From Limnanthes douglasii subsp. nivea (Eukaryota > Streptophyta > Magnoliopsida > Brassicales > Limnanthaceae), in NCBI GenBank assembly GCA_036936605.1, contig JAUPFV010000005.1, positions 149,731,195 to 149,795,194 of the forward strand: 64,000 nt of DNA, given 5' to 3'. Each line of letters opens with the position of its first letter. Positions within the stretch are counted from its first letter, which is position 1. The position numbers and the translations under genes were made by a program. Of this stretch, positions 1-64,000 are shown piece after piece. The notes under the pieces were generated by a model. It was given only the letters and a program-made list of their open reading frames with translations. It had not been told where the DNA came from and searched no databases.

Positions 1-321
1 GTTTTTCACGTTAACACCCAAGCAGCTAGTACTAGTTAAAGTTTTAGCATTAGATGGGGAAAATAGGGCTTCAGCAACCATATTATAAATACAGAGGGCT
101 CAATTAGTTTTATCTCAAATGTTTTTATCCAAAAAACCTGTAATCAATCCACAGCGATCACTTATCTAAATAATATTAAATTTCACCAAGGCAGGGATTC
201 ATGAGGACAAAATGTATTGTTAGTTTCACAGCCAACACTAACATGAAGAGTCCAGAACAATGCAAAAAAGAAACACATATTTGCTAAAAGTTAGAACAGG
301 AAATAACATAAATAGGCTAAC

Positions 322-1655
322 CTTTGAATTCTCCTCTTTGACCCATCTCCTGAAGTGAATACACGAAATCAACAATCCTTTTCTGCTCCGCAGCACTGAA
401 CACGGCCGTATGCAGCTCGAGTCCTTCAACAATGTTAACTAACTTCCCTTTAACTCTCTCAAAGCAAATAAAGTCTTTCTTCCTTTGAACATTCGTGAAG
501 CGAATATACTCCCTCTGCTCCCTAGTTAGCTTCGGCCTTCCGAAGCCCTTTGATTCAGAATTCTCATTTTCCTCATCAAATTCATCTTCCTGCGCCATAT
601 CTGCCCACGACATTCTTTCGTTCGATTTAGATTCAACTACAAATCTATTCTTAGGACTTTCTGGTACAATTTCTGATATCCCCTCTTCTAATTCCCAACC
701 TTTTAAGGAACCGGTGTCTGCATCTTCTCCTTCTTTACAGCTTCCCAAAAAATGTGTGTGGCCATCTTTCCGGCTGAGGGTATAGTTCACATCCAAGTTA
801 TCTTCACAGCTCGTAAAGGCATCTTTTGATGCTGAATTTCTTGTGATTGATAAAGACGAAACTGCATTCTCCAGCGAACTTACAGCTTCGGGAGTTCCAT
901 CAGGCTCTGTAATTAGAAAATTAATAAAGAACATAAGGCAAAGTACTTAACAGAAGGTATTGACAAGGGAAACATATGCAGCAGAAAGGGGCATATGATC
1001 CTGTTTAGAATAAAAGCCTATACAAACTAGAAACTATGGACTTAAAGTAGAAAGATTACAGAAACAAGGCAAAATCGATGGATAATTACTTCGACTACGA
1101 TCTTTACAACAAATAAATTACCTTTTAGCCGCTAAAGTTAAAACCCTAGATTTATGGTTTATCTTAACCAGCAAGTCATTAAAGGTATACAATACATAAA
1201 GACTAGTTAGAAGAAAGCCTGCCCATCCAAATTACTCAATTTTCATTCCGTACAAACATTGATCAGCAAAGAAACCCTTACATAAACACTAGTTAGAAGA
1301 AACCCTTGGCCCATCCAAATCAATTACTCAGTTTTCATTAGATACAAACGTTGATCAGCAAAGAAACTCTTCACCCATCTGAACCAATTACTTAATTTTT
1401 CCATAGCCAAAGTAAGAACTTTACTAAGAAAGAGGGAAATACTTTTGTGAAATTGAGAAAGAATGAAAAAAACAGAATACCTGGATCTAGAGAGTGAATC
1501 CGATCGGTGAGGTTCCTAATACAGCCTTGACAAAGATCTCTAGAGAGAAAAGGAAGCCATGTCGTGAAAAATTCTTTGGCGATCTTGAGTTCAGACTGTT
1601 GGTACCTGAGTAGGAATGAATCGTCGTCGGTTTCCGGTCGACGGAGGTTTTTCAT
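322..1655 (-). CDS. ALKBH9B: ALKBH9-type RNA N6-methyladenosine demethylase, N-terminal exons (partial)
   Basis: This is the start of a plant ALKBH9-type 2-oxoglutarate/Fe(II) dioxygenase; the family removes the methyl group from N6-methyladenosine in RNA. Two exons are visible on the minus strand: exon 1 from 1655 to 1481 (donor GT at 1480-1479) and exon 2 from 906 to 322 (acceptor AG at 908-907, donor GT at 321-320). Both junctions are in phase 1, so the frame is kept. Exon 2 has the family signature: an acidic MSWADMAQEDEFDEEN stretch, then KLTREQREYIRF, RKKDFICFERVKGKLVNI and a segment ending AEQKRIVDFVYSLQEMG. The catalytic jelly-roll with its iron-binding His-x-Asp...His lies further C-terminal and must be left of base 1, so activity cannot be judged here. 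The start at 1655 opens exon 1 about 100 bases below a TATA box. No stop or frameshift interrupts the two exons. Family assignment is firm; which ALKBH9 paralogue it is remains uncertain. Confidence 0.82.
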
Positions 1656-1770
1656 GGTCAGAAAATTTAGAGTGAAAACTTGTCAAAATTGGCTATTTGC
1701 AAGAGAGACTATTTCGAAAGTTTTGGGAGACAATTTAGAAAATTGAATAACCGAGGTTTGAACTTTTAGG

Positions 1771-1780
1771 TCTTTATATA
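1771..1780 (-). promoter_or_regulatory. TATA box of the ALKBH9-like gene
   Basis: The minus strand reads TATATAAAGA here, about 115 bases upstream of the start codon at 1655. Transcription would begin near 1740-1750, giving a 5' leader of about 90 bases. Base 1952, where the MULE target duplication begins, is only about 170 bases further upstream. Confidence 0.6.
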
Positions 1781-1951
1781 GGAAAACTTTGGGTAGATTA
1801 GGAAAACAATAACAGGAAACAAAAATAAACAGGAAACATATGACTGTACTAAAAAAATAGTTACTGTTTAAAATCTATCTCCAATTATATTAGTAAACCA
1901 ACAATTTTAACATATTTTTTATTTTAAAATACTTTTTATACAAATGTTATA

Positions 1952-1960
1952 ATTCTTTTA
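1952..1960. repeat. Target-site duplication, left copy, of MULE-1
   Basis: The 9 bases ATTCTTTTA recur exactly at 12148-12156, flanking an element whose ends are inverted repeats. MULEs typically make 9-bp target duplications. Confidence 0.88.
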
Positions 1961-2082
1961 GAGAAAAGTACCTGAAAATACCCACTCAACTATCTTATTA
2001 CCCGGCGGCACCCGCTTTTAACATAGTGTTACTTAATACCCAGACTAATAAATTGGACAAAAATACCCTTCCACTATATATA
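1961..2082 (+). repeat. MULE-1 left terminal inverted repeat
   Basis: It pairs with 12000-12147. The outer 32 bases match best (both contain TACCCACTCAACTA), then GTTACTTAATACCCA recurs on both sides, and both arms end at a TATA box near CCACTATATA. The inner part is diverged, so the inner limit is approximate. Confidence 0.75.
2075..2082 (+). promoter_or_regulatory. TATA box in left TIR, for the Ulp1-like gene
   Basis: TATATATA on the plus strand at the inner edge of the left TIR, at the same relative place as the TATA box in the right TIR. A leader would start near 2110 and run to a possible donor (AACAG then GTATGC) at 2367/2368, with the coding exon opening at 2884. The region to about 2420 lacks the TTCGCA motif, as expected of an untranslated exon. 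Confidence 0.5.
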
Positions 2083-2367
2083 CCCATTTTTCAATTCCAT
2101 CCCACTTTTTCGACCCTCCTATCACCCTAAACAAACGCAAAATTCTAATTTTAGAAACCACCAGAAAACAAACCGTTCGACTTCGTGATACTCTCTCTCT
2201 CTCTCAAACCCAGAAACCCTACAGCTTCTCACCTTCGTCACTATCGCACCGGTCAGCCTCTTTTACTCAGACAGTCACTAACACCTTCAAATCTCATTCG
2301 ACAAAGTTGTCGTGAAGTCGTCTCTGAAAACTTCTATCTCGTTCTCCGACCGGTGAAATTTAACAGG

Positions 2368-2883
2368 TATGCATTATGGTGGAAAGCGTACTTCTTTTTG
2401 CGTTTTTTTCGAATCTGAACCACTGTTTTCTCTTAATTCACGATAGGGATTGCTTTTGGTACTATAATGAAGTACCTACTGACGATAGTTGCTCAGTTTA
2501 TGGGTTTATAGTCGAAGCCAGGGTATAATTTTAGTTGCATGTAATACTGATACTCTCCTGAGAAATATTATGTATGTTAGATCTGCATTAGGTAGTTCAT
2601 TGTTGATTTTGGTGTTTGTTGCATAATTCCCAGATCCCTGCAACGTGCATGTAAAAAGTGTAACAGTTCGCATCCTGATCACCCACAATGCAAGCAATTC
2701 GCAGCTCGATTGTATAGTTATACTTATTTACAAACAGTTCGCAGCTTGAGATACATAATTCGCATCCTGTCAGAACGTATTTCGCAGCTTCTCTGTTAAG
2801 CCAGTATTTATATGTATGCGATTCGCAGCTTGTGATGCGAATTATTTGTGACATTCCAACTGATTTGTGTTTGTGCATAAAGC
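2368..2883 (+). other. Probable 5'-UTR intron and leader of the Ulp1-like gene, with TTCGCA motifs
   Basis: No coding sequence is seen. A plausible donor is at 2368 and the first coding ATG is at 2884. From 2665 to 2845 there are six TTCGCA cores; the last is paired with a TGCGAA at 2836. The intron end just before the ATG is not clear. Confidence 0.4.
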
Positions 2884-5800
2884 ATGACAACAAAACCCAG
2901 CTACTACAGATCAGGGTTGGTGAGCCTTCTGAAGCTACTGAAAGGCATGGGTATTACAAGGGCCCACATTGAAGCGTGTAGAAACACACCCTTCTACACG
3001 CTTCTGAAAACGGCGTTCGAAATCCGTAATGAGGAAGAGCTGCCTAGGAAAAAATTTTACTCAATCATTCAGTATATCCTCGAGAAATTCTCTCTGGAAA
3101 GAGACGCCTTTAAGATTGGCAACAAGTATGTAAAGCTAACTACAAACGATATCAAGATCATATTCGGGCTGAGGCATGGCACCGAGAAAATGGAGTTAAC
3201 AAAAACCGGCGCTTTTCACAACAAGTATGAAGCCGGCGAGGAGGACGAATCAAGGATGATGAAGAAATACTTCATGTCAAAAACTGGCAGGAAAGCATCA
3301 GCTAGTAATACCAAAACAATAACAAATGCCATCATAAAGGTACGTCTAAAATGGACTTCATCTTTATAAAGCAAGATTCTGTACATTTCTAACTTAGAAT
3401 GTTGTCATTGGTTTTACAGGAGGGTATACAGAAGGCCATAAACGAAGGAGGGGAACATGAATTGGAAGACGTGGCGAGGCTGCTGATACTGTTTTTGTGC
3501 TCCACGCTATTCTACTCCGTATCTGGAGATATCTTGGGCTGGAGCACGGTTTATTACGTTGAAGACCTCAACAGAATAAACAATTACGACTGGGCTGGAT
3601 CGATTCTGTTCAAGCTTCGACAGTCTATCAGGAGTTGCTTAGCAGTAGAAAGAGCCGATAAAATCGTCGGCTGCGTCGCCCTTGTAGTTGTAAGATTGAT
3701 CTATTCAATATCACAATTAGTTATGTACATAGCACCGTGTTGATAAAACTTGTCCCCATGCAGCCTTTCATCATGGAGCACACAACAATCGGCCACGAGG
3801 TAGCGAAGCCAACCTCGATACCAAGGTTCTTCAAATAGTTGGGGTTAGAGTGCCACGCATCGACCATGGGCTATCTTATTAAAACACCCTACCTGGATGC
3901 TGACGAGGTATAAGCTCAATATATGTATTGAACTTGGGGTGCATACAGTTCGCAGCCTATGATGCGAACTGCTTATAAAAATATCTCAAACATTTCGCAG
4001 CCTGATATGAATTTTACTTCGCAGCTTCATGTTCAGCACAGTTCGCATCATATGTTTAATACTTAGTTCGCATCATATGGTTTACACTTAGTTCGCATCA
4101 TACTGACCCATAATCATTTCGCAGCTTAACATGCGAAATGTGATTTAAAACCACACAGTTCGCATCATATGATGCGAACTGATTATAAAAAACAATTTGT
4201 TTGTCTACACCCTCATTCTTTCGAAACAATTAATTTACTTACATGTGCATCTGTTGGTAGGTTTTAGAAGGTCCATTACAGCTTACCGAGGCTGAAATTG
4301 AAGCTTTCGGAGAAAGAGAAGATGATGAACATGGTGAAGATGCAGAAGTAACGGTACCTCCTTCACTGGAAGAAAGACCTAGGAAGAGGTCGAAAATCAC
4401 AGCATCAAAACCAAAAAAAAGGAGACCAGCATCACAGAATGTAACAAATAAGGTGATGTCTCCCACACTCGAACACCCAACACCACCCGAGCCATCGATT
4501 CCACCACCAAGACTCCCAAAGAAAACAATTCCACCACAACCCAAAGGCAAATCCAGGCAAGAGCCCTCCGACACCGACACAACCAGTATGAGTGAAACAA
4601 TCGGTGATTATTTATTCAAACGCAGAAGCGACGCTGATCCCGATATTGCTGCTCAATCAAAGCGTTTGAAGACGTACGCCGACAAGAACAAGTACGAGCG
4701 AAAAATAGAAAAACAGGCCAGAGAAGTAAGTATGCCTTGAACCTTAAATAATCACTACAATCAGCACTTAATATGTTTATAAAAAAGTTTGCTATCATTT
4801 TTGCAGCTGAAAGAATTGAAACGCAAGATAGCAGATCTCGAAGCACAACAACTCCACAATGCTATCTCTCTGCCAATCTGCCGTACTGAAAGCCCAATAA
4901 AGCAGATACCAGCAGCACTTCCAGAGGGACAAAAATCAACTGATCAGCAAGCATCCGAGTCTAATGCTGATCAGCAAACATTCCTTCCTGGAGTACTGCC
5001 GGAAGAAAGGGATGATGATGCCCACAATTCACCCATCATGGAGACACATACAGAGAAGGTAAATAATGTAAGTAGACCATATGATGTTATTAAACAAATA
5101 TCAGGACTATTGTGCAGTGATGGCCAACCGTTTCGCAGCTTAAGATGCGAATTATGTAATAAACTGGTGGTCTGGTTATTACACATATATATCAGGTCAG
5201 GGTGCGAAATATGTACTAAACTGGGGGAATTTATAACATAGATATCAGGTCAGGATGCGAACTATGTAATAAACTGGGGGACTGTATAACATATATATCA
5301 GATCAGGATGCGAAATAGGTAATAACGGAGTGAATGTATAACATAGATATCAGGTCAGGATGCGAAATATGATTACACGATGATTAACATATGCTTTTGT
5401 ATGAAATAGGAGACCGAAAGACAACAACAACACCAGCAGAAACAGCAACACCAGCAGCAACAACAACACCCCCAACAACAAGGAGAACAGGAACAACAGC
5501 ACCAACAAGAAGAACACCGCCAGAAACAACAAGAAGAACAACAAAATGAAGAGCAACAACAAGAAGAACACCCCCAGCAACAACAAGAAGAACAACAACT
5601 CGAAGAACACCAGACGCCACAGCTTCAACTCGAAGAACACCAGACGCCACAGGTTCAACACGAGGACCGGCAACAAGAGCAACAACAAGGACAAGAAGAA
5701 CAACAACAGCAGCAACAGATAGCCTTGGCGAAGAGAGAAAGGCTAACTCAAGAGGTAGCACCTCAAGAGTCAGAACCTGTCCATCCCGGTGAGAAGACAG

Positions 5801-7251
5801 AACTACTCAGCCAGGAAGGACAATCCTTAGAAGACAAAACCAATTCTTCGGTGGAACCTCAAAGACCAACGGTGCTGTCAGCAAAGTCTGAATTGCTAAG
5901 CCAGCGTCAAACTGTAGGCCCGGTAACAAATCAACTGCCAGCTCCAGAGTCCCACGATAACACAGTAGGTTTACCTGATGCTTTTGTTGATGGTATTAGT
6001 ACTCAAGTTTCACAGACATTTTTAAATGAAATTGATAATGTATATTACGATTCTATAATACAACGGTCTCTGGAGAACATGTCGCAGGATGACATTAATG
6101 ATTTCTGCCGACACGATCCAGCCTCTATGCCGAACAAGTCAACGGCAGTGGTTGTCGCTGACCGTGCGGTAAGGCCTACTTACAATGATTTCGCATCATA
6201 ACACACTACCTTGTGGCAAATGCTGAAATATGTATTACAAACAAAAATCAGGGTATGATGCGAACTGTTCAGTGGAACCTCGAATAGTTCGCACCCTACC
6301 CTGATATATAATAATAAATGTATTTAACTGCTACCTTACAGTTCGCAGCCTAAGCTGCGAACTGCTTAGACTCGTTGCACTTATAATCACTGACGCCCTC
6401 TACTTTTGATTTTTGATTCATAATAAGCTCGAGACAGTTAATGAGATAGAGGAGCCAAGTTTTGCGCTACTGACACAAACGCAGCCTCAAGTGGCAGAGG
6501 AAGAAGAAGAGTTCGTAATAACAATGCGGGAACCGCCAGTAGTAGAATACAGCGATTGGCCAAAGAAAACCAAAGTAACTGAGCGTATCGATCTGGCACA
6601 ATACCACAAAATACAGCTGGTGAAAGCCTACGAGAGCGACACCCCTGATCCAGTGGTATGGCAGTTACCGGAGTCCAAGTTTACGTACGGAATCAGGCTG
6701 CAAGCGAGTGACCTCATGGCACTACCTTTAGAACAGGAGCTGGACGTAAAGGTATCCAATTGTCAACCAACTTTATTTTCAATGTTTCAAATATGTATTC
6801 TATATTTAACATAAATCTACAACTCCTTTGTTAGCTTATCGATGCTTGGATTCGAAAGATGCTTGAAGATGCAGACTACAAAGTTCCATGCACTCAAGCT
6901 ATTGGAGAGCATCACGACGCCATACTGATTTCTGGCATGACTGCGGTAAGTTTAGCTCACGTAAATAGACCAAAGTTCTCAGAAATGTTATCACTTTAAT
7001 ATACTCTTGCTTGGATGCAGCATCAAATGAAATCAGGGTGGCAAGTGGAAAATCTGGTGGACATGGCTTTTAGGAAGGCGCGCAAAAATTCCAACATCAT
7101 CATGGTTACAGTGTGCACCGAGTCGAAGGACAATACAAACCACTGGACGTTGCTCGTCATCGACATTGACGGAAGAACAATTTCAAACTACAACTCGCTT
7201 CTGCCTAAGCTTCATGCCATAGACACCACCACAAGAACACCTGCACTACTA
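2884..7251 (+). CDS. MULE-borne DUF1985/Ulp1-like gene, nine exons, one internal stop
   Basis: A transposon passenger gene of the DUF1985 plus Ulp1-like peptidase type. I read exons 2884-3339, 3420-3689, 3764-3907, 4261-4725, 4807-5058, 5410-6168, 6428-6751, 6835-6945 and 7021-7251. All are multiples of three with phase-0 introns and GT-AG borders, about 1004 codons. Exons 1-3 hold the DUF1985-like part (YVKLTTNDIKIIFGL). Exon 4 is basic and proline-rich, with KPKKRR as a likely nuclear signal; exon 5 starts as a short coiled coil; exon 6 opens with about 100 Gln/Glu/His-rich residues. Exons 8-9 hold the Ulp1-like end with NHWTLLVIDIDGR, where the His fits the C48 catalytic His. The expected Asp of the following DS motif is Asn (YNSL), and no catalytic Cys box follows. 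TAG at 3836-3838 interrupts exon 3, probably a former TGG. An active SUMO protease is unlikely. The acceptor of exon 7 (AAG) is the weakest call. Confidence 0.72.
3946..4181. repeat. Cluster of 26-bp palindromes in intron 3
   Basis: Three units of exactly 26 bases lie here. 3946-3971 has arms CAGTTCGCA and TGCGAACTG around an 8-base loop. 4115-4140 has arms CATTTCGCA and TGCGAAATG around an 8-base loop. 4156-4181 is a perfect palindrome with half-site CAGTTCGCATCAT. Half-units (TTCGCAGCC, TTCGCATCA) lie between them. The intron is 353 bases, against 74-83 bases for introns 1, 2, 7 and 8, which hold no copy. Confidence 0.85.
5138..5372 (+). repeat. 53-bp tandem repeat in intron 5 carrying the TGCGAA half-motif
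   Basis: About four copies, with the phrase ATCAGGTCAGG starting at 5191, 5244, 5297 (one mismatch) and 5349. Each is followed by a TGCGAA half-site, then a stretch like ATGTAATAAACTGGGGG. The first partial copy begins near 5138 with a complete TTCGCA...TGCGAA pair. Confidence 0.8.
5410..5724 (+). repeat. CAA/CAG/GAA repeat coding a Gln/Glu/His-rich tract
   Basis: In the reading frame of exon 6 this stretch codes about 105 residues that are nearly all Gln, Glu and His, with a duplicated block (LEEHQTPQ, twice) near 5610-5655. It directly follows the acceptor at 5409. Both sense and antisense frames stay open because of the biased composition; only the plus frame is joined in phase to neighbouring exons. 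Confidence 0.8.
6169..6427 (+). repeat. Intron 6 with 26-bp palindrome at 6339-6364
   Basis: The unit at 6339-6364 has 11-base arms CAGTTCGCAGC and GCTGCGAACTG around CTAA. Half-sites lie at about 6190, 6256 and 6284. The intron otherwise shows nothing. Confidence 0.75.
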
Positions 7252-7563
7252 GTAAATATTCCAAACTATACACTTAAAGCTGAACAAATTTTAAGCATGC
7301 ATGCTGCGAAATTAGATCTGGTATGCTGCGAATTACTGAGTAATCAGGATGTGTTTTCGCAGCCTGTCCATAACGTAATTCGCAGCCTATCTATGTTGGA
7401 CACAATTCGCAGCTTGTTCACAACTCAATTCGCAGCCTATCAAGGCTGTCATACAATTCGCAACCTAAGATGCAAATTGTGTATGATTTATTGTCATATA
7501 ATTCGCAGTCTGAGGATGCGAATTGTATGTCACCAACTGTTTTTGTTTTTGTGCATGCGACGT
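7252..7563 (+). repeat. TTCGCA motif cluster where the Ulp1 C-terminus would be expected
   Basis: About eight TTCGCA or TGCGAA cores lie within about 220 bases, including a 26-base unit at 7454-7479 (CAATTCGCA, 8-base loop, TGCAAATTG with one mismatch). No reading frame here shows the Cys-containing end of a C48 peptidase. The cluster may be an intron leading to a last exon near 7564-7721, or may have replaced the original 3' end. Confidence 0.6.
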
Positions 7564-7721
7564 TGATGGACGTTGATGTTGAAGCTGAGGATAAAGAAGA
7601 ACATGCGAAAGATGTTGAAGCTGAGGATAAAGAAGAGAAAGAGAAAGAGAAGGAGAAAGAGAAAGAGAAAGAGAAGGAGAAAGAGGAAACAGTTGGTGAT
7701 GAATCATCTACCAACTGCTAG
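7564..7721 (+). CDS. Possible last exon: acidic then Lys/Glu-repeat tail
   Basis: An open frame gives an acidic stretch (DVEAEDKEEHAKDVEAEDKE) followed by about seven KE repeats and the end DESSTNC, then TAG at 7719-7721. The DNA is a GA-rich microsatellite (7635-7690). It could be the C-terminal exon of the Ulp1-like gene, but no clear acceptor precedes it and no known domain is present, so this is tentative. Confidence 0.3.
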
Positions 7722-7916
7722 AGTTGGTTTTTGTTTTTTGTTTTTTTTGAAATGCAACTAACTAGCAACAGCAGCTTGTAGTGATATGTGTAAACAGTTG
7801 TTAGTTTCTGGATATATTTTGTAATCCTCCTTTTTGAAATCCAACTTGTAATCCTCCTTTTTGTAATCCAAATATATTTTGTACATCATTCGCATCTTAA
7901 CCTGCTATGTTACTCA

Positions 7917-8422
7917 TTTTCAACCGTACTGAATATCCTGGTATTTTATTAAATGACAATTCGCAGCTTATCACATGACAAATATCAGGACAACTAACTG
8001 AACCATGATTCGCATCACAACTCTGGCCCTAATTCGCAGCCTATCATGCGAAACGTACAATATGATAAATGTTTGATGTGATTTTACCAATGATTCGCAT
8101 CCTGTTAAAATTTCACATAATTGAACATAATTCGCATGTAATCCTGATAGATGTTTGTAATCCGACTTGTAATCCTCCTTTTCAACCTTACTGAATATCC
8201 TGGTATTTTATTAAATGACAATTCGCAGCTTATTACATGACAAATATCAGGACTCCTAACTGAACCATGATTCGCATCACAACTCTGGCCCTAATTCGCA
8301 GCCTATTATGCGAAACGTATAATATGATAAATGTTTGATATGATTTTACAAATGATTCGCACCCTGTTAAACTTTCACATAATTGTACATAATTCGCATG
8401 TAATCCTGATAGATGTTTGTAA
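7917..8422 (+). repeat. Direct duplication of 244 bp (7917-8160 and 8179-8422)
   Basis: Two copies 262 bases apart, differing at only about a dozen sites, in the spacer between the two convergent genes. Each begins TTTTCAACC and ends GATAGATGTTTGTAA, and each carries six TTCGCA-type cores, including one TTCGCAGCCTA pairing with ATGCGAA. The duplication is younger than the motif's spread. Confidence 0.88.
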
Positions 8423-8665
8423 CAAATATGTATGCATATTGTACATAATTCGCAGCACATGATGCGAAATGTTCACAACTCCAATAGTAGCAAAAACAAA
8501 AAACACAGGAATGTACAAATTTCTAGTTTTCTGTACAGAACAATAACTATGCTACACAAATAAATGTCCTTAAACTGGAACATCACAAGTCCTCCGGTTA
8601 TGGCCTGATTTCGAACATCGGCCACACCTTAACTTCTTGGTTGAGATTTCTCCTCTAGAAGGGAT

Positions 8666-11123
8666 TCACTTTTTCTTAGGCCTTCCGGAGCGTCTCTTAA
8701 CGTTCGGAGGCAGAACTTCAACGAAAGAAGGATCGTTAGCGCTGGACCCTTCGCCAAAATCAGTTAGAGCTGGTATGCTGAAAGAGTAACTTTCCCTGTA
8801 ATTCTTAACCGTAAAGAAGGGTTCTATTACAGTCAATGGATCTTGGTCAGTGTATTGTAATGCCGCTAGAGCATGAGCACATGGAAAACACTCTTGTTGC
8901 CATGATCCGCATGAACATTTGAAATCCAACAGATTAACAACAGCCACAGGAGTCGAAAATACTTCGAACATGGCGGAAGAGGACTTACGTACTACCCAAC
9001 TTCGGCACATGTCAACATTCTGCTTTAGCTGCTTCTCGTACTCGGGAACCAAATTAGTACTCCAGCTGAGACCTTCTTCGTATCTCCGTGAAACCTGAGT
9101 CATAAGCAAGACTCTAATGCAATCAATAAATTCAACAATTGGTAAGCCGCAATATTTTTTGATCTGATTGTTAAACGATTCAGCTGCGGTAGAAGCCATA
9201 GAGCCGTATCGCTTCCCTTTTACGTAAGCCTGGGCATACTTTTCAGGGGGTAAATTTGCAAGAAAATCACTCATTCTCTTACCACCTTCACATAAAAAAC
9301 CTGTTAGTATCTCTTTAAAAGTTCTTGACTGGGAGCATAAGCAAGACGGTGGAAGAAACTCAACATCTTTTTTTTATACTCCCTGTTAGTATGTTCCAGT
9401 TTGGCTCTCAAATTCTGCATGAGATGGAAATAACGGTACGCATGATAGCAGTTGGGATACAGGACAGAAACAGCATTAACAATACCAGAATGACGGTCTG
9501 AAATAAATGTGATCTGGCGATCCAGCAAATGTGGTTTCAAACACCCCAAAAACCACATCCAATTGTCCCAATCTTCAATGCTAACTACAGCAACAGCAAC
9601 AGGGAATAGTCCTGGAAAAAGGCAGATCAATTAAACACTACAACAGTATGGAAACGTTTAAAAATTGGCAACGATTCGCATGGTGTCCTGTAACAATTCG
9701 CAGCTTGTCATGCGAAATGTGTTTGACATTTTATTGTTCATGCAAACGGTTCGCAACTTGTTATATGAATTCGCAGCTTGTGGTAAACTTTAAATAATAC
9801 CCAACTCAAGATGCGATGTAAGTACAGTTTATTCAGCATAATACCTAATTCGCAGCCTCAAATGCGAAATGTGAGGACCACAACACTGCTTAATTCGCAT
9901 CACCTGGTGCGAATTGCATCAATATTTTCACACAAAAAACATCGTTCAGATTAACTAGATAAATGTAACTAACCGTTGTTTCCGTCCTTTGCTACAGCAG
10001 TGAGCAATGTACCCTTGTACTTGCCATATAAGTGGGTTCCATCAACAAACAACATTGGACGGCATGAATGAAAACCACTAAGGGACGAACCGAATGCTAC
10101 AAAACAACGCTTGAATCGGTTTCCAGCTGACAACTCCAACTGGCAGTCTGAAGTAATATCCTGGCTCTTCAAGCGTTTGAAGTATCCGCTTAGTAAACTA
10201 AAAGAACTTGAACTATCTCCAAAAACTCCCCTCATAGCCTTCTCTAAAGCATTCCATGACAAACGATAAGAGATATCAAGACCGTAATCTTGTTTGACAG
10301 TCGATTGTATGGTTTTGGCTGTCAACGAATGGCAGGTCCGGAGAGAATCCTGAATTTCCTCTGCAATCAAATCTGATGTCAAATGCCTGTGCCGCTTATG
10401 ATTATGCTTCTGGGAGAAAACAGGACTGCAAGTATGGTACGGGAAATGCTTCTTTATCGTCATAAGGCCGGTGCTTGAGTCAATAGATGCATAAACCCTC
10501 CATTTGCACCCACTTGTGAGCTTATTTTCACAATAAGCAGTGATCTTATTTGTTGTGTTGTGCAGGTATTTGAAAGAAAAACCACGCTCTAACGCAAACT
10601 TGCACAAGGATAACCTCAGACCGGCAGCACCTTCTTCAAAAGCTTGACCCACCCATGTAATAGCATCAGCCCAACCAGCAGTAGCAAGTTGTTTTTTCCT
10701 CTGATCAGAATTAACTAAACCGTTACTACTCTCCCCGCTAACTATTTGATCAAGAGATGGTTCTACCAAAACCAAGCTACGCTCTTTACACTTACCACCA
10801 GAATCCTTACCACCAGAGCTCTTATCAACATAACTTTTATTACCAGAACCCTTATCGAACACGTGTTGTTCTATGAGAAAACTAACCCGTTTTAAACGCT
10901 CCAAATCAAGATATAACACCAACCCAACAAAATCACTCTGGTTATTAAAGAAACAATTATTGTGATCCCCGCAGGAGTAAGTAATTAGGTACTCACCTGT
11001 GGCAAGCTCCTCCCACGTGTTCTCTACATAAGCTTGGATACTTTCGAAGCTTTCAAACTCGGTGAAAGGCACAATTGCAGTTTGGTGACCATATTTAAAA
11101 ATACAAACTCGTGATTTAGACAT
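8666..11123 (-). CDS. MULE-1 transposase (MuDR type), two exons, one frameshift
   Basis: The element's transposase, which would bind the terminal repeats and cut and join DNA in the nucleus. Exon 1 runs from 11123 to 9974, exon 2 from 9611 to 8666; the junction is in phase 1 and reads through DGNNGLFPVAVA. Exon 1 has an N-terminal region, the Mutator DNA-binding domain (CKFALERGFSFKYL to CKWRVYAS) and the first catalytic Asp in LFVDGTHLYGKYKG (near residue 361). Exon 2 has the second Asp in FISDRHSGI, the Glu in STAAESFNNQ, a SWIM zinc finger (CSCG...C.CAHA) and a basic end GRPKKK. Near 9317-9320, in a run of A (T on the coding strand), the frame shifts by one base: upstream it soon ends in TAA, and downstream the other frame continues the protein with no intron signal. 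Domains are otherwise complete, so the break looks recent. Confidence 0.85.
9694..9912. repeat. Palindromic motif cluster in the transposase intron
   Basis: The intron 9973-9612 holds a 26-base unit at 9694-9719 (CAATTCGCA, 8-base loop, TGCGAAATG), another pair near 9848-9868, and a near-perfect palindrome near 9892-9915 (AATTCGCATCACC... to TGCGAATT). Neither exon contains the motif. Confidence 0.8.
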
Positions 11124-11853
11124 CTCTTAACCTGGACAATACAAGTTATTAGTTATTAGTCTCAAAAACTAGGTGCAAAATATTTACTACTGGATCAAAC
11201 AATTCGCATCCTAAAGTGCGAATTGTGTATACATACACGCTCTATTCGCATCTTGTCCTGATATTTGTAGGTAACAAAGTCCTGATATTTGTCATTAGTC
11301 ACAAAACTGTGCAGATTATTTACTGCACCATCAAACAATTCGCATCATAACATGCGAAATGCGTACATACATCTAGTAATTCGCAGCCTGTCCTGATATT
11401 TGTGTATATCTACGTATATATATTCGCTGCCTGTCCTGATATTTCTATGTAACACCGATCCTGATATCTGTTTCGAAATACAATACTCTAACTGACCTAA
11501 AAACTCGTAATCTACACATTACCCACAAACTAAAGCAGTACCAAATTAGAATATAACATCAGAAAACAAGGACGTAACTATATAGTGAACAATATTAACG
11601 AAACAGATCACTATAACAAAAAAAAACAGAGAAAAGCTCGAAATCAGGCAATGGCATCTAAAAACAGTAGACTAGAACCTATTCCAACAGAGAAAACGAA
11701 TAAAAAACTTCGAAATCGGTAGGTAATTACCTAAAAAGCTCGCAACACGATTACTTGTAAGCTACAAGATTCCAAAAAGTCGTGATGAACTCCTGTACGT
11801 ATAAAACAGAGGTTAGACAGGTCTAACACAACAACTTACATAAAGAAACAAAC
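11124..11853 (-). other. Probable 5'-UTR intron of the transposase gene, with 26-bp palindromes
   Basis: On the minus strand a donor (CTAAAG then GTTTGT) lies at 11853-11852 and the ATG at 11123, so this stretch is probably an untranslated intron. It holds perfect 9-base-arm units at 11200-11225 (CAATTCGCA / TGCGAATTG) and a one-mismatch unit at 11336-11361, plus half-sites and several CCTGATATTTG phrases. No coding sequence is seen. Confidence 0.5.
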
Positions 11854-11990
11854 CTTTAGCAGCTTCCGATCACCGGAAAATGTGATTTAAACCCAGCTCG
11901 TGGTGGTTAGTAGGGTTAGGTGGTTAGAGCGGCTAACAAATTCAAATCTTCAAAAAGCAAGAAAAAATAGAAAGAAAACAGAAAATAACG

Positions 11991-12000
11991 TTTATATAGT
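11991..12000 (-). promoter_or_regulatory. TATA box in right TIR, for the transposase
   Basis: The minus strand reads ACTATATAAA at the inner edge of the right TIR, mirroring the left one. Transcription would start near 11965 and run leftwards through an untranslated exon (to 11854) into the transposase. Confidence 0.5.
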
Positions 12001-12147
12001 GGGTTAAGGGTAGTTAGGGTATTAAAATAAAGTTAGGTTGTTAGTGACAATAAGGTAGTTGAGATGGGTATTAAGTAACAATTGATCAAACCTTGGGTTG
12101 TAAGTGACAATTGAATAGTTGAGTGGGTACTTTAGGTGCAATTTCCC
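12000..12147 (-). repeat. MULE-1 right terminal inverted repeat
   Basis: Reverse complement of the left arm: strongest in the outer 32 bases, then GTTACTTAATACCCAT shared further in. It is about 30 bases longer than the left arm before the TATA box, so small indels separate the two arms. Confidence 0.75.
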
Positions 12148-12156
12148 ATTCTTTTA
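12148..12156. repeat. Target-site duplication, right copy, of MULE-1
   Basis: ATTCTTTTA, identical to 1952-1960. Confidence 0.88.
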
Positions 12157-13479
12157 TACAAAGGCTTTATTTTTTTCATTATATAAAAATGTATTATAGC
12201 TAAAAAAAAGTTAAAAATACTTATTGGTCTTTGTTTAATAATAAAAAAACTACATTAATGAATGAATTTTCTAATTTTATTTTTTTCCAATTCGAATTAT
12301 CATTTATTTCGTATATAACTTTATCCCATATATAATCTAATATTTGTTTTATATTTTTCATACAGTACTATTATTTAAATTTCCTAATATCACCTACTAC
12401 TCACATTTTTTAATACTATTAATATATCTATTATCTATTGATTATATAAATTTAATTTTCTTTCCGAAACATATGTTTTTTTTCTCAAACCAAAGCAGTG
12501 ACACTTTTTTATCATTTCTTGAACAAATAATATTTTGAAGTTGAACTATTTTTTTTATTTTTATTTTATTTTTATGGACTATTTTTTTAATAATTTCGAA
12601 CATATATTAAAACAATTACCGATTTTCTCTCCAAATTAGGTCAAAAGTCAAACTTATGAAAGTTTTGTGGTGGTTTATAGAGTTCAATAGTCAAATTAGT
12701 TAATATGGAAAACATCATTTTGTTGATTTATGACAACGGTAAATAATTCTATTCTATAATGATATTTTATTATTATTGTTTGTCTTTTTTCTTTGTTGGT
12801 GAAGAGATTTCGGTACATCAAAATAAGGAGCAGTCATGTCATGAATCAAAATAGTATCTCTCACAAAATAATTTCACGTTCTCTAAAAGACGGTACTAAC
12901 CATCATTTCTTAATTTTTGAATCACGAGCTTTGTAGTAGAAATCAAGTGCATATAATTTATAATATCCTGATTTTTTTGTTGTAATACTCGATAAAGTAA
13001 ATCAGTAATATTCGTAATCTCTTTTGCCACATGTAAAATAAACATAAATTCATACGATATTAACATTTTTATGGCAAACATCACCTCGTTGAGAAAAAAT
13101 TATCATTGGATACTAATACAATAAAACAAATTTTAGACTTAAATAAAATTTTATAATATTTGGAGGGACTGATCATATATTTTAAAAAAAATTACATAGA
13201 AAGTTTGGTACTACGATGCAGTTTGCGGGGACCCACGCTCACCCTAGTCCCTCTAGTTCTGCCCCTGAAGTTGAGAACTTTACTGAATATACTCATAAGG
13301 CTGTTTGATTTTGTATTATTTTGCGTTCATCGTCTCAGTATGTATTTTCGCTTGTATAAGGCTAGTTTGCGTGAATATTAAGCATTCATAAAAAATGAAA
13401 AATAAACCTCGAAAAATATGAAATTGAAACGTGGTATTTACCCTCTTTCACACTAGGATACAATAATTATCAATTACTT
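12157..13479. other. AT-rich intergenic DNA, no gene seen
   Basis: Very AT-rich with long T and A runs. The few open frames are short, hydrophobic and without recognisable domains. I see no repeat structure or RNA gene. Confidence 0.6.
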
Positions 13480-14060
13480 AAACAAATGAACCACAAAATT
13501 ATTTGAAATCTAGAATTAAGGTCTCTATGGTTTGTATATACATAAACTTTGTGTGAGGATTTCCCTTCCAAGCTGATTTAACAGAGCATTAAATCACAAA
13601 GGTTTGACAGAAAATGAAAAATAACCAAAAATAACCTCCTTAAGGAACGTCAATCCCAAATGAAGAGAAACAAGTTGTGTACAATTACTTATAATAGTAG
13701 GAATATAACTTGTGAACCGACTATTTCACAAGAACCATTTTTCAGACTATGCCTATGGTTTTGACACAAATTTGTACAGATTTTACATGAAAAATTATGA
13801 GAGCTTATATCTTATAGCTCCAGAAAAAAGAAGTTGGACAACAAATGAGGAAAGTCATCGCTAAATTTATAAAAAGACAAAACAAACTCTCTCAAATTAC
13901 TGAACTACTCACCTCAGAAGTTACTGCCCAATATATCCAAGGATTGTAATAAAGAATAAGACCCCAAACTTCAAGAAACAAAACCCACAAAATTGTTAGA
14001 CGATATATCGAGAGAGATACAATTAGAACAAGATTCTGGAGGGAACGTGAAGTTAATCAT
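13480..14060 (-). pseudogene. BRI1-like leucine-rich-repeat receptor fragment
   Basis: Read on the minus strand, broken frames give consecutive LRR units: CISLDISSNNFVG, then LGSYSLLQSLDI, then FSNLREFVLSFYKFSDDFP, then ICTNLCQN, then a unit with SNCTQLVSLHL, then LNQLGREI...QSL. The order and wording match the LRR region just before the island domain of plant BRI1, the brassinosteroid receptor kinase. Several stops (for example TGA near 13987) and frame changes make it a pseudogene. Neither the island domain, the transmembrane segment nor the kinase is present, so it is a fragment of perhaps 170 residues. It could derive from BRI1 itself or a BRI1-like paralogue. How it came here is unknown; no target duplication was found around it. 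Confidence 0.62.
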
Positions 14061-14738
14061 ATTCTATAAATATGATGAAGAAAAAACTTGAAAAGTGAAG
14101 AAAAAACTAATAAAACATGAGAGATAAAATACTTATTTCTAAAAGTGAGTTTTTTTTCGGACTAAAATATAGTTCAGGGTTTAAGTTCTGCCATTGCAGA
14201 ACTTCAGCCCTGGTTTTCAAGAGAGCAAACATTTACATTCATAACATTTCGACGAGAGAGAAAATCAAAAAAATGGAAAGAATAATGAGAAGGTTAGTAG
14301 GTCGGGTTAGATTATTTAATTAATTTAGGTTAGGTTTAACCATGTTCAATTAATTATTAATTTTAAAAAATAGAATATAATAAATAAAAAATAATATGTA
14401 ATAAACCGTACGTAATAAAAGTTAAAAATAAAAAAAATGAATATTAGGTAAAATACAATAAAAATGAATTTTTAAATATTTATTATATTCATGTGGCGTC
14501 CTATGTGGACGTTAACATGATGGAGATAATGATATAATTAGATAGGTCATTGGGATACTAAACTTACAACAAATTTTCTACTCTTTGGTGTGGTTATGGA
14601 TTTGCAAAATTTGACATAAAAAAATATTAGTAAGTTACAAAAATAAACAAAAAATACTATTTAAAAACAAATGGTAAACATAAAAACTAATCATATTTTT
14701 AACCTCTTTCGATTTTAGACTTGATTATAATAGATGGT

Positions 14739-14772
<34 letters not shown>

Positions 14773-14953
14773 ATTACTATTTGATATAATTAATATATTA
14801 GTTTATTTATTTTCATAAACTATAATAAATGATTAGCTGACCTACAGAGAATTCTGACTAGATTCAAGACTCGTTATGATGTATTTTGTAATTTGTTATG
14901 TCATTTTACATCAAAATATCGTCGAAAGTTCGACTAAATAATTTCTATCAAAG

Positions 14954-15029
<76 letters not shown>

Positions 15030-15721
15030 GTAGTTTGAAATAATAATGGGTAAAAAAATTATGGTAAATGTATTCGTATTTAGACTCGCCATTTGTCTTA
15101 GTAGTATGGCTTGCAAACATTCATTTGAGTTCAAGTATCAAAAATTTGTCTCGTATTTTGTAATGATCATAATTTGCTAAGCGTTAATTCTCTTATAAAA
15201 TTTGGTCTCAACTTCAAGTGATCGTTGACATATATCATGAAATACTGAATCTTGAGTTATTACTAATATGTGGCGTGTCATGCATCTCATGTGCATCGTT
15301 GGTCTTCTACTTTTATAACTACGTACACATGAGTGAAGTACAGTAATGATATTTGACATTCATGATTGTTAAAAGCATAGAATTTGCTGATTTTCCGATG
15401 AGATTGATCTGAATTATTACGAAATCAAGATCTGTCCCACATATAAAGAGGATATTATGGATGTTCGTTTAAGACCATAATGAAATGTATGTACACAAAT
15501 ATATTTTTATATATAAAATAATTAATCATGTAATATATACATTTTTATATATATTAACCTTGTAGTGTTTGAGCTTGAGATGTAAAATAATCTCTTTTAA
15601 AATGCATGGGGTAAAAAAACACTAGTAAACTTTTATCTAAAGTTCAATAGGTTACATAGATTACTAAAAATTGAATGTAGCATATTTTGTCTCATTTATT
15701 ATCGTATTAATCTATGGCATT
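14061..15721. other. Intergenic AT-rich DNA with a hairpin and two TA microsatellites
   Basis: No gene is seen. A 38-base imperfect inverted repeat lies at 14175-14212 (inner arms AAGTTCTGC / GCAGAACTT). TA dinucleotide tracts lie at about 14739-14766 and 14955-15026; open frames over the second one are artefacts of the repeat. Confidence 0.6.
14955..15026. repeat. (TA)n microsatellite, about 72 bp
   Basis: An uninterrupted run of alternating T and A; a shorter one lies at 14739-14766. Confidence 0.95.
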
Positions 15722-16099
15722 TGATGAGTCCGGATAACTTAACTACTGCCTACTGTGATTTCTGGACAAGGGCAATTCGGACACAAACTGTCCACCGAAC
15801 TATCCGGACAGGACAAAAGTATAAAATGACTAAACACCTTTTGACTAAGCTATGTGCTAATCAACTTATTAAGTAAATGGGTCCTTAAACTTGACCAGGT
15901 TCTATAATTTGACCCAAAAGCCCATGGGTCCATAATTAAGGGTATAAATACCCCAACTACTTTCATAATGAGGGAAATGAACATTTAATACAACTAGGAA
16001 ACTCAAATATCTCACTAATAAACACCCAAACATTTAATACTCTCAAAACTTTCCAAAACACTTAACAAAATTACCCTCATCTTAAAGTAAACCTCACCA
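15722..16099 (+). repeat. Gypsy-A 5' LTR
   Basis: 378 bases, TG...CA, matching 34632-35010 throughout. A promoter-like GGGTATAAATACCCC lies at about 15939-15953. Confidence 0.88.
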
Positions 16100-16145
16100 A
16101 ATTGACGACCATAGTGGGAGGAGGAGGTGCCTGAATCTAGCATTC
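16100..16145 (+). promoter_or_regulatory. Gypsy-A primer-binding site and leader
   Basis: AATTGACGACCATAGTGGGA follows the LTR directly. The same leader, including GAGGTGCC and CATTCAAAAC, follows the LTR of Gypsy-C on the minus strand (50448 downwards), which identifies it as internal sequence and this LTR as the 5' one. I did not match the primer tRNA. Confidence 0.65.
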
Positions 16146-17639
16146 AAAACCAGCAAAAAAAAAACTGTTTTGATATTAGTTAAAAATAAGTTACTACTCT
16201 TTATTGGTTTGATGAAATTTACAGGTGTTCGGAAATATTTTAAGGAAGGGGTTGTATCTTCAATATTAGTTTTATCTTATTACGTGGCAGAGTATGATTT
16301 TTTGCTTTAACTATTTGCATAATAAAAAAAATGAAAAATCAATGCTTATTATGAGAATAATTCTCCGAAGGGTGTTCATGAAGACTTTATGCATCATCTG
16401 ATTCCTTCACCGATGATATGGTCATTAAATATTATGTTTGACAACATACTTGTGGGACAATATACTTGTGGGACTATTTTTTGAAAAAAAGAGAGTAAAA
16501 AAACAATTATCATCGGATTCGATTGCTAATGGGATACAATCTTGTATTAGATCCAAAAATGATGTGATAACTAAAAGTACATGATCAATTGTAAAGAGAG
16601 ATTATGGTTTATATATTTCGTATCGACTTTCATGGATTGCGTTAGAGAAATATAGGAAAGTTATTTACAAAGATAGTTTATACTTAATTTAATTTGGTTA
16701 AATTACTTTAAATCTTTAGAGAGTCTTGATATAACAAGTGACTACTCTCTCGAATATACTAATGAAACTAATTATTTTATTTTATTTGGATCTTGTATCA
16801 ACGTTTTTCCATTTTTCGTCCATTTTTATCCATTGGTAAAATTTTCTTGATATGAGCCATGCCTAAATATGAAAAAAATAATAAGTTCTTAAATGTGAAT
16901 TATGAATCTTGTGTAAATTTATAATAGTTGGTCGTGAATTGTTGGTTATATCATACAAAAGTCGCAAATGAAATGGTAAAAATGAAATGAAAATTGCAAA
17001 CATCAACTATCAATCGCGAATAATATATTAAACAAAAAACATGAACCATCTTTTGCTCGATCTTTTAAACACGCTTCACGAGTTTAGCGGAGAATAAATT
17101 GTAAAACGTGATATACATATTATTATAAAATGTGAGTCATGATTCACGTGTTACTCATGACGCGACTCATGAATATTATGGAATTACAATATGCAAATCA
17201 TAAATCACTTTTAATAACAATACAAATCGCGAGCATTAAAAATTAAAAAATTCTGAAATCGCCAAAAGTTTATCGTAATATGAATTAAAAATTGATATAT
17301 TATTACATGTTTTTCTATCATAAGTATATATGTATTTTCCTGATTGCATTTGATGAAGTTGGATCAGAAGATATGGATAACTTGTTATGGTTTCTTGAGA
17401 TGTTGAAACCTCACCTGATGGACCATCAAATAATAATGTTGAAACCTCACTAGTTAATATCATTTGTTCTTCGTTTCCCTATTGTTATCAAACCTAATTT
17501 ATTTCATGTTATTGGTAATTCAAAGTATGCATTCAGGAGTACACCCTCAAATGCTGGGGTAATGATGGTTCACAAGTTTTAGGAAAGTGATTATGTCTTT
17601 AATCTTAGTATGTACATTAAATATATAAAGGATCTTATT

Positions 17640-18235
17640 GATGATAAAGGTAAAAAAATTCAATTTTTTTTCCAAAATTTACATATAGAAAGATATTCAT
17701 GTGCATTTTTTAAAAGAAAACTATATGGTTGCATGGCCTTTAGTCATGCTGAGTTTTTTAACCATCAAATCAAAGGTTTTTGTAGTCTTCAAATCAAAGG
17801 TTTGATACGAAATCAACCATACTTTCAAATCAAAGGTTTGTGTAGTCTTCAAATCAAAGATTTGTAGTCATAAAACTTATGAATGTTAATCTTATGTATT
17901 TCAAATATTCTTGTGGTATGTGGAAAATAAATTCTTTTTCTTGCTCATTTCATGGCAGCCATACTATTCATTAAGGATAATCATATGAAATATATCGAGC
18001 CATACTATTATACAAACTAGTATATGGAAACTTACTCATATATCATTCTAACTTTGACTACTTTTATTTAAGCCTCTGCATCTAGTATTTGTTCTTCATA
18101 AATTCTCCCTCCAAAATTGAAACACAAAGCTAGCAGAAGTGTATTCCATCCAGAAAGAGAAGTACTAATCTAAATATAAAATGTATTGGTTCTTTTAAAT
18201 TCGGTCATAGTGGACGTTCATGCCAATATTTTTTA
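17640..18235 (+). pseudogene. MULE transposase C-terminal fragment, plus strand
   Basis: Frames read HIERYSCAFFKRKLYGCMAF, then AEFFNHQIKGFCSL, matching the MULE-1 region around the catalytic Glu (YGSMASTAAESFNNQIK). Here the AES has become AEF, so the Glu remains but its surroundings are changed. Further on, CGMWKINSFSCSFHGSH is a degraded SWIM finger, and a zinc-knuckle-like end (CIGSFKFGHSGRSC) follows. Short direct repeats of AAATCAAAGGTTTG interrupt it at 17765-17865. It is opposite in orientation to the remnant at 22294-24600. Confidence 0.6.
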
Positions 18236-18239
18236 TAAG

Positions 18240-20309
18240 ATGAATGTAATTGTAAACATTTTAGTTTTTTATTTCTCTTTTGTTAGCTATATGTGTATTT
18301 CCATTTGTTCTATTTCAGACACGAATCATGAGTAGCGTACCACATCTAATATAACAATGTTTGAATTAAAAATATTTTCTTCTTGAAATACACGGGTTTA
18401 GAAAAACATGAATTCTCTTTGACATTAATCGCGAATCAATATGTTTAAAACTTCAATTTTTTGGAGCGTAATCATTATCAAAAGCTAAGCACGTATATCT
18501 TTAGTAATAACCGTAAATCAATATCCATATAACTAACAAAACGCAAATCATTATACAACTAACCACGAGTCACAAATAACATGTAACCAAAATAACAGAT
18601 TTTCTTCTTTTGATAAACAAGTTTCGATAAGCGTGAATCATTTTAAATATTAATTGCGAATAAATATCTATAAAACTACCAACTTTTTTGGAGCAACTTT
18701 TAATATAGTCATAAAAGTAAATCAAAAGATAAACGCAAATCATCTTTAACAATAATATAAAATCGTTTTCTAATTAATCATGACTCGTAAATAATACGTA
18801 ACCAACACCATGCAATTTATAGAGCTATACAATTCACTAAGTGTTGCATTGTGAATCCTTATAAAACAACACACGTGAATCATTACATTATGTAAAACCA
18901 GAGTCATGAAACAAAATGTGAATAATATTGTTTTTTAGATGCCAACTACATCATATATTATTACAGAAAATACATTAATATTAGACAAAGAAATACCAAT
19001 GTTCGAAGTATATCACTTATTACCAATACTTGTTTGTGTTTGCATAATTGAGAAAAATATGAAATACAAATTTTGAAATGTAATAGTCTAAAAGCCATCA
19101 ATTCTTTCATTTTCAATAAAATACCTAGCAAACTCACTTACTAGTAGGTCACAATCGATTGTTCTTGATTTTTATTGTGGGTTAGTTTAGGGCATTTTGA
19201 CTTTAAATCATTAAATTTGCAAAAACATATTATTTGTAAGTATTTAGACTGTTAGAAAACATAAATCATGTAGTAATACAAATCTCGAAGTTAAGTGCTT
19301 TAAACTGTTAAATTACACAAACAAGGAAACTTTATTTACAAATAATGAATCATGAAATAATATATAACACAAATCATGTTGTGTATAAATAAAAGGGGTT
19401 GTATCGAAAATCATTATATGATATAAAATACGAATACTTAGGAGGAGAATAAGTAGTGAGAATATTAGATAACTTAAAAAAAATGTTTACTTTCTTTCTT
19501 GTTTTACCTTTTGTGTTTTTTTATTTTGAAAACAAAGGATTATAGTTCTTTGCTTCTCATTTTGAAGGTTTATTATTAATAATAACCGGTGGTTTATTCA
19601 ACCAAGTGGTGCTAAGGTGTAGATAGGAACGAGGTCATAACTAATTTTGTTAGAAATTTTGCGTCAAACATCAACTATATATTTAAAATATTTCCTTTGC
19701 TTTATCAATGTTTACATTTAAGATTATGTTTTATAATTTCTTTTATTTTTAGTATCGGAATAAGTTAAATTAGTATATACATTTTTACCATTTCATGTGT
19801 TGAAATAAAAAATGATTTATTAGGTCTTTTTAAAATACCCTCAAAGTTAGGGCAAGACTAATGTATACTCCATCAATAATCTGTACAACATGTTTCGAAA
19901 ATTAGAGTCAACAAATTATCAAAAAAGAAGACATATTATAAAGCACGAACCATGAACGAATGTATTATATAAGCGCAAATGCATGGTAACCGCAAACAAA
20001 TGCATAATATATACGTCAATCGTGTATGTTTCCACATCATATACACTACTATATATTCTAAATGCGAATGAAAACAATAATGTGTATCTTGTGGTCAAGT
20101 CATTCGTCATTGGCTACGCCCATCAAATCACTCATAAAAATTAAATCAGATAGGTTAATTTGTGGTATTGTTTGAAGTTAGAAATATTGTCGGATTATAA
20201 AATTCCCAATATTTTTGCCAATCTATTTCTTATAACTTCTGCAAAAAAAACCCAGATAAAGAGAATGAAGAATAGAACTAATAACAAACGAAAAATATAA
20301 AGAAAAATA
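18240..20309. other. Non-coding MULE interior with dispersed CGAATCAT-like motifs
   Basis: No gene is seen. Short variants of RCGAATCAT/CGTGAATCAT recur irregularly (for example near 18320, 18426, 18540, 18630, 18733, 18867, 19345, 20330), continuing a pattern that begins near 16900. Confidence 0.45.
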
Positions 20310-22431
20310 TAATGAATAAGATTATCGCTCACGAATCGTGAATATAATGAAATGGTAATAGTATCATGAATGAATAATAAAATAAAAATTAAATTGCAAA
20401 ATAAGAATTACAGAAATACGAACATATAAGTAAGAGCATAAAAACACGAAATCGTGAACTAAGAATACTTGATAGATTTTATATCACATATATAGCTTTT
20501 TATTTGATAATAAAATTATAGAGCAAAAAATAGGAATTAATCGGCGTGCAACAATGCTCTTTCTTTAAATGAACAAATCGAAGGGAATAATTGTGTTGCT
20601 AAATCCCTAACTTAGAGAATAATTGAGCAAGACATTCTAATCAAGATAAGGAATATGTTCTCAAAATAAAAAAAAATAACTGACTAGCCTATTATCTATA
20701 AAAAGGCAACAATACTTCATATGTTGCAACCTTATGAGACAGTGGAACAAATACATAAATCGGTTGATACAACAAGTTCATACAGAAGAAATGAAACAAA
20801 ATACATATTTCTAGAGAGTTCATAAAAAAATAATACATGTAGAAAAAACTAAAAAAATAGGTACAAAATGTTGCAGGACTTTCTCCTGCTATATTGGTAA
20901 ATACAAATAAGGTTTAAGAAGGTGTACATGCTAATCCCTTGCCAACAGATAATTAAAACAGTTCAAACATGTTAAAAAAATGAGGTTAAAGCAGGTATTC
21001 AATCTCCTCACCCACAAGAAAAATCTAAAACAAATTCCCCAAAAAGAAAAATAAGGTACAAACAGTTGTACAAGGTCCTCATCCATAAAAAATACATTAG
21101 CAAGTTCCACCACAAAAGAAAAATGAGGTACAAATAGTTTTATAAGCTCATCAGCAAGTTGCTACAGGAAAAAGGATTATTTTCCAGTATATATTATCCG
21201 CTAGCATATGATAAGCAAATTGAAAACGTGGAATTTGATTGGCCAATCAAAAATTAAACAAAGAAACTAATAATTGAGGAATACGTTTCTTCTTAGGTGT
21301 TCCAAGCTAGGTGAAAGGACAATATGAGATTGATTTTAACTAGAAGCTTCACCAAAATTAGTTAAATTGAATGAATAAGATTATCATTCACAAATCGTGA
21401 ATAGAAATGATATCGTAATGGTATCATGAATGAATAATAAAAGATAAATTAAATCGCGAAATAAGAATTAAAGAAAATACGAAGATATAAGTAAGATCAC
21501 ACAAAAAGAAATCATGAACTAAGAATACTTAATAGATTTCAATTCATATAGATAGTTTTTATTTGAGAATAAAATTATAGAGAAAAAAATAAGAATTAAT
21601 ATACGCTCAACAATATTCTTTCTTGAAATGAACAAATCAAAGGGTTTAATTATGTTGATAATTCCTCAACTTAGAGAATAATTGAGCAAGATCTTCTAAT
21701 CAAGAAAAGAAATATGTTCTCAAAATAAAATAATCAGAAATGGGTAGCTATTATTTATCAAAAGCACTAGTACTCCATATGTTCCACCCTTAATGGATAG
21801 TGGAACAAATACATAAACTAATTAATACAACAAGTTCAAACAGAATAAATGAAACAAAACGCATATTTCCAGAGATTTCATAAACAAGAATGCATTCAGA
21901 AAAAAAAGACTAAAAAAAATAGTTTCAAAAATTTGTAGAACTTTATCTTGCTATATTAGAGAATAAAAAAAACGTTTCAAGAAGGTGTACAAAGTAATCT
22001 CCTGTAAAAAAAAGTAAAACAGTTATAACATGTTTGAAAAATAAGGTTCAAACACGTGTTCAATCTCCTCACCCACAAGAAAAATCTATAACAAATTCAC
22101 CAAAAAAGAAAAATAAGGTACAAAAAGTTGTACAAGGTCCTCATCCACAAAAAATACATTAGCAAGTTCCACCACAAATTTAAAAGGAGGTACAAACCAT
22201 TTTACAAGCTCATCAGCAAATTGCTATTGGGAAAAATGATTATTTTCTAGTATATGATCCGGTAGCATATGATAGCAAATTGAAAACACGGAATTTGATT
22301 GGCTAATCAACAATGAAACAAATAATTCAAGAACCAGTTTCTCTTTAGGTGTACCAATTCTCATTTTCAAGATAGGTGGAAGGACAATATGAGATTGATT
22401 TGAGCTAGAAGCTTCACCAAAAGTAGTTAAA
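20310..22431. repeat. Tandem duplication of about 1.06 kb (20310-21367 and 21369-22431)
   Basis: Both copies begin AATGAATAAGATTATC (20311 and 21370) and end with AGGACAATATGAGATTGATT...GTTAAA. They differ by many substitutions and small indels. The second copy runs on into the MULE-2 transposase; the first ends in the duplicated last codons of that gene. The duplicated unit is therefore the 3' end and downstream region of the transposase gene. Confidence 0.85.
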
Positions 22432-24600
22432 GGGCGTATGCTCCGAGAATAAGTTTCCGTAGAAGAGCTTGGACTATAGTATGGCTTCACATATCTTGAT
22501 GGGTTCTCATGTATACTAAATATATCAGCTAAAGCATATGAACAATGGAAACATTCAATTTTCCAAATACAACAAGAAGTGTTCTTGTTGAAAAGATCAA
22601 CAACCATAAACGGTTTTGATTGAACTTCAAACAATACTTTTGTAGTCGACAGAACAATCCACATACAATATTCTTCAATGTTTCTTTTAATATTTTTCTC
22701 AGTATTATGACACAACTTCTTATTCTAAAGTAAACAATTAGAGTAATGTTTTGACATCTGGGTCATTAACGTAACCCTAAGTTTTCAATAATTCCAAAAT
22801 CGGTAAACAACAAAATTATTTAATTTAATGATTAAAAGACTTAGTTTCACTATAAGCCATAGGACCATATCGTTTACCTCTAAAGTAAGCACATGCGTAC
22901 TTTTCATAAAAGAATTTTTCAATGAAAGTAACTTTTGTTGACCACTTTCTTATTGGGCGCATAAGCATACTTTTTCAGTAGCTTGACCATCTTTTTTGTA
23001 AAAATGTTTTGGTGTACGTCTCAATGCATGTTTCAGATTTCTAATAAGATGATAAAGACTATATGCATTTTAGAAATGAGAGAAAATAGTTGAGACAATG
23101 TTAGCTATACCTATGTGACGATCACATATAAAAGCTATTTGACAACCAAGTAAATGGGGTTTTAATATCTCCAAAAAATATTACCAATTATCATTATCTC
23201 TAGCCCCAACAATAACAGTTGCTACTCAAAAAATACGTACATAAGATATAATATACTAAGTATATAGTCAATAATGTAGTTTAACAACCAACTAAAAATT
23301 TATATTTCTACAACATCAACCTAATTACGGGACCACTCTTACTCATAATTCAACAATAAGTTTAAATGCAATATAATAACAAGTTAACACGTAATTTGGC
23401 AAACAAATAGAATCTGTATTTTTACAATATAATAGTAATTATCCACAACATAATCACAATTATTTTTGCAACCATAGTTTTTAACACCAATTAAAAAAAT
23501 CCATTTACACATATTGTTTAAAGAAAAAAAACATCATATTATTACCATCTTTAGCTATTGTAGAAAATAAAACCCCTCGATGTATCCCAATCAAAAATAT
23601 TTCATCGATAAAGATCATGGCAAGACAAGAATGAAAACATTTTTGATAAGCTCTGTAAGATATAAAACATCGTTTAAAAAATGGTTGTCTCCATCATAGT
23701 CAAACAGATAATGACTTGTGATGTCCAAGCACATTAATGCTTTGAAATAAACTTTTAAGATACTGAAAGAAGTAAATCTATCTCCGTAAAATTCCCTTTG
23801 GATTTCTCTAAATCAAGATATGACCAGAGATACGAAATATTGAAGCCAAAGTCGGATTTAACATCGAATTCAGTATTTTTTTGAAATAATATTATTTCTT
23901 GAACTAATGCCATCACTCATCTCGTTTGATATCAAATTGGATGTCAAATGCTTTTTATTTTCCATCGAGAAACCATGATAACACTTATGATCACCCACAT
24001 ACCTTTTAATAACCATATATCCATTCGAAAACCTCTATGGGCATCCTTTGCCCTATTTCATAAAATAATGAACACTAAATTTGTCTTTCTTATTATGAAT
24101 AAATTCATAACTAAATCCATGTTCGACACCAAATCGAGATAAAGAAAGACGCAGAACAATAAGACCACCTTCAAATACTTGTCCTACACCTTGGATACCT
24201 TCAACCCGATTCTGATAGCAAGTTATTTTTCTTATGTTAGAAAAATTAACACATGGACTAGGTTCTCCAATTAATATATATTATCTTCAACTATCAAATC
24301 AATATTGTGAAATGATACTCTATCCAAATCAGCATCCATACCTAAACGTATAGTTTCAATAGTATAATTAATCTCAATATTGATATCTTGACATGTACAA
24401 CGGCCAACCAATTCAACTAATGATATAAAATTAGATTCACTGGATTAACATCAGCTCTTATATTCATCAATTAAATAGTTGAAACTAAAACGACTTCTGA
24501 CCAACCAATCCCACTTGTTTGTTACGAAATCAACCATACTTTCATAATTTTTAAAATTATTAAGGAAACGGACAAAAACCTCATTATTTATGTTTAAAAT
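22294..24600 (-). pseudogene. MULE-2 transposase remnant
   Basis: Minus-strand remnants follow the MULE-1 transposase from N to C terminus. An N-terminal piece (24672-24451) has ESMVDFVTNKWDWLVRSRF. The region around 23550-23640 reads FIDEIFLIGIHRGVLFSTIAKDG, where the DGTH motif is lost after the Asp. Around 23100-23220 there is HLLGCQIAFICDRHIGI with the second Asp. Around 22850-22900 the YGPMAYSET block has lost the Glu context. The C-terminus (22715-22294) is an open frame with a SWIM-like CCIWKIECFHCSYALA and PLTTFGEASSSNQ. Many stops and frameshifts lie between, and AT-rich spacers carry TTTYGCAACC motifs. It is more diverged than MULE-1. Confidence 0.72.
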
Positions 24601-24900
24601 AACTAATAGAAGCATTACAAACCTAAAAATAAAAAAATAAAAAAATATTGGAACTATTTTTGCACCTAACATTCACATATTTCCGCAACCAAAATATAAA
24701 GATTAAAAATAGGTATTTCTCAAACAAAATTACACATAATTTTGCAACCAAACAACACTAACTAAATTCACAACCATAGCTACCGTATCTCTGCACCTAG
24801 TTAACACTTAGTATTCGCGTAAAACAACAACCCATAATTTCGCAACCACACATGCAAAGTAAAAAAGGTCCGCAAATTTGTTTTCCTAATATTACTCTTT
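23230..24900 (+). repeat. Dispersed TTTYGCAACC motif in MULE-2 spacers
   Basis: Variants of TTTCGCAACCA recur near 23470, 24680, 24740, 24838 and related GCAACC/GCACCT forms near 24660 and 24790. They resemble the TTCGCAGCC core of MULE-1. Confidence 0.5.
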
Positions 24901-25181
24901 TCAGATATTTTCAAAAGTATTAATGTGAATATATGAAATCAAAGAATCATCAGAACTAAAACAAGCATATATATCAAGAACAACCACACAATAATTCAAA
25001 ATAAATAAAACAACAAAATAAGAAAATAAAAATTATTTGGATCGATAAACGACTTCAAAAAACGTAGATGCAATTAGAGAATAAAAAAAACAAGAATTGA
25101 TTCACTAGAAAGGCAATTCCACAACCTTTGGTGGAGGTGGTGGGGGAAAATAATGAATACACTACCGAATAGTGATATAAG

Positions 25182-26710
25182 TTGAAAGCTGAAATAGAAA
25201 CGCTGAGGGCCACTATAAAGGCAGAGATGGGTTTAAAGAAAAAGTCAAAGGCGTCAGCCATTCACCATACTGACAACCCAAGGGAGAATGACCCATCAGC
25301 AAAGACTCATTTGAGCACAAAAAAACCCATGTCAGTTCGAAGAAGTCTCACCGGTCCAAGCTGGTGGAGAGATCAGAATCTGAGTCCTTCAGTAGCTCTT
25401 CGAACAAGGATTAACTTGAGGAGTCGTTGTCATCAAGGAGTGATGAGGGGAGGTTCATGAAGAAACAGAAGCTAGTTAAAAGATATTCAAGAAAGAGAGA
25501 TAGAGGCATCTGGGAAAAGGGTCGTCTCATAGCCACAACCATAGTCACAGACATGTGGACCAACTGTTGATTGATCCTTTTGCTTTCCATGATGAGCCAT
25601 GTATTTTTGTAACACCTAATAAAGACACAGTTTTTAGTCGTAGTCGTAATTGGAGGCAAACTCTATTGTCTGCCAAGATACTGTCCGGAAACCTTCCTAA
25701 GAGGTTTGGCAGTACTAAAATAGAGAAATGCGATAGGAGCAAAGATGCGGACAACCATCTGGAACAGTTTAAAAATTTTATGATGAATTTTGATGACGAT
25801 GACAAACTTTTATGTAGAGCCTTCTCCCAATCCTTTACGGGAAGTGCCCTGAAATGGTACAATAGCTTGCCACGGGGTTGTATCAGAAACTTCGATACAT
25901 TTTGGGTTTCCTTCCGAAGGAAGTTTGTGGGGAATAAAAAGGTGTATGGCAATGGAGATACTATTATCCATTGTCCCAAGAGCCAAATGAGTCACTGAAA
26001 GACTATATAAGTCGGTTTGTAAATACCAAGAATGGGTTAGTTGATTGCTTTGAGCAAGTATCAATAACTTCTTTGAGACAAGGTTTAAACCCTGGGAATC
26101 TAGCTGATTCACTAACAAGGAAGAAAGCCATGACTTGGGGCGGTTTGCTAAATCAGGTGGGAAAACAAATCAACGTGGATGAAACAAAGAAGACTAGGGT
26201 ACACAAACATGTGAGGTCTGCCCCAGCTGCTCCAAACCAGAATCAGTCCGGATACAAGGCCAAAGAAACCGGGGAGGGGTCCAACAGGGCCAAACAGACT
26301 CAATCCCACCCAAATCGAGCTCAGTGCCAGTAGTCCAGAAATAAACAAAGACCTTGGGTCCAACCGGAGTGGTTTGCCGAGTTAAAGGAGAATGTGGCAA
26401 CCATTATGATAAAACTAAAGATGAGGTGCATTTCTGGAAGCCGACAACGCTTGAATCTCCCAGGGAAAGTCGTAATACTTGTTTTTGCCAGTATCATCAT
26501 GATATTGGCCACAACACCAAATACTGCATCGCTTTGAAACAAAAGGTACAAAATCTTATTGAAAGGGGCAAGCTGGGAGCTTATGTCAAGAGAAGGAGTG
26601 GAACCATGCCTGACAATGCTCCCCAAACCGGCCCAACAAACAATGTAGGAACATCAGCTCCGGAGGGGGCAATGATGATCTATGAAAGATTTGATGTGGA
26701 CTCAGAGTAA
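25182..26710 (+). pseudogene. Gypsy-A gag
   Basis: The structural protein of the retrotransposon particle, now in four overlapping or broken frames (25182-25460, 25555-25998, 25971-26333, 26354-26710). The first has a coiled-coil start (KAEIETLRATIKAEMG). The second holds the gag core (AKILSGNLPKRFGSTKIEKC, FSQSFTGSALKWYNSLP, then FDTFWVSFRRKF). The last ends in a Cys/His cluster, FCQYHHDIGHNTKYC, like the nucleic-acid-binding motif of Tat gag proteins. At least three frame changes and stops prevent a full product. Confidence 0.8.
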
Positions 26711-26789
26711 TTGGATCCTGATCCAACCCGGAATAAAGTAGGGGTCATAACAGAATAAGCTAAGACAGTGTCCAGACTCATAAGCTTTT

Positions 26790-27438
26790 TTGAGTCACTT
26801 ACTATATTCAGGGGGGGACACTATGACTGCGCCGACTCCTTCTTCAAGAAAGAGGCATGTTCACACTCTAGCTACTCAGTTAGAGGGAGGCATGTCTTCT
26901 TATCAGTTCCAAATTCCTTTTCCTTTCATTGTTTTTGATGAGGATGTCTTAAGAAATATAGTTGGGCCTCATGAGGATGCTGTAGTGATAGGAGCTTCAA
27001 TTGGGGACAACGACATCAGGCGAATTCTGATTGACACTGGCAGCTCAGCCAATATTCTATTTTTAAGTTCTTACAAGTGGCTTGAAGAATCCAGTAGTGA
27101 TTCAACGTTCGAACAGATCCATTGTGGGCTTCACAGGGAGCTCTACGGATGTAATCAAAGAATTTAAGGAGGAGGTATTGTTGGGAAAAGGCCCTTTCAA
27201 GAAGATGGTCACGGTATTATTCGTTGTGGTAGATTGCCCCACATGCTACAATGCAATCTTTGGGAGGTTCTGGCTCTCTAGGATGCATGTTGTGGCTTCA
27301 ACAGTCCACCAATGTTTGAAGTATGCGGTGCAAGGGCAAGTGGGAGTTGTCCAGAGTAGTCAAAAGATAGCAAGGGAATGTTATGCAGCTGCACTTGCTC
27401 CTAGAACTTTAAGGGCAGTCTGGGTTAATAAAGATTAG
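26790..27438 (+). pseudogene. Gypsy-A protease region
   Basis: Retroviral-type aspartic protease with the active site IDTGSSANILFLSSY (Asp codon at 27032). A frameshift in the 27082-27167 overlap splits it; the second frame continues with STDVIKEFKEEV, FVVVDCPTCYNAIFGRFWL and the typical link region LKYAVQGQV. It precedes RT in the usual Gypsy order. Confidence 0.8.
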
Positions 27439-27500
27439 CAGTTAATGGGATCTTTGGGGGTGAGAGTGAAATTGATGACCCCAGAGAGACCCCTGGTGTT

Positions 27501-28412
27501 TTGATACCAATTGAAGAATTTGAAATCCACTCTCTGGCTGAAAGAAGGAGTGTTAAAATTTGCCCCAAGATGGCTCCAAGATTGAAGAAAAACTTGCTGT
27601 CCTTTTTGGCAGGTCAGCAGTATGTTTTTGCTTGGTGCAATGCTGATGTGACCAGAGTGTTTACAAGTGTTATATCACACAAGCTGTCCATCCGGAGAGA
27701 TGTTACACGTGTTATGCAAAAAAGGAGAGATTTTTCAAAGGAGAAAGCTGATGTAATAGTCCAAGAAGTTGACCGGCTTACCAAGATGGGGCACATAAAG
27801 GAGTCTCAGTATCCTTTATGGACATCCAACCCAGTGGTAGTTAAGAAAAAGAATGGGAAATGGCGTATGTGTATCGACTTTACTAACCTCAACAGATCTT
27901 GCCCAAAAGATCTCTATCCAGTCCCCCGGATAGATCAGTTGGTGGACTCCACATCTGGAAACAAGCTATTATCGTTCATGGATGCCTTCTCTGGGTATAA
28001 CCAGATACAGGTGGATCCGAAGGACCAAGATCACACTACCTTTGTTACAGATAGAGGTCTCCATTTTTACAAGGTGATGCCTTTTGGGTTGAAAAATGCT
28101 GGGGCTACTTATCAGAGGTTGGTGAACAAAGCATTTGCTGATCAGATTGGAAGAAATATGGAAGTATATATCGATGACATGGTGGTTAAAAGTTTTGAAG
28201 AAGAGTTGCACCTGACTGATCTTCAAGAAACTTTTTCCAACTTGACAAAGGTTAACTTAAAATTGAATCCAGAAAAATGTGTGTTTGGGGTGCAGTCCGG
28301 AATTTTTTTGGGTTATGTAATAAGTGAAAAGGGGATACAGCCTGATCCAAACCAGCTCGATACCCTGTTTAAATGGACCCTCCTCGAAATATTAAAGAAG
28401 TACAAAGGTTGA
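27501..28412 (+). CDS. Gypsy-A reverse transcriptase domain, open over 303 codons
   Basis: The longest intact piece of pol. It has the entry helix (KADVIVQEVDRLTKMGHIKE), VVVKKKNGKWRMCIDFTNLN, the first catalytic Asp in FMDAFSGYNQ (residue 161), PFGLKNAGATYQRLVNKAF and the YIDD box (residues 223-226) in VYIDDMVVKSF, then LKLNPEKC and FLGYVISEKGI. All RT landmarks and catalytic residues are present. It is out of frame with the protease and stops at 28410-28412 before RNase H. The ATG used here is internal and not a real start of the polyprotein. Confidence 0.85.
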   Translation: MIPIEEFEIHSLAERRSVKICPKMAPRLKKNLLSFLAGQQYVFAWCNADVTRVFTSVISHKLSIRRDVTRVMQKRRDFSKEKADVIVQEVDRLTKMGHIKESQYPLWTSNPVVVKKKNGKWRMCIDFTNLNRSCPKDLYPVPRIDQLVDSTSGNKLLSFMDAFSGYNQIQVDPKDQDHTTFVTDRGLHFYKVMPFGLKNAGATYQRLVNKAFADQIGRNMEVYIDDMVVKSFEEELHLTDLQETFSNLTKVNLKLNPEKCVFGVQSGIFLGYVISEKGIQPDPNQLDTLFKWTLLEILKKYKG

Positions 28413-28553
28413 CAGGAAGATTGGCTTCTTAGAATCGTTTTATTTTAAGGTCTTCGGACAAATGTGCCCCGTTTTTTCAGACCTTGAAAATGTGTTAAAG
28501 ACTTCAATTGGTTTCCATAATACAGCCAGGCTTTTGATGAAATAAAAAAGAAT

Positions 28554-28844
28554 TTGTCTTCTCCCAAAACCCTTTATAAGTCTGTTGACGGAGAAACATT
28601 TTATGTATACTTGGCTGTGTCAGAATGTGCTATAAGTGTAGTACTGGTAAGAGATGTGGACAATTATCCTCGTCCAGTGTATTACATTAGCAAGAGTCTG
28701 ATGGATGCTGAAAAGAGGTACCTAAAGCTTGAAAAGTTGGCACTAGGCTTAGTGATTTCTCCCAGTAAAATGAGGCCATATTTTCAATCTCATTCCATCA
28801 TCGTCCGAAAATCGTTTCCTTTGAAAAATGTTCTTCAAAAGTAG
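28554..28844 (+). pseudogene. Gypsy-A RNase H (Gypsy type), degraded
   Basis: Matches the RNase H that follows RT in Ty3/Gypsy pol: YLAVSECAISVVLVR, then RPVYYISKSLMDAEKRYLKLEKLAL and a stretch ending FPLKNVLQK. Its usual start D.S motif is weak, the join to RT (28413-28553) contains stops, and TAG ends it at 28842. Confidence 0.72.
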
Positions 28845-28858
28845 ACATATCAAGAAGG

Positions 28859-29395
28859 ATGACCAAATGGTCAGTTGAATTGGGTGATTATGACATTAAT
28901 TTTTCCCCACAAAGTGCAATTAAAGCTCAATCTGTTGCTGATTTCTTGGTAGAGTTTCATTCGAATAGAAGTACTAAACAAGCTTCAGAAGAGAAAACTA
29001 AAAAAGAGTGGGTTGTCCCGACATATGGTGGATCAAGCACAATGGGTTGTGGGGCTGGGATTTGTTTAACCTCTCCATATGGTGATAAATTATACCAGGC
29101 TATATGCTTTGCTTTTAGGGTGTCTAACAATGAGTCTGAATATGAAGCAGCTATAGTTGGTCTTAAGTTAGCTTTTCTGTGTGGGGCTAAAAAAGTTAGA
29201 TTGATGAGTGATTCTCAGTTTCTTATCCACCGTGCTCAAGGTCAGTCCGAAGCCAAGAAGGAGCAGCTGATCAAATACTTATTCATTCGTAAAGAAGTAG
29301 CAGCCAACTTCAAAAGTGTTTGCTATGAGCATATTCCTAGATCGGAAAACATGTTGGCAGACTCTTTAGCAACCATAACATACTCTGAGTCCTAA
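28859..29395 (+). pseudogene. Gypsy-A second (archaeal-type) RNase H
   Basis: A second RNase H between the first one and integrase is a hallmark of the Tat lineage. TKWSVELGDYDI and SVADFLVEFHS form the linker. The domain starts TYGGSSTMGCGAGI, where the first catalytic Asp (usually DGSS) is Gly. The other acidic residues remain in NNESEYEAAIVGLKLA, MSDSQF and NMLADSLA. It is probably inactive because of the first change. Confidence 0.78.
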
Positions 29396-29460
29396 CCTGG
29401 ATTCATGTACAAGAATGCCCATCCATACAATCAAATTAGAACAAGGAAGAGGAGGAGAGC

Positions 29461-30726
29461 TTGAGTGTACAAGTGGTTCAATCCAAAGATTGGAGATTTC
29501 CCATTCTTCAATACGTATTTGATGGAATTTTGCTTCCGGAGAAGGCTATGGCAAGGAAAATGAAACACAAGGCTCGTGGTTTCTTTATCATAAGAGAGGT
29601 TCTTTATAAAAAGTCGTTCAGCAGACCTCTCATGCGTTGTTTGGGGGCTGAAGAGTCCCAAATTGTTTTATCTGAACTATATGATGGAGATGGATCAGCA
29701 CATTATGGCTATAGAGCTCTAACCCGGAGGGTTTTATTGGTCGGATACTATTGGCCATTTATAATGGCAGATGCTAAGGAATTGGTGAAAAAATGTGACC
29801 CATGCCAAAGGTATGGTAACGAAATTCATATCCCAGCAGTTCCTATGAAGTCAATTTCTGAGCCAGTACCTTTTGCTCGTTGGGGACTGGATTTAGTTGG
29901 GCCTCTACCAATAGCGTCCGGAGGATACATGACTATTATCGTAACCAATGATTATTTTTCAAAGTGGATAGAAGCAGCCCCCCTGGCAGGAACTACTTCG
30001 AAAGCAGTTATACAATTTATCTTGTCTAACGTTTGTTGCAGATTTGGGGTTCCACAAAAGATAACCACAAATAACGGGCCACAATTTGATAACAAGGATA
30101 TGAAGAGTTTCTGTGCCTCTAAGGGCATTCATCATTTCTTATCTTCTCATTTCCACCCACAAGGAAATGACCAAGTTGAAGTGGCTAACAGGACCATTCT
30201 GTTTGGTTTAAAAAATAATTTAGAAGGGGCTACAGGGAAGTGGCTAAACTATTTGCAAAAAGTATTATGGGCATACCAGACTACTTATAGGGCTGCTACT
30301 CAAGAATATCCTTTGGCTTTGGTGTATGGGATGGATGCAATTACTCCTATAGAAGAAAACCTACCATCATACAAAGTCCACAACTATTCTGAACAAGCCA
30401 ATGAATTGGCAATTAGGAGTCAGTTGGACTTAATAGAAGAAAGAAGGGTTAAGGCTCATCTTAGAACCACCCATTACCAAGGCTTGATGAAGAGCAGGTT
30501 TGCTTCCAAGATCAAGAGAAGGGATTTTCAATCAGGAGATAAAGTGTTAAGAAAGGTTTTCTTGCATACTAAGGAAAAGCAGTTCGGCAAACTGGCTTCG
30601 AACTAGGAAGGCCCTTATGAGGTCTCCGAAAAGCTTAAGCGTGGCACACATAGGCTTCAAAACAAAGATGGAAGAGTTTTGAAGCACCCATGGAATATTG
30701 AACACCTCAGTTTATATCTAGAATGA
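29461..30726 (+). pseudogene. Gypsy-A integrase
   Basis: It has the zinc-binding start (H in SAHYGYRALTRRVLL, then CDPCQ), the core with the first Asp in RWGLDLVGPLP, and the Glu in VEVANRT. The second catalytic Asp is Asn (ITTNNGPQF instead of the usual DNG). The core ends at TAG 30604-30606, where the family has Trp (usually WEGPY), and the same frame continues EGPYEVSEKLKRGTHRLQNK to a natural end at 30724-30726. So there is a nonsense mutation plus an active-site change. Confidence 0.82.
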
Positions 30727-30783
30727 AAGTTGTGAATATTTACTTGTTTAAAGTCAATGTAAATATTATGGGGCATACTTTTT

Positions 30784-30824
30784 CCTACCCTGGTGGCACG
30801 GGGAGGTTTTAATGAGGTGTCTGG
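30784..30824 (+). promoter_or_regulatory. Conserved box after integrase (CCTACCCTGG...AATGAGG)
   Basis: About 41 bases, from CCTACCCTGGTGG through GGGGAGGTTTTAATGAGG to TCTGG, recur almost exactly in Gypsy-E on the other strand (62702-62742), with shorter versions in Gypsy-B (near 41817) and Gypsy-D (near 54290). It lies about 60 bases past the integrase stop. The role is unknown; it may be a transcript-end or antisense-promoter signal. Confidence 0.65.
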
Positions 30825-31109
30825 TTTTTTTTAATAAAATACGATGCCTTCTTAAAATATTTGGTGTGGTTTGATTACAATTATTTTCAAGTCTTCAATT
30901 TAATAGTAAGGATCTTTGACAGATCAGATTAATCTAGTTGAATAATGACCATTAAACGCATGTCATCGGAGATATTAACACTCCCACTTTAAAGATTTTT
31001 GAAGTAAAGTACGGTTCTTTGAACATTAGCTATTAAAATTGAAAGCAAGTATGAAATAAGACAAAATTTGATTAATAAGCCTATCCGGTTATGAACCGGA
31101 TAATGTTAC

Positions 31110-31225
31110 TAAAATAAAAAATGCCTTGGCTATCCAAGGGCTTTAAGTATTGTGAAAGACTTATCCAGATTGAGTCCGGATACAATTACAAAAACGCCTC
31201 GGCCATCCAAGGACTTTAGTAGTTC
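31110..31225 (+). repeat. Gypsy-A 73-bp repeat, two copies, after the conserved box
   Basis: TGCCTTGGCTATCCAAGG (near 31122) recurs as CGCCTCGGCCATCCAAGG (near 31195), each preceded by a phrase with TCCGGATA. It is short and diverged but clear. Confidence 0.65.
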
Positions 31226-32710
31226 ACAAGATTAAGAAAACACAAAAGATAGTTAAAAACCTCAGGGCTTATTCCCTTCGGATGTTCCTGCTTCACCTCC
31301 TTTTTGGGGCCTTTGAGTTCAGCGCTTGAACTCTCCATGGTTCCTTCTTCTTCATCGGTGGTAGAATTGATTCCACTAGAGTAGTTCTTTTTATCACCAT
31401 CTTCCATTGTATGGAACAGGATGTCTTCATACTCCACATATTTCCACAAGGGACCAAGCGTCCTCTTCGGAAACATTTAATGGAAAAACACTACCATGTC
31501 AGTCTTCACTTCGACATACCTTGCTTCCAAGGAATCTATCACCTCGTTGGTATATTTATCGATGCTGGCCTGAATCTTCTGTTCCTGCTCTTTCTCCAAG
31601 TCTTCTTTCTCCTTGGTTGCCTTGGACACAGCCTCTTCAAGGGAAGTCTTTTCGCCGAACAATTTCTGAATGGCACCATCTTTGGTCTTCATATCTTTCT
31701 TTAAGGTTGAGAGATCTTTCTCCAAACCAGAGCACTTAGCTTGGAGCTCAGTGTTGGAATTATCCGAAGTGGCCAGCTTGGTCGACAGATCTTCCTTATC
31801 CTTTTTCAACACTTCAAATTATTTTTTCAACTCTTTAATGTTCTGATTGGCATTGAGGAGGTTGGTTGACAGAGACTCTTTGTCTGTATTAAGGGTTTGG
31901 ATAAGGGTGGACTGATTTTTCATCTGCCTCTCCAGATCAAGCACTAGTTGGATGTGACCTAAAAGATAATGGGCCACCGTATCCTGGTCTTCGGAAATAG
32001 AAAAAGACTTACCATTGTAGGTCACCCTATTGGAAGAGCCTAAAGGACGGAAAGGACCAGCGAAGTCATATTTCTCTGAGTTGGTGAAGTAAAGACCGAT
32101 GTCCTGAAGGGCTCTGATGTCAAGCCCTCCTCCAATTCCCTCTCCCAGTTACAAATCTGTTGGAAGTTTCTCTGCCAAGGTGGGGTCGGAGGGAGCTGGT
32201 CGAGGAAGAAGCTCCGAAGGGCGAAGATTTATTTCTCCCCTTAAGATGACTTTTTTCTTCTTGGCAACCCTTTCATCACTACTTTCCCCCCCTTTTGCGA
32301 TCCTTCTTGAGAGGCTTCAGTGGATTTTCTGGTTCTCCTGCCTTCTTAACAGTCTCATCTTCGACCACTTGGAGCAAGGAGGCATCGATCATCCCTTGGT
32401 TCTCCCCTCATTGGTTCTCCAGACCGGTCTCTTCTGCAGCAACCCGAACTGCCTCTTCTGCAGTCTTCTTTTTCTTTCCCTTCATCTTGCTGGGAGCCTT
32501 GGCTTTAGAGGGCAAGACCACTTTACCATCTTTTTCCTCTGTTCGTTTGTGGATGACACCTGGAGGAGGGGTGTGGTCAATTCTTTCCATGTAAGATCTC
32601 TCCGGCTTGTAGTATTCCACATGTAAGATCTTACCATATTGCCGAAGGTAAAACAGTTGTGGACAGCATACCCCCAATATTCTGCGGCCCACGCATTCAA
32701 TTTGGCACAT
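31216..32710 (-). pseudogene. Gypsy-A antisense ORF, C-terminal coiled-coil half
   Basis: A continuous minus-strand frame from 32025 to 31216 has two stops (near 31813 and 31477). It codes a long coiled coil (LSTKLATSDNSNTELQAKC, EKDLSTLKKDMKTKDGAIQK, EEAVSKATKEKEDLEKEQEQ) and an acidic tail beginning FPKRTLGPLWKYVEYEDILF. The last phrase matches the Gypsy-E copy (FPKKNLGTLWKFIPYDEILF at 61975). Upstream, 32710-32408 matches the Gypsy-E middle region after a frame change. No enzymatic domain is seen. Confidence 0.7.
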
Positions 32711-33126
32711 GTGGTCTACCCCTCCTCCAGATATCCGGTATACTCCTTCGGTAATACTGAAAAAGAAGTAATAATTCAGTAGTGGAATATTGGCAAAGTA
32801 AAAAGGAGAACATGAAAAACAAAATTAAGGAATTTACGTGTAATCTTCCACCTACTAAACATGCTAGGGTTAGTCTTCGCTTTGATCTTCCTCCCATTTT
32901 CCCATGACCTACTAATGAATAAGAACTAAGTTCTCGAATTCTTCTCCGACTCCAACAAGTCGTCTACCACTTTGAAGTTATTTCCCATGTTGTGGTGGTA
33001 GAATGGGATGTGGTGATTCTTACATAGATTTGCCACAGCGGAAAATTACTCCATAGGGAGAGGGATTCCGAACAGCTTTGATGCCATTATGCATGCAATG
33101 AGGGAGTACCAACCATTTGGACTTAA

Positions 33127-34221
33127 TTAGCTTGGGCAAAGCTTTATCAGGTGAAAGTACTTGACAATCTCTAGGTCTAAGAGGAATCTGAGCGCCCAGT
33201 TGAACAGTTCGGTGTAGATGACCACTTCATTAAGTTTGCAGTCCATTGGAGTCTCCGGAGTGACAAGTATTCTCACCTTTTCTGACTCTGGGATCCCCCA
33301 CTTTGTCCGGATCCAGCCCAGCTCGACACTATGAGTATAGACATAGTTTATGCTCTTCATGGCCAACAAATACTTCACATTGACTTTCTGAAAGAAAGGT
33401 CCTACCTTGTCCTCCGAGCACTCCGGGAGATCCGGATGAGCCACTCCAACCTTCACTTTGCCTTTCCCTTTCCTATCAGAGGCAGAATCTCCAATTTTCC
33501 GTGAAGCTTCAGTTTTGAAGGGGGCCTCTTCAATACTGTCCTCCATCACTTCTTCCATTACTGTAAAAGGTTTATCAGTTGTTGTGGATGGAAGGGTGTT
33601 AGCGGTCTGTTCAGATGATTGAGCGCAAGTTTTTTCCAAAGGCATGGTGTCCGGTTGAGGCTCAATTTTGGAAGACTTCGTTTGAGAAGCTACTTTAGCT
33701 GTCTCCGATCCGGAGGGCTTATCTCGTGGGGCTCTTATGGAAACCTCCGATCCCGAGGGTTTATCCTTGAATGTCGCTTTAGAGGCTTCAGGTTTAGAGG
33801 GTTTTGACTGTGAGGCAGTCACTTGGGCCTTCACCAAACGAGTTGTCCGACGTGGATTGGATTTCTCTTGATAATTTTCAATATCTGATCCCATGGCTAT
33901 GAAAGGGGAAGGTTTTCTAACGCTCGATACTTCCGTTTCTTTGGTAGTGGAGGGTTGGAACTCCTGAACAGAGGAGCCTGATGGGATTGGTGAAAGGTTT
34001 AGTTTGAATAGCCGTTTGGGTTTTGGATTTCTGGTAGAAGATGATCCTTGATGAGCTTCTTGGGATGGTTTATCAAACTTGTCGCCTAGGGAGACCGGGA
34101 GACCAGCAGCGATACTCCTCTCTCGTTCAACTTTCCTTGCTTTCTCTAACTCTGACAGATTCAACCAGCTGCCTTTTACAAGAGCATTTCTAGCCGTGAA
34201 CATAAAACTATCCAAGAACAA
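33127..34221 (-). CDS. Gypsy-A antisense ORF, N-terminal half with putative gypsy-type transposon domain
   Basis: A 364-residue open frame lying antisense between integrase and the 3' LTR. The start FTARNALVKGSWLNLSELEK is conserved in Gypsy-E (AARTALIKEGWLNLSKLEE). A low-complexity Ser/Lys/Pro middle follows. Residues from about 270 (GPFFQKVNVKYLLAMKSINY, then RTKWGIPESEKVRILVTPE, then NWALRFLLDLEIVKYFHLIK) match the domain known as putative gypsy-type transposon (PF04195). Extra ORFs at this place, sense or antisense, are known in Tat elements; their function is not. The frame being open over 1.1 kb in an otherwise broken element is notable. Confidence 0.75.
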   Translation of the reverse strand: MFLDSFMFTARNALVKGSWLNLSELEKARKVERERSIAAGLPVSLGDKFDKPSQEAHQGSSSTRNPKPKRLFKLNLSPIPSGSSVQEFQPSTTKETEVSSVRKPSPFIAMGSDIENYQEKSNPRRTTRLVKAQVTASQSKPSKPEASKATFKDKPSGSEVSIRAPRDKPSGSETAKVASQTKSSKIEPQPDTMPLEKTCAQSSEQTANTLPSTTTDKPFTVMEEVMEDSIEEAPFKTEASRKIGDSASDRKGKGKVKVGVAHPDLPECSEDKVGPFFQKVNVKYLLAMKSINYVYTHSVELGWIRTKWGIPESEKVRILVTPETPMDCKLNEVVIYTELFNWALRFLLDLEIVKYFHLIKLCPS

Positions 34222-34618
34222 TTTTGAAAGAAAAGGTGAAAAGCTCTGTAAAATATTTTTTGAGTGATGAAGATAATGAAACAGTGAAAAAATGGTTTAT
34301 ATATTAGTAGAAAAAGGTAACTGATACATAGGAGGAGACGAAGAGATTTGTGCAATGATTGAAGACGGCGCTGATGTGGGAAAAAATAAATGCACAGGTT
34401 ACTTTTTAGGTTTAGTGGGAGCGCCAATCTAGGTAAAAAACGGCTGGTAGGTCGAATCAGATTGTGACACGTGTCCCATGTTCCAAAGAAAAACTCTTAG
34501 AATTATGGGAAAAAGTTAGTTCGGACAAACCTCAAGCCAGTTACACAAGTAGGTCGGAAAACGTCGGTACTGACTAAGTAAATTTTTTTGTCCTGCCAAA
34601 GATTTTTGACAAAGCCTA

Positions 34619-34629
34619 AAAAAGGGGCT
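34619..34629 (+). promoter_or_regulatory. Gypsy-A polypurine tract
   Basis: AAAAAGGGG ends a few bases before the 3' LTR at 34632, the place where plus-strand DNA synthesis is primed. Gypsy-E has a similar AAAGGGGC on the other strand near 58921. Confidence 0.7.
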
Positions 34630-34631
34630 AC

Positions 34632-35010
34632 TGATGAGTCCGGATAACTTAACCACTGCCTACTATGATTTTCGGACAAGAGCAATTTAGACACAAACTG
34701 CCCACTGAACTATCCGGACAGGACAAAAGTATACAATTACTAAACACCTTTTGACTAAGCTATGTGCTAATCAGCTTATTACGTAAATGGGTCCTTAAAC
34801 TTAACCCGGTTCCATAATTTGACCCGAAAGCCCATGGGTCCATAATTAAGGGTATAAATATCCCAACTAATTTCATTAATGAGGGTAATGAACATTTAAT
34901 ACAACCATGCAGCTCAAATCTCTCACTACTAAATACCCAAACATTTAATACTCTCAAAACTTTCCAAAACACTTGACAAAATTACCCTCAACTTAAAATA
35001 AACCTCACCA
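34632..35010 (+). repeat. Gypsy-A 3' LTR
   Basis: Matches 15722-16099 end to end. A promoter-like GGGTATAAATATCCC is retained near 34850. Confidence 0.88.
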
Positions 35011-35399
35011 ACATTCAAATATATACTGGAGGTATCAGTCACAAAGTTCCTACAATCTAATTCATGTACATTGTTTAAATTGTGGAACCATTCTTTTTTA
35101 AATAAAGGATCACCTACGTTGGTCGGCCGTTTTGTAAAAATAGTTATATAGTGTAGTAGAGGTACTAATGATCATTTTATTGGAGAGAGATTATAGTGAT
35201 TGTAAAAGACGTCTGACGCATCCCCTTGTTTGTTAATATTTTTTAAAATCAGAAAATATATTTATTAAAATGAATTGTTTAGTAAATGTAAGAAGTACCA
35301 AAGTTAACTAAAATATTTAGGGCTTATATAATCCCAATACAATTTTCTTATTCTAAAATATTGACCGCCATGATGAATTTTTTCCTAAAAGATGGCCAT

Positions 35400-36070
35400 C
35401 ATTGCTTTTAGTGAGAGATGATAAGGAGGGATTCCCCGTATAGAAGGAAGGAAGATATCAGAGCAGATGAATATACTTAAAGTACTAAAGACGACCCCGA
35501 GTGAGATAGTAACTTGAGCGCATAACGGAGAGGGCTAAGGAACCGAGCCTGATAAAGAATAGAACGGGAACTCAAGGCTAAAGTAACTACAATAAAAGAG
35601 GTCGATAATAGTCGAACCGAATGAGCACGTCAACAAATCAACAAGTTGGGAAATAAGGCTGACTCCAGTAGAAAGTCCAGCTAAAGCGTCTAAACAAGCG
35701 AAAAGGAACTACACAAATCGCACTCGGACCAGTGCGCAACTGAAACTGAGCAAGAAGACCATTGAACTACGATCGTTCAAGCACACGGTTGAAACAGACC
35801 GAGCCTAGTCTAAAAGATAAACTGTTAAGGCCACAACTTAATTCCATTACAACAGAATTAGTCAAACCACTAACAATTTAGTCATAAATTCATGGTCCAT
35901 GATGTAAATGGAGTTATGAGTGTAGTTAGTGGAAATAAATGTCATTGTAACAACCCATAAATGACGAGTGAGAGATATAAATAAGGAAAAAACCGTGAAT
36001 AAATGTAAGTTCTCTTTCTTGGCAATAATAGTTTTTTCTTCTTGGCAAATCCTTTGTTATTTTCTTTAAC
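35400..36070 (+). repeat. Probable Gypsy-B 5' LTR (start not resolved)
   Basis: The stretch before the PBS holds a TATA box (GATATAAATAAGG, near 35968) and a U5-like pyrimidine-rich end. Without a second copy the left limit cannot be fixed. Confidence 0.45.
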
Positions 36071-36075
36071 AAATT

Positions 36076-36093
36076 TGGCGCCGTTTGTGGGAA
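36076..36093 (+). promoter_or_regulatory. Gypsy-B primer-binding site
   Basis: TGGCGCCGTTTGTGGGAA follows the LTR-like region. The first ten bases equal those of the tRNA-Asp-type PBS common in plant Gypsy elements; the rest departs from it. Confidence 0.65.
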
Positions 36094-36396
36094 ATCGATT
36101 AGAGTTATAAGTCACTTTAACCATGGTAGTTACTAGGTCAAGAATCGAGAGAGATATCCATAGTTAAGTGAGGCTTCAGGGAATCGAAGATTCGTGGCGA
36201 ACCAATAGCTCAGGCAAGACATTTTGCACTCTGCCCTTGCCGCTACCCAAGAAGTCGTGACAGCAGCATCCGTTGGGCCGGTAGAACCATCATCACAAGT
36301 ATTACCACCAGCAGTTGTGACCAGAGCTGACATCCCGCCCCATAGATCTGTATATGCTCCCGTTGTCTAGGAGCTAACATCACTGCTCACCCGACT

Positions 36397-37879
36397 ATGC
36401 AGCGATTGGAGCAGCAGATGCAACATCTCCAGCAAGAGCAGCTAAAATTGACATTGGAGCGCGATGCCAGATATCAAGCCATGTACGCCACTTTAGCAGG
36501 AATGAATGACGCTCTCCATGCGCTCACCGCGAAGGTTAAAGGTACGAGTCGAGTAAATCACCAATCAGGGCCAGAGGCCATCAGAGCTAACTAGGTGGAT
36601 CAATCCTCCAAGCGCAATGATAAGCAGGGGGGAGAAGGAGAAAATGGAGGAAAAAACAATCTAAAGAGAAATAGCCTAAGAAGGAAGCCCTCCCCGCTAC
36701 TTCAAAAAATCTCGAGAGGATGAGGCCGTCTATTACAACCAGGTGCGCCCCATGATATCCAACTAATTCCTTAAAATGTCCTTATTTTCGGAAAATATTC
36801 TTGAAGCCCAGTTACCAAGAAAATTCTATCCCTTTAGAATGGAGGCTTACGATGGAACGGACAATCCAGAACGGTACCTAAAGCAATTTCGCAATATGAT
36901 GATGGTGTTCAACCCAGACGGTGCTATGTTATGCAGGGCCCTGTGTATGACCCTCAAAAATTACACGATGGACTGATTCAGCAGTTTTCCTAAAGGATGA
37001 ATTTGTTGGTCTATGGAAGACGGAAAAAGGTTTATCGGTAACAAAGAATTAAAACGTGAACGGGATTCGATCATGAATCTCTAATAGAGGCGAGGTGAGT
37101 CCCTTAAAAGTTATGTTACACGCTATGAATTCCCTTCCAGTCTAGAGGAGAACATGGCAGTGGTCTCACTCAAGTGGGGGCTCGACCGACGGGGGACTTT
37201 TATGCCGACCTGATCAAGTTTCCAACGGAGAAAATGGGAGATATCCTCGCCCGAGCAGACACTTTCATTAGGATGGACGATGTCCGATACGGAGACGTTC
37301 TGAATCGGCACGTATCAGACTCTAAAGATGGAGCACCCGAGCGAAAAAGAGTTGAGGATCCACCTCGGCAGGACACCAGCCGATGGCTTCAACATACGAA
37401 AATTCGTTTAGGCGATTTACGCTGCTGACCGAGGCCATATTAGTCCTGTATGATCGAACGAAAGGTCGAACAAAGTATCAGACACCACGCGTGATGAGTA
37501 CCCATGGTTTCAAGCGATCCAACCGGTATTTTTGTTCTTACCACAACGACCATGGACATTCTACTGATGAGTGTTGGTAGCTTCGGGAGGAGATCCAACG
37601 ACTAATAGAAAACGAAGAGCTTGTATAGTTCATCAAGCAGCAGGAAAAGCGTCCACATCTTGATTGTTGAGATGACTCTCGCCCAACTATCGAGGATAAA
37701 CCAAGGAATGATAGGGAAGTTGATAAAAAAAAACAGCAATGGCTTCTCACTGTTGTAGGGTGACATTCCACTATTACAGATGGAGGTAATGCACCGTCGT
37801 CCAACCCTGTCAATAGTGAAGGATCAGAGGTCGCCAGCAACTCTATCTCGGGCCAGGACAATACCGCATCCCTTTTCAC
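36397..37879 (+). pseudogene. Gypsy-B gag
   Basis: A coiled-coil start (QRLEQQMQHLQQEQLKL), then LPRKFYPFRMEAYDGTDNPE, then LKQFRNMMMVFNPDGAMLCR, the gag core. Frameshifts near 36976 and 37170 follow, with AEKMGDILARAD-like sequence and a Cys/His end RYFCSYHNDHGHSTDECW near 37530. Stops are frequent. Confidence 0.75.
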
Positions 37880-38118
37880 AATCTTTGGGGGAAACCCAGC
37901 AGCCTCGCAAGGAAATACTTATGGCAATAGAGCACAGACCAACCTTGATGTGTAAAAATCGATGCAACATCCTACAGATATTACCAAGACCCTGTGGCAG
38001 ACCTCACCTTCATAAACGACAATCTCAAAGGCGTCAGTACACCCTATGAAGATGCACTAACTCTACATATGGATATTGGACGTTTCATGGTAACTCGGGT
38101 GTTAAAGATGGGGGTAGT

Positions 38119-38493
38119 TTGGATAATATTATTTTCAAAGACAGCTTCAACCGCATGCTGAATGTTTCACCTTACAAAACGACTCAACTAACCTTGGTCA
38201 GTTATGAGGGAAAAACTTCTCAATGCGTGGGAGAAGTAGAGTTGGTGGTCAGGGTTGGGCATGGAGTGACTAAGAGGGAGCTCAAAACGTTTTTTATAAT
38301 CTCTGATGCACCAAGCCTATATCATGCAATAATCGGTCGACCTCGGCTGCACATAATAGAGGTGACTCAGCGTACGTTTAGACAATGTGCTAAGTATCCG
38401 GTTGGAATCACGGTCGACGTAATTCGAGGGAGCCAGCGTACTGCGAGAACATGCTATGCACTAATCGTCGACCCATCCAAGCCCCTCAGATAG
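38119..38493 (+). pseudogene. Gypsy-B protease-to-RT linker
   Basis: Matches the C-terminal part of Tat proteases: TQLTLVSYEGKTSQCVGEV, then FFIISDAPSLYHAIIGRPRL, then RQCAKYPVGITVDVIRGSQR. The DTG active site should lie just upstream, near 38060-38110, but the frame there is lost. Confidence 0.68.
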
Positions 38494-38541
38494 CAATTAT
38501 CCGACAAGGGGGTTCACAGTGAAGGAATCCTTAAACCCCCC

Positions 38542-39450
38542 TTGTATGTCCCGGTCGACGACCCACGAGAGGCAGAACAATCAGACAATAATATTCCGGG
38601 CTCGGCGGAGGAAGCAATAGTAGAGAGACGCGTGCTACACATGAGTGGTAAATTATCGCTTATCTTTAAGAAATATTTGACTAACTTATTAGCCAAGAAT
38701 TTGGATGTATTTGCGTGGGAGGAAAGTGACGTTTCAAGTGTTAACCCTTCCATTATATGCCATGAATTGGCAATCGATCCTTGCGCAAAACCAGTACGTC
38801 AAAAGAGACGATATTTTTCCACAGAGAAGCAAGAAGCTATACTAAAAGAAGTGTCAAAACTGTTTCGTCTAGGGCACATCAGGAGAGTGAGGTATCCAGT
38901 TTGGGTTTCCAACCCAGTCTTAGTTAAAAAGAAGGGAGGACAGTGGCGAATGTGTGTAGAATTTACCGACCTCAATCAAACCTGCCCTAAAGATGTTTTT
39001 TCGCTGCCCGCATTGGCCAACTAGTAAATTTCGCATATGTATGTAAGTACCTATCGTTTATGGACGCGTATTCGGGATACAACTAAACCAGCTCAATCTG
39101 TCTGATAAAGAGCACACTGCTTTCCAAACTGAGTGAGGGTTATATTGCTACACGGTCATGCCTTTCGGCCTAAAGAACGCCGGGTCCACATATCAATTCT
39201 TAATCAACCATATCTTCAGAGTTCACTTGTGAAACAGCGTGGAAGCATATATTGACGATATGATTATGAAAACGCACAAAGAAGAGCAACAACTCGAAGT
39301 TTTTCAGATAGTTTTTGATTTACTCTGTTGGTTCAATCTAAAGCTTAACCCAGTTAAGTGCTCATTCAACATCACTAGCGGTAAATTCCTAGGCTATGTG
39401 GTCAGACAAAGGGCTATAAAGGCCAACTCGTCCAGCTAAACGCAATTATC
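38542..39450 (+). pseudogene. Gypsy-B reverse transcriptase
   Basis: Frame 38542-39024 has KPVRQKRRYFSTEKQEAILK, then VLVKKKGGQWRMCVEFTDLN. A break follows around 39025-39238 (FMDAYSGY-like sequence survives near 39057). Frame 39239-39439 then has AYIDDMIMKTHKEEQ with the YIDD box, LKLNPVKCSFNITSGKFLGY and the end. At least two frame changes. Confidence 0.78.
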
Positions 39451-39590
39451 CAAATGACTCCCTCAAAGATTATTAAGAAAATACAATGCCTTACAGGCAC
39501 CTCGCCGCGCTGTCACGCTTCAATTCTTGAGGTTCGGAAAAAAGTCACCCATTTTTTGAAATCTTGAAAGAAGCGAAGTAGTTCGAATGA

Positions 39591-40340
39591 ATGGAGGAAT
39601 GTGGCAAGGCATTTAGTGAGCTAAGGCTTTACCTCACCTCACCTGAAATCCTATCCGCACTCGTGGCTGGCGAGCCGTTGTTTTTATATTTGTTGGTATC
39701 CCTATTTTCAGTTAGTTCAATTCTAATACGCGAACCAAACGGAGTACATCGACCTGTTTATTATTCAAGCAAAACGTTATTCGATGCCGAAACAAAGTAC
39801 CTAAACCTTGAAAAACCTGCGTTAGAGTTAGTTATAGTCGCTCAAAAAATGCGCAGATACTTTCAAGGACATACAATCTATGTGCGAAGAGCCTTTCCTC
39901 TTCGAGTTGTATTGCCGAAGCCTGACGCATCAGGTCGCCTAACTAAATGGAGTATCGAGCTCAAATAATATGACATACCGTTTTGAGCCTCGCACCACCA
40001 TAAAAGGCCAGGTTGTAGCAGATTTCTTAATCGATTTCTCTTCATCTCGACATATGCCCGCCACAAAAGAACGACTTGTCAATAATTGGACACATCAAAT
40101 GGGTGGTTGAAGCAGACAGGGCCTCAAGCATGTCGGGCGGTGACACTCGGGTGGTGCTACATTTACCTACTAGTGAAGAAATCAAGCAAACTATCAGATT
40201 TAATTTCCCAGTCACAAACAACGTTGCCGAGTATGAGGCAGTCCTCTGTGGTATGAAGTTGGCTCTAATAGGCGGGGCTCGTATTCTGAGAATTTGATCG
40301 GATTCGCAACTAGTGTTTAATCAAGTTTTTGACACTTATG
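39591..40340 (+). pseudogene. Gypsy-B dual RNase H
   Basis: The first RNase H (39591-39968) has LYLLVSLFSVSSILIREPNG, RPVYYSSKTLFDAETKYLNL and a stop before TKWSIEL. The second, archaeal type, is partly out of frame and keeps NNVAEYEAVLCGMKLALIGG with its Glu and a following SDSQL. Two RNase H domains place the element in the Tat lineage. Confidence 0.72.
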
Positions 40341-40679
40341 ACGCAAAAAAGGAATTTGGAGCTACCTAGTTATACTCATTGAATATGAGTCCAAGTTTAC
40401 CAGGGTATCATATAAGCAGGTCCCCTCGACTAGAGAATTCGACAGCGAACCTACTATCAAAGACCGCAACATTGGGAGAGAATCCCCTAGTTCTCCTTCA
40501 GCAATTACTAGCAACAAAATTCGTCACCAAAGAGAAAATCATCTATGTAATTGATAGTACCAATGATTGGTGGCAACCTAACCTACAATATTTGAATTCA
40601 GCTGTGCTGCCAATTTATAAAAATGACGCCCGAGCCCTATAACAAAAGACAACAAAATATTGTGTGTTAGATAATATCT

Positions 40680-41770
40680 TATACAGAAAGAGCGCCACGC
40701 GTCCACTAATTCGATATCTCGACCGAGCTTAAGAGAGTTGAGGTTTGCACGACTTACACGATGGAGAAGTAGGGGCTCATTGTGGATATCGAAGTCTAAC
40801 TCAAGGATTTCTGTTAGCTGAATATTATTGGCCAGAGTTAGCCGCCGATGGGAATACTTTGGTCTAGGAATGTCATCAATGCCATCAATTTGCTGATACC
40901 AGACATCTACAAAGAGAACCTATGTAGATTGTCCTCATTTCATGCCCTTTTGACAAATGGGTCATCGATCTCGTCGGCCCACTCCCAATGGCGACTGGAA
41001 AAAGAAAGTTCCAAATTGTCGCGGTGGAATACTTCTACAAATGGTTCGAGGCCAAAGCTTTATTCCAGACTCGAGCACAAGAGGTATGCGAATTCATTCA
41101 CAATAATATTCTTGCTCGTTTTGGCATACCACATGTTTTGATAACAGACAACGACCCTCGGTTCTAGAATTTAGTGGTAACAACCTTTTGTAAGAGATAC
41201 GATGTTGAGAAATATTTCTCTATGCCGTACTACCCTTAGGCCAACGGACAAGTCAAAGTGACTAACATAAGAATTTAGAAGGGATCATGAAGAAACTTGA
41301 AGGAGCCAATGGAAAATGGCCAGACAAATTGGCAGAAGTCTTGTGGGCATACATGACTACCCATTGGGTTATAACGAGAGACACCCCATTCGTCATCATC
41401 TATGGTAGTGAAGCAGAAATTCCAACAGAGATCATCGTACTGAGCTATCGATTGAGAGTTACAAGGAAGAAACCAATTTGGTAAATCGAGCAGAAAGTAT
41501 TGACCTTATAGAAGAGCGACGTGACCAAGCATGTGTTCGGGCAGAACACTACCGAAGTATGCTGTTTCAAGATTGACGACTTCGTAATGAAAAAGAAGTT
41601 CCAAGGGTCAGGTGACCGAGTAACCGGTAAATTAGGTCCCAACTGGGATTGACCCTACACCGTTATATCTACAGGACACAATGGAACTTATCGCCTAGCA
41701 GATGCAGAGGGTTGCGCTCTAAAGCACCCATGGAATGTAAATCATCTAAAATTGCGTCGCCAATCTTTTT
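40680..41770 (+). pseudogene. Gypsy-B integrase
   Basis: Broken frames show the zinc-binding start (GAHCGYRSLTQGFLLAEYYW), the first Asp (WVIDLVGPLP) and the second (ITDNDPRF). The Glu of the triad is Lys (GQVKVTN). Further on come KKLEGANGKWPDKLAEVLWA and a chromo-like end near KHPWNVNHLKL at 41730. Stops occur in each part. Confidence 0.76.
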
Positions 41771-41819
41771 AATTCCGATGATGCGCTCTTTTTCCCCTCT
41801 GATAATGTAGGATATTTTT

Positions 41820-42300
41820 TTAATGAGGCATCTGAACTGTTATTCTTTGTATTAATATATTTTAAGGTTTCGTCATTTCATGTCTTTATTACGTCTTCTC
41901 CATCCTTACAAATAGCAAACGAGTCAATAACCACGCTTACGGGCTACGCAAGGGACCACACTGAGTCTAAACTAAGCATCAATAAACACGACCAGACTAA
42001 TTGGAAACGCCTACATGCTACGTAAAATCCATACTGAGCCTCATACCTTTTACCTGGTATAAATGTGAACTGGTTACAAACCAAGTCTATAGCAGACCAC
42101 GCAATAGGGTCTTAAGACCTCACCGTGATTCAGCTACAAGGAAATATTATTTCCTAAGCTACGCAATGAGCCCTACTGAGCTCGATCTGGTAAGGATTTG
42201 TCAGCATAACTATAATAAGTAATAAGCACATCTCCAAATTTCCTATGGAAACTAACCGGTAACAGTCAACCAAACAAGCGCCCATCTACTTTCAACTCAA
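41820..42300 (+). repeat. Gypsy-B spacer with degenerate repeats
   Basis: TTTTAATGAGGCATCTGAA near 41817 is a weak copy of the conserved box. After it, GGCTACGCAAGGGACCACAC, GCTACGTAAAATCCATACTG and GCTACGCAATGAGCCCTACT, each followed by GAG(T/C)CT-like sequence, recur irregularly to about 42190. No gene is seen. Confidence 0.5.
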
Positions 42301-42425
42301 AACTATTTAACTTAAACATAATAAAATCAATGTTATACTTCCACAATATATAAAAGTATACCAAAAAACAAAAATAAATTAATATTCAAGACCGTAGGTC
42401 CAAAATTTCACGTCAACATTAAATC

Positions 42426-44150
42426 TAACTTAGATAATTCAAGACTTGGAAGCAGTGGGAGGATTGCCCGGGTCGGTCAAAGCAGGAACCACTTCGGTTG
42501 GTTGAGCTATAGTACCCTTTGCCCTTTACACATGCATACCGGTTTTTCCTCCTACCTGAGCAGGTTTGGCATTCAGAGGGTTGAACGTAATTGGAGGAAT
42601 GAGCACTTATACCAAATGACTCAACGATCCCAGCTTCATCACAGGATTCAGCGCATGCAACTCAGCCACAATCTGTTTCTTCTCCCATACTATCATGTCC
42701 ATGGAAACACCCATCCCTTGGGCCTACCTCTCATCAAATGCGACTTCAAGTTTCTTTTTCCACTGTTACCGTTCGACATCCAATTATTTCCTTGCATTCT
42801 TCATTCTACTCTTAAGATCACCATTATCCAACATCATCACAACCAGCCGTTCGACTTGATTTTCCATCCTTTGTGCATGCGCCATATTTTGTGTTAGCAG
42901 ATTCGAGGTATATGTGATGAGCTCCTCGTTTCTCTTGATCAGCATATAGTTCTGAGCTAGCAAGGTAATATTACCAACAGATAGCTCTTTGCATTTCTCC
43001 TCGCTGGAAGACAATGCCTCCTTTAGGGTTTCTATTTTAGTTCGAAGCTTCTCGCTTTCCTCGATCACCTTGTCTTTTGAGGATTTGGAAGATCTATAAG
43101 CATGATTAAATTGCACGAGCTATGCAATCAAGATTTTTCCGATCCAAACAACATAGGTTATGGCTTCCACTTCTCAATCACTTCTAAATCAGCAGCAAAC
43201 ATCTGTCGATAGGACAGCATGACCGAGTTATGATACATCTGCCAATTACATATGATTTGTCTTAGAATAAATTATGTATATTAAATATTAACTGCGCACT
43301 ATTTTTACCTCGATCATGAGTTTGACATAACGTTGCAGGATATCACTCATAGGCATCTGTCATAATATGATAGCTTAGGATAGCGTTTGAGCTGCTCAAA
43401 CATCAGCATCGATGGACGAGGCATAACAATCCTCGTGGGAAGCAACTCATCCATGGGGACATTTTTTTGGATGATCTCAACGCCTTTGTTCCCGGTCGTG
43501 CATGCTCGGGCCTAACTATATTAATGTAAGTGGGAAAATTACCAATCTCATGCCTTAGCGAGGTCGAGGGATGAATGGTTGTTGACTTCACTAAGTTTTG
43601 CATCATCTATCTTTTGGAATCACCTTCACTGGATCCTATCATTCGGCGTCGCTATCCTCTACCTGATCAACTTGCTCGCCTGCTTGATCTTCATCAAGAG
43701 CAATCACCTCAGGTCATTTTCCACGGTCTTGATTTGTTGATTGATGCACAGAAGGATCGAGTGGTTTTTGCTGTGCTGCGTCACAACTTACACTTTTCTC
43801 ATCCACTGACTGCAACTTTCTCGTTACGAGAGGGATCACATCAAGCAAAAAAATTGGCTTTTTCTGCCATGGTCGCACCAAAGCAGTTGAATCTTCGTCA
43901 TCATCGCGTTCGTGTCGCGTTCGGGTACCTTCTACATCATCCCCCTCTAAAAACATATATTTTTCCTGCTAGTCCACCTTACTGGCTCTTTGAATAGGCA
44001 ATACCCCTCATGAGGTAATTTAACTGGGTAAAAAGCAACATGGGCTCCCGCAACCACGTAAAGCTCGCTAGATTGACAACCGGAATCAAGGTGTTCTTAT
44101 ATTCTTTTGACAAACCCTATTTCCACCACTCTTGATTGGCTCCTTCACCT
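42426..44150 (-). pseudogene. Gypsy-B antisense ORF
   Basis: Minus-strand remnants of the extra Tat ORF. Near 44000-44150, EEGANQEWW-like and TLIPVVNLASFTWLREPM-like sequences resemble a domain region. 43956-43714 is an acidic hydrophilic stretch. 43116-42784 is a 110-residue open coiled coil (VIEESEKLRTKIETLKEALS, EKCKELSVGNITLLAQNY). The N-terminal part is lost where the element ends near 44170. Confidence 0.55.
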
Positions 44151-44267
44151 ACATACACAATACATAAAAGATTAATCCAACGTTTGAGAAGTTAATCATA
44201 CAGATTATGCTAATGACGTTTACACTTTACTTTCCATCTTCTCTATAATTGAAGATTCAATATGGGT

Positions 44268-44960
44268 TTCTCATGGATCAGAGTCAATGTCGACATGTTT
44301 TAAAATTTTCTCCTTACATAAAAGTAATCTATAAAAGAGATCCTTGTATTCAATAATGAGAGGGGCTTGCTTACCATATATTTTGCAATAAACAACAATA
44401 ATATCCCCTTTATTATTCTTAATAAGACCTCCATCTCTTGATTCTTTAGACATACTAAATGATCTATAAACATTAAGTTTATATCTACCATACTGGGGAA
44501 GAATCCATTTAATTGATAGACTTAATAAATGGATAATTGTCATATGTCTTCCTAATAAAATACTAAAAAATCATGCAAAATATTGCCATAATTTCTAACC
44601 TATATCACAACTAACAAAGAGTTGATTAAGAGTTTCTGAATTGTCGCAAAATTGACATTTAGAAGCAAGACTAATAGGTTTGTTCTGCATAACTGAATCA
44701 AATGGAATCCCATTGTTGATTAATCTCCAAATTACGCATGAACATTTTTTAGATATAACATTGTTCCATATTTTCTTTAATTTCTTTTATTTAGGAACCT
44801 TGATTGTCATCTTGTTCCAAGTATCTTTAAAAATAAAGTGTCCATCAGCTAGATAATGTCCATTTTAGAGAGTATTCCTCTAACTGTTTATTGAAAATTT
44901 CTCAATATTCTCAATTTTAGAAAGAACATTTTCCATAAGATCCTCTAGTTTCCGGCCACT
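44268..44960 (-). pseudogene. LINE-type relic: zf-RVT and RNase H domains
   Basis: Reading the minus strand from 44960, CSCVIWRLINNGIPFDS and SKCQFCDNSETLNQLFVSCD form the zf-RVT zinc motif of plant LINE-type proteins. Then 44543-44271 codes a plant RNase H-like domain (KWILPQYGRYKLNV, GGLIKNNKGDIIVVYCKIYG, VDIDSD). The first catalytic Asp of the usual NVDGS is Tyr (NVYRS), and stops separate the two domains. Only the 3' part of the element is present; no poly(A) tail or target duplication was identified. Confidence 0.68.
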
Positions 44961-46239
44961 CTTAGTATAGAATTTGTTAAATTTTATCTATAACCTTGTT
45001 TGTTAATGTTAATATTTGTTGATGTTGGATTCTTTGTTAGCTTTTATTAGGCTATGAATATTCATAGTTATGGATGCAGACGATTTGTAGTTGCCCACAT
45101 CAAAATTGTACAAAACTAAAAATGTATCTTTAATGTTATCACTTTTAAAAATTAAACTCCAAAAAACATGGTTAAATAGTTTGTATTGAAACTGGGAATA
45201 TAGACTATTAGAACAGATAATATCAAGAGTATGATTTTAATAATATATCTATTCTTTTCTAAATTATCTTTATAAAAAACGTTATAGTTGTTTGGAAGAA
45301 AATACGATAGGCACTTCAAAAATAATTTTGACTATTATAAAAAATGATTTCTACTGGTTTTTATATTATAAAAAATGACTAGTTTTAACCATAGCATTTA
45401 TAGCGCAAGTATATATATATATATATATATATATTACATATATTATATACTAAAACTACCAAACGTGATAGGGCATTACAAAGTGATTCTGTACGCAGCT
45501 ATAGATACATGGATTATAGCTAAAACTAATTATGACTATAATCAATACAGCCAGACAATTATATTCACGCTTAAATATACTACTATAACTAGTGTAATCA
45601 ACAATCCATCTTAATGTCTATAGTTACTTTCCAATAAATACAATCTAATTTAATACCCCTTCGAGTTGGAGAGTATTAACTAGCTGCAATCTTGGTTTTA
45701 GCTTTGTTGATAGGTTTTGCTGCATTGGTGGGTTTGCTGCAACCTACCCATTAGAGTCCATAAGAAATATGTTAAGTGTTTAAATGCCTCATTTTACTAC
45801 TCGATTTTTCTTCGAATCAGATCTCGTATGTAAAAAAAATATGGTGTTTGAAGCCAATGGTTGGTGTTATGTGTCAGTTTCTCGTTTTACAAAACAAAGA
45901 ATTCTTGTTGGATTTCTAAAATGTTTAAGGGTTAGCTTCACCAACTTAAACTAGTTATCGAACCAAGGTTCTTTAAAAATACTCGCTATTATTTATCTAA
46001 TTTATCCTTTTCTTGGACCTTATTTTTGTTTGGTTGATATACACATTCTTTGTAAACGTACTTTCAGTCTATTTTTTACTTTTAATTTGTGTTATGAATA
46101 ACCGTGTTCTGTAATTTTGTTGCATGATAATATATTTTATTTTTTGATTCAATTTGTGGAGCACGAATTCTTTGGTTTGATCTATTTCATTTATATTATG
46201 TCTATAACAATGCATATAGATTCTCATAGACTTCTATAA
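44961..46239. other. Intergenic DNA, no gene seen
   Basis: AT-rich, with a TA tract at about 45408-45434. Short open frames here lack known domains. A faint run TTGCTGCATTGGTGGGTTTGCTGC at 45717-45740 is a local repeat only. Confidence 0.55.
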
Positions 46240-47230
46240 TGATAGTACAACATCCCCAGAAGTCATTGGAAGTGGGCCAACTAAATCAAGTCCCATCGAT
46301 GAAAGGGTAGTGCTTCGGACACAAAATCCATGGGTATTGTCGGTATATGGATCATATTTTCATACATTTGACAACGATCGCATCTTTTAACCAAGTCTTT
46401 AGCGTCTCCCGTAATAGATGACCAATAATATCATGCTAATAAAACTCTTCTAGTTAAATCCTTGTAGCCACAATGCGCTGATCATTCCCCATCATGTAGC
46501 TTTGATAGAACAGTTCACGATTCGTCGAATTTGAGGCAACTCAACAAAGGTATGTTGAATGACTTTATATAAATAACCTCTATTAAAACCAAAAATCCAT
46601 GTGCTTTAAATTTTAGCTTTTTGGCTAAAGCTTTATCCTTAGGTAAAACTCCGTTAGTGATAAACTCTTGGATGTCGTACATCCAATCATGAGAAGATTT
46701 GGCAGATACCTGAAAGTTCTCTTCCATTTCAACTTCCATTTCAGGACTTGTGATTATGAAAGGATATACTTGTATAATGATCCAATGGTATGTTTTTGAG
46801 TAGGCTATAGTGGCTAGAGAATCGACCATTGAATTTTATGATATTGGCACATGTTCGTACTTAACATGTTTAAAACTGGTCGATACTTCTTTTAATACCT
46901 TTAAGTACTTCACCAAATGATCTTTCTTGGTTTCAGATTGTCCATGTGCTTCATGAATGATTAACTGTGAATCACTCAATAAGTGGATCATTTTGGCACC
47001 ACATATATGAGCCAATCTTTACCTTGATATTGTTGTCTCATATTCTGTTTCATTGTTGGATGCTCTACAACTAAAGCATATTGCTTGGTACATTGAATCC
47101 CCGAATGAGGAAATTAGGCAATCCCAACACCACATCCCACTGTAATAGATCAGTTCAAACCACCCATTCCTTCTCAGACTTACTGACTCGAACTTCCTCA
47201 TGAGGTCTTTTTGAGTGAAATTCAACTAGA
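46240..47230 (-). pseudogene. Gypsy-C second RNase H and integrase start
   Basis: 46829-46515 holds the end of the archaeal-type RNase H (MVDSLATIAYSK) and the linker to integrase (AKKLKFKAHGFLVLIEVIYI). The H2C2 zinc region and first core residues follow, broken, down to 46240. 47225-47019 holds the start of the RNase H (DSMYQAICFSCRASNNETEY). Integrase catalytic residues are missing. Confidence 0.7.
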
Positions 47231-47329
47231 AAATTAGCAACACTACTTAGTCATTCGAACCAATGTATCTGATTTTTGTAATACATTCGTCAGCGGAAAA
47301 GATATTCGAACTATGATGGAGTGCGCTTG

Positions 47330-48420
47330 AAAATATGGCCTCATTTTCTGGCCGTTATTACCAGTGCCAGAGGTAGTTTTTCCAACTTTAGGTATATTTT
47401 CTCAGCTTCTAACAAGCTCTTACTAATGTAGTAAAGAGGGCGGGGATAGTTATCAGCTTCTCATCCTAATACTGCACTCACAACATAATCTGACACTGCT
47501 AGGTACATATAAAGTCTTTCTCCAACAATAGGTTTGAATAAAGTTTTGGGTGAAGATAGGTGTCGCTTGATTTCGAGGAATGCTTTGTCACAATTTGAGG
47601 ACCAATTGAAGTCTATTACATTTCTCAAGACTTAGAAAAAGTGGGCACACTTATCCAATGACCTTGATGTAAACCTGTTTAATGATGCTAATCTCCAAGT
47701 CAATATCTGAACTTCTGTAGTAGTCTGAGGTGACACATGGCCAACAAAGAATTCAATTGGTTTATGTAAGCTTGGACCCCTTTTTAACTTATGATGTAGC
47801 CCAAATATTTACCAGATCAGACACCGAGAGTACAATTTTCAGGATTTAATTTCAGGTTGATGGCTTCCAGGTTAGAAAACGTTTCTTGGAGGTCGCAGAT
47901 GTGATCCTCCTCTCTGTGGCTTTTAACCATCATGTCATCAATATAAAATTCTACATTTCTTCCAATTTGATTAGAAAATGATTTATTAAAAATCATTGAT
48001 AAGTAGCTCCAGTATTTTTCAACCCAAAAGACATTACTTTGTAATAATGAAGCCCTCTATCAATGATGAATGTAGTGTGGTCTTGATCGTTTGGATCCAT
48101 CTGTATCTGATTATAGCCGACAAAAGCATCCATGAAGGATAATCACTTATTCCCAGATATGGAATCCACCAACTGATTTGTCCAGGGCACATGAAAATGA
48201 TCTTTGGGGCAAACTCTGTTAAGATCTGTAAAATCAATACACATACGCCTTTTTTATTTTTAACAAAGACCGGATTGGCAGTCCAAATATGATACTAGGA
48301 TTCTTTAATGTGCCCCACCTTGGTTAACCGATCCACTTCTTGGACTATAACTTATGTTTTTCTCTAGAAAAATCTCTTCTTCTTTGAACCACCGGACTCG
48401 CATCGGATCTTACAGACAGT
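47330..48420 (-). pseudogene. Gypsy-C RT and first RNase H
   Basis: Short frames of RT: a VVQRRRDF-like entry and the region around FALLIRYRWIQTIKT (48237-48034) in a shifted frame. The box reads FYIDDMMVKSH near 47940, and NLKLNPENCT follows. RNase H fragments (RPLYYISKSLLEAEK-like) lie near 47400-47480. Frames change at least four times. Confidence 0.68.
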
Positions 48421-48639
48421 TTGTGGCTGATAAAACTTGATGGTACTCCAGCTACATCCTCATTATACCAAGAAAATACATGTAAATGGTTAGATAAAAA
48501 AATTCCTTCAATTCTAATGGTAATTTGGATCCGACCCTAACATTTTCCCTTCTGTGAGATGATGAATTTCAACCTCTTTTATTGGGATAACACCACTAGA
48601 AGCCTCCCTTGGATCGTCTATCTCATTCGATTCTGCAAA

Positions 48640-49090
48640 ATACTTTACTAATTTATATTCTTTCCAGTTCCCACTGCTTCTAGTGATTTTGGAGCGAGAG
48701 AATTAACATAACATTCTCTTGCCACCTTTTGGCTGCTTCGAACCGATCTTACTTGACTTCCAACAACATATTTCAAAAATTGGTGAACAGTTGATACTAC
48801 TACAGGCATCATAGATAACCAAGATCTACCAAATATCGCATTATAAGACCTTGGACAATCAACTACTACAAATAAAACCCTTACCATTTTCTTAAATAGC
48901 CATTTTCATAGCAAGGCCTTACCTTGAAATTCCTCAATTACCTCATCGGACTTGCCCGTAAACCCTAATATGGTTCTATTTGAACGTTGAATAATCGAAG
49001 GAATTTTCATTTGTTTATAGGCTGATAAAAATAAAATATTTTCCAAATTTCCTGTGTCAATCAAGATTCTTCGTATTCCATTGCCTTCAA
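48640..49090 (-). pseudogene. Gypsy-C protease
   Basis: RRILIDTGNLENILFLSAY near 49030-49080 keeps the DTG active site. 48887-48648 continues VRVLFVVVDCPRSYNAIFGR and SQKVARECY, as in Gypsy-A (SQKIARECY). Separate frames. Confidence 0.72.
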
Positions 49091-49389
49091 TAGATGTTCA
49101 TATTACCAAAATATCTTCATGAGGGCCAGCAATTTCCCTTAGGCCATCCCCGTCAAACAATGAAAGGAGAAAGGTTTTGATAGAGGTGTGTAGATATTTT
49201 CTCTTTTAGCTGAGTCGTCAAACTGTTTACTTGCCGTTTTCTAGAGCAGCTTGATGACGCAGTTATAATATCATCCCCAAAAATAGTTAAATATTCAAAC
49301 TAGCAGCATAGATCGGATACTTTCGTTGTTCTTTCTATTATCACACCTAGTTGATTCTGATCTAGATAAGGGTCTAAGTACTCTGGATC

Positions 49390-50092
49390 CGCATCGAATT
49401 GTTCCACAATTACCGTTGCATGTTTTTGTTTAAATACTTTCATACTTTATCATTGAACATTTAATGATGTAACCTGGGTTGTACTTTCACTAGGCTAACC
49501 ATCATTCTTAGTTTGCCTGTTACCTCCTTGTTTTTTAACAAGGAAATTGTGACATCCAATCCATCATTTTAATCATTTTAGCTCTTTACTTCATAAAAAC
49601 TTCCTTCAAAACGCCATCCAAAACATGTCAAAGTTTTAAACTGTTCGACGTGATTATCAGGATCTTGACTTCCATCATATTTCTCCATTTTTGAGCTATC
49701 AAAACGCCTCAGCAGATATCCAGAAAGAATTTTTGAAGACAAATGTGACTGCCTCCAATTATGCCCTTGGCTAAACATATTATCCTCGTCTGGAGTGGCA
49801 ACTGTACCTGGTTCGTAATGGACAACGAACTGATCACTTAGCAAATGATCAATGTTGTGGTCTGCCGATCCTTTCACCTTGCCTTGATAACATTTTTTTT
49901 CTTTTTGCCAAATTTATCCCTTTTATTCTGTTTTGAACCATTTTGGTTAGAATGCTTTTTAGTTAATTTTTTTTTACGACCATGGTCACTAGTTGACGAG
50001 GAAGAAGAGATATCTGAATTTGATTCTGTGGTTGAGTTTCCAACAGAATCTGATGTCTTCGACAATTGTTTAGCCCGATTTTCTTTTTTCAT
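49390..50092 (-). pseudogene. Gypsy-C gag
   Basis: 50092-49874 is a Ser/Lys-rich start (TSDHGRKKKLTKKHSNQNGS). 49877-49578 holds the gag core (DHNIDHLLSDQFVVHYEPGT, SSKILSGYLLRRFDSSKMEK, then DPDNHVEQFK). It matches Gypsy-A gag (QLLIDPFAFHDEP). It is truncated by a stop after EVKS. Confidence 0.74.
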
Positions 50093-50424
50093 TCCTTTAC
50101 GAGCTTTTGAAACTGATCACTTTCATCTTGTTTGTGGCTGTTATCTGGCTTATCGGGACCGGGACATCCTAATGGATTTTTCTTATTTAGTTATTTTTAG
50201 CCCATTTTCGGACTTTCAAAGCTTCAATCTTTTCCCACAGTTGATCACGCTATCCTTCCATAAACATTCTTTCTTCTGTATTGTGATTTACATGATACGC
50301 GTTAGCGTGCTTATTATCACATCTTACCCGCTCATTCTTAAGAGGGGGATACATTTGTATGTCGGGATCCATGCCTCAAAACAATCCGAGGCACAACATG
50401 TTTTGAATGATATTCGGGCACCTC

Positions 50425-50448
50425 ACGCTCCCACAATGGTCGTCAATT
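50425..50448 (-). promoter_or_regulatory. Gypsy-C primer-binding site
   Basis: On the minus strand AATTGACGACCATTGTGGGA begins right after the LTR end CCCACCA, nearly identical to the Gypsy-A leader at 16100. Confidence 0.65.
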
Positions 50449-50844
50449 TGGTGGGGAAAATTCCTAATTGAAGGGTATATTTAATAATTTGGATGGTTAG
50501 GTATTAATTTATGGTAAATGGTAGAGAGATAATACAGATTCTTGCTATCATTAGTAGAGAGATAAAATCAATCAACTAACTAAATGATGTTTTTGGCTCT
50601 ATTTATAAGACTACAAAGATGCATGGGCCAACCAGGTTGTTTAATAGAATTGGGTCAGCTTGGTGGGCTTGAAGCCCAAGATTAAGTGAAGTAGGCAGTA
50701 AGCTTAGTATACTAGACACACAACTTACTCGGTATTGTTTTTATTATAAGTCTGAATTGCCCTCAAAGAAAAATCCAAACCATTTTACTATATTTGACCT
50801 TATCATTATCAATAATAAACCCAAGAAAATTACTCAAACCTTCA
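50449..50844 (-). repeat. LTR shared by Gypsy-C (5') and Gypsy-D (3')
   Basis: On the minus strand it starts TGAAGGTTTGAG after a purine-rich GGCCAAGGACCGTAGG, has a TATA box (CTTATAAATAGAGCC near 50605) with GGCCCATGCATC before it, as in the other LTRs, and ends CCCCACCA. Gag of Gypsy-C follows on one side and the antisense ORF of Gypsy-D on the other. At 396 bases it is single length. Confidence 0.65.
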
Positions 50845-50854
50845 CCTACGGTCC

Positions 50855-53680
50855 TTGGCCTCCTACAAGAAAGTCATCATCTTTCATTTTCTCGGAGTTT
50901 TTTCAGATAGCCATACTGATCTAATACCCAAAGCTTGTTCACAAAAACCATATTGTACCAGACAAAACCAATCTCCTCAAATAAATAAAGAAGTACCTCA
51001 TCAGAAAAGTCGATCACCTCAAACAAATAAAGAAGTACCTCATCAGAAAAGTCGATCAGCTTGAATAAACAAAGAAGCTCCTCCTCAGAAAAATCGATTT
51101 GTTCCCATGGGAGACTCTGAAGACCTCTATAATTCACTAAATCCCATCACAGAAAGTACTACCCAACCTCTTCCCTAGAAGGAAACGATTGTGACAAACA
51201 AAAATTCACAAGGGATCCCTTCAGAAAACACCCAACAAGTAGCTCCAAAAACATTTAGTAACTCATAAAATATGCCTACAATATCAAAGTCACCTTCTTA
51301 TAATCATGAAAAAACACCACCACCACTTCTTGTTGCCAACTTCGAGAAGAAATATATGAGGAGGTCGCTGAATCAAAATCTAGGATAGAAACTGACTCAG
51401 CTATCCAAAACCTTGGTAGTACTCCTTCTTCTGATTCCAAGGGTGATGATGCAAATAAAAGACTATAGAGAAGAAGAAAAAGAAGAACAAAGAGACTGTC
51501 ACACTTCTTAAGGATATCACTGCCAATTTGAGTATCAATCTCAAAGATATCCTCCTTGAATCGTATTGCATTTATTTATGTGTAATGCGAATATTTCAAT
51601 CAATCCAAAGTTGAGATTCTTAAGAGGCAATGAGGGATTCCAGACAATATTACTCTTCGATTACCATCGCTAGAAGAGACTTCACTATCATGTGGTGAGA
51701 ACGAGCCAGTAATCTACCCAGAAATTCTAAACTGGGGCTTTCGGTTTCTGTTGGATCCAGTCGTGGTAGACTACTTTGAAATAATCAACCTTTTCGCAAC
51801 CCAACAAAGTCCTAACCTTTGGTTTCCCCTGCTTTCCAGCATCATGGCGTCAAGGCTTGCCAAGATAGCTCTACCCATAGAGCAGTTCATAGCCCAAATT
51901 GGACTTTAAAAAAACTAGGTTCTTCCACTATATTACTTGACCCTCATATATTCATCGAAGATAATCGACGATCTCCTCGAGGTAGACAAAATGTGGAAGC
52001 ATAATTTTTTTTTATTCTGGTTGTTGGGGAAACAGTAAGGAGATTTCGAAGAATGATCCCTCAAGAATGTTTCTCAAGTAGTAGAGCCCAAGTAAGTTGT
52101 ATGATTTACTTAATTTATTTTTCTCTCAATTCATACTAACTTTGGTTGAACTGTACATAAATTTCAAAGCGATACAAAATTCACAAAGATTTTTTCGAGG
52201 ACACATTTTCCAAGTTGAGCGAATAGGTTAAACTGGTTAAATGAGTTTCATAAGGTATTTCTTCCTATGAAATTTTTCTAGAGTCATCTATGGAAGCTCT
52301 CTCCGAATTTTTTGTGCCTGCAGATTTGTTAATGGAACCTCATGGTGCAAGAGATATTGTGAAGAGATTGGCTTCTCCAGATGTACATATCATACTTTAT
52401 GCTCAGAATAGAGCCCCGAGCCATAAATCAAAGAAAGATTCGAAGAATAAATCTCAAGGTGGTCCTTTGAAAAATAAAAAGAATAGCATCGCAAAAAAAC
52501 CAAAGAGGAATGTTGCATAAGTTATCGTTGTTAAAACTAAACAATCGTAGGCTAAAGCGGCCAAAAGGAGAAAAAAGATAACTGCCTCAAAGAAAAAGAA
52601 AAACTCCTTAAAAACTCCCCATGTAACTGCTCTAAATGATATTGTTGATGTGTGCTCCCCAAATCTAACATTGGATGCCGAGGTCGGAAAAAGAGAACAA
52701 AGATTAAGATTGTTGCACCGAGACCCAACTTCTGGAAATTAAAAATTACATTGTTGAAATGGGAAATAAAAGTGTTGAAGTTGCCCCATCAGATGAACTA
52801 GCATTGGTTGATACTCAACCTGGATTGCATCAAACATATATCATGCCTTGTCCTCTGGACGACACCCCTTCGGATGCTTCTGCCTTTTATAATCCATTTC
52901 GTTTGCACCCTTCAAGTGAACTATCCGAGGAGGTTTTGAACTTACTCCTCCCTTTTACAAACCTAAAAAATAATATCAAATAGATATGGGAAGAAGTTTT
53001 ATCTGCTCAAAATTTGGTGTAAATTGTGATGGATGTGGTGCAAAAAAAGATCTACCCACAAAAAAATGGGCTCATATTTGTAACAGAAATATAATCGAGA
53101 AATTCCAAGCCTTTAAAAAATACAGATCAGAGTTTCATAACAACATTATTCATATTAACATCCCTTGGCCTCGAATCACAAAAAAGAATTGAAGAAACTA
53201 ACTTTAAAGCATACCGAGGAGTTAGAGAAAGAGCATGTCAGTCAGATAACTTTGAACAAATTGTATGAAGAAAGTGAAAAAGGGAGAAAGAAATCCCTTT
53301 AAGAGTTAGAGTCGTACAAAGCTGGATCCAAGAAGGAGAAAACAACTGCAATGAAGATGGTTGTGGATACTAGTGCAAGTGATTATCTCAGCATTCTAAA
53401 GAATTGTGAAGAGGAATAAAAAAATTCAACGATCATTGATTTCCACCAAAGATTTCTAAGGGAAAATATGACGAATTATTGGCACTTAATGCCAGTATAT
53501 TGATGCCCTAAAGAACCCTTTGTCACTATTAAAAGTGATTTAGAGGAGTATGAATCCAAAGAAAATGCTGACAGCAAATCTGGCTCGTCGGATCATAAGG
53601 GTAGATCCATAGAAGGTAGCTCGGATAGAGCACCGAGTGATACTAAGAGAAAATATGAGCTTTTGTGTTTGTAACTTGTT
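50855..53680 (+). pseudogene. Gypsy-D antisense ORF
   Basis: Plus-strand frames correspond to the antisense ORF of Gypsy-A. Near 50980-51065 two copies of a repeat (NKEVPHQKSRS) lie in the N-terminal region. 51640-51905 reads through IYPEILNWGFRFLLDPVVVD and YFEIINLFATQQ, the domain that in Gypsy-A has NWALRFLLDLEIVKYFHLIK. 52290-52520 is a hydrophilic Lys-rich stretch. 53190-53640 is a coiled coil with an acidic Ser-rich end. Stops and frame changes occur throughout. Confidence 0.6.
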
Positions 53681-53880
53681 TTGTTTTAGTTTTTGTTAGT
53701 GACCACCATATGTCATCCTCGTAACTCTTGTATGCGTCCATTTTTTTGACAGTTTTTCTTTGACTTGTAAGTGACAATCGATGTTCGTAAGTGCTAATCA
53801 CATAACGCTTTTGTTTTGAAAATGCTAAGCGTTATTTCCATTTGTCAGCAAAACTTTAAATGTCATCCTTGTACTATGAT

Positions 53881-54090
53881 TTGATAAACATTGAAATTTT
53901 GAATTATACCACCACTCACATTGGAACTTCAAAAAATTCTTTGATAAACATTAGCCATTCGAATTATAGTGCCACTCACATTGGCACTTCGAAAAATTCT
54001 TTGATAGACGTTAGCACTTTGAATTATACTGTCACTCACACTGCAGTTCGAAAAATACTTTTATAGACATTAGCACTTCAAATTATTGTT
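53881..54090 (+). repeat. Gypsy-D 60-bp tandem repeat, 3.5 copies
   Basis: TTGATAAACATT, GAATTATA and CACTCACATTGG recur at 53881, 53941 and 54001, then partly at about 54061. The period is exactly 60 for the first copies. It lies between the antisense ORF and integrase. Confidence 0.85.
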
Positions 54091-54399
54091 TTACAAATTA
54101 CCTCAAGTGTGATCAGTCCTTGTGTTTACAAAATAATACTTTTATTATCATTCAACAACCTTTTAACTTCATAAGTCAAATAAATTGTCACACAAACGAA
54201 TACATTTTTTTTCCTCAACATAAAGTGTTATACTCACAAAGATTTTTAGCTAACAAAGAAAATTTTATTTATAACCCCGACTATACGGGCACCTCACTAA
54301 AACCTTCTTGAGTCACTAAGAAAGAAAATAGTACGCCATTGTACAAGCTATATAAGTAAGAAAATAACAACATAATAAATGTGTAAAGAACTACTCACA

Positions 54400-55520
54400 T
54401 TACAATTTCAAATGCTCAATATTCCCAAGGTTCTGCAAAAAACTTCTCTCTTTTATCGTGGAAGCGATATGTCTATGGCTTAACCTTCTCTACCACTGGA
54501 TATGGTCCTTCCCAATTTAGAGCCATTTTACCTAACCTTTTATCTTTTGTATATAAAAATACCTTTCTCAAAACCTTATCTCATAGTTTAAAATCAGTTC
54601 GTTTCATCCTTGAATTATAATGGCTATTCATTAAAGTTTGATAATGCATTAAATTTAAATGTGTGCTGAACCGCTTTTCCTCAATCAAGTCAACCTCTGG
54701 TCGTCTAACCTCCTCGTTCTTATCCTGAGAATAGTTAAGTACCCTATAAGATGGAAGTGTTGACTCCACCAGACTTATTGCATCCATCACGTATACTAAA
54801 ACAAAAAAGTTTCTTGAGTTACAGTTTGAGGTGTTGTTTTATAGGCTCATATTACCTCTTGCAGGTAATTAGGCCATTTTCCAATTGCACCTGTCAAGCT
54901 CTTATTAAGACCTTCCAAAATAGTTATATTACTAACCTTCACCTGGTCATTCTCTTGTGGGTGTAAAAGTGTTGATAAACACTTTGTGATACCCCTTGAA
55001 TTACATAAAGATGTTATCTTTTTGTTATTAAATTATGGCTCTTTATCTATATTAGTTCTCCTAGATCTGCAACAAATATTAGACACAATAAATCTTATTA
55101 CATATTTAGCTCTTCTTCCTGATTATGGTTTGGCTTCATCCCATTTTGAAAAATAATACACTACAACTATAATGGTTTTCCATCCACCCAAAGCCATAGA
55201 CAATGGTCTCACTACATCCAATCCCCATCTATAAAAATGAATTGCTTCAGAAACTGAAATTAGAGGTACAACTGGTTTATGAATGGAATTTGCAAATATC
55301 TGACAAGTATCGCAGCTTTGAACTAAATTTTTAGCATCATTCATTATCAAAGTCCAATAATATCTTGCCAGCAAAACTCTTCTTGTTAAAGCCTTAAATC
55401 CACAATGAGCTGAATCCTCCCCATCATACTGTTCGGAAAAACTTATTTGATATTCATCTTTGCCCAAACATTTTAACAACTACCGACTTAAAGATTTTGT
55501 ATACAATAATCCATCTAATA
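54400..55520 (-). pseudogene. Gypsy-D integrase
   Basis: 55479-55123 has the zinc region (SAHCGFKALTRRVLLARYYW, CDTCQIFANSIHKP) and the first Asp (WGLDVVRPLS), then YYFSKWDEAKP. The core continues in other frames. 54790-54581 has the C-terminal region (PSYRVLNYSQDKN, VDLIEEKRFSTHLNLMHYQT). A weak conserved box (CACCTCACTAAAACC on the plus strand, near 54290) follows. Confidence 0.74.
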
Positions 55521-55739
55521 TTTTGTATCCTTGCGCTCTAAATCTCAGTTTATGGGCTAATTTTGTGTCAAGAGGTAATGTACCTTTGAGTAAAAATTCT
55601 CTTAGATCAAATCGTCAATTTCTTCGGTCCTCCTCAATAACCACAAACACTTTCGCAGAATATTTACATTTCTCAAAATTCATTAGTATAAATGGCCTAT
55701 CGTTTAGTAAAATCCAAAGATACTCTTCAGAATAAGAAA

Positions 55740-56090
55740 TAGTTGCTAAAGAATCTGCAATAATATTTTACTATCGGTAAATGTGTTCGACTATTATTTC
55801 ATCAAACAAAAGAGCCAACCCTCGTAACTCACGCAAATACTTGAAGCTGTTACTTCTTAGCCTTGGATACTCGTAACATGTGATTCACTAAAAGCTGCGA
55901 ATCCGTTTGCAAACAAACCCTCTTTGCTCAAAAGCCTTAACCTAGTTAAAGATGCTGCATACTATACTTCATTATTTGATGTACTGAATCTGAACCGTAT
56001 GGCCTGGTTAATGACTTCTTCAAAAAAAGCAATCAGTTCTACTTCCCCACTTGATCCAAAATACTAGAGCCTCCATCAATTTGAACAAAC
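55740..56090 (-). pseudogene. Gypsy-D archaeal-type RNase H
   Basis: Near the hAT insertion the frame reads EWFVQIDGGSSILD, keeping the first catalytic Asp. Then broken pieces with SDSVHQIMKY and TDSQLLVNHMLRVS follow down to 55740. Confidence 0.62.
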
Positions 56091-56098
56091 CACTCTGC

Positions 56099-57014
56099 TA
56101 GGGGTGAGCATTCGGTCGGTTCGGTCCAAAACCGATCCGAACCGCATAACCTAAAATTAAAATCCTTATATTTTCTCAAACTGAACCGAACTGTTGGACC
56201 GATCCGAACCGAATAACCTAAAATTAAAATCCTTATATTTTCTCAAACTGAACCGAACTGTTCTAGATGTATGAACCGAACCGAACCGACATATAAAATT
56301 TTGGTTAATTTGGTTCGGAATATAATTGAACTGAAATTTTTGTCAGTATTGTACTCTCTTTTGGCATATATACGATGTATGGTTCAACATTTAGTTGGTT
56401 AATATAAAAAAACACAAAATATAAACAAATGTATAAGTTAATTTATTATTGTGGTAATCCAATTAATAGAAAACAAAAAGCTATAGTTTTTTAATCAAAT
56501 AAAGAGCTTTTGATTGAAGTAAAAGTATTTACAAATAGAATGCCAAAAAAATAAGGCGACATATTTCCCACCATATTTCCCACAAAACATTGCAGGAAAT
56601 ATGGTGGGAAATAAGTCTGAGATGGGCATATTGTATTACATAAATATATTAATATAAACAAATGTATAAGCTAAAGTAATTATTAGGATAACCTAAACAA
56701 TTGAAGACAAAAAGCTACCGATTTATTTCTAAGTTTAATATAATTACCAGGCTGATCAAATTAAAGCAGAGAAATAGCAACCGTGTATAACTAATAAAGC
56801 AGAGCAGTGCTGATCGGATTAAGCACTTAGCAGGATTATTTGTCTATAACAGTCGTGTATAACAAGAATAATTATAACAGTCGTGTATAACAATCACAAT
56901 GGTAAAATGAATTTCGAATAGGGTTTTAAATTCAGATTTAGGGATAGTGATATTGTGGCGGTGAGATTGATTTTGAGATTTGTACGATATATAGACTTAG
57001 TGATTTAGGGTTAG

Positions 57015-57084
<70 letters not shown>

Positions 57085-57267
57085 GTTAGGCGGGTTTCGG
57101 TTGAAACTTAATTTCTTTTATAAATAATTAAACCAAATCGAACTAAATTTGGATTTTTAAAATGCCAACCGAACCGAACCAAATATATTGAAAAACCGAA
57201 CTGATTCGACCGAATTGAATCAGTTTGGTTCAGTTGATCGATTTGGTTCGATTTTTGCTCACTCCTA
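56099..57267. mobile_element. Non-autonomous hAT-like element, 1169 bp
   Basis: The ends TAGGGGTGAGCA (56099) and, inverted, TAGGAGTGAGCA (57267) are the typical hAT form, followed by TTCGG/TCGAACC-rich subterminal repeats. The flanks are CACTCTGC (56091-56098) and CCCTCTGC (57268-57275), an 8-base duplication with one change. No transposase is coded. It contains a 67-base tandem duplication (from 56131 and 56198) and a TA tract (about 57019-57078). It sits in the linker between the two RNase H domains of Gypsy-D. Confidence 0.82.
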
Positions 57268-57275
57268 CCCTCTGC

Positions 57276-57760
57276 AGCTGTTGATAATGAACTCACATCA
57301 TTCTCCTCATCGGAATGACTCGAATGGACTTCGACAAAAACATTTGCTAAAGCTTAGGACTTAATAGCCATCTAAAGAGTAAAATCAATGTCATAATCTC
57401 TTTATTCGACAGACCACTTAGTCATCCTTTTATCAATGACATTCGGACAACAATCGAATAAGCCATAAAATAAAGGAGTATTTTTTTTTGCAGCTACAAC
57501 CAAGGCTAAAATCAACTTTTCAAGCTTCAAATATCTCTTTTCCAATTTGAGAAAAAAAATTCTTACATAATACACTTACAGAGGATATCCATCTACCTCT
57601 CTTACCATCACAACACTAATTGTATAATATGATACAACAATATACAAAAACAATTACTCCCCTATTTGAGACTTAGACTAAGCTTCTGGTGATGATAAAT
57701 GTTCTTTAATTTTAGAAAATTCCACCTCACACTCTTATTCCATGAAAATTCCTTTGATCG
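57276..57760 (-). pseudogene. Gypsy-D first RNase H
   Basis: Right of the insertion the frame continues NVFVEVHSSHSDEENDVSSL, the linker seen in Gypsy-A as DFLVEFHS. Further right, RNase H fragments are in several frames with stops. Catalytic residues could not be placed. Confidence 0.55.
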
Positions 57761-57829
57761 TCTCACATTTGGAAGAAAGAGGCACATCTATCAGAAGATC
57801 TAGATATGAATATATTTAGAGTTGCCGAC

Positions 57830-58542
57830 CTTCCTATCCAAACATGCACTCTTTAATCGACTGAGGAAGGGTCATTGATATCAAAGCTTTCAAATGATCA
57901 GGATCAGCTTATATTCCTTTTTCACTTATTATATACCCCAATAATTTCCCCAATCTGACACCGAATGTACACTTCTCTTTATTTAACTTCAGATGAATGA
58001 CTCTCAAACTCGAGAAAGTTTTTTCCAATTCAAGAAGGTGTTCGTTATTTGTCGAGTTTTTTTACTAACATATCATCAATATAAACCTTCATATTCCTTC
58101 AAATTTTAGTAGCAAAATCCATATTCACTAATCTTTGAAATGTATCACCAAACGTTTCGAGACCAAAGGCATAACTTGATAACATTGCAATCCTCTGTCA
58201 GTTATAAAAATAATGATTTCTTGATCCTTGGGATTCATCTGAATCTTATTATATACCCTGTGAACGCATCCATGAAAGAAATAATCTTATTTTCTGATAT
58301 TGAGTTAACAAATTGGTCAATCATTGGCACAATAAATGGATCATTTGGACATGCTCTATTTAAATCAGTAAAGTCGACACACATCCACCATTTATCGTTC
58401 TTCTTCTTCACAAGCATTGGATTCGTAATCCACAATGGATAATGTGCTTCTCGGACATGTCCTACCTTAGATAACTGATCAACTTTTCCCACGATCGCAT
58501 CAGATTTTTCTACTGAAAAAGTCCTTCCCTTTTGAATAATAG
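57830..58542 (-). pseudogene. Gypsy-D reverse transcriptase, cut by Gypsy-E
   Basis: 58542-58235 has FSVEKSDAIVGKVDQLSKVG, MLVKKKNDKWWMCVDFTDLN and FMDAFTGY with the first Asp. After a frame change come YIDDMLVKK near 58080 and the thumb region. It starts abruptly at the Gypsy-E LTR. Confidence 0.76.
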
Positions 58543-58920
58543 TGGTGTGGATTATTCTTGTCAAATGGTATTTTTTTATCTTTTGTTTAATGAAGTATTA
58601 ACTTTTAAAGCAGAGGACGGAGAGATAAAAGAGGTGTGTGTGCTAGTGATTAAGATTATTCGAAAAAATCCAATCCATTAAATGTGATTGGTTTGGGTAT
58701 GTATACTCTTGTTTTGTGACCCATGGGCCGTTCGAGTTGGATATTGGACTCGGATCCATTTCAAGGTTTCCAAAGCCCAAAACCAAAACGGTTTAGCACA
58801 TAGCTGAGTCACAATCCACTTAGGTATACCGTTCATCAAAAGTTTAGTGTAGAATATTTTCGTATTGCCCCTTCGGATTTTGTCCCAATGGCCTTCCAAC
58901 AATATCTAACCCTATCGGAA
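58543..58920 (-). repeat. Gypsy-E 3' LTR
   Basis: On the minus strand it runs from about 58901 (TGTTGGAAGGCC) to 58543 (ending CCACACCA, as in the other LTRs). It shares CAGCTATGTGCTAA and GCCCATGGGTC with the Gypsy-A LTRs. The exact start is uncertain by about 20 bases. A polypurine stretch AACTAAAGGGGC precedes it at 58921-58932. Confidence 0.6.
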
Positions 58921-59344
58921 GCCCCTTTAGTTCTTTCAAAAAATGTTTTGGAAGAGCTATCTATCAAAGAGAAGACTCAAATCTGAATGTTTTTTAATAG
59001 CTAACTATCTAAGAGAAGACCTGGATCGAATCCAAAGGGCTTTCTTTTTGGTAAGAAGGAATCCAAAAATCAGTTTTAATGAATAAATTTGGATTACACG
59101 AGTCAGACTCTGATTCAACCTCTCACCTGTTTTTTCTCTAGGTACTTGCACATATCCTTTAAAAAAGTAATTAGTCTAGGTCACTAGTCCCTAATTATGG
59201 TTTAGATGATTCATATCAACTAGGTGAAGTACTCAAGTGTTTTTTACCTCTATATATACAACTGTTTCACTCTTTCTATTTCTAGGGTGATAAAAAAAAT
59301 TCAAATTTTAGATTCGAGAGAGATATAAAGCTTGAATCTTTGTT

Positions 59345-62211
59345 TTGTTCACAGTTAGAGAAATTTTTAGGATCGCAGCTAGAACTGCTCTGATCAAAGA
59401 AGGCTGGTTGAATCTTTCTAAGTTGGAAGAGAAAGAAAGCAAGCAAGAATCGCTACCAGGCTCCCTGTTTCTCCTGGTGGAGTGTTTGCCAAACAGTACT
59501 AGAGCCGGACAAGAGTTCATCTTCCTCCGAAACCTCGGTAATTAGAAAAAACTCATTTTGTGCCAACTTTATCTACAATAGACTCTGAATCTTCAGTGCA
59601 AATACCTATAAAGTCTTCATCTAAGGACAAAACGGTTTTAAGTATCAATAAACCCTCACCATTCATTGCTATAAGGTCAGATGCTGAAAATATTACACCC
59701 CCAAGAGTCACTCGACTTTCCAAGTCCAAAAGTTCCCCTACATCCTTAATTGTTTTTATCTCATGGGAAATAAAAAATTCTACCCAACTCTCTTCGAATC
59801 TGATCAATCACTTCCTCTCAATGAAGCTACTCAAACTGAGAAAGAAACTAAAGGTGGTAAACCGATCGATAAACGACCAAGTATAATGGAGGAAAAAATG
59901 GAAGATTATGGGGAAGATACCCCACTGACGTCCGGAAATACGGGAGATATCACAACAATTTTGACTACTAGAAGAAAGGTGGGGATGCCTAATACCAAAG
60001 CACTTCCGGAGTTCCTAGAGGGGAAAGTAGGGCCCAACTTCTGCAAGGTTAGTGTGAAGTACTTACTGACCCTTTATAAAATATCTTATGTGTATACATA
60101 TACTGTTGAATTGGATATGATTAAGAAACAATATGGATTTCCGGAGTCTGTAAAGGTGAGGATTCCCATCCCTACAGAAACTCTGATGGACTGTAAAGTC
60201 TGGGAGATAGTGGTATACACTGAGATGTTGAACTGGGGTCTTCGTTTTCCCTTATATCTAGAAATAGTAAAGTATTTTCATCTGAAAAAAGCTCTGCCCA
60301 AGCCAAATGAGTCCCAATGTCTGTTGTACTCTATTAACCATCATTATTGCTTCAAGATTGTCAAAAATTCCAATGCATATGGAGCAGTTTGCTGTCGTGG
60401 CTAGCTTATGTAGGAATTACCACATCCCTTTTATCATTAAAATATGGGGAACGATTATAAAGTGGTTAACGATCCATTGGAGGCACCAAAACCATGGAGG
60501 ACTCAGTTTCTCTACATAAGCGGGGCTTGAGAGAAGTAAAAAAGAGATAACCACCAAAGGAAATCCAAGCCAATTGACCAGATACCGGAAGAGCTCAGGT
60601 TACTTCCGTTCATAGTTTTTACTAATATTTAAATTCTATTTTTCTATACCAAACTGACTATTGTGTCTATTTTTTAGTATTTTCAAAAAAAAATTCATAG
60701 CACCTGGAGGCTCGAAAGATCACCATCATCAAATTAAACCAATGAGCCTTAGAGAAGTGGGGTCTTGGCTTCCACAACTGTTTTCACTGTTGGAAACATA
60801 GTAAGAGCTCATTTGTGGAACGCAAGTGGAAATAGAAAGCTTACTTGGGAACAACTTACTACTCTTTCTTCATCGGAGGTCATCCTCAAAAAAATTGAGG
60901 GAAAGGATGGTAAACTCTACTTGCCAGCCCAGAATAAAGCCCTTAGTCATTTGGACAAGATAAAAAATAAGCAGAAGAAGAAGAAGAAGAAAAAGAAGAA
61001 GAAGGAAGTTAACCCATCGCATCAGATTCCTGAAGGGGGTGGTTCGGATAATCCTGAAGGGATCAATGCTGGCCTGTTAAAGGCACTTTTTGTAACAGTG
61101 GGTGAAACCGAAGGGTCCGAACATCCACCTTAAATTAAGAAATAAGTTAATAAAAAATACAAAGAAGGTATTGATCGAATGGCTTGGAAAAAGAAGAAGG
61201 GAACCATAAGGTCACATATAATAATCTGACCTACAGTTATTCCTCCTACTCTTCCAACTAATGTTTCTCCATAAGAAGATATTCAAGCTGATCTTCCTTC
61301 TCCGGCGTTTCCTACAACCGATCAACCTACTATTGAAGGTGATGTTAATCTGGAAGACCTAGGTAACATATATTTCAATGAGTTTGATAATGATGACTTT
61401 CATCTAACCTTTCCCCAGTCAACCACCATAGCCAATACAGTGATTTATGATGGTGAATATTTTGAAGTATAAAGTGAGCAGGATACATTGGGCCATGCAG
61501 TCTTAGGCTACATCAGGAAAATAGTTGACCTGGAAAGACAAGTTAGGGCTCATGCTAAAGACATAACTTCTCTTGGAACCGCCAATGAATACTTAATGGA
61601 TTCATTTTCAGCCGAACAGCAGAAAGTGGAGGATTTACGCAAAAAGAATCAGCACTGATTTTTAACAGTCCAAGACTACCCAAGGAGACATCCAGACGAA
61701 ATATTCTGAACTAGAAACAACTACTTTTAAAGAGATTAAGCTTTTGAAGGACCAACAAGTCACTGATGCAGGCACCATTAACACAGTGTCTGAAGAGAAA
61801 GAGAAGTTAAATAAACTTCTTAAAGAGAAATAAGAAGAAATTACTTCTCTAAAGTAGAACCAAACTCAAGAGATAGCTCCAGCAGTGAAGAAGTATGATG
61901 TTGGTATGATGGACTCTATAGAAAAGAGGGACGGGGGTATTAATGCAGACATGGTCTTATTATTCAATGAGACATTTCCAAAGAAAAACTTAGGAACCCT
62001 GTGGAAGTTCATACCATACGATGAGATACTTTTCCATACCCTGCCCTATGGTGATAAACATGGTATTTCTTCACCAAATGATTTTGATTCCGATGAGAGA
62101 TCTGATGAAAGTTCAAGTACTGATGTCAAAGGTCATAAGCAAGATGAAGATAAAAGTAAAGAGAAAGAGAATGATGAAGGTAAAGAAAAAACTAAAGGGA
62201 ACGAGTCGTAA
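59345..62211 (+). pseudogene. Gypsy-E antisense ORF
   Basis: The plus-strand counterpart of the Gypsy-A antisense ORF. 59345-59545 holds the start (AARTALIKEGWLNLSKLEE). 59763-60404 is a 213-residue open frame with the putative gypsy-type transposon domain (GPNFCKVSVKYLLTLYKISY, KKQYGFPESVKVRIPIPTE, NWGLRFPLYLEIVKYFHLKK). 60765-61133 has a conserved middle part (FTVGNIVRAHLWNASGNRK) and a Lys run coded by an AAG microsatellite (60970-61007). 61400-61880 is a broken coiled coil. 61885-62211 is the C-terminus (FPKKNLGTLWKFIPYDEILF, acidic Lys/Glu tail). Stops separate the parts. Confidence 0.7.
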
Positions 62212-62509
62212 GGTTGTTGTACTTTCAGTTCTGTTTTTAAAACTAAAGTCCTTGGATGGACAAGGCATTTTGTGTAACGGTGGATCATACATATTTTGAT
62301 GAGTTTTTACAGTTATGTTTTCCTTCATATGAATTTATCTCTCTCCTTGTGTGTGTTTTTACAATTTCATTAAACTCTGATATTCTAAAGGTGGTATATA
62401 TGGATTAACCCAATCTGGTATTTAAAAAATCTTTAATATGTCTCAGTCATTCAACAGCACTTCATTTTCAAGGCTAAATGTATTTAATGGGTATTTAAAT
62501 TTTATGATG

Positions 62510-62640
62510 TACTTAACAAGTGTTTAATCCATCCAATCACTTCAAAGATGTCTCATTTGAAGACCGAAGGTGTTTAATTCATCCGATCACTTCAAAGATA
62601 TTTCATTTGAAGGCCGAAGGTGTTTAATAGGTGTTTAATT
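62510..62640 (-). repeat. Gypsy-E 50-bp tandem repeat, about 2.5 copies
   Basis: TGTTTAATYCATCCRATCAC with CTTCAAAGATRTYTCATTTG recurs at 62521 and 62571, and the start again at 62621. It occupies the spacer between antisense ORF and integrase, the place of the Gypsy-D 60-bp repeat. Confidence 0.8.
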
Positions 62641-62701
62641 CATTTGATCTCTTCGTATCCACTACGATTCTTTAAAACGATATAAGATAATATTCATTAA
62701 A

Positions 62702-62742
62702 ACCAGATACCTCATTAAAACCTCCCCGCACTACCAGGGTAG
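62702..62742 (-). promoter_or_regulatory. Conserved box after integrase, Gypsy-E copy
   Basis: On the minus strand it reads CCTACCCTGGTAGTGC, then GGGGAGGTTTTAATGAGG, then TATCTGG, matching 30784-30824 with about four changes, far better than the surrounding sequence. Confidence 0.68.
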
Positions 62743-62814
62743 GAAAGAGTATGCCGTAAAATATTTACATTTAAGTACGACAAAGTAAATATTTACAAGA
62801 TGATATTATTCTAA

Positions 62815-63982
62815 GTACAATCTGAGATGCTCAATGTTCCATGGGTGTTTTATCATGTTGCCTTCTTTGTTTTGAAATCTATATGTTCCTTGCTTGATTC
62901 TCTCACACACCGTGTATGGGCCTTCCCAATTCGGAGCCAGTTTTCCAAATTATTTCACAACGGTATGTAAAACTACTTTCCTTAACACTTTGTCCCCTAT
63001 ATGAAAATCTCTTCTTTTTTTACTTTAAATGCAAACCTACTTCTCATCAAACCCTAGTAGTGTGATGTTCTCAAATGTGCCTTTACTCTTCTTTCATCAA
63101 TCGGATCCAACTGATTCTTTACCACCATATCATTCTTGTTCGGAATAGTTTTGCATCCGGAATGAGGGAAACGTAGCTTCTATAGGTGTGATCACGTTCA
63201 TCCCATAAACAAGAGCAAAAGGAGACTCTTAAGTATTTATACGAGGAGTAGTTCAGTAGGTCCACAATACTTCTTGCAAATAGCTCAGACATTTCCCTGC
63301 ATCTCCTTCAAGATTCTTTTTTAAGCCTGTTAAAATTGTCCGATTGAAAACTTCAACCTTTCCATTTTCCTGAGGATGGAAATAAGAAGAAAAGCAATGT
63401 TGAATTCCTCTAGAAGTGCAAAATGTTTTCATATCTTTATTGTCAAACTGTGGCTCATTGTCTATAATGATAAGTTGAGGAATTCCGAATCGACAACATA
63501 TGTTAGATATGATGAACTTTATAACTTCCTTAGAAGTGGTTCCAACTAGTGGGTCAGCTTCAATCCATTTAGAGAAATAGTTTATTGCCACGATTATCAT
63601 TTGATAACCTCTGGAATCCATGGGAAGATGTCCAATTAAATCCAAACCCCATTTATCAAAAAGTATGGGTTCGAATTTGACTCCATGGGAACTACTAGCA
63701 CATGTATTTCATTCCCATATTTCTGGAAAGGATCATATCTTCTGACCATATCTTTGCAATTTTCATTATAAGAGGTCGGTAGTATCCAGCAAATAAAACT
63801 TTCTCGGTTAAAGCTTTATAACCACAATGTGTTGACCCCTCTCCATCGTATAATCTAGATAGAACATTTTGGGACTCTTCAAACCCTAGGCAACGTAGAA
63901 GAGGTCTGGTAAAAGATTTTTTATAAGGAATTTCTCTCAATACCAAGAAACCACGAGCTTTGTACTTCACTTTTTTAGCCAA
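62815..63982 (-). pseudogene. Gypsy-E integrase (partial, runs to the window edge)
   Basis: 63982-63695 has the linker (AKKVKYKARGFLVLREIPYK) and zinc region (STHCGYKALTEKVLFAGYYR), where the CxxC pair is lost. After a frameshift between 63645 and 63695 the core reads MDLIGHLPM (first Asp), IIIDNEPQF (second Asp) and GKVEVFNRT (Glu), so all three catalytic residues are present. 62815-63250 holds the C-terminus, ending near KHPWNIEHL-like sequence, in further frames. Confidence 0.78.
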
Positions 63983-64000
63983 AACTTTATCTCAAGGTAG

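What the first reader, a model, noticed from the sequence alone, without database searches (positions are those of the whole stretch)
1961..12147. A dispersed 26-bp palindrome family fills the introns and spacers of MULE-1 but no exon
By eye there are about 45 TTCGCA and 20 TGCGAA cores on the plus strand in 10.2 kb; about 5 in total would be expected by chance. At least eight form units of exactly 26 bases with 9-base arms and an 8-base centre: 3946, 4115, 4156 (perfect palindrome), 6339, 7454, 9694, 11200, 11336. They occur in introns 3, 5 and 6, the transposase intron, both probable 5'-UTR introns and the central spacer, and are absent from exons and from the short introns. The arms co-vary (CAGTTCGCA with TGCGAACTG, CATTTCGCA with TGCGAAATG, CAATTCGCA with TGCGAATTG), which points to a palindromic unit that spreads or is converted as a whole. 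It could be a transposase or host-factor binding array, an RNA hairpin, or a very small parasitic repeat. I know of no description of this.
Basis: partly seen in the sequence, partly recalled or inferred. Interest (0 to 1): 0.86.

Follow-up and report, generated by a model that had tools for sequence, protein, structure and literature searches.

The report
Transposon's own anti-silencing docking array
A large family of plant jumping genes carries dozens of copies of one short DNA word in its long introns and spacers but almost none in its coding parts, and these are likely docking sites for a protein of its own that would keep the host from silencing it.

Summary
The 10.2-kb MULE (1961-12147, 9-bp target-site duplication) has 69 TTCGCA/TGCGAA cores against 5 expected; 68 of 69 are noncoding. 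Genome-wide, TTCGCA-N8-TGCGAA occurs at 15,513 places against 10 for a reversed control; other gaps are rare. The arms do not co-vary: the unit is two half-sites, often single or paired with TGATAT at the same distance.

In 29 sister copies private variants hit cores like other noncoding DNA, but variants shared by three or more copies are absent from cores (0 of 108 columns; 45 of 761 in the same introns), so cores were probably selected while the element spread. Two relatives from a distant MULE family, found by transposase and not by motif, carry a one-way dialect, GTTTCRCATCTA. Both families have a convergent second gene with a plant-mobile-domain-like N-terminus.

Best reading: recognition arrays for a transposon-encoded, VANC-like anti-silencing protein. 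Binding and demethylation are untested. The logic is known from Arabidopsis VANDALs; the PMD-type gene, paired geometry and two dialects are new here. New variant of a known kind.

The parts
1961..12147 (.). The MULE copy, flanked by the 9-bp duplication ATTCTTTTA at 1952-1960 and 12148-12156
2884..7251 (+). Second gene: 9 exons (2884-3339, 3420-3689, 3764-3907, 4261-4725, 4807-5058, 5410-6168, 6428-6751, 6835-6945, 7021-7251), each a multiple of three, one in-frame stop; PMD-like N-terminal domain, Gln-rich repeats, weak Ulp1-like stretch; a last exon near 7590-7721 is doubtful
   Evidence: gene model is mine, without transcript data
8571..11123 (-). MuDR-type transposase gene, exons 9974-11123 and about 8571-9611; broken by a frameshift and an in-frame stop
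2667..2841 (.). 5' array of the second gene, 7 cores incl. the unit at 2819
3946..4181 (.). Intron-3 array, 11 cores incl. units 3946, 4115, 4156 (perfect palindrome) and a 25-bp tandem run
5129..5371 (.). Intron-5 array, 6 cores incl. unit 5129 and a 53-bp tandem array with four TTCGCA-N8-TGATAT pairs
6190..6364 (.). Intron-6 array, 5 cores incl. unit 6339 and one TTCGCA-N8-TGATAT
7305..7525 (.). Array in the last intron / 3' part of the second gene, 9 cores
7889..8471 (.). Central spacer array, 15 cores incl. units 8030, 8292, 8446 and a 262-bp tandem duplication
9675..9916 (.). Transposase-intron array, 9 cores incl. units 9694, 9846, 9891
11200..11385 (.). Array upstream of the transposase, 6 cores incl. 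units 11200 and 11336 and two TTCGCA-N8-TGATAT pairs

Best explanation
The repeated word is likely the recognition site of a DNA-binding protein that this transposon family is predicted to encode in its second, PMD-type gene, and that protein would coat the introns and spacers and lift host silencing, as VANC proteins do for Arabidopsis VANDAL elements. Shown: half-sites align as YADTTCGCAKCNT; two half-sites meet tail to tail at a fixed 14-bp start-to-start offset; TGATAT can stand in for the second core at that offset; same-strand half-sites follow each other with a 24-25-bp period; in 13 elements 675 of 678 cores lie outside protein-similar stretches; variants shared among sister copies avoid the cores while private ones do not; a distant MULE family with the same gene pair has its own one-way dialect. 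Inferred: cores were kept because elements with intact arrays spread; paired sites bind a dimer; the binder is the PMD-gene product. Untested: binding, demethylation, mobilisation.
For: 69 cores against 5.0, 68 of 69 noncoding. 15,513 palindromes against 10 in the genome; gaps 4-7 together 725, gaps 9-12 together 612; TTCGCA-N8-TGATAT 6,281 against 68. 12 further copies: 606 of 609 cores outside protein-similar stretches (8 of the 12 were picked by the motif, 4 by second-gene homology). Three tandem arrays: core columns 48 of 48 invariant, others 239 of 277 (P 0.0015). Sister copies: shared variants (three or more copies) 0 of 108 core columns, 45 of 761 in the same introns (P 0.004), private 15 of 108 against 150 of 1398 (P 0.34). 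Second gene evolves faster than the transposase: 50-60% against 73-84% identity in diverged copies. Second dialect in two elements picked without the motif, genome-wide 16,771 against 81, with a PMD-like second gene. Published precedent for the logic (PMC5735166).
Against: No binding, methylation or expression data. DUF1985, present in VANC, was not found; PMD and Ulp1 hits are below Pfam cut-offs; homology rests on one alignment to a plant MULE PMD (84 against a shuffle maximum of 52). In the dialect of the window the motif did not change although the second protein fell to 50-60% identity, unlike the fast turnover reported for VANDALs. The shared-variant test covers 18 of 69 cores, and against coding columns it is not significant (0 of 108 against 38 of 1339, P 0.11). 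VANC21 arrays run in one orientation; here 46 and 23. No 10.5-bp phasing. Core CpGs in sister copies vary as often as other CpGs (11 of 36, 19 of 60), so present copies show no sign of protection. Two old related MULEs in the window have neither dialect.
Confidence: 0.6

Rival explanations
1. The sites are bound by the transposase or an accessory protein as cis-elements for transposition, as TnpA binds subterminal repeats of En/Spm.
For: Many short sites per element, paired geometry, transposon-wide distribution including family 2.
Against: No exact core in the outer 706 bp (left) or about 760 bp (right); sites fill introns and the central spacer. The transposase is 73-84% identical in diverged copies while the second gene is 50-60%, which does not by itself decide.
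Confidence: 0.15
2. The sites bind a host transcription or splicing factor that raises expression of the transposon genes from their introns.
For: Placement in long introns and 5' regions of both genes; shared core TTCGCA in two distant families could reflect one host factor.
Against: Sites also fill the spacer between the convergent 3' ends (15 of 69); dialects differ in flanks and in orientation rule within one genome.
Confidence: 0.14
3. The arrays are passive by-products of tandem duplication in noncoding DNA that tolerates it.
For: Tandem arrays of 25, 53 and 262 bp carry the motif.
Against: Cores are the invariant part of those arrays (48 of 48 columns against 239 of 277); the fixed N8 gap recurs in unrelated surroundings genome-wide; shared variants avoid cores.
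Confidence: 0.06
4. RNA hairpin, or a tiny palindromic parasite that moves as a unit.
For: 14 units with complementary 6-bp cores, one perfect over 26 bp (4156). In family 2 all near-perfect sites lie on the sense strand of the second gene, which an RNA role could also explain.
Against: No arm co-variation (24 of 42 against 23.2); 41 of 69 cores lack an exact TGCGAA at +14; no flanking duplications; no palindromes in L051 and L052; sites in the transposase intron and spacer keep the element's orientation, not that of the transposase transcript.
Confidence: 0.03

Closest known systems
VANC / VANDAL anti-silencing systems of Arabidopsis (PMC5735166 parts 1-3 of 6; PMC10398659 introduction and passages)
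   Same: MULE; short motif dense in introns, spacers and terminal noncoding DNA and not in exons; tandem repeats; family-specific motifs; second gene more variable than the transposase, with repeats in the protein.
   Different: No DUF1985 found, PMD-like domain instead; motif has a CpG and forms tail-to-tail pairs at a fixed gap in family 1 (VANC21 motifs run in one orientation); 9-bp duplication and recognisable similar ends; motif core shared by two distant families.
KIU genes: VANC genes with an Ulp1 domain in eudicot MULEs (PMC13317346, passages; the primary paper, Sasaki et al. 2022, was not held)
   Same: Second gene of a MULE with a C-terminal Ulp1-like stretch.
   Different: The Ulp1 match here is partial and below the cut-off (E 0.095).
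PMD-bearing MULEs (PMC6446971 table passages; PMC5418596 passages)
   Same: Second gene with a plant mobile domain, antisense to the transposase in several MULE groups; an anti-silencing role was proposed there as speculation.
   Different: No target array is mentioned in the passages I saw.
En/Spm TnpA and its subterminal repeats (PMC2613891 passages; PMC10398659 passage)
   Same: A transposon protein binds many short sites of its own element and is linked to demethylation.
   Different: Those sites are subterminal and the element is CACTA; here sites fill the interior.

Membership tests
VANC / VANDAL system | MULE transposase in the same element | tested here: met
   MULE, DBD_Tnp_Mut and SWIM matches above cut-off
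VANC / VANDAL system | Second gene with DUF1985 | tested here: not met
   Pfam scan to E 10 lists no DUF1985 (filters drop most matches above about 0.1)
VANC / VANDAL system | Ulp1 domain (in KIU-type VANCs) | tested here: inconclusive
   Peptidase_C48 E 0.095, 13 bits against a cut-off of 20.7
VANC / VANDAL system | Dense short motif in noncoding, not coding parts | tested here: met
   68 of 69 in the window; 606 of 609 in 12 further copies
VANC / VANDAL system | Motifs in tandem repeats | tested here: met
   25-, 53- and 262-bp arrays; 26-bp arrays in L052
VANC / VANDAL system | Motifs arrayed in one orientation | tested here: not met
   Window element 46 and 23. In family 2 it is met: 36 of 36 and 32 of 32 sites with at most one mismatch
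VANC / VANDAL system | Related families have different motifs | tested here: met
   YADTTCGCAKCNT pairs against one-way GTTTCRCATCTA; two family-2 elements only
VANC / VANDAL system | Protein binds the motif and removes DNA methylation | not testable with these tools
   no binding or methylation data
PMD proteins of MULEs | Plant mobile domain | tested here: inconclusive
   Pfam PMD E 0.011, 15.4 bits against a cut-off of 34.9; alignment to the PMD of P0103 scores 84, 1000 shuffles mean 31.3, maximum 52 (one of two PMD-bearing proteins fetched was compared)
En/Spm-type transposition array | Sites subterminal | tested here: not met
   first core 2667, last 11380

The most novel reading that the evidence does not exclude
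The PMD-type second genes that many plant MULEs carry are sequence-specific anti-silencing factors, and each MULE lineage writes its own private address into its introns and spacers. Here two dialects built on one core (a tail-to-tail pair code with a fixed gap, and a one-way code) fill a single genome with tens of thousands of docking sites, so that each lineage frees only its own copies from silencing.
Probability: 0.5. Interest if true: 0.82.

Novelty: new variant of a known kind. Interest (0 to 1): 0.72.

Why it matters
If true, sequence-specific anti-silencing is not confined to DUF1985-type VANC proteins of VANDAL elements but extends to PMD-type MULE genes, whose function is described as undetermined (PMC5418596, passage). 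The contrast of private and shared variants offers a way to find such target motifs from genome sequence alone, and the two dialects with their own proteins form a ready specificity-swap experiment.

Tried and rejected
Arm co-variation (rejected). Helical 10.5-bp phasing (none; a 24-25-bp period instead, the best of 32 periods tried). CpG protection: noncoding DNA without cores is CpG-poor (O/E 0.55) and in the window only 1 single-substitution variant was seen in full context against 37 intact, but among 29 sister copies core CpGs vary as often as other noncoding CpGs; dropped. Structure: exon 1 alone, without alignment, gave mean pLDDT 45, so no fold search was made. PDB sequence searches: nothing credible. 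NCBIfam: nothing. Protein search with the second gene: none of 3862 candidates at E 0.001 for residues 1-330 and none of 991 at E 10 for residues 780-1004, although the same database gave 451 transposase relatives, best ones about 39% identical, from Malus, Prunus and Camellia. The first sister-copy alignment is not used: part of the loci were in the other orientation; redone. Two old related MULEs in the window (22338-24277 minus, 16361-18137 plus): no second gene found by tblastn at E 0.01, no site of the second dialect with fewer than two mismatches; both are decayed, so they are weak controls.

Papers. PMC5735166: parts 1-3 of 6. PMC10398659: outline, introduction, passages. PMC13317346, PMC8756742, PMC6446971, PMC5418596, PMC2613891: passages. 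Others: listings only. Ten searches were made; none of the listings or passages I saw names this motif, but the letters themselves were searched for once only (with Mutator-like and intron), in an open-access library. The content of Sasaki et al. 2022 beyond what PMC13317346 says of it is recalled (helical periodicity of motifs, gain and loss of VANC domains).
Full report
What is there. The window lies in a 1.78-Gb genome in 633 contigs. Its element at 1961-12147 is flanked by ATTCTTTTA on both sides. It has two convergent genes. The minus-strand gene is a MuDR-type transposase, broken in this copy by a frameshift and an in-frame stop. The plus-strand gene has nine exons in my model, every one a multiple of three bases, open throughout except for one stop. 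Its N-terminal part aligns with the plant mobile domain of a plant MULE protein (score 84; 1000 shuffles mean 31.3, maximum 52), while Pfam sees only weak PMD and Ulp1 traces.

The motif. TTCGCA or TGCGAA occurs 69 times, 5.0 expected; 68 of 69 are noncoding. Aligned on one strand the 69 sites give YADTTCGCAKCNT. When TGCGAA follows TTCGCA within 6-60 bp, 14 pairs sit at exactly +14 (gap N8); with jittered sites no single offset collected more than 4 in 5000 trials. TGATAT occurs 7 times at the same +14 and at most 3 times at any other offset scanned. So the 26-bp unit is two tail-to-tail half-sites, of which the second may be TGCGAA, TGATAT or nothing recognisable. The arms do not co-vary (24 of 42 against 23.2). 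Same-strand neighbours show a 24-25-bp period and no 10.5-bp phasing. In three tandem arrays all 48 core columns are invariant, against 239 of 277 other columns.

The genome. The palindrome occurs at 15,513 places, the reversed control at 10. Gaps of 4-7 together give 725 (control 68) and of 9-12 together 612 (control 52). TTCGCA-N8-TGATAT gives 6,281 against 68. From the first places listed on one contig I fetched 8 of 9 groups; 7 of the 8 carry long matches to the second gene, with or without the transposase, and the eighth only a 31-residue transposase match. Together with four copies chosen by second-gene homology, 606 of 609 cores lie outside protein-similar stretches. In six diverged elements the second gene is 50-60% identical to that of the window, and in the five of them with a transposase match the transposase is 73-84%; the half-site is nearly unchanged, but these six were found by the core. 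The exon-1 search scored only 150 of 8,562 first-look candidates, so copy numbers are not known.

Selection. The 29 best-matching copies other than the window are 97.7-98.9% identical to it over the stretch compared. Cores collect private variants like other noncoding columns (15 of 108 against 150 of 1398, P 0.34), but variants found in three or more copies are absent from cores (0 of 108; 45 of 761 in the same introns, P 0.004; random placement of 6-mers P 0.008), and one core column has a variant in two copies. The simplest reading is that copies decay freely once inserted, while copies that gave rise to others had kept their cores. This is inference from 18 of 69 cores; against coding columns the difference is not significant (38 of 1339, P 0.11).

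A second dialect. The old MULE at 22.3-24.3 kb in the window gave a query that knows nothing of the motif (150 of 7,750 candidates scored). I asked for four better-preserved relatives and got two. Both carry arrays of GTTTCRCATCTA: 36 and 32 sites with at most one mismatch, all on the sense strand of their own second gene, none in protein-similar stretches, no TTCGCA-N8-TGCGAA. With two mismatches 2 of 48 sites in L051 fall in such stretches and 0 of 45 in L052. Genome-wide the exact GTTTCGCATCTA occurs 16,771 times against 81. Their transposase pieces match that of the window at 37-62%. The second gene of L052/L054 aligns with that of the window at 43-47% over most of the PMD-like part. The window element has one GTTTCRCATCTA site within two mismatches.

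How it would work. VANC21 binds YAGTATTAY in noncoding parts of VANDAL21, motif density matters, and binding is tied to loss of methylation (PMC5735166). By analogy, the product of the second gene would bind these arrays, perhaps as a dimer at paired sites, and free its own family from silencing. Ikeda et al. proposed an anti-silencing role for MULE-borne PMDs as speculation (PMC5418596). Every step from binding onward is untested here.

Is it a VANC system? In anatomy it works like one. It is not filed as one: DUF1985 was not found, the N-terminus is PMD-like, and in family 1 the sites are not in one orientation. Hence 'new variant of a known kind'.

Noticed in passing
L053 4886-5069 (C1:63857200-63867199): Another transposon-like gene (417-aa open frame, transposase match E 3e-6) has a 32-bp array with four TTCGCA-N6-TGCGAA palindromes just upstream of that frame: perhaps a third dialect.
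   Followed up: partly
genome-wide, e.g. C1:6123113 and C1:8441890: TTCGCAATTTCACCAAATTGCGAA (gap N12) recurs identically at many of the listed places, probably a separate repeat.
   Followed up: no
window 16361-18137 (+) and 22338-24277 (-): Two old, decayed MULEs related to the window's transposase.
   Followed up: partly
window 317-946 and 1392-1682 (-): Host-gene-like open frames just left of the element; the resemblance to an ALKBH10B-type RNA demethylase is recalled, not tested.
   Followed up: no
L051 and L052: About as many GTTTCACATCTA as GTTTCGCATCTA sites (CpG to CpA): decay or a second accepted form is open.
   Followed up: no
window 52-64 kb: Excess of CCGAAC/CGGTTC words, partly a 67-bp tandem repeat at 56131-56262.
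   Followed up: no
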